The translations under genes and the position numbers were made by a program. The notes under the pieces were generated by a model that saw only the letters and a list, made by a program, of their open reading frames with translations, made no database searches and was not told the origin of the DNA. A stretch of DNA of 64,000 nt, taken from assembly GCA_026018925.1 (NCBI GenBank), contig JAKSZU010000009.1, positions 76,170,041 through 76,234,040 on the forward strand. Direction: 5' to 3'. Shown piece after piece: positions 1 to 64,000 of the stretch. Each line of letters starts with the position of its first letter. Positions within the stretch are counted from its first letter, which is position 1. The DNA is from Tupaia tana (Eukaryota; Chordata; Mammalia; Scandentia; Tupaiidae).

Positions 1-165
1 ACAGTTTCAGGCATCCACTGGAAGTCTTAGAACAGGTTCATTGAATGTGGATTACATTGATGTGAACCTTTATATAATAGAGTAATCATCATTTTCCCCC
101 ATATTTCCAGATGTTCTCATGTTTCTTCTGTTTCTTCTAGTTATTCCTTGGATAAAGAGGGACTT
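1..165. repeat. Unclassified interspersed repeat, copy 1
   Basis: This stretch is similar to 14456-14600: both hold a TTCATTGAATGTGGA motif, then ACTTTTAYATAATAG-like text, then an identical run CATGTTTCTTCTGTTTCTTC followed by TAGTTATTCC. The similarity covers about 140 bases with small indels. I do not recognise the family. The left edge of the window cuts it. No coding potential is evident. Confidence 0.45.
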
Positions 166-483
166 ATACACATACATATCCATGCATACACTGCATTTAA
201 TAATAACTTGTTATACCTGGGCCAATAAAAGTGACCCAGTTTCTTCAACACCTGGCAACAATTTTACCTCTCTGAGAGAAGGGCAGGTTCTTCATGTCTA
301 AATCAAATGACAAGTTAAATGTAGTAAAGGGAATTTGTTACCAAACTCAAAGTTTCCTTTTTAAGCACAAGTAAAACTGTAGGCAATGCTGTAATAAAGG
401 GAAGTATCGTTTTATTGCAATGTGCCAATCAAGGAGAGTGGGCAGCTCATGCTCAAAGACCCAAGAGTTACCCACCTCTATTT
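166..483. other. No recognised feature
   Basis: Low-complexity AT-rich sequence between a dispersed repeat and an old SINE. I see no gene, repeat family or RNA here. Confidence 0.4.
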
Positions 484-696
484 ATTTTTTTTTTGGAAAG
501 AGATTTTTTGCAATTGAGTTCATGTACTTGCCAGAAAGACAGAAAACAAGAAATCACCCTCCACAATTCCTTCTCCTCAATTCTCCTCTTGGGATTTTGG
601 ACATGAACACATTTGCGCCTGGTGTGAGTTTTAAGTTGCCAGGTCTGGGGTTCAAATTGTGCAGCAATTTAACCATTACACCATATACTGATCCCA
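484..696 (-). mobile_element. Old, diverged tRNA-derived SINE
   Basis: Reverse-complement order of the young SINE of this window: a T-run (reversed A tail), a gagaggttt-like stretch, GAAAGACAGAAAACAAGAAATCACC, CCTTCTCCTCAATTCTCCTC, a TTAAGTTGCCAGGTC stretch, a degraded B box (GGTTCAAATTG) and a GATCCC end. Many substitutions suggest an older insertion than the copies with clean TSDs. Confidence 0.75.
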
Positions 697-1165
697 AATC
701 TGTACTTCTAAGGGCAAAATTAAGTGCAGGAGTCCAAGATCATGATCAGTTTAATGACTGGATGAAGAAGGCATGTGCCCTCTTGATTGACAGGGTCTTA
801 GGAACCTAAGGAAATCAAGTTTTCTCTTCTGGAAGGGAGCAATCTTCAGGTTTCTAGTGCCATTCAACCTGGGATCCATGTGCTCACAGCCAGGTATATT
901 TGTCCTGCAAAACATCTTAAGTATTGAAGTCAAAACCTTATCTCTTTTAATTGGCAATTTTAGAAGTTTTATGGATCTCATTCATGGCTGAGATTGCTTA
1001 ATTACCATAACAAAAGTCTCAAAATTTGCCTCTTATATTTGGCCATTAAAATATAAAAGAACCTTGTATTCCTAGCCCCTTAGCAAAGTTTTACTTTTAG
1101 TTTAGCACTTATTAATTTTCAATTTGGGAAATTTTTTATCTTTTGCTCAATAGATGGAGAAACTG
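697..1165. other. Unique sequence, nothing recognised
   Basis: AT-rich sequence without clear repeat family or coding signal. Open frames here overlap the SINE and show no family resemblance. Confidence 0.4.
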
Positions 1166-1716
1166 AGAGCTCATCCCTGTTTTTTTAATACATTTCATTT
1201 CTGTTTCTTTTATACATTTAATCACATGTCACATAGCTTGCAAAGTGAATATTCCAACATGTATACATTTCTCACCAGTCCAGTTGAGAATACTATACAT
1301 GTAATCAACAGATAATAACCCATTTCATTGTCCCATAAATGACTTGCCTCTCTCTCTCCTTAATGTCCTTCCTCAGACTCTTCTCATTGACCCACCCTCT
1401 TCCCACACTGTATCTGGTATTTATAACAATTTTATATGTATCTATATCCTCTAGTCATTCAGTTTCAGCTATAGCATGCAGACACTCAGTATATATTAAG
1501 TGGAGACATACAATGTGTCTCCTTCATAGCCTGACTTGCTTCATTCAGCAGTAAACCTTCCATATTCATCCACTTTCTTCCAATGCTAGGGTCTTGTTTT
1601 TTATGGCTGAGTAGCATTTCATAGAGTATATGTGCCAACTTTTTTAATCCATTCTTCTGTTCATGGGCATTTGGGTTGGTTCCTTGTCTTAGCAATTGCG
1701 AATAACACAGCAATAA

Positions 1717-1911
1717 ATTTTTTTTATACTTTTTTTTCATTTATTTATTTTTACATATTTCCACAAACATTTACTTTACATAGCAAAAAATTTTAGCTCA
1801 TACTCCATAATTCTTGACAGTTTACAAACAACTTTCAAAATCTCAAAATACTGAATTTTAAAGATAATGTTCAAAATATGTCTTATAATTTTGTATAATT
1901 TTAAAACTCTA
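1717..1911 (-). mobile_element. Small A-tailed retrocopy inside L1 ORF2
   Basis: Interrupts the L1 sequence between GCAATAAAT and AAATATTGATGTAC, which are contiguous in other L1 copies. Read on the minus strand, the insert ends in AATAAATAAATGAAAAAAA, i.e. a polyadenylation signal followed by A residues. It does not resemble L1 or the SINE. The simplest reading is a 5'-truncated retrocopy of a cellular mRNA 3'UTR; the parent gene is unknown. Confidence 0.45.
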
Positions 1912-4399
1912 AATATTGATGTACAAACACTTTTCTAACTTAGGATTCTTCTGTCCTTTGAGTAGATAACAAGGAGTGGGAATACTGGATCATATGGAAA
2001 TTGTATTTGTAGATCTTTGAGGAATGTCTATAATGTTCTTCACAATGACTGGACAAATTTACATTCCCACCAGCAATGTAGGAGAGTTCCCCTTTCACCA
2101 CACCCCCACCAGTACTTATCTTTTTTTTAAAATTTTTTAATTTTTTTTTTTATGTTAGTCATTCTGACTGGGGTTAGGTGGTATTGCATTACAGTTTTGA
2201 TTTGCATCTCCCTTATAATGATGAATGCTGAGTATTTTTTCATATGCCTTTTGGCTATTCATATGTCTTCCTTAGAGAGTTTTTGTTCAACTCAGTCTCC
2301 CATCTTTTAATTGTGTTAATCATCTTCTTTCAAATAGTTGCTTGAGTTCCCTGTGTATTCTGGTTATCAGTCTCTTATCTGATGCATAGTTTAGAAAAAT
2401 ATTTTCCCTTTCAGAGGGTTGTTGATTCACACAAATTACTGTGTCTTTTGCCATACACAAACTTCTTAATATGATGTAACCCCACTTGTGTATTTTATGG
2501 ATTATTGACTGTGCTTTGGGGCTCTTATTTTATAACTCTTTGTTTACCACAATGTCTCCTGAGTTTCCCCAGGGTTTTCCTGCAGTACTTTTATAATTTG
2601 AGGTTTAAGGTTTAGAACTTTAATCCACCTTGAGTTCATTTTTGTCAATGGTGAGAGGTAGGGGCTTAGATTCGTCTTTCTGCAGGTGGATATACAGTTT
2701 TTAGAACACCATTTGCTAAAGAGGTTTTCCTTTTCCCATTGGATTGACTGGTACCCTTTGTCAAAAATCAGTTGGCTGTATGTTTGGGAGTTTATTTCTG
2801 GGGACTCTTTTCTGTTCCATTAGTCTACCTGTCTGTTTCTGTGCCAATACCATGCTGTTTTGATTAACACAGCTTTGTATTATATTTAGGGTCAGGGAGT
2901 GAAATGCTACCCACTCCACTTTTCTTGTGCAGGATTGCTTTGGCAATATGAGGTCTTTTATGATTCCAGAGAAATTCTATGACTGTCTTTTCTATATTTG
3001 TGAAGAATGTCTCTGGCACATGGATTGGGATTTCATTAATATGTAGATCATTGTGGGTAGAATTGTCATTTTGATTAATTCTTCCAAATCAGGAACATGG
3101 GATTTCCTTCCTCTTTTTTATTTTATTTTGAATGTCTTTTTTTTTCTTCTTTCTTTTAGCTTTTCATAGTTTTTCTTGTGGAGGGCTTTAACTTCTTTGG
3201 TGAGATTTATTCCTAGGTATCTTATATTGTTTGTGATCATGATAAATGGAATTACTTTTTTCAGTTCTATCTCAGTCTGCCTGCTATTCATACATAGAAA
3301 AACTATAGATTTCTGTATGTTGATTTTGTATCCTGCAACCTTACTGTATTCATTTATTACAACCAGTAATTTTTTCATACATACCATTGGGTGTTCTATG
3401 TGTACAATCATGGCATTTGCAAATAGAGATAATTTCACCTATTCTTTTCCTGTTTGGATGCCTTTCATTTTATTCTCCTTTCGGATTGTGTTGGCAAGGA
3501 CTTCCAGTACTATACTGAAAAGGAGTGGAGAAAGTGGGCATCTTTGTCTTGTACCAGTTTATAGTGGAAAAGCTTTCAGCTTTTCTCTATTCAGGATGAT
3601 GTTAACTATAGGCTTTTCATAGATAGCTTTTATTGTGTTATTGTGATTTTGCTTAGAGTCTTCACATGAAGTGATGTCGAATCTTATCAAATGCTATTTT
3701 CTGCATCAATTGATATGATCATATGGTTATTTTTCTTTGTTAATATGGTTTATTACATTTATGGTTATGTATATGTTGAAAAATCCTTGCATCCCTGGAA
3801 TAAAGCCTACCTTGTTGTGATGTATAATCTTTTTTATACATTGTTGGATACTAATTGCTAGTATCTTTTTGAGAATTTTTGCTTCTATGTTCATCAGAGA
3901 TATCAATCTATAGTTTTCCTTCCTTGTCCTGTCCTTGTCTGTTATAAGGATAGTAGTGATGGAGTCTTCATTGAATGAATTTGTGAGTTCCAACCTTTGT
4001 GATCCTTAGAAATAACTTGAGCAGAACCTTTTCTTTAAATGTTTAGTAGATTTCAGAGGTGAATCCATCAGGATCAGGGCTTTTCTTTGTTGGAAGGTTA
4101 TTACTGATTCAATCTCCTGGCTTATTATGTGCCTATTGAGACTTTCTATGTCCTCATGACTCAATCTTGGTAGATTATATGTGTCCAAGAATTTGTTGAT
4201 GTCATTCAGATTTTATGGTTTATTGACATATAGTTGTTCATAGTATCCTCTAATGATGTTTTGTATTTCTATTATATGTGTTTTTATATTGTCTACTTCA
4301 CTGCAAATTTGATTTACCTGATTCCTTTCTCTCTTCTTCTTAATTAGTCTAGCTAGTAGTGTATCGATTTTGTTTATCTTTTTAAAGAACCAGCTTTTT

Positions 4400-4668
4400 G
4401 GGAACCAGCAGTTAGCATAATGGCTATGTCGCTGGACTCCCACGTAGTTGACCGCGGTTCGCGTCCCGGACCCGGTGGCTTAAAACTCAGGCCTGGCGCA
4501 TGTTCGTGCGTGCCCAAGATCCCGAGAGGAGAATGGAGGAGAAGGGATTTCAGCATGACCATCCCCCTGGGGGGTGATTTCTCGCTTTCTGTCTCTATGT
4601 CTCTCTCTCTCTCTCTGTCTCTCTGGCGAGTGCAAGCACCCTATAGCGAAAAACCTCTCAAAAATAAA
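4400..4668 (+). mobile_element. Young tRNA-derived SINE
   Basis: Starts GGGAACCAGCAGTTAGCATAATGG (A-box region), has a B-box-like GGTTCGCGTCC, then the GAGAGGAGAATGGAGGAGAAGGGATT block, the CCCCTGGGGGG palindrome, a CT-rich tract and an A tail. TSD AAAGAACCAGCTTTT (4384-4398) is repeated as AAAGAACCAGCATTTT at 4669-4684. It retains CpGs and looks recent relative to its L1 host. Confidence 0.95.
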
Positions 4669-5985
4669 AAAGAACCAGCATTTTGTTTTATTTATTTTCT
4701 TTATAGTTCGTTTATTTTTTATTTTATTTATTTCTGCTTGTATCTTTATTTTTCCTTTTCTCCTGAAGATTTTATTTTTATTTATTTATTTATTTATTTA
4801 TTTATTTTCTGTTGCTTTTCCCATTCTCTGAGACATAATGTTAGATTGTACATTTGCCTTCTTTTCATCTTCTTATGTGCACTAATTACTATTAACTTCC
4901 CACTTATGACTGCTTTTGCAATGTCCCAAAGATTATAAAAACTCATATACTCATTGTCATTGACTTCCACAAATCTTTTGCTTTCAATATTTATTTCTTC
5001 AGTATTTCTGAAGTCATCCAGGATTAGGTTATTTAGTTTAAATTTATGTGTGCATTTTTGAGGATTTTTAAAAAAATAATATCAAGTTTAATTCCATCAT
5101 GGTAGAAGAATAAGCTGGATATAGTTTCTATGCTTTTGAATATGTAGTCTTGCTTTGTGCCCTCTCATGTGGTCAGTCTTTGAAAAGTTTCCATGTTGGA
5201 GTGAGAAAATTGTGTATCTTATGGCTTTTGGGTGGGAGGTTCTATACATGTCTGTTAAGTCCATTTGATTTATGGTATTATTTAGATCCTCTATATCTTT
5301 GCTTATTTTTTGTCTATATGATCTGTCCAAAGGAGATAGTGTGGTGTCGAGGTCCCCAACAATTAATGTGTTGAAGTTTATCTCTCCTTTTTGATCTAAC
5401 AGACTTTCTTTCATGTATTAGGGTGCTCCAGAGTTAAGTGCATAGATATTTATAAGTGTTATGTCTTTTTGATGAAGTAGTAGCTATTTTACTCTATATA
5501 ATGCCTTCTTCGTCTCTTTGTACAGTTTTTGTCTTAAAGCCTATTTTGTTGGAAATTAATATCATGACTCCAGCTCTTTTGTGGTTCCCATTTCCATAGA
5601 ATATATTTTCCCAACCCTTCAATTTTAGTTTATGTATGTTTTTATCCATGATATGAATTTCTTGTAGGCAACAGAAAAGGGTTTCTTCTTTTTATTCCAT
5701 TCATCCAGTCTGTGTCTCTTGATTGGAGCATTTAATCCATTAACATTCAGTGTTATTATCAGTAATTTCTGAAATTGTCTTTACCTTTACAATGGCCATT
5801 GTCTTAGCTTTCTTTTATTTCAGGCTGTTCATTCTTTAGTTTTCCTAGAAAAGGACACTATTCAGAGTTTCTTAAAGAGCTGGTCTGGTGATGGCAAATA
5901 CTTTCAGGTTTTGTTTGTCTGAGAAGATTTTAATCTTTTTTTTCCCATATAAAGTATAATCTTGCTAGATATAATAATCTTGGTT

Positions 5986-6279
5986 GAAGAACCAGCAGTT
6001 GGCATAATGGCTATGTCACTGGACTCCCATATAGTTGACCATGGTTCATGCCCGGTTGCTTAAACTCATGCCAGGTGCACGTGTGTATGTGCCCAAGATC
6101 CCAAGAGGAGAATGGAGGAAAAGGGATTGCGGCATGGACATCCCTCCCTGGGGGTGATTTCTCACTTTCTCTCTCTCTCTCTCTTTGTCTATCTTTCTGG
6201 TGAGCACACTCACTCTACAGCAAAAACTTCTCCAAATTAATTAATTAATTAATTAAAAAGAAAGAAGGTAAAAAGAAAA
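5986..6279 (+). mobile_element. tRNA-derived SINE
   Basis: Full-length copy of the same SINE with an expanded ATTA-rich tail. The TSD ATAATAATCTTGGTT at 5971-5985 recurs at 6280-6294. It is somewhat more diverged than the best copies (CATGGTTCATGCCC for the B box). Confidence 0.93.
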
Positions 6280-6563
6280 ATAATAATCTTGGTTAAAATT
6301 ATTTCTCTCTTAATACTTTCAAAATGTCTTTCCATTTTTCCTTGCTTGCATTGTTTTCATTGAAAGGTCCAGTGTTAGTCTGATGGGATGACCTTGGTAA
6401 GTCACTTGTTGTTTCTCTCTTTCCAATTTTAGTATCTTGGCTTTATCTGTGGATTTGGTCAGTCTGGCTAAGAAGTGCCTTGGGAAAAGATCTTCTTGGT
6501 GATTTTGATTTTTGGGGGGTCATTTGTATTTTTTGGGTTTTTGATGTTTGAGTACTTCTTTAT

Positions 6564-6837
6564 TTTATTTATTTATTTTTTTGGAGAGGTTTTTGCTATA
6601 GGGTGCATGCGCTCACCAGAAAGATAGAGAGAGACAGAGAGATAGAAAGCGAGAAATCAACCCCCAGTGGGGATGGCCATGCCACAATCCTTTCTCCTCC
6701 ATTCTCCTCTCGGTATCTTGGGCACGCACGCACGGACATGTGCCTAGCATGAGTTTAAGCCATCAGGTCCGGGACTTGAACTGCTGTCAACTACATGGAA
6801 GTTCAGTGACATAACCATTAAGCTAACTGCTGGTCCC
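6564..6837 (-). mobile_element. tRNA-derived SINE
   Basis: Reverse-orientation copy ending in CTGCTGGTCCC. The TSD TGTTTGAGTACTTCTTTAT (6545-6563) recurs as TGTTTGAGTGCATCTTTAT at 6838-6856. Confidence 0.93.
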
Positions 6838-7399
6838 TGTTTGAGTGCATCTTTATATTTTGAAAGTTTTCTTCCAAGATTTCATGGAATATATTTTCTA
6901 TGCACTTATTAGTTTCTTCACCTTCTGGAATACCAATTATTCAGAGGCTTGGACATTCAATGGAATCTAGTATTTCTCATATATTATCCTCATTTTTATT
7001 TGTTATTTTCTCTATCTTTTTGGTGTTTTTTTTTTTCCTAGATCAGAGGTTTTTTTCTTCTACATTTTAGATTCAATCTTCACCATGGTTTAATCAGCTT
7101 TTAATACGTTTGAGAGAGTTTTTGATCTCCTGTATTACGGACTTCATCTCTAATAGTTCCATCTGATTCTTTCTTATGGTGTCCATTTTTTCTTTCAAAT
7201 TGTGAAAGGCCTTCTTAATTTCCTGGAGTTGGTTGTCTCTTTTATGTTCCATAGAGTTTTCTCACTATGAATATTCTGAATTCTTTGTGTGACATTTCAG
7301 TAACTTCACTTTTTTTCAAGAAATGGAAAGAAGTTATTGTGCTCTTTTGATGGAGACATAGTTCCTGATTTCTTGAAACCTGAGGCTCTTCTTCTACTG

Positions 7400-8147
7400 C
7401 TATTTATTGTGTTGAAGCATTCACTTTTGTATATCTTTGTGGAGAATGTTTCTGTCACTGGGGAAAAGTTTACTTCCTTTTGGTGTGGATTGATATGTGT
7501 CAAAGTTTCTGTTATGGTGTATTTAGCAATGTGGTCCCCACAGGAAACGTCTTCTATTCAGGTGTCTGAAGAGCAGTTTCTCCTTTTTCACAGGTGGTTC
7601 AGTAAAAGGGAGGATCTCAGGGAGCCTCACAATAGTAGGGTATTTGAAAACTATGATTCTAGACCTTCCTGATCCCTCTTGGTGTGTAGAGGGTGAAGAG
7701 AGGATGACAATATAAGAGTGAAGAAAAAAGTGTATGTAAGTGAAAAAAGAAAAGGTCCCACATCATGAACTAGCTGGGATTGGGCTGAAGCTGGAACAAT
7801 GCCAGTGAAGGGTCAGTGAAGGGCCAATGAAGGGCCCTGTGTCAGTTTACCTGACTGGTCCACTGGGTGCTGATGGAACTGGGTTCTGCGGAGAGCTGGT
7901 AGCTACCCTATGGGGTAAGGAGAAGTAGAAAATTAGCCAAAGAAAGAAGAAGTGGTCTACTTTTCTGTCATGGAGGATGGGGGTTCTCCGAGGTTGAGAG
8001 AGCTGGGCTGGAGGTAGAGGTAGAACTGGGGCCTGGACCAATATAAGACCCTGCCTCAGTTTCCCTGACTGGGGGTGGCAAGTGGAACTGAGCTCTGCTG
8101 GAAAGCTGAAGGATGCCCTTTCTGGAAGTTGGCTGCTGATGGACCTC
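7400..8147 (-). promoter_or_regulatory. L1 5'UTR with two monomer-like repeats, element a
   Basis: Two related blocks lie about 215 bp apart (near 7831-7920 and 8048-8128), each with CAGTTT.CCTGACTGG, GTGG/GATGGAACT, and an AGAGCTGG/AAAGCTGAAGGATGCCC-like stretch. Repeated 5'UTR monomers act as internal RNA polymerase II promoters in rodent L1s. That role here is inferred. Confidence 0.5.
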
Positions 8148-8303
8148 AGAGCCCATCCCATTTTAGGAAATCTCTACTCAGTTTTGAGCTCCTAAATGTA
8201 TCAACTTATTATGAAATACAGACACACAAATAGAGAATAGGCAAATGTACAGTCAAACAAGTAAAAGGCAAATAAGTGTTAAAAAAAGAAGGGCACATGA
8301 GCA

Positions 8304-8722
8304 TGTCATGCTAATGTTAGGAGTTGTTAGGAATAATGACCTTGTTTAGGAAGATATAGATCAGAAACCAGCCTGGAACATAAAGAACTTTAAGTCGGAA
8401 CTATGTTTGTAGTTTGACTAAAAACAATTCCCAGCAGCATGGGCCCTACGAGATACAAGAATGAAGTACAGCTAAAAGAAAAATTAACAAGCCTGAGCTG
8501 GTCTAAGGACACACACTTTAGATAAACAGAGAGTATAAAACATGTTAAAAGGAGAGCCTGGAAAAGATATGAGACTGGATTGTCTTTCTTGGTACCGGCC
8601 CATTCTATTTATGAGATGTATCACTATCTTGAAAAACCTTGTGCTCAGCTTGTATTCTTTTCCTTCAGTTCTTTGCTATGACAGAGAGGTATGTACCTTA
8701 ATTTCATCAATGTAACACTTAA
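8304..8722 (+). repeat. Possible old LTR-like sequence
   Basis: Begins TGTCATGCTAATG, contains a TATA-like GAGTATAAAACA near 8529-8540, and ends near AATGTAACA. Composition and layout resemble a mammalian LTR, but I could not find a TSD or name a family. It could be ordinary unique DNA. Confidence 0.22.
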
Positions 8723-9599
8723 AAAAGCCAAACTATGTACATCCACAAGAAAAACCTTTACTTGACCTGGGAGACCAGTCTCCTCAAGGTGACTCTTGAA
8801 CAGGTCCAGAATGCATTCAACTCATTAGTAATTGAGGTTCAGCAACAATCCAATTAGAAAGAACCTCTGACTGAACCTGTCCTATCAAATGGATATTTGC
8901 AGAGTGGAGTCACAGCAAGATGTGTCTTATATAGCAGTTCAGAGACTGATATTTATACCCCACAAAATGTGTAATCTTGGTTTCTAGATGTCAAAAATGA
9001 TGAGGAAGAATATCCTAGAGCCCACTAACTTGTGACACACATTGACAAGGTGGCTTTCAGCTTAGTTGGCTTAGATGTAGCAGGTATAATCATAGGTAGT
9101 CAGACAGATAGAAGCATGAAGTCCCAAGACTCCAATAGGAAGGGCATCTGACATATCAGTCATTAATATCAGGGATTGCAGCCATACTCCTGGTGCCAAT
9201 AGGGGAAAAGTTATCTGACTTTTATTGCCTAAGCTGTCATTAGAGGATATAGAAAATGTAACTTTCTTCTCCTCCCACAGCAATTCATGTGGCCCAGACA
9301 CCTTCTTAGTTGTTTGATATTTAACCTTAACCTTCCCCTTGAGGTGCTTGACCAGTATGGGCAAAACCATCCCTATGCACATGCTCATACTTTAGAGTCC
9401 ACACTGGGCAAGCTTCCTACTGGGCACTTAAGTTTCCCTTATCAGGTAAGAAGTGTGAAGTACAAAAAATAAAACAACGACAACAACTACAGTGATACCT
9501 CTTCTCCTGAATATTCATGGCAAGATTCTGCAATAAAAGAATGCCTAACATTCCCCTCAGGGTGCAATTACTGATGCAACAATGTATGGATGCAGGGAT
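8723..9599. other. No confident feature
   Basis: Low-repeat sequence. A 105-codon open frame on the minus strand (9071-9388) shows no family motif I recognise. It could be chance or a retroviral internal relic, given the LTR-like sequence beside it. Confidence 0.3.
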
Positions 9600-9787
9600 G
9601 ATTGGGCCCAGAACTCACAGTGGGATACAAGTTCTTATCTCATGCTCATGAAAAATTAGAGGTGCAGATGCAGAGAGAAGGTATAGCAAAGTAGAGTTTA
9701 TTGAAGGAGAGGGAAGAAAAAACAGAGCTCCCAAGAAGAAGGGAGGGGTCCTAGAAAATGGGTGCTGCAAAATAACTGAGATAAGGG
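9600..9787 (-). repeat. Possible ERV LTR fragment (R/U5-like)
   Basis: On the minus strand this reads as a pyrimidine-rich block, a CAATAAACTCTACTTTGC polyadenylation-signal context, then a U5-like stretch. That layout is common in class I ERV LTRs. The upstream U3 side is cut by the L1 at 9788. No terminal dinucleotides or TSD could be confirmed. Confidence 0.33.
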
Positions 9788-10289
9788 ATTTTTTTTTAAC
9801 ATTCAATCACTCTGTATCATTATAACATACCAAATGAATTTTCCCATCTTGAATACATTGTATATTGATTCAGTCAATGATATTACCATATATATTATCA
9901 TCACCAGGTAATTTTACATTTTTGGGTTCCTTAAATGTTTTTCTTCTCCCCTCCCTTGATTACCTCTTTCTCATTTCCCCCAATTTCTCACCCTCTTCCC
10001 ACACTGTCTCTGGTATCCAAAATGATTCTCCATATCTTTATATCTTTCAAATTTCCATTTCTGCCAGAGCACCTACATTCAGTATATACATTAAGTGCAG
10101 ATATACAATGCCTCTCTTTCATAGTCTGGCTTGCTTTGCTTAGCCATAAATCTTCCATATTCATCTACTTTATATCAAATGCTGGAGTATAATTGTTTTC
10201 TATGGCTCTATAGTATTCCATAGTGTATATGTGCCACACAAGTTTTCAATCTTTTCATCTGTTCATAGACATTTGGGTTGGTTCCATGT
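9788..10289 (-). mobile_element. 5'-truncated L1 (element b)
   Basis: Starts with T-rich DNA (reversed A tail) and the 3'UTR type ACATTCAATCACTCTGTATC, then the purine/pyrimidine-rich 3'UTR and the last part of ORF2 (AATCTTCCATATTCATC… CATTTGGGTTGGTTCCATGTC). It ends abruptly at about 10289, as expected of 5' truncation. Confidence 0.85.
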
Positions 10290-10746
10290 CAGGTGAGGGG
10301 TTTTTATTTTAGTCAGGAAGGGACTTTTCCAGATTTGTTGTAGGTGAGGCTTGTGTATATGTTCTCTTTGTGGGGGTGGGTGGGCACATGCTGGATAGAT
10401 CATTATTTTTCTCCTGATTTTGGAGTGGGTGACCAGGTCAGGAAATTCTTTGTCTAGACACTTTAGGCCATAAAATTAATTATCTTCTTACCAGCATGGG
10501 AAAAAAAATTTGTTTTAGATATAGGTCATGCTACCTAGGTCAATCATTGAACCACTGCTGTGAGTGGTCTCTTCCAAGCAAGCAGCTATGCTGCTTTATC
10601 TCCATCTTAAAACTCAGTCCTTTTGTGATTCCATTTTGGGCATATACCCTAACTATATTTTTAGGTTCCCTGTCTTCTACCTCATTACTGCCTGGTAATC
10701 CACCTTCCTTTAACAGTACACTCTTCCTTCAACAGTACACTCTCAT
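10290..10746. other. Unique sequence; short duplicated motif
   Basis: No repeat family recognised. CAGTACACTCT occurs twice about 20 bases apart near 10714 and 10733, the second copy forming the TSD of the following SINE. Confidence 0.4.
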
Positions 10747-11001
10747 GGGACCAACAGGTGGTGTAATAGTTAAGGTACTAGACTTCCACAAGGTTAACCA
10801 CAGTTGAAGTCCCAGACCTGGCAGCTTGAAACTCATGGCAAGCATGTGTATATGCATGCCCAAAGTCTCAAGAGGAGAATGGAGAGAAGGAATAGAAATG
10901 TGACCATCCCCTCTGGGAAGTGATTTCTCATCTTCTGTCTCTGTCTTTCCAATAAGGATACATGTCCTAATAGCAAACATCTTTCTTTTTAAAAAAAAAA
11001 A
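10747..11001 (+). mobile_element. Older tRNA-derived SINE
   Basis: GGGACCAACAGGTGGTGTAATAG start, TTGAAGTCCC at the B box, AAGAGGAGAATGGAGAG block and an A tail. The TSD AGTACACT is at 10734-10741 and 11002-11009. Moderately diverged. Confidence 0.88.
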
Positions 11002-11748
11002 AGTACACTATCTTAAGTGTACTATTAAAATTTATTTTCCTCATACTTTTTTCATGGCTATAGCTCTATCTGTGTCTTGGAATGGTGTATAGAGCACTGC
11101 TAAAAATGGCCTCACTTAAGCTAAGCCCCCAACACCAGTTTGTAAAACAACATACTTTGACAAACATATTTACCTGACTGCTTTTATGAACTTTCATAAA
11201 CAACTTCCTTCAGGCACTTAGATAATCTACTCTTGCCACAAACCATGAAGAGTCTAGCAAGCCATGATAACCAAACTGACCACCAGGATAAAAATGTATG
11301 ACATAGGGCAAGGCCTTGGTAAGGTGGCATATATACTCGGCACTCAGATAGCTCAATGCCATTTATTCTTTGACCATTCCCATGCATGAACCAGAAGAGC
11401 TGCTGTGCTTGAGCACTCACTTAGCAGCTCTCCTTTCTATGGTCTAGAGGCACTGGGAATATGACCAGAATAAATCGTACTGGTCTTGGACACCTGTGCT
11501 GTCCCATGGACACTTGATTGCCTATCTATACTGTATTGCATTACTAGAGAACTTCATATGAAAGTCCTCCTTTCTGATGGTGGACTTGTTCCAGTGAGAT
11601 TTCTGGATGGACTCAGAAGAAGCCTCTTCGTGACTTTATAAGCAGACTTGAGACAGAATTTTATCTCGGAAAAACTTGTTTTTGCTCTTAAGATCTTCCA
11701 GCTGATTGAATAAGACCCATCAACATTATTGAGAGTATCTCTTTTATT
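11002..11748. other. Unique sequence, nothing recognised
   Basis: No repeat or coding signal recognised in this stretch up to the solo LTR. Confidence 0.4.
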
Positions 11749-11754
11749 CAAACT

Positions 11755-12392
11755 TGTGGGAGGCTACACACCAGCGAGTCTGCTGAGGCCATTTTTCATG
11801 AGTCTCTTACTATTGCCATCTTAGGCTCAGAGAGCAAACAATTACAAAGGCCACAATTGGCTCCCCTTCAAAAACCTCACCTTCAAAACCGTACTCTGAT
11901 TGGCCACTTCCCATAGCAAATCGGTGAGCTTAGAATCCCTCAGATTTGCATATCTGGGCACCTCATGATTGGTCCACAAAGCAACCAATCATAACCCACC
12001 TTTTACTATACTTCATTCAACCAATCACGGCCCACCAGCATGTATATAACCACAATCCCTGGCTCATAATCGCCAGATGACCCTGAAGATCCTGAAGAGT
12101 TGTGACACCGTGTCGTCTCCGGACAACCCTGAGCTGTGACACCGCGTTATCTCCAGACGACCCTGAGCTGTGAAGCTGCGTCGTCTCCGGACGACCCTGA
12201 GCTGTGACGCTGCATCGTCTCCGGACGACCCTGAGCTGTGACGACATCACGTCGTCTCCAAATGACCCTGACAATAAAGAGACGACCCTGAAGAGACACT
12301 GCGTCATCTCCATGCTGTGACAGTGCACCGTTTGTCCCGTCTCTCACTCCTTCCCTCAGGAAACCTATTCGGCTGTCCCACGGGTCGGGACA
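11755..12392 (+). mobile_element. Solo LTR of an endogenous retrovirus
   Basis: A 638-bp LTR starting TGTGGGAGGC and ending TCGGGACA. It is flanked by a perfect 6-bp TSD CAAACT (11749-11754 and 12393-12398). Promoter signals are in order: CCAAT boxes near 11984 and 12020, a TATA-like TGTATATAAC at 12041-12050, and AATAAA at 12273-12278. No retroviral coding sequence flanks it, so it is a solo LTR left by recombination between two LTRs. A 34-bp tandem repeat lies between TATA and polyadenylation signal. A 6-bp TSD is more usual for class II than class I ERVs, but one or two bases may match by chance. Confidence 0.88.
12105..12265 (+). repeat. 34-bp tandem repeat inside the solo LTR
   Basis: TCGTCTCC/TTATCTCC recurs at 12113, 12147, 12181, 12215 and 12252, giving a period of 34, 34, 34 and 37 bp. 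Each unit contains GACGACCCTGAGCTGTGA or a close variant. The array is CpG-rich compared with the surrounding DNA. Confidence 0.85.
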
Positions 12393-12398
12393 CAAACT

Positions 12399-12744
12399 AA
12401 ACTGATTGTATATGTTAACTACATTTAAAAAGACTTTTATGACTACTAGATTTTATTTTTGATTCAGTAACTTTGTACTATTGCCTGGGAGAGTTGACAC
12501 ATAAAACTATCCATCACCCTCTACCCTTAACAACTTGATTTTTCTTCATCTTCTGTGTTTATAGCTTTCTTTAAACTACTTTGGTTCTCAAGTTGTTTTA
12601 ATTTAAACTTACACTAGATTTTTTCTATCAATTATTACCACAATGTTGTGCCATTTCTCTGGTCAAATATTTAATGAAAATGTAGCAGATGAATAAGAAC
12701 CAAAAAAAAAAAAAAAAGATTCTAGTACTGCATGAGAAGAATGA
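12399..12744. other. Unique sequence, nothing recognised
   Basis: AT-rich; contains an A16-type run near 12702-12717. No gene or repeat family recognised. Confidence 0.35.
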
Positions 12745-12840
12745 GATGCAGAAGCAGACAGACCTGAGTTCAAACATGAGTGTCAAGACTCATTTCTTAT
12801 ATAAACTTGGACACACTGGTTAAATTCTCTAAGTCTGAAT
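12745..12840 (+). mobile_element. MIR SINE fragment
   Basis: Matches the MIR layout: ACAGACCTGAGTTCAAAC (B box and core), CTTATATAAACTTGGACA, then TTAAATTCTCTAAGTCTGAAT, corresponding to the family's tgtgaccttgggcaa…cttaacctctctgagcct core. It is ancient and diverged, and the L1 at 12852 inserted at its end. Confidence 0.65.
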
Positions 12841-13572
12841 TATATATAATTATTTTATTTTATACATACAATCACATTATTTAGCTTAGAAAGTGAATAT
12901 TTCAACAGGTGAACATTTCTCCCTGGTCCAGTTGATAAAACTATAAAATATCTTCAGCAGATAATGCCACCTTTCTTTGTCCCATTAATGCTTTACCTCC
13001 CTATTTTTCTTCTAACTGTACTTCCTCAGACCCTACTCTTTCTCACACACTGTATCTGATATTTACATGTATATACTGTGTTTCTATATCCTTTAGTCAA
13101 TCTGTTTCAGTCATAGAGGGCAAACACTCAGTATATATTAAGTAAGGACATACAATGTCTCTTCTTCATAGCCTAGCTTGCTTCACTCAGCAGTAAATCT
13201 TCCATATTCTCCCACTTTCTGTCAAAAGCCAGGATTTTGTTGTTTTTTGTTATGGCTGAATAGTATTCCATAGAGTATATGTGCCACAGTTTTTCTATCC
13301 ATTCATCTGTTCGGGGCATTTGGGTTGTTTCCATGACTTAGCAATTGTGAATAGTGCCGCAATAAACATCGATTTGCAAGCACTTTTCTGATTAAGAATT
13401 CTTCTGTCCTTTGGGTAGCTACCAAGGAGTGAGATTGTTGGATTATATGGTAGCTCTATTTGTAGATTTGCGAGGAATCTCCAAATTGTTCTCCACAGTG
13501 GCTGGATCAATTTACATTCCCACTAGCAGTGTAAGAGACTTCCCCTTTCACCAACCCCTGCCATCACTTACC

Positions 13573-13840
13573 TTTTTTTTTTTTTTGGAGAGGTTTCTGC
13601 CATAGGGCGCATGCGCTCGCCAGACAGACAGAGAGAGACAGAGAGACAGAAAGCAAGAAATCACCCCCTGGGGGGGGGGTAGCTACACCGCAATCCCTTC
13701 TCCTCCATTCTTCTCTCGGGATCTTGAGCACGCATGCACACGGGCTCAGTGTGAGTTTTAAGTCACCGGGTCCGGGACTCGAACCACGGTCGACTACATA
13801 GGAGTCCAGCGACATAACCATTACACTAACTGCTGGTCCC
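13573..13840 (-). mobile_element. Young tRNA-derived SINE
   Basis: Reverse-orientation full-length copy with T-tail, GGGCGCATGCGCTCGCCAGA, the CCCCCTGGGGGGGGG region and CTAACTGCTGGTCCC end. Inserted in the L1 of element c at CATCACTTACC. Confidence 0.93.
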
Positions 13841-13846
13841 TCATCT

Positions 13847-14105
13847 TTTTTTTTTTTTATAGGTTTTTACTATAGGGCGCATGCGCTTGCCAGACAGACA
13901 GAGAGAGACAGAGAGCTAGAAAGCGAGATATCACCAACCAGGGGGGATGGCCACACCTCAATCCCTTCTCCTCCATTCTCCTCTCGGGATCTTGGGCATG
14001 CACACACGCGCCCGGCATGAGTTTAAGCCACCAGGTCCAGGACTCGAACCACAGTCGACTACATGGGAGTCCAGCAACATAGCCATTACGCTAACTGCTT
14101 GTCCC
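13847..14105 (-). mobile_element. Young tRNA-derived SINE (tandem neighbour)
   Basis: Second reverse copy, directly adjoining the first in the same orientation. Short TSD-like TCATCTT/TCATTTA flank. The B box (reverse GACTCGAACC) and A box regions are well preserved. Confidence 0.92.
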
Positions 14106-14455
14106 TCATTTATTATTTTTTAATCTTAGTCATTCTGACTGGGGTTAGGTGGTATTTTTTTTTTTTTAATCTGCGTTTCCCTTCCAATGAGGGATATTGA
14201 GCATTTTTTCATATGCCTTTTAACTATTCGTATGTTATCTTCAAAGAGTGGGTTTTTTTTTTCAACTCATTCTCCCATCTTTTAATAGGATAAATCATCC
14301 TTTTCAGAACAGCTGCTTGAGTTCCTTGTGAATTTTGGTGATCAGTCCCTTATCTGACACATAGTTTCTGCGTAGCAAAAGACACAGTAATTAGTGTGAA
14401 TTGACAGCCTTCAGAATGGGAAAATATTTTTGTAAATTATATATAATTGTAACAG

Positions 14456-14600
14456 TTGAGGCCAACAGTTTCATTGAATGTGGAAGGCATTGACTCAAAC
14501 TTTTACATAATAGGAGATGCATTAGTTTTCCTCATATTTCCATATGTCTTCATGTTTCTTCTGTTTCTTCTAGTTATTCCTGCCTTTGTATTCCTGCTTC
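14456..14600. repeat. Unclassified interspersed repeat, copy 2
   Basis: Similar to positions 1-165 (see that entry). It has the same order of blocks, including CATGTTTCTTCTGTTTCTTC followed by TAGTTATTCC. Family unknown. Confidence 0.45.
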
Positions 14601-14774
14601 TATTGAATTTTTTTCATGTCCTAGGTCATCTCACTTTTCTAAGAGTGCTGTCCCTTTTCTGTGCAATGTGGTCTCATGCTGGGCAATACTTCCCTTTCTT
14701 TGCACCCTAAAGTAAGTTTGCAAAGTTTGTGGGAAGAGCATATTTAATGAAGTGTAGTGAACAGCTTAAAATTG

Positions 14775-14946
14775 AATTTAAGGCCAAGGTTGGTGATGCA
14801 GTTGGTAGCAAACTGAACAACAGTGCTGAAATTCACACAGTCAACAGCAGGTTCAGAGTCTCAGGGCAGCTAGAAAATACACCAGGCATGTGGGTGCATG
14901 GTCAAGATCATGGAATATCTGTTGGGATGAAGAAAGGGATGATAGC
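14775..14946 (+). mobile_element. Old SINE, 5' part (split by L1)
   Basis: tRNA-like start (GGTTGGTGATGCAGTTGGTAG) and B-box-like CAGGTTCAGAGTCTC, followed by CACCAGGCATGTGGGTGCATGG. Its 3' part resumes at 17507 after the L1 insertion at 14947-17490. It seems related to the other old SINEs but is heavily diverged. Confidence 0.5.
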
Positions 14947-17490
14947 TGATCAAAATATAACAACACTACCTTCCTGTCTCAACAATGCTGTCTTCGTATC
15001 CCTCCTTCAAATGTTTTTTTCCCAGGCCCCACTCCTCCACACACACCACATCTGGCATTCATATCTACCTCTTGTGTTTGTACATCCTTTAGCCCATCCG
15101 TTTCAGTTATAGAGTGTGGACATTCAGTATATATGAAGTGGTGACATACAGTGACTCTCCTTCATAGCCTGGCTTGCTTCACTCAGCAGTAAGTCTTCCA
15201 TATTCTTCCACTTTCTGTCAAAAGCCAGGGTTTTGTTGTTCTTAATGGCTGAATAGTATTCCATAGAGTATATGTGCACAGTTTTTCAATCCATTCAGCC
15301 GAACGGGGGCATTTGGGTTGGTTCCATGTCTTAGCAATCGTGAAAAGTGCCGCAATAAACATCGATGTGCAAGCACTTTTCCAATGAGAAATTCTTCTGT
15401 CCTTTGGGTAGATGCCAAGAAAGGGATTACTGGATCATATGGCAGTTCTATTTGTAGATTGTTGAGGAATCTCCAAATGGTTCTCCACAGTGGTTGGACT
15501 GATTTACATTCCCACCAGCAGTGTAAGAGAGTTCCCCTTTCACCACACCCCTGCAAACACTTAACATTTTTTGTTTTTTTAATCTTAGCCATTCTGACTG
15601 GGGTTAGGTGGCATCTCATTGTTGTTTTGATCTGCATTTCCCGTTTGATGACGGATGTTGAGCATTTTTTCATATGCCTTCTGGCTATTCGTATGTCATC
15701 TTTACTGAGTGTTCTTTTCAACTCCTTCTCCCATCTTTTAATAGGGTTGATCATCTTTTTTCCAAACAGCTTCTTTAGTTCCTTACGTATTCTGGTTATC
15801 AATCTCTTATCTGATGCATAGTTTACAAAAATATTTTCTCATTCTGAGGGCTGTTAATTCACACTAATTACTGTGTCTTTTGCCATGCAGAAACTTCTTA
15901 GTCTGATGTAATCCCACTTGTCTATTTTGGGGATTATTGACTGTGCTTTGGGGGTCTTATGTAAGAAGTATTTCACTACCCCAATGTCTCCCAGAGTTTC
16001 CCCACTGTTTTCTAGTAGCAGTTTAATAGTTTGGGGTCTTAGATTTAGATCCTTCATCCACCTTGACTTGATTTTTGACAAAGATGAGAGGTAGGTGTTC
16101 AGATTCATCTTTCTACAGGTGGAAATCCATTTTTTCCAGCACCATTTGCTGAAGAGGTTTTCCTTTTCCCACTGGATTGACTTGTACTCCTTGTCAAAAA
16201 TCAGTTGACTGAATGATTGGGGATTTATTCCTGTGGACTCAATTCTGTTCCGTTGGCCCACATATCTGTTCCTGTGCCAATACCATGCTGTTTTGATTAC
16301 CACAGCTTTGTAGTATATTTTTGGGTCAGGGAGTGAGATGCCGCCCACTCCACTCTTCTTTTGTAGAATTACTTTGGCAATATGGGGTCTTTTATTATTC
16401 CAGACGAATTTTATGATTGTCTTTTCTAAATCTGTGAAGAATGTGTCTGGTACTTTGATTGGCATTGCGTTAAATAGGTAGATTAATTTGGGTAGAGTTG
16501 ACATTTTGGTCATATTAATTCTTCCAATCCAGGAACATGGGATGTCTTTCCACTTTTTTGTGTCATTTTCAATTTCTTATTTTAGTTTCTCATAGTTTTC
16601 CTGGTGGAGGTCTTTAACTTCTTTGGTTAGATTTATCCCTAAGTATCTTATACTTTTAGTGGCTATGGTAAATGGAATAACTTTTTCAGTTCTATCTCTG
16701 TCTGCCTGTTGTTTGTATATAGAAATGCTATAGACTTCTGTATATTAATTTTGTATCCTGCAACTTTACTGTATTCGTGCATTATTTCCAGAAATTTTTT
16801 CATGGAAATCATTGTGTCTTCTATGTACACAATCATGTTATCTGTGAATAGAACGAGTTTCACCTCTTCTTTTCCTATTTGGATGCCTTTAATTTTTTCC
16901 TCTTTTCTGATTGTGTTGGCGAGGACTTCCTGTACTATATTGAAAAGGAGTGGAGAGAGTGGGAATCCTTGTCTTGTACCCATTGTTAGGGGGAAACCTT
17001 TCAGCTTTTCTCCATTCAGGATGATGTTTGCGATGATTTTTTCATAGATAGCTTTTATTGTGTTGAGAAATGACCCTTGTATGCCGATTTTGCTGAGCGT
17101 CTTGATCATAAAGGGATGCTGTGTCTTATCAAATGCTTTTTCTGCATCAATCGATATGACCATATGGTTTTTGTCTTTTTTTCTGTTAATATGGTGTATT
17201 ACATTTATGGTTTTGCATATGTTGAACCAACCTTGCATTCCTGGAATAAAGCCTACCTAATCATGATGTATAATATTTTTTATAAGTTGTTGGATACGGT
17301 TAGCTAGTATCTTGTTGAGAATCTTTGCATCTATATTCATCAGAGATATTGGTCTATAGTTTTCCTTCCTTGTCCTGTCCTTTTCAACTGGGGAGAAATG
17401 TTCACATATTGAAATGACCATCTTGTAAGCTAAATAATGTGATTGAATTTATTAAAAAAAGTAAATAAAAAATTAAATTAAATTAAAAAA
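14947..17490 (-). mobile_element. 5'-inverted (twin-primed) L1 (element d)
   Basis: A perfect 16-bp TSD AGAAAGGGATGATAGC flanks it (14931-14946 and 17491-17506). The right end (about 17384-17490) is an L1 3' end in plus orientation with an A tail. The rest (14947-17383) is L1 in minus orientation, running from 3'UTR back through ORF2. In L1 sense coordinates the inverted block stops at ATTTTGATCA and the plus block starts at ACTGGGGAGAAATG, which are adjacent in other copies. This is the classic product of twin priming. Confidence 0.93.
15190..17383 (-). pseudogene. L1 ORF2 fragment (reverse transcriptase to C-terminus), element d
   Basis: Three long open stretches survive (15242-15802, 15854-16513, 16663-17238) separated by frameshifts. 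They cover reverse-transcriptase blocks ([39 protein letters not shown]) and the C-terminal Cys-His segment (GCGERGTLLHCWWEC). The FADD catalytic block near 16826-16850 reads LFTDNM: one catalytic aspartate is Asn and Ala is Thr. The endonuclease half is absent because of 5' truncation. Confidence 0.88.
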
Positions 17491-17506
17491 AGAAAGGGAT
17501 GATAGC

Positions 17507-17595
17507 ATGATGAAATCTGTAAAGGATCTCTCTCTCTCCTCTTTCTCTCATGCATGTGTGCATGAATGAAATAAATAAACCATTAAAAAATTGAA
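17507..17595 (+). mobile_element. Old SINE, 3' part
   Basis: Continues the SINE of 14775-14946 after the L1 insertion: CT-rich tract, then CATGCATGTGTGCATGAATG and an A-rich tail (AATAAATAAACCATTAAAAAA). Confidence 0.45.
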
Positions 17596-17689
17596 TTGAA
17601 GATGTAACAAGGGCCTACTTTAGCCAGACTCACTACATCTTGTATAATCAATTTGTTTTTCTCTTTCTCATTAGCTTGACAATTTTTAC

Positions 17690-18105
17690 TTGAGATTTAT
17701 CTTAGAAACTCCAGGGAAACACACATCATAGGCTGCCAACCTGAAAACTCAAAAAAGATTAGAGACATTTTATCCCCAGAAACTGAAAACCTCTCTTTTG
17801 AAGCTAGATTGAATCCTCAGCTAAACCAACTAAAAATTAGAATAACCTATGCTTTTTGTGTACCTTGCCATTAGCTTCTGGCCTCTTCCTTCTCCTATAA
17901 ATGCATCTATAATTTGGCTGACCAGTTGAAGATATTTTTACATGTGTCCCCTATGTGCCCACACTGTATTTCTCTTTTCCTCTCTCACCAACAAATTTGT
18001 CTCTCTGTGTCTTTTTGGGCTGCAAAGAGTTGGACCTACTGAGGATCTCTGGATGCAGGGCATAGGGCCTTTAGTTCAGCAACTTGATAATTTTATTCTT
18101 ATCAA
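17690..18105 (+). repeat. Possible ERV LTR-like sequence
   Basis: Contains a TATA-like CTCCTATAAATGCATC (near 17893-17908), a pyrimidine-rich stretch, and an AACAAATTTGTCTCTCTGTG block reminiscent of an LTR R/U5 region. Termini and TSD were not found, so this is a weak call. Confidence 0.3.
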
Positions 18106-18290
18106 ATATTTGGCTATCCTAATTAGGTCCAGTGAGCAATTTTTCACTGGAGCCTCCACCCCCTCAGGTTTAGCCTCTGACCTTGTTACTTATTGACATT
18201 ATTTGGTTTTACCTTGATTGTAAAATTATAAAAATCTATATTCACTAAAATGTGTTGTTAGAATTAAATTTAAAAATATAAAAATGCTTT

Positions 18291-18552
18291 ATTTTTTCTT
18301 TTTTTGGAGAGGTTTTTGCTATAAGGCACATGCATTCACCAGAAAGACAGAGAGACAGAGACAGAAAGAGAGAAATCACCCACCATGGGGTATGGCCACG
18401 CCACAATTCCTTCTCCTCCATTCTCCTCTCAGGTCTTGGGCACGCACACACACGCTTCCGGCGTGAGTTTAAGCCACCAGTTCCAGGACTTGAACTGCGG
18501 TCGACTACATGGAAGTCCAGAGACATAGCCATTATGCTAACCTCTGGTCCCC
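18291..18552 (-). mobile_element. Young tRNA-derived SINE
   Basis: Reverse copy with a perfect 18-bp TSD AAAATATAAAAATGCTTT at 18273-18290 and 18553-18570. It ends CCTCTGGTCCCC. Confidence 0.96.
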
Positions 18553-18570
18553 AAAATATAAAAATGCTTT

Positions 18571-19078
18571 GTAAAACAATTAAGAAACTGAAAAACAATG
18601 TGGTATTGTATAGCCTATGTGGAAAATAATTTCTGCTCTTGACTCTAGTGGTGGTTTGTCTGCAATCCTACCACTTTATCCTAAACATTTCTCAAGAACT
18701 TAGCTTATCTTGACAGATCAGATAATGACTTCACAGTCTTCGAGAATCTAGAAACAGGCAACAAGGGGATGGTTTATCCATTTGGATAGAAGGAAGAATA
18801 TCTCTATTTGGAAAGAATAGTTTCCTAAGTCCCCATGTATAGACACATTTTAGTATACGTATTTTACAACATTTACTCTTAGAGCTGCCCATTTGTTTGT
18901 TTCCTTTCTGCTCCTTTTAGTTCTTCTAATTACATATTGAAGAAGGCAATATTTAAGTGCAAAGGATGTATACCATCTCTTTTTAACTCTAGCTAATATC
19001 CATTGTGACTGGAATAGTGACTGAAAGCATTTACAGAATATGCAGGGGATAAGATCACAAAAGGCCAGTGCGGTGGCT
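18571..19078. other. Unique sequence, nothing recognised
   Basis: No repeat or gene identified between the SINE and the ORF2-less element. Confidence 0.4.
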
Positions 19079-19318
19079 TTTTTTTTTTTTTTTTTTACTT
19101 TTATTTTAATTAATTAATTAATTTATTTATTTATTACATTTTATCACATGTCTTTACAGTGTATGTTTCTTTTTTCAACACAAATACCATGCATGTCAGT
19201 CAAGACAAGGATATTTCTATATACATTATCATCAGCAAATAGCTTCTAATTTTTTGTCAATTAAGCATACTTTTACCCATTTTTTTCTCCTGTTCTCTCC
19301 CTCCCTTCCCCACAAAAC

Positions 19319-19790
19319 TTTTTTTTTTGCATTTTATTGATTCAAAACAGATCTTAAAGTATGGACAAAACTAGAATCTAGTGACAAGTGCACTGTAATT
19401 TTCTTCTGAAACATTTTTTTCCTCTCTCCATTCCTCCTTTCACTTTATAAAGATATAAACTTACTTATTTGCAAAAAAAAAATTAGGTTAATCTCAATTT
19501 GGTCTGTTGTTTTCACAAAGCCCCATAAGGATGCAATTTCTGATGCAAGGCAGCAAATAATATTGTATTATTAAACTTATGCAAATAACTGTTTACCACA
19601 AAATAAGAATGCTCAAAAATATTTTCCAATTGCAAAAGAGTCAAGAAGGGGGAAAAGTTTATTGAAAACTTTTTTTTAACAAATTGCTGAACCCAAAAAC
19701 TGAAAAGAAAACAAAAATTCTTAAATAGGAAAATGTGTAGAAGGACATCAGTAATGTTTTAGAAAAATGTCATAGAATTCTATTTCACCA
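19319..19790 (-). mobile_element. Putative mRNA 3'UTR retrocopy
   Basis: On the minus strand the sequence ends GAATCAATAAAATGC followed by about ten A residues, a polyadenylation signal at the right spacing. It does not resemble the L1 3'UTRs of this window. The upstream edge is uncertain, and the parent gene is not recognised. Confidence 0.4.
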
Positions 19791-19959
19791 GTTTAGTCTC
19801 ATGTAATCTCTCTTTTGTTGAATTTCCAGTGTTACTGTGGTCTGTCCTTTTCATTAACATTCAACATCATTAATGATATTTCAGAAGTTGTCCCTGCCAT
19901 TAAGTTGGCCTTTTTCTTGGTCATTTTTTGTTCTCTTATTTGTCTCAGTTTTCCTGGCA

Positions 19960-21025
19960 TAGTACTTCCTTAAGATCTTCTTGAAGAGCTGGTCTGGTGC
20001 TGATAAATTCTTTCAGGTTTTGTTTATCTTAAAATGTTCTTATCTTTTCTTCACATATGAAGGATAATATTGCCAGATATAGTAATTTTTGGTTGAAATT
20101 GTTTTTCACTTAATACTTTGAATATATTTTTCCATTCATTCCTTGCTTGCCTTGTTTCTGATGAGAGGTTCAATGTTAGACTGATGGGATATCCTTTGAA
20201 AGTAACTTGATGTTTTTCTCTTTCCAATTTTAGTATCCTAACTCTGTCTGTAGTTTTGGTCAATCTGGGTATGATGTGCCTTGGAGAAGATCTTCTTGGG
20301 TTGATTCTATGTGGGGTCCTTTGTACTTCTTGGGTCTGGATATTTGAATGACTCTCTAGGTTGGGAAAGTTTTCTTCCAGGATTTCAGGGAATAGATTAA
20401 CAATGTCCTGATTAGTTTCTTCACTTTCTGGGATATTGATTATCTGGTTGTTTGGGTGTCTAATGGTACCTAGCATTACTTGAATATTATTCTCATTTGG
20501 GGGGTTATATTATCAGTATTTTTGGTGAATTTTTCTAGGTCAGAGATTCTGTCTTCTATATCTGAGATTTGATCTTTTGCATCATGTAATCTCCTTTTAA
20601 TAATTTCAAGGGTGGTTTTGATTCCTGTATTACAGTCTTTATCTCTAACAGTTCTGTTTGATTCTTTTTATGGTGTGTATTTCCTCTTTCAGATCATGGA
20701 AAAACTTCCTCACCTCCTGGAACTCATTGTCTCTTTTCTCCTGCATTTTCTGGAGTTCACTAGCTCTCTTTCCTTTCATCTCTGTTAGCTTTGTCACTAT
20801 GAATATCCTAAATTCTTTATCTGACATTTCCACAAGTTCCATTGTACTGTCTGTAGATGATGAAGGGCTGTTCTTTCCCTTTGGCGGAGAGATATTGTCT
20901 TGATTTCCCATATTTATTGTCCCTTTCAGATAGTGGTTTCTTTTCATCATCAGAAGTGCTCTGGGGTGGCTGGTGGGTGCCAAGACTGAGCAGAAGGTAT
21001 CTGGTATCTTGGGGTACAATAACAA
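19960..21025 (-). pseudogene. ORF1 remnant of element e
   Basis: Two open pieces remain, 20645-21025 (N-terminal, with the MSDKEFRIFIVTKLTEM block and coiled-coil) and 20051-20476 (RRM/C-terminal part, with NPRRSSPRHI and AREKHQ-type blocks). They match the intact ORF1 at 46120-47121. Stops and frameshifts in between make it nonfunctional. Confidence 0.8.
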
Positions 21026-21130
21026 TAGCCAGACTAGCAGATACTGTATACCCCAGTGCAGCCACCATAATCACAGAGAATGCTTCCTTCCCAGCCTGTG
21101 CACCATGCATGCTCCAGCGCTGTGGTTATT

Positions 21131-21492
21131 GAAAACCAAAAATCTAAATTTACTGGTAGTAGATTTGCCTAGAATGTTCCCCATTTCTTTGGGGAGGAAT
21201 TGCTCTGTGAATAGTTTTCAATAAAGTGCCATGAGGTCCAATTTGCATTGCATCAGCTGGAGTTAACAAACGAAATTAATACAATAAAAGGAGGACATGT
21301 TAAGAGTATTAAACATTAAGTACTTGAAAAGTTTAAAAAAATTCAGCAAACTTCTCTGTTGACAAGTTCATTTGTTCTTCGAGAGCAGTTATAAAAATAT
21401 GAAAGCCAAGACAATATTGCAGATTCCTTAGGACACTAGCTTGACACAGGATAGACAGTTGTATGCTCATTTGGATCTATTTGCATCCAGGT
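21131..21492. other. Unique sequence
   Basis: No recognised feature between the HAL1-like element and the TSD of the next L1. Confidence 0.35.
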
Positions 21493-21511
21493 AAAAAGCA
21501 AATAGAGCCTG

Positions 21512-21800
21512 ATCAGTTCCGGACACCAGGCGGCTGGAGGCTACAGTCCGACCACTCCAGCACTTCGGCATCCCCACCCTTCCTCCTCCTTGGACCCCAG
21601 GTTGGTTGTCTGGGACTTTAAGATGAACCTGCACCCCACCTCACCCACAAACTGGATTGAGCTAGCCATCAGTTCTGGACACCAGGCAGCCTGACCTGTC
21701 ACCCATCCTCTGGGCCTTCCTCCTTTGCCTTTGGACTCTCTGAATTTTAATGATTTGATTAGTGCGTGATGCGCGTTGCACGCTGCACAATTTCCTTTTT
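21512..21800 (+). promoter_or_regulatory. Monomeric L1 5'UTR, element f
   Basis: ATCAGTTCCGGACACCAGG at 21512 recurs as ATCAGTTCTGGACACCAGG near 21669, a monomer of about 158 bp. A CpG-rich GTGCGTGATGCGCGTTGCAC stretch follows near 21760. Promoter activity is inferred from analogy with monomeric L1 5'UTRs. Confidence 0.6.
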
Positions 21801-22033
21801 TGTTTTGTTTTTATTTGCTCTTGAGATGTTGCTTATTAGGTCAGTTGGAGACACACCACTCCTTAGAAACAGGGAGGACTTTGGGCCATCCAGGACGAGT
21901 GGCAACAATTAATGGTAACTGTGGGCAACAGGTAGGCCAACCATAAGAGAAATCATCAATTTAATGATGCTGTACAACTCTTAACACTCAGAGTTACCTT
22001 AAATAAGTTAGGAAGCATCATATAGATTACCTG

Positions 22034-23000
22034 ATGACTAGGAAAAATCGCAGAGGCTCAAGAAATATGAGCAACCAAAAAAAGACCTCTCCCTCAAGGG
22101 AAATCCTCAAGCCCACATCATCCACAGTCAGTACAATGGAGGTCATGGACATGTCCAATAAGGAATTCAGAATATTTGTAGTGACCAAATTAACTGAGAT
22201 GGAAGAGAAAAGAAACAAGGAGCTCCAGGAGATGAGGAAGTCCTTCCATGACTTCAAAGAAGAAATGGATACCTTAAATAAGAACCAGATGGAACTTCTA
22301 GGGTTGAAGAAAGTGATACAGGAAATCAATACCTCCCTTGAAGGTATTAAAAGTAGGTTAGACCAGGCAGAAGATTGAATCTCTAATGTAGAAGACAAAA
22401 CATCCGACATAGAAAAATGTATCAAGAAGACTGAGAAAACAACCATAAAAAATGAGGATAATATATGAGGAATACTGGATACCATCAAGTGCCCCAACAT
22501 CTGGATAAATGGTATTCCAGAAGAGGAAGAAAATAATAAGGGCCTAGATAATTTGTTCCATGAAACCCTGGAGGAAAACTTTCCAAACCTAGAAAGACAT
22601 TCAAATATCCAGACCCAAGAAATACATAGCACCCTGAGTAGCATCAACCCAAGAAGATCTTCTCCAAGGCACATCAAAGCCAGAATGGCAAAAAGAACAG
22701 ACAAAGACAAGATACTAAAGTTGGCAAGAGGGAAATGTCAAGTTACTTACAAAGGTCACCTCATCAGGCTAACATTGGATCTCTTGGCAGAAACAATGGA
22801 GGCAGGGAAAGAATGGGGAAGCATAGTCAAAGTGTTGAGTGAAAAACAATTTCAACGAAGAATACTATACCCAGCAAAATTATCTTTCATATGGGAAAAA
22901 AAGATAAAAACTCTCGAGTAAACAAAATTTTAAAGAATTTACCAACTCCAGACCGGCTCTTCAAGAGGTTCTGAAGGGAGTACTATACAAGGAAAACTAA
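22034..23000 (+). pseudogene. L1 ORF1, element f
   Basis: Starts at ATG 22034 (MTRKNRRGSRNM), the same N-terminus as the intact copy at 47121. An open run of 114 codons covers the N-terminal region and coiled-coil, then a TGA at about 22376 ends it. The RRM and C-terminal domain resume in a second open piece (22553-22921) with NPRRSSPRHI-, GKCQVTYKGH- and EKQFQRRILYPAKLSF-type blocks. The original stop is probably at 22998-23000. Frame breaks make it nonfunctional. Confidence 0.88.
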
Positions 23001-23046
23001 AAAATCAGACAGACAGTTATACAAGAACAAAAAGCAACCAAGAAAA

Positions 23047-26000
23047 TGTCTCACTTAATGATACGATCAGGTACAGAAATATCTATAATTACATTGAATG
23101 TCAATGGATTAAATTCTCCAGTTAAGAGACATAGACTGGCTGAATGGAAAAAAAAAAAAAAAAAAAAACCGGAAACCCTCTATCTGTTGCCTAGAAGAAA
23201 CACACCTTATGGATAAAGACATGCATAGATTAAAAGAAAAGGGCTGGAAAAAGATATTCCATGCAAATGGAAATGAAATCAAAAAAAGGCAGGAGTAGTG
23301 ATAGTGATCTCAGACAAAAAAGATTTCAAGACAAAGACTGTAAGAAGAGACAAAGAAGGGCATTATATAATAGTAAATGGGGTAATACAGCAAGAAGACA
23401 TAACCCTTATAAATATCTATGCACCCAACTCAGGTGCACCTAAATATGTGAAGGAAAGACTGCTGGAGCTAAAAGGAGAGATTGGGAGAAATTCTATAAT
23501 TGTTGGAGAGCTCTCAACACCCCATTATCTACTTTAGACAGATCTTCTAGACAGAAAATAAATAGAGAGATATAGGACTTAAATTATACTATATATCAAA
23601 TGGGCTTGACAGATATCTATAGAACTTTCCATCTTACATCCACAACATATACATTTTTCTCACCCCGGCATGGAATCTTTTCAAAGATTGATCATATGTT
23701 AGGACACAAATCAAGCCTTTACAGATTGAAAGGCATAGAAACTGTATCTTCTCTGACCATGATGGAATTAAACTCAAGATTAATTTCAAGAAACAACCCC
23801 AAAGATACACAAACACATGGAAACTAAACAACCTACTTCTGAATGACTTCTTCACTACTGAAAAAATTAAGGCTGAAATAAAAAAAATATGGAAACAAAT
23901 GATAATGAGTACACAAGTGTCCATAATCTATGGGAAACAGCAAAAGTAGTCATAAGAGGGAAATTCATAGCAATTAGTATGCATAAGAAAAGGATGGAAA
24001 GATGGCAAATAGATAACTTATAATCATGACTCAGGGAATTGGAAAAACAACAACAAATGAACCCCCAAAATGCCAGGCAAAAGAAATAATAAAGGTTAGA
24101 GCAGAAATAAATGAAATAGAAAATAAACGAAGCATATAGAAAATAAATGAAAGCAAAAGTTGGTTCTTTGAAAAGATTAACAAGATTGACACACCATTGG
24201 CTAGAATGATCAAGAAGAAGAAAGAAAGAAACTAGATTAATCAAATATGTGATCAAACAGGCAATATTGTAACAGACTTAGCAGAAATACAAAACATCAT
24301 TAGAGGATACTTTGAGCGACTGTAGGCCAACAAACATGATAAGTTGGAGGAGATGGACAAATTCCTAGATGCATATAATCTACCAAGATTGGATCAGGAG
24401 GACATAGATAACCTGAATAGAACCATAACAAGACAGGAGATTGAATCAGTAATAAATAACCTCCCAACAAAGAAAAGCCCAGGTCCAGATGGCTTCACTT
24501 CTGAATTCCACAAAACTTTTAAGGAAGAGTTAACCCCTATCCTACTAAAATTATTTCTAAAGATTCAAAAGGAAGGAAACCTTCCAAATTCATTATATGA
24601 AGCCTCCATCATCCTCATCCCCAAAATAGATAAGGACATGACAAAAAAGGAAAACTACAGACCAATATCATTGATGAATATACATGCAAAAATTCTCAAC
24701 AAGATACTCACAAATCGTATCCAACAACATACAACAAAGATCATTCATCACGACCAGGTAGGCTTTATCCCAGGGATGCAAGGGTGGTTCAATATACGCA
24801 AGACCATAAATGTAATACATCACATTAACAGAAAGAAAGATAAAAAGCATATGATCATATCAATTGATGCAGAGAAAGCAGTTGATAAAATACAACATCC
24901 TTTTATGATTAAGACCCTCAGTAAGATTGGTATAGAAGGGTCATTTCTCAACACAATAAAAGCCATCTATGAAAAACCTACAGCTAACATTATACTGAAT
25001 GGGGAAAAGCTGAAAGTTTTTCCGCTAAAAATGGGTACTAGGCAAGGCTGCCCACTTTCTCCACTACTCTTTAATATAGTACTGGAAGTCTTAGCTAATG
25101 CAATCAGAGAAGAGAACAATATAAAAGGCATTCGAATAGGCAAAGAAGAGGTGAAAATATCTTTATTCACAGATAACATGATGGTATACTTAGAAGACCC
25201 AAAGGTCTCCATGAAAAAACTGCTTGAAGTAATAAGTGAATACAGTAAAGTGGCAGGATACAAAATCAATATCCAAAAATCTATTGCATTTCTATACATG
25301 AACAATAAGTTGAACGAAGTAGAGCTGAAGAAAGGAATCCCTTTCACCATAACCACAAGATGTATAAGATACCTAGGGATAAACCAAACTAAGAAAGTCA
25401 AAGACCTTTATAAAGAAAACTATGAAAATCTTAAAAAGGATATTGAAAGTGACATAAAAAAGTGAAGGACATCCCATGCTCCTGTATTGGAAGAATTAAC
25501 ATAAACAAAATGGCAATTCTACCCAAATTAATCGACATGTTTAAAGCAATTTCTATCAAAATACCAGAAATATTCTTCACAGATCTAGAAACGACAATCA
25601 TAGAATTTGTTTGGAATCATAAAAGACCTCATATTGCAAAAGCAATCTTGCACAAGAATGGAGTAGGAGACATATCACTCCCTGATCCCAAGATATACCA
25701 TAAAGCTGTGGTCATCAAAACAGTATGGTACTGGCAAAAAGCCAGACATGCGGACCAATGGAATAGAATAGAGACCCCAGAAATAACCCCCAAAGCTTAT
25801 AGCCAACTGATCTTTGACAAAGGATATCAGTCAATTCATTGGGAAAAGGAAAACCTCTTTAGTAAATGGTGTTGGAAAAACTGGGTATCCACCTGCAGAA
25901 AGATGAAACTGAACCCCCATGTTTCACCATTAACAAAAATCAACTCAAAATGGATCAACGATCTGAACCCAAAGCCTCAAACAATAAAACTACTGGTGGA

Positions 26001-26850
26001 AAATGCTGGGGAAACTCTGGGAGACATTGGAGTAGGCAGACTTCTTAAATAATACTCCCAAATCACAGGCAATAATCCCTAAAATTGACAAGTGGGACTA
26101 TATCAGACTAAGAAGTTTCTGCACAGCAAAGGACACAGTAACAAGTGTGAACCGACAACCCTCAGACAAGGGACTGATAACCAGAATACACAGGGAACTA
26201 AAGTGACTTATGTGAAAAAAAATGATTAACCTAATTAAAAGATGGAAAAATGAGTTGAACAAAAATCTTTCTAAGGAAGACATACGAACAGCCAAAAAGC
26301 ATATGAGCAAATGCTCAACATCCCTCATCATAGGGGAGATGCAGATAAAAACCACAATAAGATACCACCTAACCCCTGTCAGAATGGCAAAGATTAAGAA
26401 TATAAAAAGTCAGAAGTGTTGGCAGGGATGTGGTGAAAAGGGAACCCTCTTACACTGTTGATGGGAATGTAAACTGGTTCAACCACTGTGGAGAACAATA
26501 TGGAGGTTCCTCAAAATCTACATATAGAACTACCATTTGATCCAGCAATCCCACTTCTGGGCATCTATCCAAAGGTCAGGAAAATGCTGAGTCAGAAAAG
26601 TACTTGCACATCAATGTTTATTGCAGCATTATTCACAATTGCCAAGACATGGAACCAACCTAAATGTCCACAAATGATGAATGGATTGGAAAAGTGTGGT
26701 ATATATACTCTATGGATTACTACTTAGCCATAAAAAATAACAAGACCCTAGCATTTGATAGAAAGTGATCAGATATGGAGGATCTATTGCTGAGTGAAGT
26801 AAGCCAGGCTATGAAAGAAGATATTGTACGTATCCTCTTAATATATACCG
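23047..26850 (+). pseudogene. L1 ORF2, element f
   Basis: Endonuclease region 23047-23830 in broken frames: NVNGLN, EETHL, NIYAPNSGAPKY and a KIDHMLGHK block, with the SDH catalytic motif near 23750 in a shifted frame. Reverse transcriptase is a 373-codon open stretch (24344-25465) with [34 protein letters not shown] and [18 protein letters not shown]. The catalytic FADD block near 25170 is LFTDNM, losing one metal-binding aspartate. The C-terminal Cys-rich segment ([11 protein letters not shown]) lies near 26420-26460. The usual TGA after NIY reads CGA at about 26851. Nonfunctional. Confidence 0.9.
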
Positions 26851-27363
26851 ACTATCCGCACTCTATGGTAGAGAACCAAGTATTGGAGGACATAAAAGCA
26901 GTGAAAGTACTTAACGAGAATAAGACAGTAGGGAATGGGGGAAGTGAATAGAAGAGGATAGAGAAGGATAGCAAGAGAACAAATAGAGAGGCAGAACGTC
27001 AGTGGGAAACAGATATGGCTTATTACCTGTTGATGATGGCATGTATAGTATTCTCAACTGGATTGGTCTGAGAAGTATTTCATGATAGGTAAAGTCTTTT
27101 TACAAGTAAAATGAGAAATAGTGATTGTTTAAAAAATAATAATTAGAATAATAATAATAATGATTGGGAAAAACATTAAAAAGATATTGAATGATAAAAT
27201 GGGGAGATTAATGTCTCTGTATTGACTGACATACATGGGGTTCCCTTTTGAAAAAGCAATGTAATACAGTGTAAAGTTATATGCAATCCAATGTAATATA
27301 AAGAAGATTATGATGATAATAAAAATGAATTAATTAATTGTAAAAAAAAGCAAATAGAGCCTG

Positions 27364-27498
27364 GCAGCACAGTGTGGCATCCCTTGATTAGTCTCACTTT
27401 CCTACTGCTCCCTTTATTCTTTGTCCAACAGGAAATCACCTGACCAACTTAACTTTTAATCAGGTAAACTATTTATGCTTGTGAATCCCTTCCATTAA
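27364..27498. other. Unique flank
   Basis: Short non-repeat sequence between the L1 TSD and a MIR. Confidence 0.35.
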
Positions 27499-27645
27499 GG
27501 CAATGCAGCAGAGAGAAAAGCTTGTGGCTTTGAAACTAGACAGTCATGGGTTTTATACTTGGCTCTAATAAGTATCTGTCATACAACCTTTAACAAGTTG
27601 CTTAGGTGAATTTTAATTTCATCATTTGAATAACAATATTTCAGT
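27499..27645 (+). mobile_element. MIR SINE
   Basis: The MIR core layout is visible: CTTTGAAACTAGACAGTCATGGGTTTTATAC, TTGGCTCTAATAAGTATCTGTCATACAACC, TTTAACAAGTTGCTTAGGTGA, ATTTCATCATTTGAATAACAATA. It is diverged, as expected for this ancient family. Confidence 0.75.
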
Positions 27646-27890
27646 CCTAATCTTGCAGTGAATATCAGTAAACATTGATGTTTCTATTATGCACATTCTA
27701 ACCTTTCTTGTACGTGTTATCAATGTTATGAGACTTTGCATATGCTCATTTTTAATTTATCAGTTACTAAAATTTCCTTAGGGCAATCAATCATAGTTTT
27801 GTAGCTTCAACCATATTTTTTGTTGCTTTAATATCCTTGTTTTTCTCTTACATTTCTTCAATTTTGCAAGTTTTCTTATATTCCTCTACT
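27646..27890. other. Unique AT-rich sequence
   Basis: Nothing recognised. Confidence 0.35.
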
Positions 27891-27891
27891 T

Positions 27892-28216
<325 letters not shown>

Positions 28217-28458
28217 ATTTTTTGATACTCTTTTAAGTCCTTCATGAGGGCTAATTTTAGGGACACTATGAAATCTATAATCTCTTTTAAATTATAATGA
28301 ACTGTGAAGATACTTGCATTTCCATTGGCAAGTTGCTTTACAATGTATGATTTTTATACTTCCTATTTATATATTTTTCCTTCTTTATCTTTGCAGTTTG
28401 TGTGTAAATATTCTATACATCCATACTTATTAATTGAAACTTTTTCCATATTTTTTAA
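28217..28458. other. Unique AT-rich sequence
   Basis: Nothing recognised between two SINEs. Confidence 0.35.
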
Positions 28459-28459
28459 T

Positions 28460-28479
28460 GGCCAGAAAGTGCTTGCAGT

Positions 28480-28524
<45 letters not shown>

Positions 28525-28722
28525 CTTTTGAATGGGGAAGAGTCACTCTGCAGTCCCTTCTACCCCATTTCTCCAACCTGTTGGGATGTGGGGCATGCAC
28601 ATGCTCCCAGCATGTTTTTTTAAGCTCCTGGGGCTGGAATTCAAACTGCAATTAATCCAGTCATGCAGCTGGACTGCAATTAGTCCAGCTCCCTTAACTA
28701 CTATGCCATGGGGCTTGCCCAA
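28460..28722 (-). mobile_element. Older SINE variant with (GA)n tract
   Basis: Reverse orientation: a GA-rich tract (28478-28522), GAGTCACTCTGCAGTCCCTTCT, GGGGCATGCACATGCTCCC, TTTTAAGCTCCTGGGGCTGG, TTCAAACTGC (B box) and TATGCCATGGGGCTTGCCC end. The CAATTAATCCAG/CAATTAGTCCAG segment near 28651-28690 is duplicated. Related in plan to the young SINE but a distinct subfamily. Confidence 0.6.
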
Positions 28723-28865
28723 AACATTTGAATAAAGGGTACTTACATGTCTTCTTCAGGATGATAATACCTAAGTTGGCAGTTATTTGTGTCTTCTTAG
28801 AGTGCCAAGAAGACATGTTTCTTGATGACAATATTGAGTCAAGAAGAACAACTTCAGTCTCAGCT
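28723..28865. other. Unique sequence
   Basis: Nothing recognised. Confidence 0.3.
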
Positions 28866-29006
28866 GTGCGGCACAGCAGTATCACAATGCTCTGTTGGGT
28901 TGGGGACAATATGAAAGATCAAAGTTTAAGTCCCAGTTTGATCAGTGCACACCAGGCATGCATGCTTATGCTCATAAGAGGATTGTGGGTGTTGAGAGTG
29001 CTTGTT

Positions 29007-29084
<78 letters not shown>

Positions 29085-29095
29085 TAAAGGAAGAG
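28866..29095 (+). mobile_element. Old SINE with expanded tail
   Basis: tRNA-like head near GCGGCACAGCAGTATCACAATG, B-box-like AAAGTTTAAGTCCC, the CACCAGGCATGCATGCTTATGC block shared with other old copies here, then a CT tract and a GT tract (29015-29083). Confidence 0.5.
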
Positions 29096-29295
29096 AGAGA
29101 AAAAAGAAAGTAAAAGAAGAGAGAAGAAAAGAGAAAGAAGAAAGAAAGTAATAAAGCAAAAGAAAGTAATAAAGAAAGCAAAAGGAAGAAGAAAGAAAGT
29201 AAGAAAGGAAGGAAGGAAGGAAAAGAAAGAAAGAGGTAGAAATTGAGAAACAAAGAGAGAAAGTAAAGGAAAGAGGGGAGGGAGACAACTAGAAA
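29015..29295. repeat. (CT)n(GT)n and polypurine simple repeat
   Basis: About 30 bases of CT, 38 bases of GT, then about 210 bases almost wholly of A and G (AAAGAAAGT, GGAAGGAA units). Long apparent ORFs on both strands here are simple-repeat artefacts. Confidence 0.95.
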
Positions 29296-29801
29296 GTAAA
29301 AATAATAAGGAAAAAGATAATTAAAAAGGAAATTTATTGTTTTCAGAAGGTTAACATCAAATAGAGCTTAGATCCTGGGGCATGCAGTCCTACCCACCAG
29401 CAGCATGGTCATACAGAAATGACAAATTCACAGTCTTTGAAAAAACTAGGGTATTTTATACTAGTAGGAGAAACACAATACATGCAAGTAGTTCAATATG
29501 CTTATATTGGGCAAAGTTAATAGAGGAGGATCTTATAGAGATGAGGAAAGGTACAGGATTGGGTGAAAGTTAACATGCAGAAGTTGTCTGAAACAACTTA
29601 TGGGCAGTGATGATATTCCATTCAGCAGGATGTGTGATAAGCCTAAGGGATACTACAACCTAGAATAAATTTGAGAAGGAGCGGTTTATGGAAGTTAGCC
29701 ATACAGTCTATAGGGAGTAACAAGAACTAGTAAGCAGGCTGATACGTCACTCCCTCGTTTGGTTCTTTGGGCTTTAATTTTATTATTAAAATGTTATATA
29801 G
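29296..29801. other. Unique sequence
   Basis: No recognised repeat or gene. Confidence 0.35.
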
Positions 29802-29812
29802 TGGGACAAGCA

Positions 29813-30048
29813 GATGATGTAACAGTTACGTAGTTGGACTCCCATGTAGTCAACTGCAGTTTGAGTCCCGGACCTGGTGGCTTAAAATTCATGCCAGGCG
29901 TGTGTGTGTGCATGCCCAAAATCACAAGAGCAGAATGGAGGAGAAGAGTTTGTGCCGTGCCCATCTCTCTGGGGGCTGATTTCTCACTCTGTCTCTCTGC
30001 TTCTCTGGCAAGCGTACGTGCCCTATAGCTAAAATCCTTCTCTGAAAA
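29813..30048 (+). mobile_element. Older tRNA-derived SINE
   Basis: GGGACAAGCAGATGATGTAACAG head, AGTTTGAGTCCCGG B box, CCCAAAATCACAAGAGCAGAATGG block, CTATAGCTAAAATCC and an A tail. TSD GTTATATAGT near 29803-29812 recurs as GTTATGTAGT after the tail. Confidence 0.9.
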
Positions 30049-30289
30049 AAAGTTATGTAGTAATTACTCTTCTAGATGAAGTTTATCTTCTAAACAATAA
30101 CAAACTCACTTTGTTTTTTTTTTCTCCCATCATACTCAGTCCACACCTTACATAAACCAGACACTTAATATACACCCTTGAATTTACAAAAATGAATGAG
30201 TCACTGTGTCAGTTCTCAGCATGCTAATTTATTTCAGCCTAGATTTCCTGATATTTGTCAGATAATTTATCATATGTAGTTTGAGCTTT

Positions 30290-30811
30290 CTAAAATTTTA
30301 AAATTATTTTTCTCTTTCTTTTACATTCCATCACTGTGTATCATTACAGTATAACAAATGAGTTTAGCTATTGCCAATACACGTATTTTTCGATCAAAGA
30401 TACTACCATAAATAGGGACCAGCAGTTAGCGTAATGGCTATGTCGCTGGACTCCCACATAGTCAACCACGGTTCGCGTCCCGGACCAGGTGGCTTAAAAC
30501 TCACGCTGGGCACATGTGCGTGTGTGCCCAAGATCCCAAGAGGAGAACAGAGTAGAAGGGATTGCGGCATGGCCATCCCCCCTGGGGGGTGATTTCTCGC
30601 TTTCTGTCTCTCTGTCTCTCTCTGTCTGGCAAGCGCACGCGCCCTGTAGCGAAAACCTCTACCCCCCCCAAAAAAAGATACTACCATAAATATTACCATC
30701 AACAGATCATTTTCCATTTTTTGTGTCCCTTAAATATTTTCCTTTCTTTTTCCCCTTGACTCTCTCCCTCTCTCTCCACTCACCTGGAAAAAAATGATCA
30801 ACCCAATTAAA
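30290..30811 (-). mobile_element. Truncated L1 3'UTR with tiny inverted 5' segment (element g)
   Basis: Minus-strand L1 3'UTR (T-rich tail, ACATTCCATCACTGTGTATC…CTCTCCACTCACCTGG), split by a SINE. At about 30788-30811 the orientation flips: ATGATCAACCCAATTAAAAG is plus-strand L1 ORF2 sequence (compare 42722-42741). TSD AGTTTGAGCTTT at 30278-30289 and 30812-30823. This fits twin priming with an inverted piece of only about 25 bp. Confidence 0.8.
30415..30673 (+). mobile_element. Young tRNA-derived SINE
   Basis: One of the best-preserved copies: GGGACCAGCAGTTAGCGTAATGG head, GGTTCGCGTCCCGG B box, CCCCCCTGGGGGG palindrome, and GAAAACCTCTACC before a C-run and A tail. The perfect 19-bp TSD AAAGATACTACCATAAATA is at 30396-30414 and 30674-30692. 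Confidence 0.97.
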
Positions 30812-30823
30812 AGTTTGAGCTTT

Positions 30824-31672
30824 TACTACTTTTCTTCAGGACAGAGTATTTTCCTCCATTTAATTTTATCTTATTAATTTCCAAAGAGGAAAGTCTTATA
30901 AAATTGCCTTTATTTTTCTATGTCTAACCTGAAGTTTTACTCATACTTTAATAATAAAAGTTTTTATCGATTATTATTGTACATACATTATCACTTTTAA
31001 TATTTACAATAACCTTAATGTGATACGTAGTCAGATAGATATGAGTGGGAAGCCGTGAGAAAACAGCAGAAGGACATCTGCCACATAAATCACAGCTTAT
31101 CAGGATTTTCAGCCAGACCATTTGTGAAAACTCCTTCCTCTCATCAAGCTCCTGGTGTCAGGAAGGTTAGTATCTTCCCTCTTGCCATCTTGAATATACA
31201 CACAGAAATTCATCACCAGGAGAGGTTGCTAGGTCAATATTCTAATTATCATTGGGGTAATAAATGACTAGAGCAGTTAATCCATTTACAGATGTTCATA
31301 CCTATAAAGTTCATGCTAGGCAGAAGTTCTTAGGTAATTAAATTACTGAGAGAGAAATACTCATATACAGAAAAAGGCCCACAAAATCAAAGAATATAGA
31401 TACTATGACAGACTTTTTCTTGCTAAATATTCATTATCAACTTATAATAAAAGTAACACTTAACTGCATGGCTAGTGCAGTTGTCCTTCTCTGGCAGCTG
31501 CCCACAAGCATATCTTTCTGGTGTGGTGTGTATTTCTTAAAATTTCTCCTTTCCTACTTTGCAAGTGATTGTGGTATTTCATTCTGCATCTCAGGGAAGG
31601 TCGCTAATATTAGAGATCTGGATCTAAAGAAGAGAAGATTTTATACAATGCAGCTCAGTTCTTCCTTTTCTC
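30824..31672. other. Unique sequence, nothing recognised
   Basis: AT-rich DNA without an evident repeat family. A 96-codon open frame (31405-31695) ends inside the next SINE and shows no family motif. Confidence 0.35.
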
Positions 31673-31675
31673 TTT

Positions 31676-31905
31676 TTTTAAAGTTTTGGCTATAGAGCAC
31701 ATGCACATACTGGAGAGAGAAAGAGAGAGAGAGACAGTGAGAGGGAATGTGAGAAATAACCCCTCAAAAAAAGATAGCCTCACCAGAATCTTTTGTCTTC
31801 CATTTTAATTCTGGAATTTTTGCATGCAGACACACCCACCATGATTTTTAAGCCACCAGGTCTTGGGGAGTCCAGTACCTTAACCACCACATCACCTGTT
31901 GCCCA
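31676..31905 (-). mobile_element. Older tRNA-derived SINE
   Basis: Reverse copy: T-run, GTTTTGGCTATAGAGCACATGCAC, GA-rich tract, TTTAAGCCACCAGGTC, and ACCTGTTGCCCA end. The B-box region is partly deleted. Confidence 0.8.
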
Positions 31906-32084
31906 CCTTCCCTCTCTTAATAAACTCTCTGCTTTACTGTCCCTTCCCTGTGTCTGCATCTCTAATTTCTGTGAGTGTGAGATGAAGAATCAGGTTTGCT
32001 GCTGTTCCTGCCTTGGATATTGGGCCTAAACATCTCAACTTCCTGTGTCATTATAAGGTAGATATTATTGGGGGAGGGGTATCT
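31906..32084. other. Unique sequence
   Basis: Nothing recognised. Confidence 0.3.
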
Positions 32085-32165
32085 AAAGCCCAAAGAAGCT
32101 AAGTAACTTGCCAAGTGTTGCAGTATTAGTAGCTTTGAACCCAGAATTTATATCTACATCGGTTT
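32085..32165 (-). mobile_element. MIR SINE fragment
   Basis: CCCAAAGAAGCTAAGTAACTTGCC, then AGTATTAGTAGCTTTGAACCC, corresponding to the reverse MIR core (gagaagttaagtaacttgccc…gagctgggattcgaaccc). Confidence 0.7.
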
Positions 32166-32664
32166 GTTTGCAAAGTTTTAGCTCTATACTGCTGACTGCT
32201 AAGCAATGACAATGTTGCCTCTTTAACTACATGGAAGAATATATGAGCTATACAGATATGAGTAAAGCACTTATCTTTTTCTATAGGAACTTGTGATCTG
32301 GATGAAGAGAGAAATACCTATGTGAAAAGTAAACGCAGCTACAAAACAGTGGATAGTAAGTGACATAAGAAAAGATCAGCTCATCAGTGCTTTGGGAATT
32401 GTATAGAGGACAATCACTTCTATGCTAGCTAGTTGAGATGGACTTTATTAAAAAGATTAATTGTTTAAATCAAGCTATATTTTGAGCCCCAATGTGTACT
32501 AGGTTTGATCTCTTAATGATTTGAGAAACTTTTTCTCTTACATATGTTGTCTGAATTTGGACATGACATGTATGTTATCAGAGTGTGATATTTGTATATA
32601 AAATTTTAATACTCATTTTTTGGCCTAGTTGTACCTGTTTATATCATAGTTTTTTAAACTTAAT
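32166..32664. other. Unique sequence
   Basis: No recognised feature. Confidence 0.35.
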
Positions 32665-33268
32665 CTTATATTTTCAATGGTCCTGCAAAAATTCATATGT
32701 TGGGATATTGCTACATTGTGAAGGTGTTAAGTGATAAATTTATCACTTCATGATGTCCCAGAGTAAGAGTCTGATAAGATCATTAGGATGGGACTTCTAT
32801 GATTGAGTTCTGTTTTTTGTTTAAGATGTTTTTTACCTTAGGGTATGTGTACTCGCTGTAGAGAGAGACAGAGACAATGAGAGGGAAAGTGAGAAATGTC
32901 AAGGGAATGGATACACCACAGTTCTTTGTCTTCCATTCTCCTCTCAGAATCTTAGGCATGCCTGCACACATGTACGGCATGATTGTCAAGCCTCTAGATC
33001 CAGGACTCAAACCATGGTTGGTCATGTGGGAGTCTGGTGAAGTAACCACTATGCCATCTGCTGGCCCAGAGTTCTGATGTATTTATAAAAGGGGAAATGA
33101 GACCAGAACAGGCAGAAATTTAAGGAAAGCTGCTTTGCACATGAACCTGGCCTTTGCCATTTTGTCATACCTTCTACATGGAATCTTGATTCAAATAAAT
33201 CTTTATTTTCTTAAATTTAGTCAGTCTCAGGTATTTCTTCAAGCAATGCAATAACAGACTAAGACACT
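32665..33268 (+). mobile_element. MaLR (ERVL-MaLR) LTR, MLT1/MST type, split by a SINE
   Basis: Recognised by CAAAAATTCATATGTTGGGA near the start, CTACATTGTGAAGGTGTTAAG, ATTAGGATGGGACTTC, TTTATAAAAGGG, and the characteristic end with AATAAATC, CAGTCTCAGGTATTTCTTC and AACAGACTAAGACA. A reverse SINE (32818-33066) interrupts it. An ancient nonautonomous retroviral LTR. Confidence 0.88.
32818..33066 (-). mobile_element. Older tRNA-derived SINE inside MaLR LTR
   Basis: Reverse copy: T-rich tail, GGGTATGTGTACTCGCTG, GAGGGAAAGTGAGAAATG, and a tRNA head ending CATCTGCTGGCCCA. Short TSD GAGTTCTG on both sides (near 32804 and 33068). Confidence 0.88.
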
Positions 33269-33279
33269 ACAACTATTTA

Positions 33280-34690
33280 TATAGTGCTAAAATATATATA
33301 ACAATATTTAATATTGTAACCATTTGTAAGTATTTAATTCAGTGACGTTAAGTACAGTCACATGTATTTAATAAATTACTAGTAGCTGTACTCAAACCAT
33401 CACTAGTGTCTGTACTCAAACCATTGTTATTATCTATATTCAAAACTTTTATTCATTATCAATAATTATTTTTAATTTACTAGAGGGCATGTGTACTCAC
33501 TGGAGAGAGAGAAAGAAAGTGAGAAACCACCTCTCCCATGGGAGATGGCCATACTGCAATCCTTTCTCCTCCATTTCACCTTTTAGGACTTAGGGCACAC
33601 ATTCATACATGCCCAGGGTGTTTTACAAGTCACTTGGCCTGGGATTTGACCACATAGTTGGCCGCATGGGATCCAGAACCTTAACCAGCAAGCCACTGGA
33701 TGGCCCAGTGAAAAATCTTTACCCATAAAACAACTTTCAACTACTCTCTCTGAGAAGCTCCTAAAAAATCTCTATTTAAATTCTGACTCTATAAATTTAT
33801 TCTTTTACATATTGCATGTGGTGAATTTATATAGATTATCTTGTGTCTAAATTATTTAATAAAGCATAATGATTTCAACATTTCTTCATGTTGTATGATA
33901 TATTAAAATTTTTCAATATTAAAATTTTTCAAATTCTTTTCAAGGCTAAATAACATTCCATTCTATGTATACTTGACATTTTGTTTATCCATTTACATAT
34001 TGATAGAAACTTGGGTCATTTTCACCTTTTATTTTTTGTGAATGATGCCGCTATAAATACTGATGTACAAGTGTCTTGAGTATAAGCTTTCAATTCATAC
34101 CTAGGAGTGGAATTATTGCATTGTAAAGATATGTTATGTTTAACCTTTTCAGAAACTACCACATTGTTTTTCAGAGTACTTGCACCATTTTTCATGCCCA
34201 CTAGCAAAGTATGAGGTTTCCAATATTTTCATATCCTTATTCATCTTTTTTATTTTGTTTTCATTTTTGTTTATCTTATAGCCATTTTACTAGGTGTGAA
34301 GTGATTTATTGTTTTGATTTTCTTTTTGCTAATAACTAATTATATAAACATATTTTTACATATTTAGTGATCATTTGTACATCTTCTTTTGAGAGATGTC
34401 TATTTAAGTATGGTGCTTATTCTTAAAGGGATTGTTTGTTTATTTATTTATTTATTTATTTGCATTTTGGAATTAATAAGAGATTCTAGATATTAATACC
34501 TGATGAGATTATGGTTTGCAAACATGTTTTTTACATTAGGTAGGCTGTCTTTATGCTTTCTTGATAGAATCCTCTGATTCACAAAAGATGTTAATTGAAG
34601 ATGTCCAATGTATCTTTATTTCCCTTGTGTCCATTCTTTTTTTTACATATATTTGCCAAATCCAATGTTATGAATATTTCTGCCAATGCT
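33280..34690 (-). mobile_element. Ancient L1 (L1M-type), 3' portion
   Basis: Reverse of an old L1 3'UTR (TTTGTAAGTATTTAATTCAGTGACGTTAAGTAC) and then ORF2 C-terminal region (ATTCCATTCTATGTATA, TTGTTTATCCATTTAC, GAATGATGCCGCTATAAATA, CCTAGGAGTGGAATTATTGC). Highly diverged and distinct from the young L1s. A reverse SINE lies at about 33478-33707. Confidence 0.8.
33478..33707 (-). mobile_element. Older tRNA-derived SINE
   Basis: Reverse copy with GGGCATGTGTACTCACTGGAG, AAAGTGAGAAACCACC, and ACTGGATGGCCCA end. Poorly preserved tail. Confidence 0.8.
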
Positions 34691-34697
34691 TTTGTTT

Positions 34698-34828
34698 TAA
34701 TCCATTTTCTGTTTCTATAACAAAATGACATTAATTTATAAAGGACAAAAGTTTATTTGGCTTATAATTCTGGAGATTAAGAAGTTCAAGAGCATGGCAC
34801 TGACATTTCTCAGAAAGAAGGGTGTTGG
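34698..34828 (-). mobile_element. MaLR LTR fragment
   Basis: TTAATCCATTTTCTGTTTCTATAAC, AATTTATAAAGGACAAAAG, TTTATTTGGCTTATAATTCTGG and AAGTTCAAGAGCATGGC match the reverse complement of the 3' end of MST/THE1-type MaLR LTRs. Confidence 0.7.
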
Positions 34829-35265
34829 AATTTTAATAGTCATTGTATTAAAGCTATAAGTCACTCTGGATAGTGTTAATATCTTAATATTGTTAAGTCT
34901 TTCAATCCATGAACACGGTATATCTTTCCATTTCTTCAGGTCTTTCATTTCTTTTAGAGACATGCTACATGTCTGTCTACATATATTTTTAAAGTGTACC
35001 CAGCAATGTGACTAATTTTGTTCATTAGCTTTAGTAGTTTTTTTTTACATTTTCTTTATACAGAACAATGCCATATACAAATAGAGATGGTTTTACCTCT
35101 TCTTTCATATGTGCATGTGTTTCATTTATTATTATTGTCTGATGCTATGACTAGAACATCCAAAATAATAATTGAATAGAGACAGGGAAAGTGGACATCC
35201 TTGCCTTATACCTGATATATGGGGAAAAGTTTCATCATTGAATATGTTAGCTGTGGATTACTCTT

Positions 35266-35543
35266 TTTTTTTTTTTTGGAGAGGTTTTTTTTTTTGCTAT
35301 AGGGCGCGTGTGCTCTCCAGACAGACAGAGAGAGACAGAGAGATAGAAAGTGAGAAATCACCCCTCACCCCCCAGGGGGGATGGCCATGCTGCAATCCCT
35401 TCTCCTCCATTCTCCTCTCAGGATCTTGGGCACGCACGCACACGCGCCCGGCATGAATTTTAAGCCACCGAGTCTGGGATGCGAACCACAGTCGACTACG
35501 TGGGAGTCCAGCGACATAGCCATTACACTAACTGCTGGTTCCC
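35266..35543 (-). mobile_element. Young tRNA-derived SINE
   Basis: Reverse copy with a long T-run. The perfect 17-bp TSD AGCTGTGGATTACTCTT is at 35249-35265 and 35544-35560. Confidence 0.96.
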
Positions 35544-35805
35544 AGCTGTGGATTACTCTTAAATATCATTTATCATATTGAAAGATTTCTCTATTACTAA
35601 CTTTCTGAATATTTTCATAAATAAATGGTGTTGGATTTTGTCAAATACATTTTCTATACCAAATAAGGTGATTTTGTACTTTATCCTTATTCTATTAATA
35701 TATTAATATGATGAATTACACTAGTCAACTTTGGTATTTTGAACTATCCTTGCATATTTGCAATACATCACACTTCATTGTGGTATATAAGTTTTTGTTT
35801 TGTTT

Positions 35806-36176
35806 TGTTTTGTTTTTTGAGAGAGAGAGATTTTAGCTATCAGGCATATGCACTTGTTGGAGAGACAGAAAGCAAGAAATCACCCCCTGGGAATGGCCGT
35901 GCCATAATTCCTTCTCCTCCATTCTCTCAGGATTTTGGGCACACACAAACATGCACCTAGATGCCAGGTCTGGGACTCAAATCACGGACAGCTATGTCTT
36001 AAAGCTGTAGGTCACTCTGAGTAGTGTTAACATCTTAATAATGTTAAGTCTTTTAACCCATGAACGTGGTATATCTTTTCACTTCTTCAGGTCTTTCCAT
36101 TTATTCTTTAGTGGCGTGCTACAGTTTTATACATACATACATCCAGAGATGTAACCATTATGCCATCTGTTGGTCC
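35806..36176 (-). mobile_element. tRNA-derived SINE interrupted by an L1 patch
   Basis: The SINE runs from the T-tail side (GAGAGAGATTTTAGCTATCAGG) to ATCACGGACAGCTATG at about 35996, then resumes at CCAGAGATGTAACCATTATGCC (about 36143) to its end GTTGGTCCC. The intervening ~147 bp (35997-36143) are L1 ORF2 sequence. Confidence 0.8.
35997..36143 (-). repeat. L1 ORF2 patch within a SINE, duplicate of 34848-34985
   Basis: TTAAAGCTGTAGGTCACTCT … GTTAAGTCTTTTAACCCATG … CTTCTTCAGGTCTTT matches 34848-34985 with roughly one difference in eight bases. It has no A/T tail of its own and no TSD, so it was not inserted by ordinary retrotransposition. Confidence 0.7.
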
Positions 36177-36284
36177 CTTTTTTTTTCATTAAGTATTTTA
36201 ATGTGTTGCAAAATCTACTTACTATCCTGTTAAGATCTTTAAATTTATATTTATAAAGGATATTGATCTGCAATTTCTTTTATT

Positions 36285-36525
36285 TTTTGAAAGTTTATTT
36301 ATTTCTCCCATGAGTGAGAGAGACAAAAAGAAAAGAAAGATAGAGATATAGCACCTTAAATGCGTCTTAATGCCATAATCCATTCTCAACTTCAGCCAGT
36401 CTCAGATCATAGGCATGCATTTGTTCTGCAAACTCAGGGAGGTCTTCAGATGTGAATGTGGAAACATTTCATGTGGGTTAACTTCACAGGGCATACCATT
36501 TTCCACTGAGTCACTATCCAGCCCA
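36285..36525 (-). mobile_element. Old SINE of a second type
   Basis: On the minus strand the element reads GGGCTGGATAGTGACTCAGTGG (A-box-like), followed by TGCATGCCTATGATCTGAGACTGG and a GA/CT tract with a T-rich end. Heavily diverged; I infer a tRNA origin from the head. Confidence 0.45.
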
Positions 36526-36565
36526 TATAATTTTCTTTTTCTTTCTTCATTCTTTTCCACCTTCC

Positions 36566-36567
<2 letters not shown>

Positions 36568-36615
<48 letters not shown>
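36568..36615. repeat. (CT)n microsatellite
   Basis: About 45 bases of near-perfect CT dinucleotide. Confidence 0.95.
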
Positions 36616-36617
<2 letters not shown>

Positions 36618-37790
36618 AACTAGCCTCTGTGCCTTCACGTCAGTAATCAAAATTAGCAATCCTCAATTAGAAAACAGAAGGTTAAAGCAATTCCTTTGTT
36701 TTCCTCCCTCTGCCTTTTCAAATCTTACTAGGAGAGTGTTCAGACATTAAAATTTGTGTTTGTTAGTATTTCATTCTGTTGGAGGTTTTAAGAAGTAATA
36801 TATGTAATATAAAATGTATGTGAACCATTGCAGTTGACATTTTTCCATGCATCAGTAAGTTGTCTGACAGTGGCAGAATGTAACTTGCAGAAAACGTTGA
36901 AAATAATAACAATCAGACCTCGGATGTTCTTTTTCAAGCTCTTTTCAGGCAGTATTTTCTTATTTTAATTCTGTAATTTTTTGAAGTTATTTTACTAAAC
37001 CTGTTCACTGTGGAAAACAACAAAAAGAATGTTTTTTTTTTTTTTTTTTTGTCTGCTGCTATTATTAACATTTATTATCTGCGTCTTTTAGCTCAGGAAA
37101 TGACTTCATCTATTAGTTCTGAAAACAGATTTTTAACAGGGCCACATAGCTAATTGGACTGCCTAATCAGATGTGCTGCAAGAAAACTATTATATTTAGA
37201 ATTTGTACTAAATATCAAAAGTATTTCAACCAGTTTCTTTTTAAGATATAGTTCCTAAAGCATTACACTGGCTGGAGGCGTTTTGTACAAATTACACAGT
37301 CTGCCTGATCTACCAACATTGCACAGAGAGTCACAGCCAAGAACATGGGGAACATCAGAGCAGTGGAAGTGGGTACACAGCTTTAACTCTGAAGGCGTGA
37401 CCCATATGGCCTTGGAACTTAAAGCTGTGTTTCTGCAGCTCTCAGTACAAGGAGGCTGAGTCAGTCTTGTTATCAGCCAGGCCATAGCATGTGGAAGAAG
37501 GCTAGATGAAGTCATTTGCATAAAGGTACAGCGTTGAAATGCTATGTCATATTTGTTTTTTACATTTTTGCATTTAAAAAATGCAGTAAAAGCGAAGTTA
37601 AATTTCATATTAAAGCAAGTTCTAGCATTTGTGTTCAGTTCCATGGTAGTCACATACTTTGTTCACCTCTGTATCATATTTAATAATATGATTTGTCAGG
37701 GGAGGGACTACGGGGTAATAGTTCTAAATTTACATCTTACTCTTAGTGCAGCTGGATCTAAGTCAAATGTTTTAAAGTTTATCAAAAGCC
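36616..37790. other. Repeat-poor interval
   Basis: The longest stretch here without a recognised transposon, apart from a T20 run near 37031-37052. Short open frames on both strands near 37255-37795 have no recognisable domain or splice context. No gene is called. Confidence 0.4.
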
Positions 37791-37801
37791 AGTAAATTTT
37801 T

Positions 37802-38060
37802 GGGACCAGCACTTGGCGTAATGGCTGTGGCACTGGACTCCCATGTAGTTGACCACGGTTCAAGTCCTGGACCTGGTGGCTTAAACTCATGCCAGGCACG
37901 TGTGCATGCATACCAAAATCTCAAGAAGAGAATGGAGGAGAAGGGATTGGAATGTGACAATCCCCCTGGGGGGTGATTTCTCGCTTTCTGTCTCTCTGTC
38001 TCTTTCTGGCAAGCGCACATGCCCTATAACAAAAAACACTCTCCAAAAAAAGAAAAAAAG
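37802..38060 (+). mobile_element. tRNA-derived SINE
   Basis: GGGACCAGCACTTGGCGTAATGG head, GGTTCAAGTCC B box, CCCCCTGGGGGG palindrome, A tail. TSD AGTAAATTTTT at 37791-37801 and 38061-38071. Confidence 0.95.
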
Positions 38061-38071
38061 AGTAAATTTTT

Positions 38072-38362
38072 GAAATATATAGGGCTAGAATTGGGAAAAA
38101 AAATACAGGTATAGTAAATAAGAAAAGTGACCCAGATAGAATGCAGTTGTGAGGTTGGTTGCTTATAATTAAAATGAGGGGCAGGTTTAAGTTGTAAATG
38201 GTGGCCGATTGCTATATAACTATGTACATGTTTGTTAGGATGACTGTTCCATATTTTATATATTGGAATAAAAATTTCTATAAATTATTGTAACTGAAGG
38301 TAAATACTCTAAATTAAATTCCATTTATAAGTCAAAAAAAAAATAAAAGAAAGCAGAAGGTT
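38072..38362. other. Unique AT-rich sequence
   Basis: Nothing recognised before the L1 TSD. Confidence 0.35.
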
Positions 38363-38382
38363 AAAATTGAACAGCATTGGCT

Positions 38383-38770
38383 GCCTGTGGCTGCAGGCTC
38401 TAATGGCTAGGACCAGTCTATTAACCTCACCCCTACTCGTCTCTGGACTTCAAGTTGGTTCTCCCCACCCCATCTGGAGACTGGTTCAAGCCAGCGGCAG
38501 TGTTGAACACCAGGCTGCCTCCGGTGCAGGTCCTAACTGTCAGGACTCATTGCTCACCCCCACACCTACTCGTCTCTGGATTTCAGGTTGGTTTCTTGGG
38601 ATTTTAAGATGTAGTTGCATCCCTACCCCATCCCATCTGGAGACCGGTTCAAGTGAGCAGCAGTGCCGGACACCAGGCTGCCTGTGCCTGCAGGCCCTAG
38701 TGGTCAAGACCCATCACTCATCTTCTGCCACTTCCCCACTTACCTTTGGACTTTCAGAATTTCAGTGTTT
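38383..38770 (+). promoter_or_regulatory. Three-monomer L1 5'UTR, element j
   Basis: GGCTGCCT starts at 38379, 38513 and 38676, giving monomers of about 134 and 163 bp. Shared words include CTACTCGTCTCTGGA, CCCCATCTGGAGAC and GAACACCAGGCTGCCT. Likely an internal promoter by analogy. Confidence 0.6.
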
Positions 38771-38884
38771 TGCATAGCATGCAGTGTGCATTGCATGCGG
38801 CACGATTTTTTCTTTGCTCTTGAGGTGTAGATTATTAGGTCAGTTGGAGGCTCACCACATAGGCACATCATAGTCATATTGGCA

Positions 38885-39212
38885 AAATCAACAAAGACAA
38901 GACGCAAAAGTTGGCAAGAGGAAAACATCAAGTTACTTACAAAGGTCACCTTATCAGGCTAACATCAGATCTCTCGATGGAAACAATGTAGGCAAGGAAA
39001 AAATGGGGAAATATAGTCAAAGTGTTGAATGAAAAGCAATTTCAACCAAGAATACTATACCCAGCAAGATTATATGTCATGTGGAAAAAAAAGATAAAAG
39101 CATTCTTGGATAAACAAAATCTGAAGGAATTTACCAACTGCAGACCAGCTCCTCAAGAGGTTGTGAAGGGAGTGTATACCAGGAAAACAAAAAAGTCAGA
39201 TGGACAGTTATA
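38885..39212 (+). pseudogene. L1 ORF1 C-terminal remnant, element j
   Basis: Covers only the last third of ORF1 (LARGKHQVTYKGH-like text, then EKQFQPRILYPARL near 39030). The N-terminal region, coiled-coil and most of the RRM are deleted. Not functional. Confidence 0.8.
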
Positions 39213-39237
39213 AGAGAATAAAAAGCAATTGAAAAAT

Positions 39238-42200
39238 GGTTCACTTGATAGGAACAGGACCAGAAATATTGATAATAGCATTGAATGTCAATGGATTAAA
39301 TTCTTCAGTTAAGAGACACAGACTGGCTGAATGGAAAAAAAAAATAAATAAATAAAATAGAAACTCTATCTGTTGCCTACACGAAACTCACCTTATGGAC
39401 AAAGACATATATAGACTAAAAGTGAAGGGGTGGAAAAAGATATTTTGTGCAAATGTAAATTTTAAAAAAGTGCCAGAATAATGATATTGATTTATGACAA
39501 AATAGACTTCAAGTCAAAGACTGTAAGAAGAAATAAAGAAGGGCAGTATATAATAGTAAATGGGGTAATCCAGCACGAAGATATATCGCTTATAAATATC
39601 AATGCTCCCAACTCAGGAGCACCTAAATATGCAAAGGAAAGACTGCTGGAGCTAAAAGGAGAGATAGGGAGAAACACTATAATTGTTGGAGGTCTAAATG
39701 GACCATTGTCTCCTTTAGAAAGATCTACAGATCTTCTAGGCAAAAAATAAATAGAGAGAAACAGGACCAAAATGATAATATAAATACAATAGTCTTCATA
39801 AATATCTATGGAACTTTCCACCCTAAGTCCACCACATTCATATTTTTCTCACCCAGGCATGGAACCTTTTCAAAGATTGACCATATAGTTAGGACACAAA
39901 ATAAGCCTTTACAGATTCAAAGCCATTAAAATTATATCCAGCATCTTCTCTGACCATGATGGAATTAATTTCAAGATTAATTTGAAGAAAAACCCTTGAA
40001 AATACACAAAAACACATGGAAACAGAACAACCTACTTCTGAATGACTTCTTAGCTACTGAAGAAATTAAGTCTGAAATCAAAAAAATTATGGAAACAAAT
40101 GATAATGAGTACACAAGTTTATATAATCTACAGGACATGTCAAAAACAGTCATAAGAGGGAACCAGCAGTTAGAGTAATGGCTATGTTGCTGGACTCCCA
40201 TGTAGTCGACCGTGGTTTGCGTCCCGGACCCGGCGGCTAAGAACTCACGCCGGGTGCGTGTGCGTGCGTGCTCAAGATCCCGAGAGGAGAATGGAGGAGA
40301 AGGGATTGCGGCGTGACCATCCCCCCTGGGGGGTGATTTCTCGCTTTCTGTCTCTATGTCTCTGTCTGTCTGGCAAGCGCACGCACCCTATAGCGAAAAC
40401 CTCTCAAAAAAATAAAAAAAAAAAACCAGTCATAAGAGGAAAATTCATAAGAATTAGTGAGCATAAGGAAAGGATGGAAAGATGGCAAATCGATAAGCTA
40501 AAATCATGCCTCAGGGAATTGGAAAAGCAACAACAAAAAATGCCAAGTGAAAAGAAATAATATTCTAGCAGAAGTAAATGAAATAGAAAATAAACCATAC
40601 AGAAAATAAATGTAAGCAAAAGCTGGTTCTTAGAAAAGATTAACAAGATCGACACACCATTGGCTAGACTGATCAAGAAGAAAGAAAAAAAAAAAACAGA
40701 TAAATCAAATACGTGATGAAACAGGTAATATTACAACAGACATAGCAGAAATACAAAATATTATTAGAGAATACTATGAGCGACTGTATGCCAACAAACA
40801 AGATAACTTGGAGGAGATGGACAAATTCCTGGATGCACATAATCTACCAAGATTAAATCAGGAGGACATAGAAAATCTGAATAGATCCATAACATGCCAG
40901 GAGATTTAATCAGTAATAAATAACCTCCTGACAAAGAAAAGTCCAGGTCCAGATGGCTTCACTTCCGAATTCTACAAAATTTTTAAGAAAGAGTTAATCT
41001 TTGTCCTGCTGAAATAATTTCTAAAGATTCAAAATGAAGGTAACATTCTAAATTCATTTTATGAAGCCTCCATCATCCTCATTCCCAAAACAGATAAGGT
41101 CATGACAAAAAAGGAAAACTAAAGACCAATGTCGTTGATGATTTAGATACAAAAATTCTCAACAAAATTCTCACAAATAGTATCCAACAACATAAAATAA
41201 AGATTATTCATCACAACCAGGTAGGCTTTATCCCAGGGATGCAAGGCTGGTTCAACATACGCAAGATGATAAATGTAATATACCATATTAACAGAAAGAA
41301 AAATGAAAACCATATGGTCATTTCAATTGATGCAGATAAATTATTTAATGTAATACAGCATCCTTTCATGATTAAGACCATCAGTGAGATCGGAATAGAA
41401 GTGTCATTTCTCAACACAATTAAAGCCATCTATGAAAAACCTACAGCTATTATACAGAATGGGGAATATCTAAAAGCTTTTCCGCTAAAAACTGGTACTA
41501 GGCAAGGCTGCTCACTTTCTCCACTGCTCTTTGATATAGTGCTGGAACCCTTAGCTAATGCAATCAGAAAAGAGAGCAATATAAATGGCATTTGAATAGG
41601 CAAGAAAGAGTTGAAAATATCTTTATTTGCAGATGACATGATGGTATACTTACAAGACCCAAAGGTCACCATGAAAAAAAACTTTTTGAAGTAATAAGTG
41701 AATACAGTAAGTGGCAGGATACAAAATCAGCATTCAAAAATCTATAGCATTTCTATATATGAACAACAATTTGAATGAAGTAGAGCTGAAGAAAGGAATT
41801 ACCCTCACTGTAGTCACAAGATGTATAAGATACCCAGGGATAAACTTAACTAAATAAGTCAAAGTCCTTTACAAAGAAAACTATAAAAATCTTAAAAAAA
41901 ATATTGAAAGTGACATAAAAAAGTGGAAGGACATCCCATATTCCTGGATTAGAAGAATTAACATAATCAAAATGGCAATTCTACCCAAAGTAATCTACAT
42001 GTTTAATTCAATTCCAATCAAAATACAAGAAATATTCTTCATAGATCTAGAAAAAAACAATCATAGAATTTGTCTGAAATTATAAAAGACTTCATATTGC
42101 TAAAGCAATCCTGCACAAGAAGAGTGGAATGGGAGGCATATCACTCTCTGATCCCAAGATATACTATAGTGCTATGATAATCAAAACAGCATGGTATCGG

Positions 42201-43355
42201 CACAAAAACAGACATGTGGACCAATGGAATAGAATAGAGATCCCAGAAATAACCCCCAAAGCTTATAGCCAACTGATTTTTGACAAAGGATATCAGTCAA
42301 TCCTTTGGGAAAAGAACTTCCTTAGTAAATGGTGCTGGAAAAACTGGGTATCCACCTGCAGAAAGATGAAGCTGAACCCCCATCTTTCACAATTAACAAA
42401 AATCAACTCAAAATGGATCAAAGAACTGAATCTAAGACCTCAAGCAATGAAACTACTTGTGGAAAATTTTGGCGAAAGTCTAGGAGACATTGGAGTAGGG
42501 AAAGACTTCTTAAATAAGACTCCCAAAGCACAGGCAAATAATCCCTAAAATAGACAAGTGGGACTATATCAAACTAAGAAGTTTCCACACAGCAAAGGAC
42601 ACCATAACAAGTGTGAATTGACAACCCTCATAATGGGAGAATATTTTTTGTTAAATATTCCTCAGACAAGGGACTGATAACCAGAATATACAGGGAACTC
42701 AAGCACCTTACACGAAAATAAAATGATTAACCCAATTAAAAGATGGGAAAATTAGCTGAACAAAAATCTCTCTAAGGAAGATATATGAACAGCCAAAAAG
42801 CATATTAGGAAATGCTCAGTATCCCTCATTACAAGGGAGATGCACATAAAAACCACAATGAGATACCACCTAACCCCTGTCAGAATGGCAAAGATTAAAA
42901 ACATAAAAAGTGATAAATTTTGGTGGGAATGTGGTACAAAGGGAATTCTCCTACACTGTTGGTGGGAATGTAAGCTGCTTCACCCATTGTGGAGAACAAT
43001 ATAGAGGTTCCTCAAAGACCTACAAATAGAACTTCCATTTGATCCAGCAATCCCACTTCTGGGTATCTACCCAAAGGTCAGCAGAACACTCCGTCTGAAA
43101 AGAGCTTGCACATCAAGGTTTATTGCAGCATTATTCACAATTGCCAAGACATGGAACCAACCCAAATGTTTACAAACAGACGAATGGACTGAAAAAGTGT
43201 GGCATATATACTCTATGGAAATCTACTTAGCCATAAAAAGCTATAAGACCCTGGCATTTGATAGAGAGTGGTCAGTTATATAGGATCTATTGCTGAGTGA
43301 ACTAAGCCAAGATATGAAAGAAAGATATTGTATGTATTTACTTAATATATACTGA
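39238..43355 (+). pseudogene. L1 ORF2, element j
   Basis: Starts at ATG 39238 (MVHLIGTGPEILIIALNVNG) and reaches the usual NIY-TGA end at 43353-43355. Endonuclease words include NSGAPKYAKERLLELKGEIG and the SDHDGI-type block near 39950. In the reverse-transcriptase region, [14 protein letters not shown] lies near 41239 and an intact FADD (LFADDMMVYL) near 41622. Frameshifts, stops and a SINE at 40160-40426 disrupt it. Unlike elements d and f, the catalytic aspartates here are preserved. Confidence 0.88.
40160..40426 (+). mobile_element. Young tRNA-derived SINE
   Basis: Inserted in ORF2 of element j. The 13-bp TSD CAGTCATAAGAGG is at 40147-40159 and 40427-40439. It keeps the A box, B box (GGTTTGCGTCCCGG) and palindrome. 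Confidence 0.95.
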
Positions 43356-43872
43356 ATATCCATACTCTATGGTAGAGATAGAAATATTGGAGGACAGAAA
43401 AGCAGTGAAAATATTTTACAATGATAAGACAGTGTGGAATAGGGTGAGAGAAGAGTATAGAGAAAGATAGCAAGAGAACAAATAGGCATGATATTAGTTG
43501 GACACAGATATGGTTTATTACCTATTGATGATGACATATATAGTATTCTCATCTGGATTGGTCTGAGAATTATTTCATGTTGGATAAAGTCCTTTTACAT
43601 GGAAAATGAGAAATAGTGATTGACCGTTTAAGAAAATAATTGGAATAATAATAATAATATTCGGGGAAAAATGAAAAGCTATTGGATGATGAAATGGGAA
43701 TTTTAATGTCTCTGTATTGACTGATCTGCATGATATTCCTTCCAGAAAAGGAAATGTAATACACTGTAAAGTTATATGTGATTCAGTGTAATATAAACAA
43801 GATTATGATGATAATAAATAAATAAATAAATAGAAAATTGAACAGTATTAGCTTCAATTGTCCATAATTAAT

Positions 43873-44530
43873 TTACCAGCAGTTTTCTTTTGGAACCTGC
43901 ACATTCAAATAGAATTCAAAGTTCCACATATGACCCAGTCATTCCACAATTACATATTTTCCCAAAGGATAGGAAAAAACTCATTTGGAAAAAAACAGTT
44001 GCACATCCACATTTATTGAAGCATTACTCAAAATTGCTAGGACATGGAATCAAAGCAAATGCCCAGAAACAGATGAGTGGATTAATAAAATGTGGCACAT
44101 GTATACTATGGAATACCACTCAGCCAAAAAATAATGAGACGCTAATATTTGATACAAAGAGGACAAATATAGAAGATTTAAGGCTAAGTGTAGCAAGCCA
44201 GACTATGAAAGACAGGCATTGTATGTCCCCACTTAATATATACTGAATGTTTGCACTCTATAGAAGAAACTGGAAGATTGGAAATTATAGTAACATAGAG
44301 GTGAACTGTAGATACTAGAGACAGTAAAGAAAGGAGTGGTCATTTGAGAATGGAAGGGAGGATATCCGAGGAAAAACAAACCAAATATTTAATAGGTACA
44401 AAAATGAAGTTATCTATGGATGATAATATGATAATGTCTTGACTAATAATTTATTGCTGGGGAAAATCTAGTTTTACACTGTAAAGATGTACAGTAATTG
44501 AATGTAAATGAAAAAGTTAATTAAAAAATA
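43873..44530 (+). mobile_element. Older 5'-truncated L1 (element k)
   Basis: Plus-strand ORF2 C-terminus (ACCCAGTCATTCCACAATTAC, TTATTGAAGCATTACTC, ATACTATGGAATACCACTCAG; open piece 43890-44246 ending MSPLNIY) followed by a 3'UTR and A-rich end near 44530. More diverged than elements f and j. Confidence 0.85.
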
Positions 44531-44716
44531 GACTCTAGAATTCCAAAATAGTTATTTCAGATGGATCTTGCCAGCATAATTTTTGTTTAAGTGCATTGAC
44601 AAACACCTAGTACTTTAACTCTGTCATATTTCATAATTTCACCTCCTTTATAACTGGCCTTTTCTTTCTTTTTTCTTACTTTTCCCCATTTAGTATAATA
44701 TTAGCTACAGGTTTTG

Positions 44717-44996
44717 TTGTTGTTGTTGGAGAGGTTTATTTATTTATTTATTTTTTTGCTCTAAGGTGTGTGCGTTCACCAAAAAGACAGAGAGAGACAG
44801 AGAGATGGAAAGTGAGAAATCGACTCCCGGGGGGAATGGCCATGCCACAATCCTTTCTCCTCCATTCTCCTCTCGGGATCTTGGGCATCCACGCCCACAT
44901 GACTGGCGTGAGTTTATGACACTGAGTCTGGGACTTGAACTGTGGTCGACTACATGGGAGTTCAGCGACATGGCCATTATGCTAATTGCTGGTCCC
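44717..44996 (-). mobile_element. tRNA-derived SINE
   Basis: Reverse copy with a GTTGTTGTTG/TTTATTTATT tail. TSD ATTAGCTACAGGTTTTG (44700-44716) against ATTAGCTATAGATTTTT (44997-45013). Confidence 0.92.
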
Positions 44997-45098
44997 ATTA
45001 GCTATAGATTTTTCATAAATGGCTTCTAGTATGCTGAGAAACGATACTTCTATCCTCATTTTACTGAAAGTATTAATCATGAAGGAATGTTGTATTTT

Positions 45099-45543
45099 TT
45101 TTTATTTTTTAGTTTTTTGGTTTTTTTTTAATTTATTTATTTGCATTCATTCTCTGAACATCATTACAGCATACAAAATGAGATTTTCCATCCAAATTAC
45201 ACTATATATTGTCTCAATCAAGCACATCAACAAACATGTTATTGTCAGCAAATGATCTTCCATTTCTTGTCTTCTGTATGTTTTGCTTTTTTCCCCCCAT
45301 CATAGATTCTCTATCTCTTACCCTCTGCCCTCTCCCACTCTCCTCCCACAGTCTCTGGTAACTATGTTTGCTTTCTATACTGTTTTCTCCTCACATTTTA
45401 TTGTAACGCCAAAGACCCTAATCAATCCAAATACCCTCATAGCAAACACAGGTGATACCCACATTTCCATGAACACAAGTCTTACTTTACGCATCCTGTA
45501 AAGTAGTACCTAGCTGTGGCTACATATCCTACTGCAGTCATTG
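45099..45543 (-). repeat. Distal 3' module (about 445 bp) of element m
   Basis: On the minus strand this begins TGACTGCAGTAGGATATG and ends in an A-rich tail. It is homologous over its whole length to the independent insertion at 56413-56869, which starts with TGACTGCAGTAAG right after its TSD. The 3' half resembles L1 3'UTR; the 5' half (about 200 bp) has no counterpart in the other L1s here. Confidence 0.65.
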
Positions 45544-45561
45544 AATAGATATATATTTTTT

Positions 45562-45845
45562 TTCTAAAACTTTTTTTTTTGTAACTCAAATTACATTCCT
45601 TCCCTAAGCTTCATCACAGCATACAAAATGCAATCTCCCATCCAGTACACACTGCATAGTGATACAATCATGCACATTACAAAAAATTTTCCGTTACTAC
45701 TTCCTAGAATTACTTCCACCCCTCTTTCTGACCCTCTGTCCCTTCCCACCCTCCTCTCACACCACCTCCGGTGTCTACAATTGTCCTTCATTCCCTTCCC
45801 ACCCACGTTGCATTGATCACACAATTTCCTACATAATCTAACTAC
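45562..45845 (-). repeat. Proximal 3'UTR module of element m
   Basis: Related to the last ~230 bp of the distal module (CATCACAGCATACAAAATG, CCATCC.GTACACACTGCATA, then a pyrimidine-rich block) and followed in sense direction by its own A-run (45569-45578 as T). So element m ends in two 3'UTR-like modules in tandem. Confidence 0.65.
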
Positions 45846-46119
45846 TTTCAATGGTGAGTTCACTCATTACTACTAAGAAAACCAGTTTTAACTTAACTCA
45901 AAGAAATGCCAAGGAACTTTGCTTAAAGCCAGGAAACAAGTTAGGATTCTGTTCAAATGGAAGGTGCATGAACCTGTCAGTCTCAAGTACTTTTACCTTC
46001 TGTTCTGGTTCAATTTTCCTGATTAAATTCTGGGATATAATATTCAACTCCAGACTTGTCCCTCTGATTAAGTTGGCCACTTTCATAGTTTTTGGACTCT
46101 TATTTCCGTGTGTCTGTGT

Positions 46120-47121
46120 TTAATTTTCTTGATACAGCACACCCTTGAGAACTTCTTGGAGATCTGGTCTGGTGCTGGTAAATTCTTTCAGGTTTTGTTT
46201 ATCTGATAATGTTCTTGTCTTTTCTTCCCACCTGAAAGATAATCTTGCCGGGTACAGTATTCTTGGCTGAAATTGCTTCTCTTGTAACACTTTGAATATA
46301 TTTTCCCATTCTCTCCTCGCTCGCATTGTTTCTGATGAGAGATCTGCTGTTAGCCTGATGGGATGTCCTTTGTAGGTAACTTGATGTTTCTCTCTTGCCA
46401 ATCTTAGTATCTTGTCTTTGTCTGCGGTTTTGGTCAACCTGGCTATAATGTGTCTTGGAGAAGATCTCCTTGGGTTGATTCTATTTGGGGTCCTTTGTAT
46501 TTCCTGGGACTGGATCTTCGAATGCCTCTCTAGGTTTGGAAAGTTTTCTTGCAGGATTTCATGGAATAGATTATCAATGCCCTTATGGGTCTCTTCACCT
46601 TCTGGAATGCCAATTATCCGGATATTTGGACGTTTGATGGTATCCACTACTTCTCGCATATCATTCTCAAATTTTTGAGCCATTTTCTCAGTCTTCGTGG
46701 TGGACTTTTCTAAGCCAGCCATTTTCTCTTCTACATCTGAGATTCTATTTTCTGAATGACCTAGTCTGCTTTTAATACTTTCAAGGGAGATTTTGACTTC
46801 TTGTATTATAGACTTGATCTCTAGCAGTTCCGTTTGAGTCTTTCGTAAAGTGTGTAATTCCTCTTTTAGATCTTGCAAGAATTTCCTCATCTCCTGGAAC
46901 TCGGCAACTTCTTTCTCCTTTCTCTTTAGCAGTTCATTATCTCTCTTTTCTTCCATCTCTGTTAGCTTCGACATTACGAATGTTCTAAATTCCTTATCAG
47001 ACATTTCCATGACTTTCACCGAACTGCTTGTGGATGAAGGAGAGTTACTCTTTTCCATTGGAGGAGAGGTATTTTCTCGTTTTCCCATATTTCTTGTGAT
47101 CCGACGGTGATTTCTTGTCAT
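46120..47121 (-). CDS. Intact L1/HAL1 ORF1 protein, 333 aa
   Basis: Uninterrupted reading frame of the L1 ORF1 family, an RNA-binding nucleic-acid chaperone that packages retrotransposon RNA into cytoplasmic RNPs. In order: a basic Ser-rich N-terminus (residues 1-40), a long Lys/Glu-rich coiled-coil (about 45-155) for trimerisation, an RRM starting near RPNIRIIGIPEGEE (about 164-177), and a basic C-terminal domain with NPRRSSPRHIIARLTK (about 217-232), AREKHQVTYKGHP and EKQFQPRILYPARLSFRW. The length is close to the 338 aa of human ORF1p. The start ATG gives MTRNHRRITRNMG, matching the ORF1 start of element f. No ORF2 follows. Openness over 333 codons suggests recent insertion or expression; whether it is translated cannot be read from sequence. 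Confidence 0.93.
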   Translation of the reverse strand: MTRNHRRITRNMGKRENTSPPMEKSNSPSSTSSSVKVMEMSDKEFRTFVMSKLTEMEEKRDNELLKRKEKEVAEFQEMRKFLQDLKEELHTLRKTQTELLEIKSIIQEVKISLESIKSRLGHSENRISDVEEKMAGLEKSTTKTEKMAQKFENDMREVVDTIKRPNIRIIGIPEGEETHKGIDNLFHEILQENFPNLERHSKIQSQEIQRTPNRINPRRSSPRHIIARLTKTADKDKILRLAREKHQVTYKGHPIRLTADLSSETMRARREWENIFKVLQEKQFQPRILYPARLSFRWEEKTRTLSDKQNLKEFTSTRPDLQEVLKGVLYQEN

Positions 47122-47666
47122 CTGATGAATGGCGTGTTTCTTTCAAATTCTTGAAGTTAAGCCTCAATGTTCAGGAGCAAGCAGACAGAGGTGTTCTAGA
47201 ATCTGATTGCCGTTCTGTTGTGATCGCTGGTGCAGCAGATTCAGTAGATATTGGATGGAGGGACAAGAAAAAGGAAAATGAAAAAGAGAGAGAGAAACAA
47301 CAACAAAAAGAGAGAAAAAAGACAAAAAAATAAAAAATTATAATTGCTTTTCTTTTTTTTTTAAAAGAAAAAAATCACAAAATAGAAAACCGCGTGGCAC
47401 GCTTGCGCGCTGCGTGAAATGTCTAGTTCCCAGTTTCCATGAGGAATCTTCTCAGAGAATGGCTCAACTCTCCTGCCTGGGAGAAAGGAGCAGAAGGGAT
47501 TATTAACAAAACAAAAGATGGAGCTGAGAGCCAGAGAGAAACTCTACCTTTAAAAAAATCGTAAAAAGGAAAAATTACCAAAAAAAAAAATGAGGAGATA
47601 GGAGCAGAGAGAGACAGAGACCTCAGAGACACAGAGACAGAGATAGAAGGCCAGAGGGGCTCCCTA
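47122..47666 (-). promoter_or_regulatory. 5'UTR of element m downstream of the monomers
   Basis: Non-monomer 5'UTR with a CpG-rich TGGCACGCTTGCGCGCTGCG-type segment near 47395-47415, purine-rich tracts (47265-47335, 47590-47640), and a partial monomer at 47419-47475. Likely carries the leader and part of the promoter. Confidence 0.5.
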
Positions 47667-48151
47667 CCACACTAGCTTTGCTTGCTGGAGGCTGAATTAT
47701 GAGTAGAAAATCTTCATTTCTCCTGTGCCCTGAAATATCTAGTTCCTAGTTTCCATGAGGAATCTTCTCGGAGAATGGCTCAACTCTCCTGCCACACTAG
47801 CTTTGCTTGCTGGAGGCTGAATTATGAGTAGAAAATTTTCATTTCTCCTGTGCCCTGAAATATCTAGTTCCCAGTTTCCATGAGGAATCTTCTCAGAGAA
47901 TGGCTCAACTCTCCTGCCACACTAGGTTTGCTTGCTGGAGGCTGAATTATGAGTAGAAAATCTTCATTTCTCCTGTGCCCTGAAATATCTAGTTCCCAGT
48001 TTCCATGAGGAATCTTCTCAGAGAATGGCTCAACTCTCCTGCCACACTAGGTTTGCTTGCTGGAGGCTGAATTATGAGTAGAAAATCTTCATTTCTCCTG
48101 TGCCCTGAAATATCTAGTTCCCAGTTTCCATGAGGAATCTTCGCAGAGAAT
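47667..48151 (-). repeat. 125-bp tandem monomer array (promoter-type)
   Basis: CCACACTAG begins at 47667, 47792, 47917 and 48042: an exact 125-bp period. Three full units and a fourth of about 110 bp are nearly identical (single-base variants such as CTTTGC/GTTTGC, CTCGG/CTCAG). Each holds GAGGCTGAATTATGAGTAG and AGTTTCCATGAGGAATCTTC. Position at the 5' end of the element parallels the monomer promoters of mouse L1. Confidence 0.92.
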
Positions 48152-48352
48152 GGAATGTTGTATTTTGTCAAGTGCTTTTTCTACCTTGATTTAAATGATC
48201 ATATGTTTTTTATCTTTCTTTTTGTTAGTATGGTGTATTACATTTATGATTTTACATATGTTGAACCACCCTTGCAGCCCTGCAATAAAACCTACCTTGC
48301 CATGATGAATAATCTTTTTTACGTGCTGTTGAATACAGTAAGCAAGTATCTT

Positions 48353-48373
48353 TTTTTTTTTTTTTTGAACCCT
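48353..48373 (-). mobile_element. Bare-tail mini-insertion
   Basis: A 21-bp insert of about 14 T and GAACCCT between two copies of GCAAGTATCTT (48342-48352 and 48374-48384). It looks like an extremely 5'-truncated retroposon that left little more than its A tail. Confidence 0.55.
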
Positions 48374-49070
48374 GCAAGTATCTTGTTGAGAACTTTTGTA
48401 TCTATATTCATCAGAGATATAGGACTGCAGTTTTTCTTTTTTGTAGAATCCTTATATGTTTTGGAAATGAGGGTGATGGAGGCTTCATAGAATGAATTTG
48501 GAAGGATTCTTCATTTTAGATCTCTAGAAAAAGTTCAGGTAGAATGGGGGTTACCTCTTTTAAAATTTTGTAAAATTCAGCAGTGAAGACACTGGAACCT
48601 GGACTTTCCTTTGTTGGGAGGTTATTGATTCAATTACTGATTCAATTCCATTGCTAGTTATTGTTCTATTTGGGCTTTCTTTGTCCTCCTGAGTGAATCT
48701 TGGTAGATTATATGTGTCTAGGAATTTTTCCATCTCATCCAGGTTTTCTTGTTTGTTTGCGTATAGTTGTTCATAGTATTCTCTAATGATATTTTGTATT
48801 TCTATTATATCCATTGCAGATTTGATTTATCCGGTTTCTTTCTCTCTTGTTGATTAGCCTAGCTAGTGGTATATCAATCTTGTTTACATTTAAAAAAAAA
48901 CAGCTTTTTTAAATTGCTATACATTATTTATTTATTTATTATTTTATATTTAATTTTTTTATAGATTCAATCACATATGTCACTCAGCATGTAAAGTGAA
49001 TGTTCCAACATGAATACATTTCTCATAACTCCAGTTGGAGACACTATACATGTTATCATCAACAGATATA

Positions 49071-49261
49071 TCAAAGAGAGAAATCAAACCCTAGGGGTGA
49101 TGGCCACACCTCAACCCCTTCTCCTCCATTCTCCTCTCAGGATCTTGGGCACGCACGCACATGCACCTGGCGTGAGTTTAAGCCACTGGGTCTGGGACTC
49201 AAACCATGGTCGACTACATGGGAGTTCAGCAACATAGCCATTATGCTAACTACTGGTCCCT
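49071..49261 (-). mobile_element. SINE remnant at a deletion breakpoint
   Basis: Lacks the T-tail and the first CT-tract portion: it begins GAGAGAAATCAAACCCTAGG and runs to TACTGGTCCC. The missing tail, next to the missing L1 ORF2, suggests that one deletion removed both. Confidence 0.8.
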
Positions 49262-50010
49262 CTCCTAACACTTTCAATATGTCTTCCCATTTGTTCCTTG
49301 TTTGCATTGTGTCCATTGAAAGGTCTGGTATTAAGCTGATGGGATGACCTTTGTAAGTCACTTGACGTTTCTCTCTTGCCAGTTTTCATGTCATGTCTTT
49401 ATCTGTGATTTTGGCCAGTCTGGCTAAGATATGCCTTGTAGAGGATCTTCTTGCATTGATTCTATTTGGGGTTCTTTGTATTTGTTGGATCTGGATGTTT
49501 GAGTGCTTCTCTAGACTTGGGAAGTTTTCTTTCTGGTAAATTTATGGAATAGATTTTCAATGCCCTTTTTAGTTTCTTTACTTTCTGAGATACTAGTTAT
49601 TTGCATGTTTGGATGTTTAATGGAATATAGTACATTTATATATTATCCTCATTTTTTTATCTTCTCTAATTTTTGGGTGTTTTTTTTCTAGGTCAGAGGT
49701 TTTGTCTTCTACATCTGAGATTCAATCTTTAGCATGATCTCATCACCTTTAATACTTTTGAGAGAGCTTTTGATTTCCTGTATTACAGACTTCATCTCTA
49801 ATAGTTCCATTTGATCTTTTAATGGTATCCATTTTGTCTCTCAAATCTTGGAAGGACTTTCTTATCTCCTGGAGATTGTTGTCTCTTTTTTATTTCATCT
49901 CAAAGAGTTTTTTCACTATGAATGTTTTAAATTCTTTCTCTGAGATTTTGGTAACTTCTTTCGATTTTTCAAGAGATGGAGGAGAGCTATTGTGTTCTTT
50001 TGGTGGAGAC
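49262..50010 (-). pseudogene. ORF1 remnant of element n
   Basis: Degraded ORF1 sequence with recognisable blocks (reverse of MTYKGHPISL near 49360, LSLDTM-like text, and N-terminal blocks near 49920). Many stops. Its C-terminal end is deleted. Confidence 0.7.
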
Positions 50011-50419
50011 ATAGGTTCTTTTTGTTGTTGTTTTCAAACTTGAGTCTCTTCTGCAACTTCTAGCCATTGGGTGGTGTATTTATTTTTGGATAGCTTTTTG
50101 GAAAATGTTTCTGCCAATTGGAACTACTTTACTCTCCTTTTGCTGTGGATTGCTTCTGTGACCAAGTCTCTCTTCTGCTGTGTTTAGCGATGTGGTTACC
50201 ATGGGAGGAGTCTTCTATTCAGGTATCTGAAGAGCAGTTTCTCCTTCGCAGCTGATTCAGTATAGAGTGAGAATCCCTAAGAGCCTCATAATGCTAGAAT
50301 ATTTGAAAAGTAGGATTCTAGACCTCTCTAGTTCCTCTGGTGGGTGGAGGATAAAGAGAGGATAATAATATAAGGGGGGGAAAGAATATGAAAGAGGAAA
50401 GAAGAAAAAGTCATACACC

Positions 50420-50800
50420 TCATTTGAACTGCACATGATGGAAGTGAGCTCTGTTTGAGAGCTGAGAGCTGCCCTATGTAATAAAAAGAAGTAAAGAATT
50501 AGCAAAAGGATGAAGAAACAGCCTCAACAGTCTCCCTTTCTGGCAGGGAGGAGGAAGGGGTTCTGAAGTTGGGAGTTTGGGTTGGAGCTGGAGCAGTAGC
50601 CAAGGATTGGCCCTCCCTCAGTTTCTCTGACAGGCAGGGGGCTGCAGAATAAAGTGGGTTCTGCTTGAGATCCCAGAGCAGCCCTTGCTGGTGGTAGGAG
50701 GGAGGCTCCAAAGTTGGAAGTTGGAAGTTGGAGCTGGAGCTGGGGTGAAAGGTCATGCTCACCTCAGTTTCCCTGACTGAGCAGGAAAATCCAGATGGAA
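50420..50800 (-). promoter_or_regulatory. Monomeric 5'UTR of element n
   Basis: Two related blocks contain CCTCAGTTTCYCTGAC (near 50615 and 50762) and GTTGGAGCTGGAG (near 50583 and 50728), giving a repeat of about 147 bp. They resemble the 5'UTR blocks of element a. Confidence 0.5.
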
Positions 50801-50805
50801 ATCTA

Positions 50806-52007
50806 AAGAACCAGCTTTTGCTTTCATTTATTTTCTATAAAGGTCATTTATTTTCTATTTCATTTATTTCTGCTTGTATCTTTATTTTTTTCCTGTCACT
50901 TTTTTGATTTTTTTGTTGTTGTTTTTCCAATTCCCTGAGGCATAATATTAGGTTTTCTTTTTGCCACATTGCTATCATTTCTTACTCATATGAATTGCTA
51001 TGAATTTCCCACTTATGACTGTTTTTACAGTGTCCCAAAGATTATGGAAGCTCATGAACTCATTATAATTTGTAGACATGCAAATTTTGATTTCAGCCTT
51101 AATATCTTCAGTAGTCATGATGTTATTCAGTAGTAGGTTATTTAATTTCCATGTATTTGTGTATTTTCAAGGGATTTTCCTGAAAATAATATGAAGTTTA
51201 ATTCCATCATGGTTGGAGAAGATGCAGGATATAGTTTCTATGCCTTTGCATCTGTAATGACTGGCTTTATGCACTATCACGTGGTCAATCTTTGAGAAGA
51301 TACCATGCAGGGCTGAGAATAATGTATATTTTGTGTTTTATTCGTTGTAAAGTTTTATAGATGTCTGTCAAGTCCACCTGATTTATGGTATCATTTAGGA
51401 ACTGAATCTCTTATTTTTTTCTCAATCTCTCTAAAGGAGATAATGGGGTGTTGAGATGTCCAATAATTACTGTGTTACAGTGTGTCACTCTTTTTTTAGA
51501 CCTAGCAGTGTTTCCTTTGCATATTTGGGTGTGCCTTAGTTGGGTGCATAGATATTTATAAGCCTTGTATCTTCTTAATGAATTAACCCTTTTAGTACTA
51601 TTTAATGCCCTTCTTTGTCTCTTCTTATAGTTTTTGTCTTAAAGCCAATTTTGTCAAAAATCAGTATAGTGACTCCTGCTCTTTTTTGGTTTTTACTTGC
51701 ATGGGATACCTTTTTCCAGCCCTTCACTTTTAATCTATATGTGTCTTTATCCACAAAATGGATTTCTTGTAGGCAGCAGATGGTGCCTATGGTGGGTTTC
51801 TAATTTTTAATCCATTCAGAAGATTGTGTCTATTGATTGGAGAATTTAATACACTAATATTTAACATTATTATTGATATTTTCAGACTAGTCCCAACAAT
51901 TAAATTGCCCATATTATTTTTTTTTCTGTCTGTCTGTCTTTAGTTTTCTTGGTATACGACTCCTTTCATAATTTCATAAAGAGTTGGTCTAGAGTTGGTA
52001 AATCCAT
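50806..52007 (-). pseudogene. L1 ORF2 endonuclease region, element l
   Basis: Reverse of ORF2 N-terminal part: CATCATGGTTGGAGAAGATG (SDHDG-type block near 51206), GTGTCTTTATCCACAAAATGG, TAATACACTAATATTTAAC (NVNGLN counterpart) and the ORF1-ORF2 spacer. Badly degraded. Confidence 0.7.
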
Positions 52008-52599
52008 TTAATTAAAAAATTCTATTTCAAGTTATTTTATACATTCAATCACATAATTTATCTTGCAAAGTGAATGGTCCAACCTGTGTGATTTTCCCCC
52101 AGTCCAGTTGATAATACTATAAAGTTATCTTCAACAGATAATACTCCATTTCTTTGTTCCATTAATACTATTCCACTCTATTTTTCGTCTCAATGTCCTT
52201 CTTCAGAAGCCAATACTTTACCCACCTACTTTCCACCCTATATCTGATATTCAAAACCATTTATTCTGTTTCTATATCCCTTAGTCACTCAGTTTTGATC
52301 ATAGAGTGCAGATACTCGGTATATATTAAGTGGAGATATACGACATCTCTCCTTCATAGACTGACTTGCATCACTCAGCAGTAAATCTTTCATATTCATC
52401 CACTTTCTGTCAAAAGCCAGGGTATTGTTTTTTATGGCTGAGTAGCATTCCACAGAGTATATGTGCCAGTTTTTCAATGCATTCATCTGTTCGTGGGTAT
52501 TTGGGTTGGTTCCAGGTCTTAGCAAAGGTGAATAATGCTGCAATAAACATCGATGTGCAAGTACTTTTCTGATCAAGTATTCAGGACAGAAGAATTCTT

Positions 52600-52868
52600 T
52601 TTTTTTTTTTTTTCTTTGAGAGGTTTTTGTTGTAGGGCGTGTGTGCTTGCCAGACAGACAGAGAGAAACAGAGAGACAGAAAGTGAGAAATCACCTCCCA
52701 GGGGGTATGGCCACACTGCAATCCCTTCTCCTCCATTCTCCTCTCGGGATCTTGGGCACGCACGCACACGCGCCCGGCATGAGCTTTAAGCCACCAGGTC
52801 CAGGACGCAAACCGTGGTCAACTACGTGGGAGTCCAGCGACATAGCCATTACACTAACTGCTGGTCCC
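52600..52868 (-). mobile_element. Young tRNA-derived SINE
   Basis: Reverse full-length copy. The perfect 17-bp TSD AGGACAGAAGAATTCTT is at 52583-52599 and 52869-52885. Confidence 0.96.
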
Positions 52869-53045
52869 AGGACAGAAGAATTCTTAATCAGAAAAGTGCT
52901 TGCACATTGTTGTTTATTGTGACACTATTCACAATTGCTAAGTCATGGAACAAACCCAAATGCCCAGGAACAGATAAATGGATAGAAAAACTGTCGCACA
53001 TATACTCTATGGAATACTATTCAGCCATAAAAAAACTGGCTTTTG

Positions 53046-53294
53046 GGGACCAGCAGTGAGCGTAATGGCTATGTCCCTAGACTCCCACGTAGTTGATCAT
53101 GGTTCGCATCCCAGACCCGTTGGTTTAAAACTCACGCCAGGCACATGTGCACGCATGCCCAAGATCCCGAGAGGAGAATGGAGGAGAAGGGATTGCGGCG
53201 TGGCCATTTCCCCTGGGGGGTGATTTCTCGGTTTCTGTCTCTCTGTCTCTCTGTCTGTCTGGTGAGCACATGTGCCCTAAGCAAAAACCTCTCA

Positions 53295-53322
<28 letters not shown>
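53046..53322 (+). mobile_element. Young tRNA-derived SINE
   Basis: Plus copy with long A tail. TSD AAAAAACTGGCTTTTG region (53030-53045) recurs at about 53323-53339. With the reverse copy 177 bp upstream it forms an inverted pair. Confidence 0.95.
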
Positions 53323-53326
<4 letters not shown>

Positions 53327-54079
53327 AAACTGGCTTTTGACAGACAGTGGGAGTATATGGAAGATTTACTGCTGAGTGAAGCAAGCCAGGCTAGGAAGGA
53401 GAGACATTGTATGTCCCCACTTAATATTTACTGAATGCCTGCACTCTATGACTGAAACTGATTAACTAAAGGATATAGAAACACAGTATATGGATGTACA
53501 TACCAGATACAGTGTGTGTGTAAGAGTATGGTCTGAGGAAGGACATTTAGAAGAAAAATAGGGAGGCAAAGCATTAATGGGACAAAGAAATGTGGTATTA
53601 CCTGTTGAAGATATTTTATAGTTTTATCAATTGGACTAGGGAGAAATGTTCACCTGTTAAAATATTCACTTTGTAGGCTAAATAATATGATTGAATGTAT
53701 GAAAGAAAATGAAATTAAAAAAAGAAGAAAAAATTCTTCTGACCTTTGGGTAGATACGAAGGAGTGGAATTGCTGGATCATATGGTAATTCTATTTGTAG
53801 ATTTTTGAGGAATCTCAAAATTGTTCTCTACAATGGCTGGACCAATTTACATTCCCACCAGCAGTGTAAGAGAGTTCTCCTTTCACCACACTCCTGCCAG
53901 CACTTATCATTTTTTTTTTTTTAAATCTTAGTCATTCTGACTGGGGTTAGGTATCTCATTGATATTTTGATCTGCATTTCCCTTACAATGAGGGATGTTG
54001 AGCATTTTTTCATATATCTTTTGTCTATTTGTATGTCCTTTTCAGACAGTGTTTTTTTCAACTCATTCTCCCATCTTTT

Positions 54080-54226
54080 TTTTTTTTTTTTTTTTTGAGA
54101 GATTTTCGCTATAGGGCACGTGCACTCGCCAGACAGACAGAGAGAGACATAGAGACAGAAAGCGAGAAATTACCCCCCAGGGGGGATGGTCACGCCACAA
54201 TACCTTCTCCTCCATTCTCCTCTCGA
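54080..54226 (-). mobile_element. 5'-truncated SINE
   Basis: Only the 3' half of the SINE (T-tail, GCACTCGCCAGACAGACAG, palindrome, CTCCTCCATTCTCCTCTCG). The tRNA head is absent. TSD CTCCCATCTTTT at 54068-54079 and 54227-54238. Confidence 0.93.
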
Positions 54227-54589
54227 CTCCCATCTTTTAATAGGATTGATCATCTTTGTTTGAGACAGCTGCTTCAAGTCCTTGGGCATTCTGGTTATCA
54301 GTCCCTTATCTGACACATAGTTTACAAAAATATTTTATCATTCTGAGGGCTTTTGATTCACACTAATGACTGTATCTTTTGCCATGCAAAAAAAAAAAAA
54401 ACTTAGTCTGATGTAATCCCACTTGTCTATTTTTGGGATTATCAACTGTGCTTTCGGGGTCTTATTTAGGAAGTCTTTGCTTAATGCAATATCTCCCAGT
54501 GTTTCCCCAGTGTTTTCTAGGAGCAGTTTCATAGTTTGAGGTTTTAAATTTAGATCTTTTATCCACATCGAGTGGATTTTTTTTTTCTT

Positions 54590-54663
54590 TTTAAAAATTT
54601 TTATTTATAAATTTTATTATTATTCATACATTAAATAGCTGTACATCATTTAGATTGCAAAGA
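54590..54663 (-). mobile_element. Very short L1 3' tail insertion
   Basis: About 75 bp of L1 3' terminus in reverse (ATTCATACATTAAATAGCTGTACATC… GATTGCAAAG) splits GAGTTGATTTTTGTCAATGG of ORF2. Flanks GAGTGGATTTTT and GAATTGATTTTT look like an imperfect TSD. Confidence 0.6.
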
Positions 54664-56412
54664 ATTGATTTTTGTCAATGGTGAGAGGTAAGGGTTCAGA
54701 TTCATCTTTCTGTAGGTGGAAATCCAGTATTTTCAGCACCATTTGCTGAAGAGGTTTTCCTTTTCCCACAGGATTGACTTGTTCCCCTTATCAAAAATCA
54801 GTTGACTGTATGTTTGGGAATTTATTTCTGGGGATTCTATTCTGTTCCATTGGTCCAAGTGTCTGTTTCTGTGCCAGTACATGCTGTTTTGATTACCACA
54901 GCTTTGTAGTATATTTTTGGGTATCGGAATGAGATGCCTCCCACTCCACTCTTCTTGTGTAGGATCGCTTTGACAATACAAGGTCTTTTATGATTCCAGA
55001 CAAATTTTATGATTGTCTTTTCTAGATCTGTGAAGAATGTGTATGGTACTTTGATTGGAATTGCATTAAATATGTAGATTAATTTGGGTAGAATTGCCAT
55101 TTTGATTATATTAATTCTTCCAATCCAGGAACATGGGATGCTTTCCACTTTTTTGTGTCATTTTTAATTTCTATTTTTAACTTCTCGCAGTTTTCCTTGT
55201 GAAGGTCTTTAACTTCTTTGGTTAGATTTAGTCCTAAGTATCTTATACGTTTTGTGGCTATGGTAAATGGAATTATTTTTTTCAGTTCTATCTCAGTCTG
55301 CCTGTTGTTCATATAGAAATGCTATACATTTCTGGATGTTGATTTTGTATCCTGAAAATTTACTGTATCCATGTATGACTTCCAGGAATTGTTTCCTGTA
55401 TACCATTGGGTTTCTATGTATACAATCATGTCATCTGCAAATAGAGAGAGTTTCACCTCTTCTTTGTTTTTTAGAATGCCTTTTATTTTATTCTCTTTTG
55501 TGATTGTGTTGGCAAGGGCTTCCAGTACTATGTTGAAAAGCAGTGGTGAAAGTAGGTATCTTTGTCTTGTACCCATTTTTAGTGGAAAACTTTCAGCTTT
55601 TCTCCATTCAGGATGATGTTCCCTGTGGGTTTTTTCATAGATACCTGTTATTGTTTTGAGAAATTACCCTTCTGTGCCGATATTGCTGAGAGTCTTGATA
55701 ATGAAGGGATGTTGTATCTTATCAAATGTTTCTTATGCATCAATTGATATGATCATATGGTTTTGATCTTTCTTTCTCTTAATATGGTGTATTACATTTA
55801 TGGTTTTACATATGTTGAACCAACCTTGCATTCCTGGAACAAAGCCTACCTTATTGTGATGTATAATCTTTTTTATAAGTGATTGGATTCCATTGGCTAG
55901 TATCTTGTTGAGAATCTTTGCATTTATAGTCATTAGAGATACTGGTCTATAGTTTTCCTTCCTTGTCCTGTCCTTATCTATTTTAAGGATAAGGGTGATG
56001 GAGGCTTCTTAGAATGAATTAGGGAGAGTTTATCCCTTTTGGATCTTTAGAAATAACTTGAGCAGTATGAGGGTTAACTCCTCTTTGAACGGTTTGCAAA
56101 ATTCTGACATGAAGCCATCAGGAGCAGGGCTTTCCTTTGTTGGGAGGTTATTTATTACTGATTCAAACTCCTTGGCTTGTTATGGGTCTATTCAAACTAT
56201 CTATATCTTCCTGGCTCAATCTACATAGATTATATGTATCCAGGAATTTGTCCATCTCATCTAGGTTTTCTTGTTTCTTGGCATATAGCTGTTCATAGTA
56301 TCCTCTAATGATGTTTCGTATTTCTACTATGTCTGTTGTTATATTGCGTGCTTCATTGCAGATTTGATTTACCTGGTTCTTTTCTCTCTTCTTTTTAAAA
56401 GGTATCACTAGA

Positions 56413-56869
56413 TGACTGCAGTAAGCTATATAGCCCCAGCTGGGTACTACTTTATAATATGTTCATTCTACTCACTGGGGTTTATGCCTAAAGTCAGACT
56501 TGGGTTCATGTATAGGTATATATCAGCTGTGCTAGCTATTGGATATATTTAGACTAAGTTCATTAGCAAATCAATTAAATGGGGGGGGAAGGCATAGAAA
56601 GCAACCATGGATACCAGAGACAATGTGGGAGGAGGGTGGGACATGGCAGAGGGTGAGGGATAGGGAATCAAGGATGGCAAAACGAAAAACAAAGTATACA
56701 AGACATAAGAATTGGAAAATTATTTGCTGAAAACATGTATGTTGATGTGCTTGATTGAGCCAATACACAGTGTATTTTGTGGAAAATTCATTTGTATGCT
56801 GTAGTGATGTATAGTGAATTAATGTAAAAAATAAATAAATTTAAAAAGAAAAAAAATTAAAAATTAAAA
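56413..56869 (+). mobile_element. Stand-alone ~455-bp 3'UTR-type retroposon
   Basis: A perfect 16-bp TSD AAAAGGTATCACTAGA (56397-56412 and 56870-56885) bounds an insert that starts TGACTGCAGTAAGC and ends in an A-rich tail. The insert contains no ORF2 sequence. It is homologous along its length to the distal module of element m (45099-45543). The last ~250 bp resemble L1 3'UTR; the first ~200 bp are specific to these two copies. A GGTTCA word near 56501 and TAGCCCCAGCTGGG near 56432 are weak Pol III box candidates. Confidence 0.85.
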
Positions 56870-58083
56870 AAAAGGTATCACTAGAGGATTATTGATTTTG
56901 TTTATCTTTTCAAAGAACCATCTTTTACTTTTATTTATTCTTGTATAGTTCATTTATTTTCTATTTCATTTACTTCTTCTCATGTCTTTATTATTTTCTT
57001 TCTCCTGGAGGTTTTTGGATTGTTTTGCAGGTGCTTTTCCTATTCTCTGAGGCATGATGTTAGGTGATCCATTTGCCTTCAGTTCATCTTCTTCTTATAT
57101 GCACTAATTGCTATGAACTTCCCTCTTATGACTGCTTTAACAATGTCCCAAAGATTATGGAAACTTGTGTCCTCATTTTCATTGGCTTTCATGAATATTT
57201 TTATGTCAGTCTTTATTTCTTCAGTAGTTGTGGAGTCATTCATGAGTAGGTTATTTAGTTTCCATGTATTTGAGTAATTTTGAGGATTTTTCCTTATATT
57301 AAAATCAAGTCTACTTCCATCATGGTCGGAGAAGTTGCTGGATATAGTTTCTATATCTTTGAATCTGTAGAGGCTTGCCTTGTGCCCTATCATGTGGTTA
57401 GTCTTTGAAAAAGTTACATGTTGGTGTGAGAAAAAATTATATCTTGTGGTTTTTGGATGGAAAGTTCGATAGATGTCTGTTAAGTCCATTTGATTTATGG
57501 TTTCATTTAGATTCTTTATCTCTTTATCCTTTTTTTGTCTAGATGATCTGTTTAGAATAGATATTGGAATGTTGAGGTCTCTAACAATTAGTATGTTGTA
57601 TCTCTCCTCTTAGATATAACAGTCTTTCCTTTATGTATTTGGGTGCCCCTGTGTTAGGTGCATAGATATTTATAAGCATTATATCTTCTTGATTGATCGA
57701 CACTTTTACTAAAAAATAGTGCCCTTCTTTGTCTCTTTGAACAGTTTTTGTTTTAAAGCCTATTTCATCAGAAATTAGAATCATTACTCAAGCTCTTTCT
57801 TGGTTCCCATTTGCATGGAAACCTTTTTCCAACTCTTCACTTTTAGTCTATGTATGTCTTTATCCATGAGGTGGGTTTCCTGTAGGCAACAGATAGAGGG
57901 TTTCTGTTTTTTGTTTTTTTTTTGTTTTTTTTTTTTTCCATTCTGCCAGTCTATTTCTATTGATTAGAGAATTTAGTCCATTAACATTCAATGTTATTAT
58001 CAGTATTTACAGACTTGTCCCGACTCTTATATTGGCCATTGTCTTGGTTGTCTTTTATTCCTTTATTTCTGGCTCTTCTTTCT

Positions 58084-59010
58084 TTAGTTTTCCTGGAACA
58101 GTACTCTCTTCAGGGTTTCTTGAAGAGCTGGTCTGGTGTTGGCAAATTCTTTCAGATTTTCTTTGCCTGAAAAGATTTTAATCTTCTTTTCCCATATGAA
58201 GGATACTCTTGCAGGAAATAATAATGATTTCGAAACTCTTCCTGTGATAATCACACTGAATAATGTTTCTCTCTTCAAACTGTCAATATGTCTTCCCATT
58301 CTTTCCTTGCTTGCATTGTTTCCAATGAGAGATCCAGTGTTAGCCTGATGAGAGTCAGGCTTTGTAAGTCACTTGTTTCTCTCTTGCCAGTTTTTGTATA
58401 TTGTCTTTATCTGTCATCTTGGCCAGTCTGGCTAAGATGTGCTGTGGGGAAAATCTTCTTAGGTTGACTCTATTTGTGGTACTTTGTATTTCTTGGGTCT
58501 GGATGCTTGGGTGCCTCTCTAGACTTGGATTTTTTTCTTCCAGGATTTCATGGAAGAGATTTACCATGTCCTTATTACTTTCTTCACCCTCTGGGATGTC
58601 AATTATTTAGATGTTTGGGTGTCTAATGGAATCTATTACTTCTAGTATATTGTCCTCATGTTTTTTGTATGTTTTTGTTATTTTCTCAATCTTTTTTGGT
58701 AGTTTTTTCTAGGTCAGTGGTTTTATCTTCTACATCAGGGATTCAATCTTCAGTACGGTCTAATTGACTTTTAATACTTTCAAAAGAGTTTTTGATTTTC
58801 TGTGTTACAGACTTCATCTCTAATAGTTCCATCTGATTCTTTCTCAGAGTGTCCATTTCTTCTTTAATATTATGGAGTGACTTCCTAATCTTCTTTAGTT
58901 CATTGTGTCTTTTCTCTTCTAACTAATATAATTTGTTCACCATGAATGTTCTAAATTCTTTCTCTGATATTTTGGTAACTTCCTTTTTGTTTTTGAAAGA
59001 TGGAGGGACA
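58084..59010 (-). pseudogene. L1 ORF1, element o
   Basis: Reverse of ORF1. Open pieces 58084-58299 (C-terminal) and 58355-58567 (RRM region; VNLFHEILEEKNPSLERHPS) match the intact ORF1. Stops and frameshifts throughout. Confidence 0.75.
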
Positions 59011-59795
59011 TTACTCTGTTCTTTGTATGGAGACATATTTTCTGGCTTATTCTGACCTGAGGCTCTTCTTCTACTTCTAGCCATTGGAAGATGTATTCAC
59101 TTTTGAATATCTCTTAGGAGAACATTTTTTCAGCTAGGAGCAAGTGTGTTTCCCATTTTCTGTGGATTTATATGTGCTGAAGTCTCTCTTCTCTTGTTTT
59201 TAATAATGTGGTCTCAAGAGGTGTACTCTATTCAGGTGTCTGAAGAGCAGTATCTCCTTTTTCACAGGTGGTTCAGTACAAGGGAGGATCCCAGGGAGCC
59301 TTATAATACTATGGAATTTCAGAACTGTGATTCTAGACCTGTGTAGTTCCTCTGGCAGGGTGGAGGATGAGGAAGAGAGGATAATATAAAAGGGAAGAAA
59401 AGAGTACTGAAGAAAATAAAGAAAAAGTCACGTGCTGCATTCTGCTGCAGAGCAAGGTCAGTCTGTGGGGAAAGGAGGAGTAGGGAATTAAGAAAAGAAA
59501 AAAGAGGGACATGGTGGCGCTTGCCCTATGGCAAAAACCTATGGAGGCTGGAGGATTGCGGCATCGAGTCTATCTCACTCTCTCTCTCTGTCTCTCTCGA
59601 CGAGCGCACTTTTTTTTTTTTTTTTAAATAAGAAAAGAAAGAAGAGCAAAGAAAAAAATAATAAACCTGCCTACCTTTATAAGGGGGAGGGTCCTGGGCT
59701 TGGAGGGAGAAGGACAGTGATGCCACTGCCTCAATGTCCCTTGCTGGCCACGGGCCTGGAGATGGAACTGGAGATCTGGTGCAGAGTGAAGGCCA
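59010..59795 (-). promoter_or_regulatory. 5'UTR of element o
   Basis: Follows ORF1 of element o to its 5' end. Contains TCAGTCTGTGGGGAAAGGAGG and GAATTAAGAAAAGAAAAAAG blocks comparable to the 5'UTR of element a. A small insert at 59503-59625 interrupts it. Promoter role inferred. Confidence 0.45.
59503..59625. mobile_element. Rearranged SINE-like insert with T tail
   Basis: Flanked by AATTAAGAAAAGAAAAAAG (59484-59502) and AAATAAGAAAAGAAAGAAG (after the T-run). Inside, the words TTGCCCTATGGCAAAAACCT (normally the SINE 3' end) precede GGAGGATTGCGGCAT and CTCTGTCTCTCTCGACGAGCGCAC (normally internal), so the order is permuted. A T16 run closes the right end instead of an A tail. A CATGGTGGCGC…GGAGGCTGGAGGAT resemblance to 7SL RNA is noted but weak. 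Confidence 0.5.
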
Positions 59796-60707
59796 GTCTG
59801 GAGTTGGTAAATTCTATGAGGTTTTTTCTTTTTCATCTGAGAACATTTTTATCTTTTGTTTCCCATATGAAGGATAATCTTGCCAGTGATAGTATCCTTG
59901 GTTGAAATTGCTTTTCATTTAACAGTTTGTATATATTTCCCCATTCTTTCCTTCCATGCATTGTATCCAATGAGAGGTCCGGTGTTAGCCTGATAAAATA
60001 GGCTTTGCAAGTGATTTGACATTTCTCTCTTGCCAATCTTAGTTTATTGTCTTTTTCTGTGGTTTTAGCCAATCTGGCTATGATGTGCCATGAAGAAGAT
60101 CTTCTTGGATTGAGTCTATTTGGAGTTCTTTGTATTTCTTGGGTCTGAATGCTTGAGTGCTTCTCTAGACTTGGAATATTTTCTTCCAGGATTTCATGGA
60201 ATAGATTATCAATGCCCTTATTAGTTTCTTCACCTTCTAGGATACCAATTATTTGGATGTTTGGGCATTTCATGGTATCTAGTATTTTTCATATAGTATC
60301 CTCATTTTTCTTAGTTATTTTCTCAGTATTTTTGATAATTTTTTTCTAGTTCAGAAGTTTTATCTTCTACTTCTGAACTGAGATCTTCTGCATGGCCTAA
60401 CCTGCTTTTAATGCTTTTGAGGGAGGTTTTGATTTTCTGTATCACAGCCTTCATATCTAATATCATTTTTTATGGTGTCCAATTCTTCCATATGATGGAA
60501 GGACTTCCTCATCTCTTTGAGCTCAATTTCTCTTCTCTCTTGCATCTCATGTAGTTTAGTTGCCTTAAAAATTCTAAATTCTTTTTCTGACATTTTAGTA
60601 ATATCCTCTAACTTTCCCCTACATGGAGACAAGTTACAGTATTCTCTTATTGGAGATGCATTATTTGATTCTCTCATCTTTGAGGATATTCTCTGATTTT
60701 TAGTCAC
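59796..60707 (-). pseudogene. L1 ORF1, element l
   Basis: Reverse of ORF1. An open piece of 146 codons (59833-60273) spans the RRM and C-terminal domain (CPNIQIIGILEGEETNKGID, NPRRSSSWHIIARLAK, EKQFQPRILSLARLSF). The N-terminal part (60408-60707) has the MSEKEFRIFKATKL block. Its own C-terminus lies across element o at about 51960-52007. Broken. Confidence 0.8.
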
Positions 60708-61570
60708 TTGGTAATGTATTCACCTTTGGTTTATTTGTTGGAAAAGGATTCTGTAACTGTGAGCTTGTGAGTTTCTCTTACAGTGAAATAATTTGGTGCT
60801 ATTTTCTCCTTTCTATTGTGCCCTTCAGTGTGATTATCACAGGAAGAGTTTTGAAATCAGGCTTTTGCAGATGAGTTTCGCTCTTTTTACAAGCAGTAGA
60901 GTGACGGGCAAGGAATTATCTAAATCTCACAATATTCAGATGTTTAGCTACTATGCACCTACACTTCTCTAGGCATTGGGTAAGGGTTGAACAGTAAAAT
61001 AAGAAAGTATGGTAAAAGAAAAAGAAAGTAGGAAACAGAAATCGGAAGAAAAGGCAAAGGAAGAAAAAGAACTAGAACAAAAAAATTTTAAAAAAGCAGA
61101 GAACATGTTGCAAAAAAATTAAATTGAGTTAAAAATTGAAAACTGCATGACACACTTGTGCATTGTGCAAAAAAGGCAGCAGAGGCAGAGATGGAGATAA
61201 CTGCAAGGATTCTGTCCTAGGTGAGGGAAGAAGAAACAAATTAGCAAGAGAAAGGCAGAAGGAAGTGGACATAAAGCTGTTTTTTAAAATAGAAAAAGAA
61301 TTAGAAGAGAAAGTAAAAGACAAGGAGGGGAGAGAAATTTTGCCTACCTGACTAGCACTGGGGTCTGGAGAAGGGACACTGGCTGGGGGAGATTCACAGC
61401 TGTGAAACTGAACCCAGAAATGGCAGCATAGGCAGAGATAGAGATACCTCAAGGATTGTGTCCTGAGAGCACTGGGGGCTGGATGGGGAAACCCTGTCTG
61501 GGGAGCTTGACAGCCATGAAGCTGAACCCAAAAAGAGCAGCAGAGGCAGAGATGTAGATGCCCACCCATA
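60708..61570 (-). promoter_or_regulatory. Monomeric 5'UTR of element l
   Basis: GCAGCAKAGGCAGAGATRKAGAT-type words occur near 61176, 61423 and 61538, and CACTGGGGNCTGGA near 61357 and 61469, indicating monomers of roughly 115 bp at the 5' end. Promoter role inferred. Confidence 0.55.
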
Positions 61571-61874
61571 CTTCCTCATTTATCTAGACAATTTCTACCC
61601 ATTGTTCAAAAGTCAGGGTCTCTTATTTCCACTTTGTAGGTTACTTCCTAAAATCGCAGAAAGAGCTGTTTCCTCTATGTTCCTCCTTGTGTTTGTGATT
61701 TTTATGCAATTCTTTTTAGAGTGGATCACATTTTATTTTGATTATTTGTTCATATTTATGTTCTTCTAGGACATGGCAAACTCTTGAGAACAAGAAACAT
61801 GTCTTACTCATCTTTGCATTTTCAGTGACTGTTATTGTATTTGCTATATAATCTATAATGAAGAAACAATTTCT
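61571..61874. other. Unique sequence
   Basis: No recognised repeat or coding signal. It flanks the 5' end of element l. Confidence 0.35.
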
Positions 61875-62250
61875 GTGCCTCTGTTTACTAATATGTAAAA
61901 CTGGGGTTAAAAATAGTAAGTATCTCTTATGGCTATATTTTAAAAATAATCATTTTATTTAACTTTATTTACTTTTTAATATTTAACTTTATTTATTTAC
62001 TTATTTTTTAATTTGACAAGAGAGAGAGATAAAGAGATAGAGAAGAGAGAGACTGAGAAAAGCAAGCCAACAGATCTGGGACGCAAATCGTGGTCAGCCA
62101 AGTGAGAATACAGCGTCCCTAACAACCATGCCACCTGCTGGACCCTCTTATTGCTATTTGGATAAATAAGTAAAATAATGTATATATAAAGTACTTAGAA
62201 CAATGTCTGAAATATAGTAAGTGCCCAATAAATGTTGATCATATTAATTA
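61875..62250 (+). mobile_element. MIR SINE 3' part, split by a SINE
   Basis: GTGCCTCTGTTTACTAATATG, TAAAACTGGGGTTAAAAATAG before the insert, then AAAGTACTTAGAACAATGTCTG and AAGTGCCCAATAAATGTTG after it. This is the typical MIR 3' end (cctcatctgtaaaatggg…gcacttagaacagtgcctggca). Confidence 0.75.
61937..62143 (-). mobile_element. Old tRNA-derived SINE inside MIR
   Basis: Reverse copy with T-rich end, GA tract, GATCTGGGACGCAAATCGTGG and ATGCCACCTGCTGGACC. TSD CTCTTATGGCTAT (about 61924) against CTCTTATTGCTAT (about 62144). Confidence 0.8.
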
Positions 62251-62251
62251 C

Positions 62252-62495
62252 TTTTTATTTCTTTCATGAGAGAACATGAGAGAGAGTATGTGGTGAGAGA
62301 GAGAGAGAAATATACTTGACTGGGTTTGGTCATGTTGCACTCTCCCTCCCCTAGCCTTCCAGCTAGTCAGAATGTTGGGTGCATGCTCATTGTGTTTTAA
62401 GTTGAACTGCAATCAAAACCTTTGGTCAAACAGCACTTCCATCACTGCAGTTAAATACATTACTGCCCATTCTCAGGCTGGGCCAATCATTGTTA
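62252..62495 (-). mobile_element. Old SINE of the second type
   Basis: Reverse copy with GA tract (62265-62310), CATGTTGCACTCTCCCTCCCC, GGTGCATGCTCATTGTG, TTAAGTTGAACTGCAATC (B-box region), and a GCTGGGCCAA end. Similar in plan to 28460-28722. Confidence 0.5.
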
Positions 62496-62584
62496 TTAAT
62501 ATCAGCATCACTATAATTATTACATTGTTTCTGAATAAGCCAGATACAGAAAAAACAAAAACTACACGGACCCATACATAAAAG

Positions 62585-62790
62585 GAATGTAAAATTGTCA
62601 AACTCACAGAAGTAGAGAGTAGAAAGGTAGTCAGCAGAGATTAGGAGGAGGAGGAACAGAAAGATATTAATCAAAGTTTCAGTTATGCAAAATGAATAGA
62701 TACTAGAGATCTCCTGTACAACATAGTAACTGTAGTTAACAATACTGTATTGTATACCTTAACATTTGCTAAAAGGGTAGATTTTTTTTG
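62585..62790 (+). mobile_element. Ancient L1 (L1MA/MB-type) 3' end
   Basis: CTCACAGAAGTAGAGAGTAG, then CATAGTAACTGTAGTTAACAATACTGTATTG and TTTGCTAAAAGGGTAGA match the conserved 3'UTR of old mammalian L1M families. Confidence 0.7.
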
Positions 62791-63032
62791 AAAATGCCAC
62801 ATTTTATTTTTCTATATAATTTCTTGCATTTATATCTTGTATAACAACTATTTTTTGAGATTGTGGAATTTATTAGAATATTGAGTTTTCAATTTTAAAT
62901 TAATTTAATTTAATTTTTATTTACATTTATCACTATATATCTTTACAGTGTACAACATGGTTTTTCCTAGCATATACATGGTGCATTAGTTAAGTCTAAG
63001 ACATTACCACATACACTATAATCCATAGATAA

Positions 63033-63295
63033 TTTTTTTTTTTGGAGAGGTTTTTACTATAGGGCGCGTACACTCGCCAGACAGACAGAGAGAGACAGAG
63101 AGACAAAAAGTGAGAAATCACCCCCCAGGGGGGATGGCCACGCCTCAATCCCTTCTCCTCCGTTCTCCTCTCAGGATCTTGGGCACACACACACGCGCGC
63201 CCGGCGTGAGCTTTAAGCCACCAAGTCCGGGACACGGACCGTGGTCGATTACATGGGAGTCCGGTGACATAGCCATTACGCTAACTGCTGGTCCC
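63033..63295 (-). mobile_element. Young tRNA-derived SINE
   Basis: Reverse full-length copy, CpG-rich (GGGCGCGTACACTCGCC, CACGCGCGCCCGGCG) with the palindrome intact and CTAACTGCTGGTCCC end. Confidence 0.95.
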
Positions 63296-63331
63296 TATAG
63301 CTTTTCATTTTCTTTCTATTAAAGGCTTTGT

Positions 63332-63596
63332 GAGACCAGCAGTTAGCGTAATGGCTATGTCGCCGAACTCCCATGCAGCTGACTGCGATTGGAATTCCGG
63401 ACCTGGTGGCATAAAATCACACCGGGTGCATGTGTATGCCTGTCCAAGATCTTGAGAGGAGAATAGAGGAGAAGGGATTGTAGTGTGGCCATCCCCCCTG
63501 GGGGGTGATTTCTCGCTTTCTACCTCTCTGTCTCTCTCTGTCTTTCTGGCGAGCGCTTGCGCCTTATAGCAAAAGCCTCCCCCCCCCCCAAAAAAA
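63332..63596 (+). mobile_element. Young tRNA-derived SINE
   Basis: Plus copy 36 bp from the previous one. TSD AAAGGCTTTGT at 63321-63331 and 63597-63607. A-box TTAGCGTAATGG is intact; the B box reads GATTGGAATTCC. Confidence 0.95.
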
Positions 63597-64000
63597 AAAG
63601 GCTTTGTTTGTTTTTTCCCTTGATCCTTTCCCTTCTGGCCTCTATTGCACACCATCTCCTTTACTGTCTCCAGTATCTATAGTTGCATTTGCTGCTATTA
63701 TACTTTCCAATCTTTCAATTTCTTATAATGCAGATGTTCACTATATTTATTAAGTGAGGATATACAATGCCCATCTTTCATAGTCTGATTTGCTTTGCTT
63801 AGCATTAAATATTCTATATTAGTCTACTTTGTATCAAATGTCAGGATCTCATTGCTTTTTTAATGGCTGAGTAGTATTCCATATTGTATTAATGCAACAG
63901 TTTTATCCACCCAGTCATCTCTTCTTGGACATTTGCTTAAATTATGTATCCTAGCGATTGTGAATTATGCTGCAATAAACACAGATGTGCAAGTGTTTTT

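Follow-up and report, generated by a model that had tools for sequence, protein, structure and literature searches.

A recent HAL1-type insertion in Tupaia tana and its genome-wide L1-derived family lacking ORF2

The 64,000-nucleotide stretch of Tupaia tana DNA analysed here, referred to as the window, carries on its minus strand what is very probably a recent insertion of a HAL1-type, non-autonomous L1 derivative, belonging to a family that has followed its own course since an ancestral L1 lost ORF2. The available excerpts of two papers describe HAL1 elements as L1-derived, with ORF1 only, an A-tail and target-site duplications (TSDs), as presumed users of L1 ORF2p, and as having several independent origins in mammals (PMC5753468, PMC5322556), while an excerpt concerning the rat reports HAL1 activity and a retained internal promoter (PMC8535693). 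The element of the window is likewise L1-derived, ORF1-only, A-tailed and TSD-flanked. It differs in having its own monomer type, a 441-bp 5'UTR intron accompanied by frequent spliced insertions, and a doubled 3'UTR, as well as in the presence of several age layers of the lineage within one genome. It is thus an element of a known kind, HAL1, as a sequence-only reading of the window had named it, with an L1-type ORF1p, an absence of ORF2 at the level of the family, and A-tails and TSDs, and is an unusually successful member of that kind.

The element and its target site

The insertion is 3053 bp long (45099-48151, minus strand) and is framed by a perfect 15-bp TSD, AAAATACAACATTCC (Table 1). 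Both the boundaries and the TSD given by the sequence-only reading proved exact, since the TSD pair and a gapless empty site agree. The flanks are part of an L1 ORF2. Once rejoined, they give gapless alignments of 245-254 columns across the join with four other L1 ORF2 copies of the window (78-81 %); a fifth, shorter alignment, of 197 columns, contains 7 gaps. Neither Rfam nor tRNA scans gave a match in the window, and no relative turned up in collections of prokaryote and viral sequences.

Table 1. Features of the half-L1 element and of related sequences, in window positions
Feature	Position	Strand	Basis
Whole half-L1 (HAL1-type) element, 3053 bp	45099..48151	-	TSD, gapless empty site, 20/20 fetched genome copies
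TSD, 3' copy (AAAATACAACATTCC)	45084..45098	-	sequence
TSD, 5' copy (AAAATACAACATTCC)	48152..48166	-	sequence
A-rich tail	45099..45120	-	sequence
3'UTR unit B, the terminal one of two 3' ends	45121..45567	-	matches the single unit of the L024 old half-L1
3'UTR unit A	45591..45862	-	matches the single 3'UTR unit of the old half-L1 in L024
Site of ~100-bp deletion marking the young subfamily against older half-L1s	45977..45980	-	alignment
Junction 38-mer, family-specific, used for the genome count	45996..46033	-	4263 places, reversed control 0
Probable remnant of ORF2 5' end (bounds approximate)	46020..46066	-	alignment to ORF2-bearing L1s and old half-L1s
ORF1, 333 codons, L1 ORF1p-like	46120..47121	-	open frame, Pfam, human L1 ORF1p matches
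5'UTR intron, GTAGGG...CACCAG, 441 bp, retained in the window copy	47227..47667	-	absent precisely from 10/20 copies
CpG-rich stretch common to the 5'UTR of young L1 L038	47364..47414	-	79 %, 52 columns, E 2e-5
Half monomer, 63 bp, within the intron	47415..47477	-	95-98 % to three monomers
Four 125-bp monomers (last one short), presumed promoter	47663..48151	-	TRF, 98 % matches
Second, older half-L1, broken ORF1, HAL-type spacer, L1-type tail, ORF2-less	19076..20949	-	comparison, ORF1 tree
5'-truncated insert of half-L1-type 3'UTR, 16-bp TSD	56413..56869	+	sequence, comparison

The derivation of the element from L1 is seen in its ORF1, the product of which contains the L1 RBD-like (E 8.7e-33) and dsRBD-like (E 1.1e-21) domains of Pfam and matches human L1 ORF1p chains at E 5e-63. 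The frame has zero stops and zero indels, whereas each of the seven other ORF1s of the window shows, relative to it, 1-9 in-register stops and at least one frame-changing indel. The features from which recency had initially been read were also borne out: the 333-codon L1-type frame is uninterrupted and carries both L1 ORF1p domains, CpGs are retained in ORF1 (19, against 1-6 in those seven copies), and the monomers are nearly identical (125-bp period, 3.9 copies, 98 % matches according to TRF; 109-113 of 114 positions shared between monomers).

A family without ORF2

The host assembly that was searched comprises 2.95 Gb in 1198 contigs. A search with the ORF1 protein yielded 88,366 first-look candidates, the best-ranked 121 of which were scored; all of these, including the window copy, span 333 of 333 residues, are stop-free and are 98-100 % identical. 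Besides the window copy, 20 of these were fetched together with their flanks as a first sample; both the 121 matches and this sample are biased towards intactness and low divergence by the ranking on ORF1 protein score. Every one of the 20 runs from the ORF1 start, or from further upstream, through ORF1 and the junction into the 3'UTR with ORF2 absent (96.8-98.6 % identity), in alignments of at least 2.0 kb that end between element positions 2968 and 3053. All 21 aligned rows contain the junction, which is the same except for point differences and one-base indels.

Across the genome, the junction 38-mer has 4263 places at up to 3 mismatches (none for its reversed control), and a 38-mer from the end of ORF1 has 3387, fewer than the junction, so that a large ORF2-bearing class is unlikely, while rare members of such a class may still occur. 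On contig C111, the exact junction motif lies 113-115 nt beyond 23 of the 31 listed exact ORF1-end places. No copy combining the element's ORF1 with an ORF2 was found among the 20 fetched, and the absence of ORF2 is therefore a property of the family, as seen both in these copies and in the two genome counts.

These results bear directly on the alternative raised by the sequence-only reading itself, a one-off L1 from which ORF2 was deleted and in which ORF1 is intact merely through recency. The window alone, with its single young half-L1 copy, is compatible with such an accident, but the sharing of the junction by all 20 fetched copies and by thousands of genomic places refutes it, 17 of the 20 copies have repeats of their own of at least 10 nt at other sites, and the junction is also present in older copies; its probability is accordingly next to nil. 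TSD-like direct repeats of at least 13 nt lie beside the A-rich tail in 13 of the 20 copies, so that the combination of A-tail and TSD is seen in these as well as in the window copy. Repeats of 9-12 nt were found in six more, the shortest being individually within chance, and none was found for the young copy at locus L024 in this direct-repeat check of the 20 copies.

For a second sample, 20 copies were chosen among 100 exact matches to the junction that were listed for a small number of contigs; this sample, too, leans towards young copies. The whole ORF1 region is present in 18 of them and the 333-codon frame is open in six. The description of the element as recent is upheld by both samples, the mean pairwise divergence being 1.4 % in the sample ranked by ORF1 score, with private differences averaging 0.36 % per copy, and 3.5 % among the full copies of the junction-picked sample taken together with the window copy. 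Judging by such sequence comparisons, this young half-L1 family may still be active in the lineage.

Older copies and the loss of ORF2

The second half-L1 of the window (20949-19076) consists of an ORF1 followed by approximately 870 bp and an A-tail; neither a 5' end nor a TSD was found for it. Its ORF1 is the closest to that of the element at full length (77.9 %), and one partial ORF1 copy of the window reaches 78.0 % over 364 sites. At three of the fetched loci, additional ORF2-less copies with the same type of spacer stand beside the young one, at 82.0-86.2 % identity to the element.

Two possibilities were weighed: a single origin for young and old half-L1s, and several independent origins, in which case the resemblance among them would be due to the retention of ORF1. 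In a direct comparison of the element with the old copy, the spacer reached z values of 1.9 and 1.8, unit A -1.0 and unit B 6.3; under three scorings, the spacer was matched in score by 95, 461 and 50 of 501 window segments. This lack of a significant spacer match favours separate origins, as does the repeated emergence of HAL1s in mammals reported in the excerpt cited above (PMC5753468). The old copy had provisionally been taken for an independent loss of ORF2, a view that was reversed by the intermediate copies, to which its spacer matches with scores of 279-377. None of 705 non-overlapping window segments reaches that range (mean 91, sd 20, maximum 184). In an earlier decoy set, one of 700 beat the bridge, and that decoy overlapped the spacer itself. 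Moreover, in an ORF1 tree of 13 sequences the five ORF2-less ones form one group (support 100) apart from the other eight, and separate origins are thus very improbable. ORF2 was shown for six of these eight (the L1s near 22-27, 38-44, 56-59 and 5-7 kb of the window, and the genomic L1s L037 and L038); for the remaining two, at 50.1-49.3 kb and 60.7-59.8 kb, it was not shown. The six ORF1s accompanied by ORF2 lie outside the ORF2-less group.

Under a single origin, the junction common to old and young copies shows a loss of ORF2 that, on alignment, took place approximately 50 nt after its start in an ancestral L1. The initial statement that the element has no ORF2 sequence at all holds for everything beyond these ~50 nt, and has to be amended for a probable ~50-nt remnant of the ORF2 5' end (approximately 46066-46020, from alignment). 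The stretch 46065-45977 had also been considered as a remnant of the reverse transcriptase (RT) region, owing to a weak match to ORF2 near 24351. Segments around 24251 are among the better of 501 for this stretch and are not the best, and the reading was dropped because the stretch, as seen in old copies, is specific to the family.

The young subfamily is set apart from the older one by a ~100-bp deletion near 45977 and by a 3'UTR composed of two half-L1-type 3' ends in tandem, where the old half-L1 in L024 has one. Unit B is 73 % identical to the insert at 56413-56869. As a candidate nested insertion it was searched for a TSD of its own, and A-rich matches only were obtained. The terminal part of the oldest half-L1 matches the 3'UTR of the young L1 described below with a score of 285 (decoy maximum 169), and for the 3'UTR of the old half-L1 in L024, an intermediate, the result is ambiguous at 260 (equalled by 1 of 255 decoys); for the 3' end of the young half-L1 there is no match to that 3'UTR (133, equalled by 10 of 255).

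5'UTR intron and spliced insertions

The region between the monomers and ORF1 consists mostly of the GT-AG intron, which occupies element positions 485-925, with a long pyrimidine tract ahead of the acceptor; in the window copy, the GT donor is found in the last monomer only. Exactly the segment 47667-47227 is missing from 10 of the 20 fetched copies, and two others, L027 and L019, combine this donor with the acceptors CAACAG and TTCTAG, so that 12 of the 20 are inserted spliced RNAs with one donor and three acceptors. The acceptor is retained in seven, and the window copy is itself unspliced. The splice state of one copy (L028), which has unrelated sequence upstream at CAG|ATG, was left unclassified. 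Genome-wide, at up to 3 mismatches, the spliced join occurs at 914 places and the unspliced acceptor at 2023, with no occurrence of the controls. On the tree of copies the splice state requires 6 changes, compared with a shuffled mean of 6.5 (461 of 1000 shuffles being as low), and this scatter fits recurrent splicing as a putative explanation.

A precise GT-AG removal within the 5'UTR that precedes insertion is also what characterizes the SpIREs of humans, which, according to the available part of their description, account for about 2 % of full-length L1PA1-L1PA6 elements (131/6,609), have reduced promoter activity and are generally dead ends (PMC5860796). The half-L1s differ from these in that 12 of the 20 fetched copies are spliced and that in all 12 the join is directly preceded by 105-484 nt of retained monomer, the monomers lying 5' of the donor. 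In 12 of the 20 fetched copies, the inferred 5' end coincides with one of the first eight bases of a single monomer register, an extra leading G being allowed. Sister copies with and without the intron provide a natural record of how the RNA is processed ahead of retrotransposition, and the 5'UTR splicing, together with a layered lineage having a selected ORF1, is likely to be of interest to specialists.

Selection on ORF1

Selection was assessed by a parsimony count over 161-178 codons in which the state shown by most other copies served as the reference, a procedure in which dead copies blur the ancestor. The changes fixed in the 21 young copies comprise 28 synonymous and 31 nonsynonymous ones (0.42 of neutral, p 8e-4), and those separating the young copies from the old half-L1s alone comprise 13 and 15 (0.48, p 0.04). 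Among the controls, the dead old copy gave 15 synonymous and 56 nonsynonymous changes (1.15) and the young L1 L038 38 and 26 (0.28); each of two further old copies came to 0.67 (p 0.10 and 0.08). The young branch differs from the dead old copy at p 0.0014. An earlier count made before the extra copies were added gave 27 and 28 for the element (0.38), with six other copies of the window ranging from 0.33 to 1.62. As the old copy is already without ORF2, the branch leading to the young family ran ORF2-less by topology, and the counts show apparent purifying selection on ORF1 along the ORF2-less lineage. In a weaker test, among the junction-picked copies, shared variants (15 to 17) and singletons (48 to 90) do not differ significantly (p 0.14).

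It may be argued that ORF1 is dispensable for the spread of the family, its frame being open through youth and few source copies, and its RNA being taken up like that of an mRNA pseudogene. The absence of an open frame from 14 of the 20 junction-picked copies, two of them truncated, would agree with this, but the nonsynonymous depletion on the ORF2-less branch and its contrast with the dead old copy speak against it, and we regard dispensability as unlikely.

A candidate helper and a possible mode of spread

The general view is that L1 proteins work mainly on the RNA that encodes them. The likely helper of the half-L1 is a young L1 whose ORF2 frame is open over a long stretch; its presence, from which the proposal is drawn, is permissive only. 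With an RT stretch from an L1 of the window as query, 108 genome copies were scored, including the one in the window, most of them tied and many with a 1343-aa open frame. Two young L1s that were fetched (L037 and L038) are 98.9 % identical over 6016 bp; ORF1 is open over 322 codons in L038, while the ORF1 frame of L037 stops early, and a 14-bp TSD was found for L037 and none for L038. The ORF1 of L038 shares 67 % amino acid identity with that of the element, a short CpG-rich stretch of the 5'UTR is common to both, and the 3' end of the young L1 is also that of the oldest half-L1. In contrast, the young L1s possess the 1343-aa open ORF2 frame and another 3'UTR, and no similarity of their 158-bp monomers to those of the half-L1 is detectable; a clear 3' end or monomer common to the young half-L1 and the young L1 was not found.

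Taken together, the data point to a lineage that arose when an ancestral L1 lost ORF2 from approximately 50 nt past its start, and that has since spread as a separate family whose monomers are its own, whose ORF1 is of normal L1 type and whose 3'UTR is diverging. Transcription presumably begins in a monomer, since the 5' ends cluster there, and the RNA is often spliced in its 5'UTR, as the insertions show. The selection on ORF1 suggests that this RNA makes an ORF1p that coats it, and the TSDs, the A-tail and the presence of the helper point to the ORF2p of the co-resident young L1 as the enzyme that may copy it into DNA by target-primed reverse transcription. If splicing indeed leaves the promoter monomers in place, spliced RNAs would yield copies that can be transcribed again. 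The resulting picture, a long-lived parasite of a parasite with a selected, cis-acting ORF1p, a borrowed ORF2p, regular 5'UTR splicing that spares the monomers, and re-transcribable copies, is one that we put forward tentatively from genomic comparisons, its chances lying somewhat below even.

The thousands of genome copies suggest that a borrower lineage can persist and spread in the long term, and because many young copies, layers of several ages and a likely helper coexist in a single genome, the cis role of ORF1p is directly testable. A 39-mer from the ORF2 start of the helper has 1881 genome places, against the 4263 of the half-L1 junction, a rough comparison involving different motifs and age ranges; the apparent outnumbering of the helper by the half-L1 would show that an RNA providing its own ORF1p can capture ORF2p efficiently.

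5′ ends and possible promoter turnover

In L028, a young half-L1 copy (an L1 derivative with ORF1 and without ORF2) fetched with its flanks from the host assembly, the sequence 5′ of ORF1 is unrelated and meets ORF1 directly, a join at which another exon may have been spliced onto ORF1 in the source RNA. The 5′UTR of an old L1 in the window seems, by eye, to contain diverged tandem monomers of a different type, suggesting that L1 promoters have been replaced in this window.

Neighbouring repeats

In the nested element, which may be a former L1 or a former half-L1, a SINE occupies the expected place of the ORF1 C-terminus. SINEs are abundant across the window (for example, 44785-44996, 4401-4674 and 62010-62140), are tRNA-derived in look when judged by eye and perhaps fall into two types; ARAGORN found no tRNA genes in the window. 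The decayed L1, whose TSD is a perfect 19-bp repeat (21493-21511 and 27345-27363), lies upstream of ORF1 of the older half-L1 (19076-20949).

Features of L028 (own coordinates) and of the window
Feature	Position	Strand	Description
L028 unrelated 5′ sequence	upstream of 2664	sense	join at CAG|ATG
Minisatellite	12097-12271		34-bp unit, 5.1 copies
L1, complete but decayed	21512-27344	+	ORF1 and ORF2, flanked by TSD
Nested element, 1.9 kb	50800-48906	-	ORF1, then SINE, then L1-type 3′ end
5′UTR of old L1	61618-61200	-	apparent diverged monomers of another type, by eye
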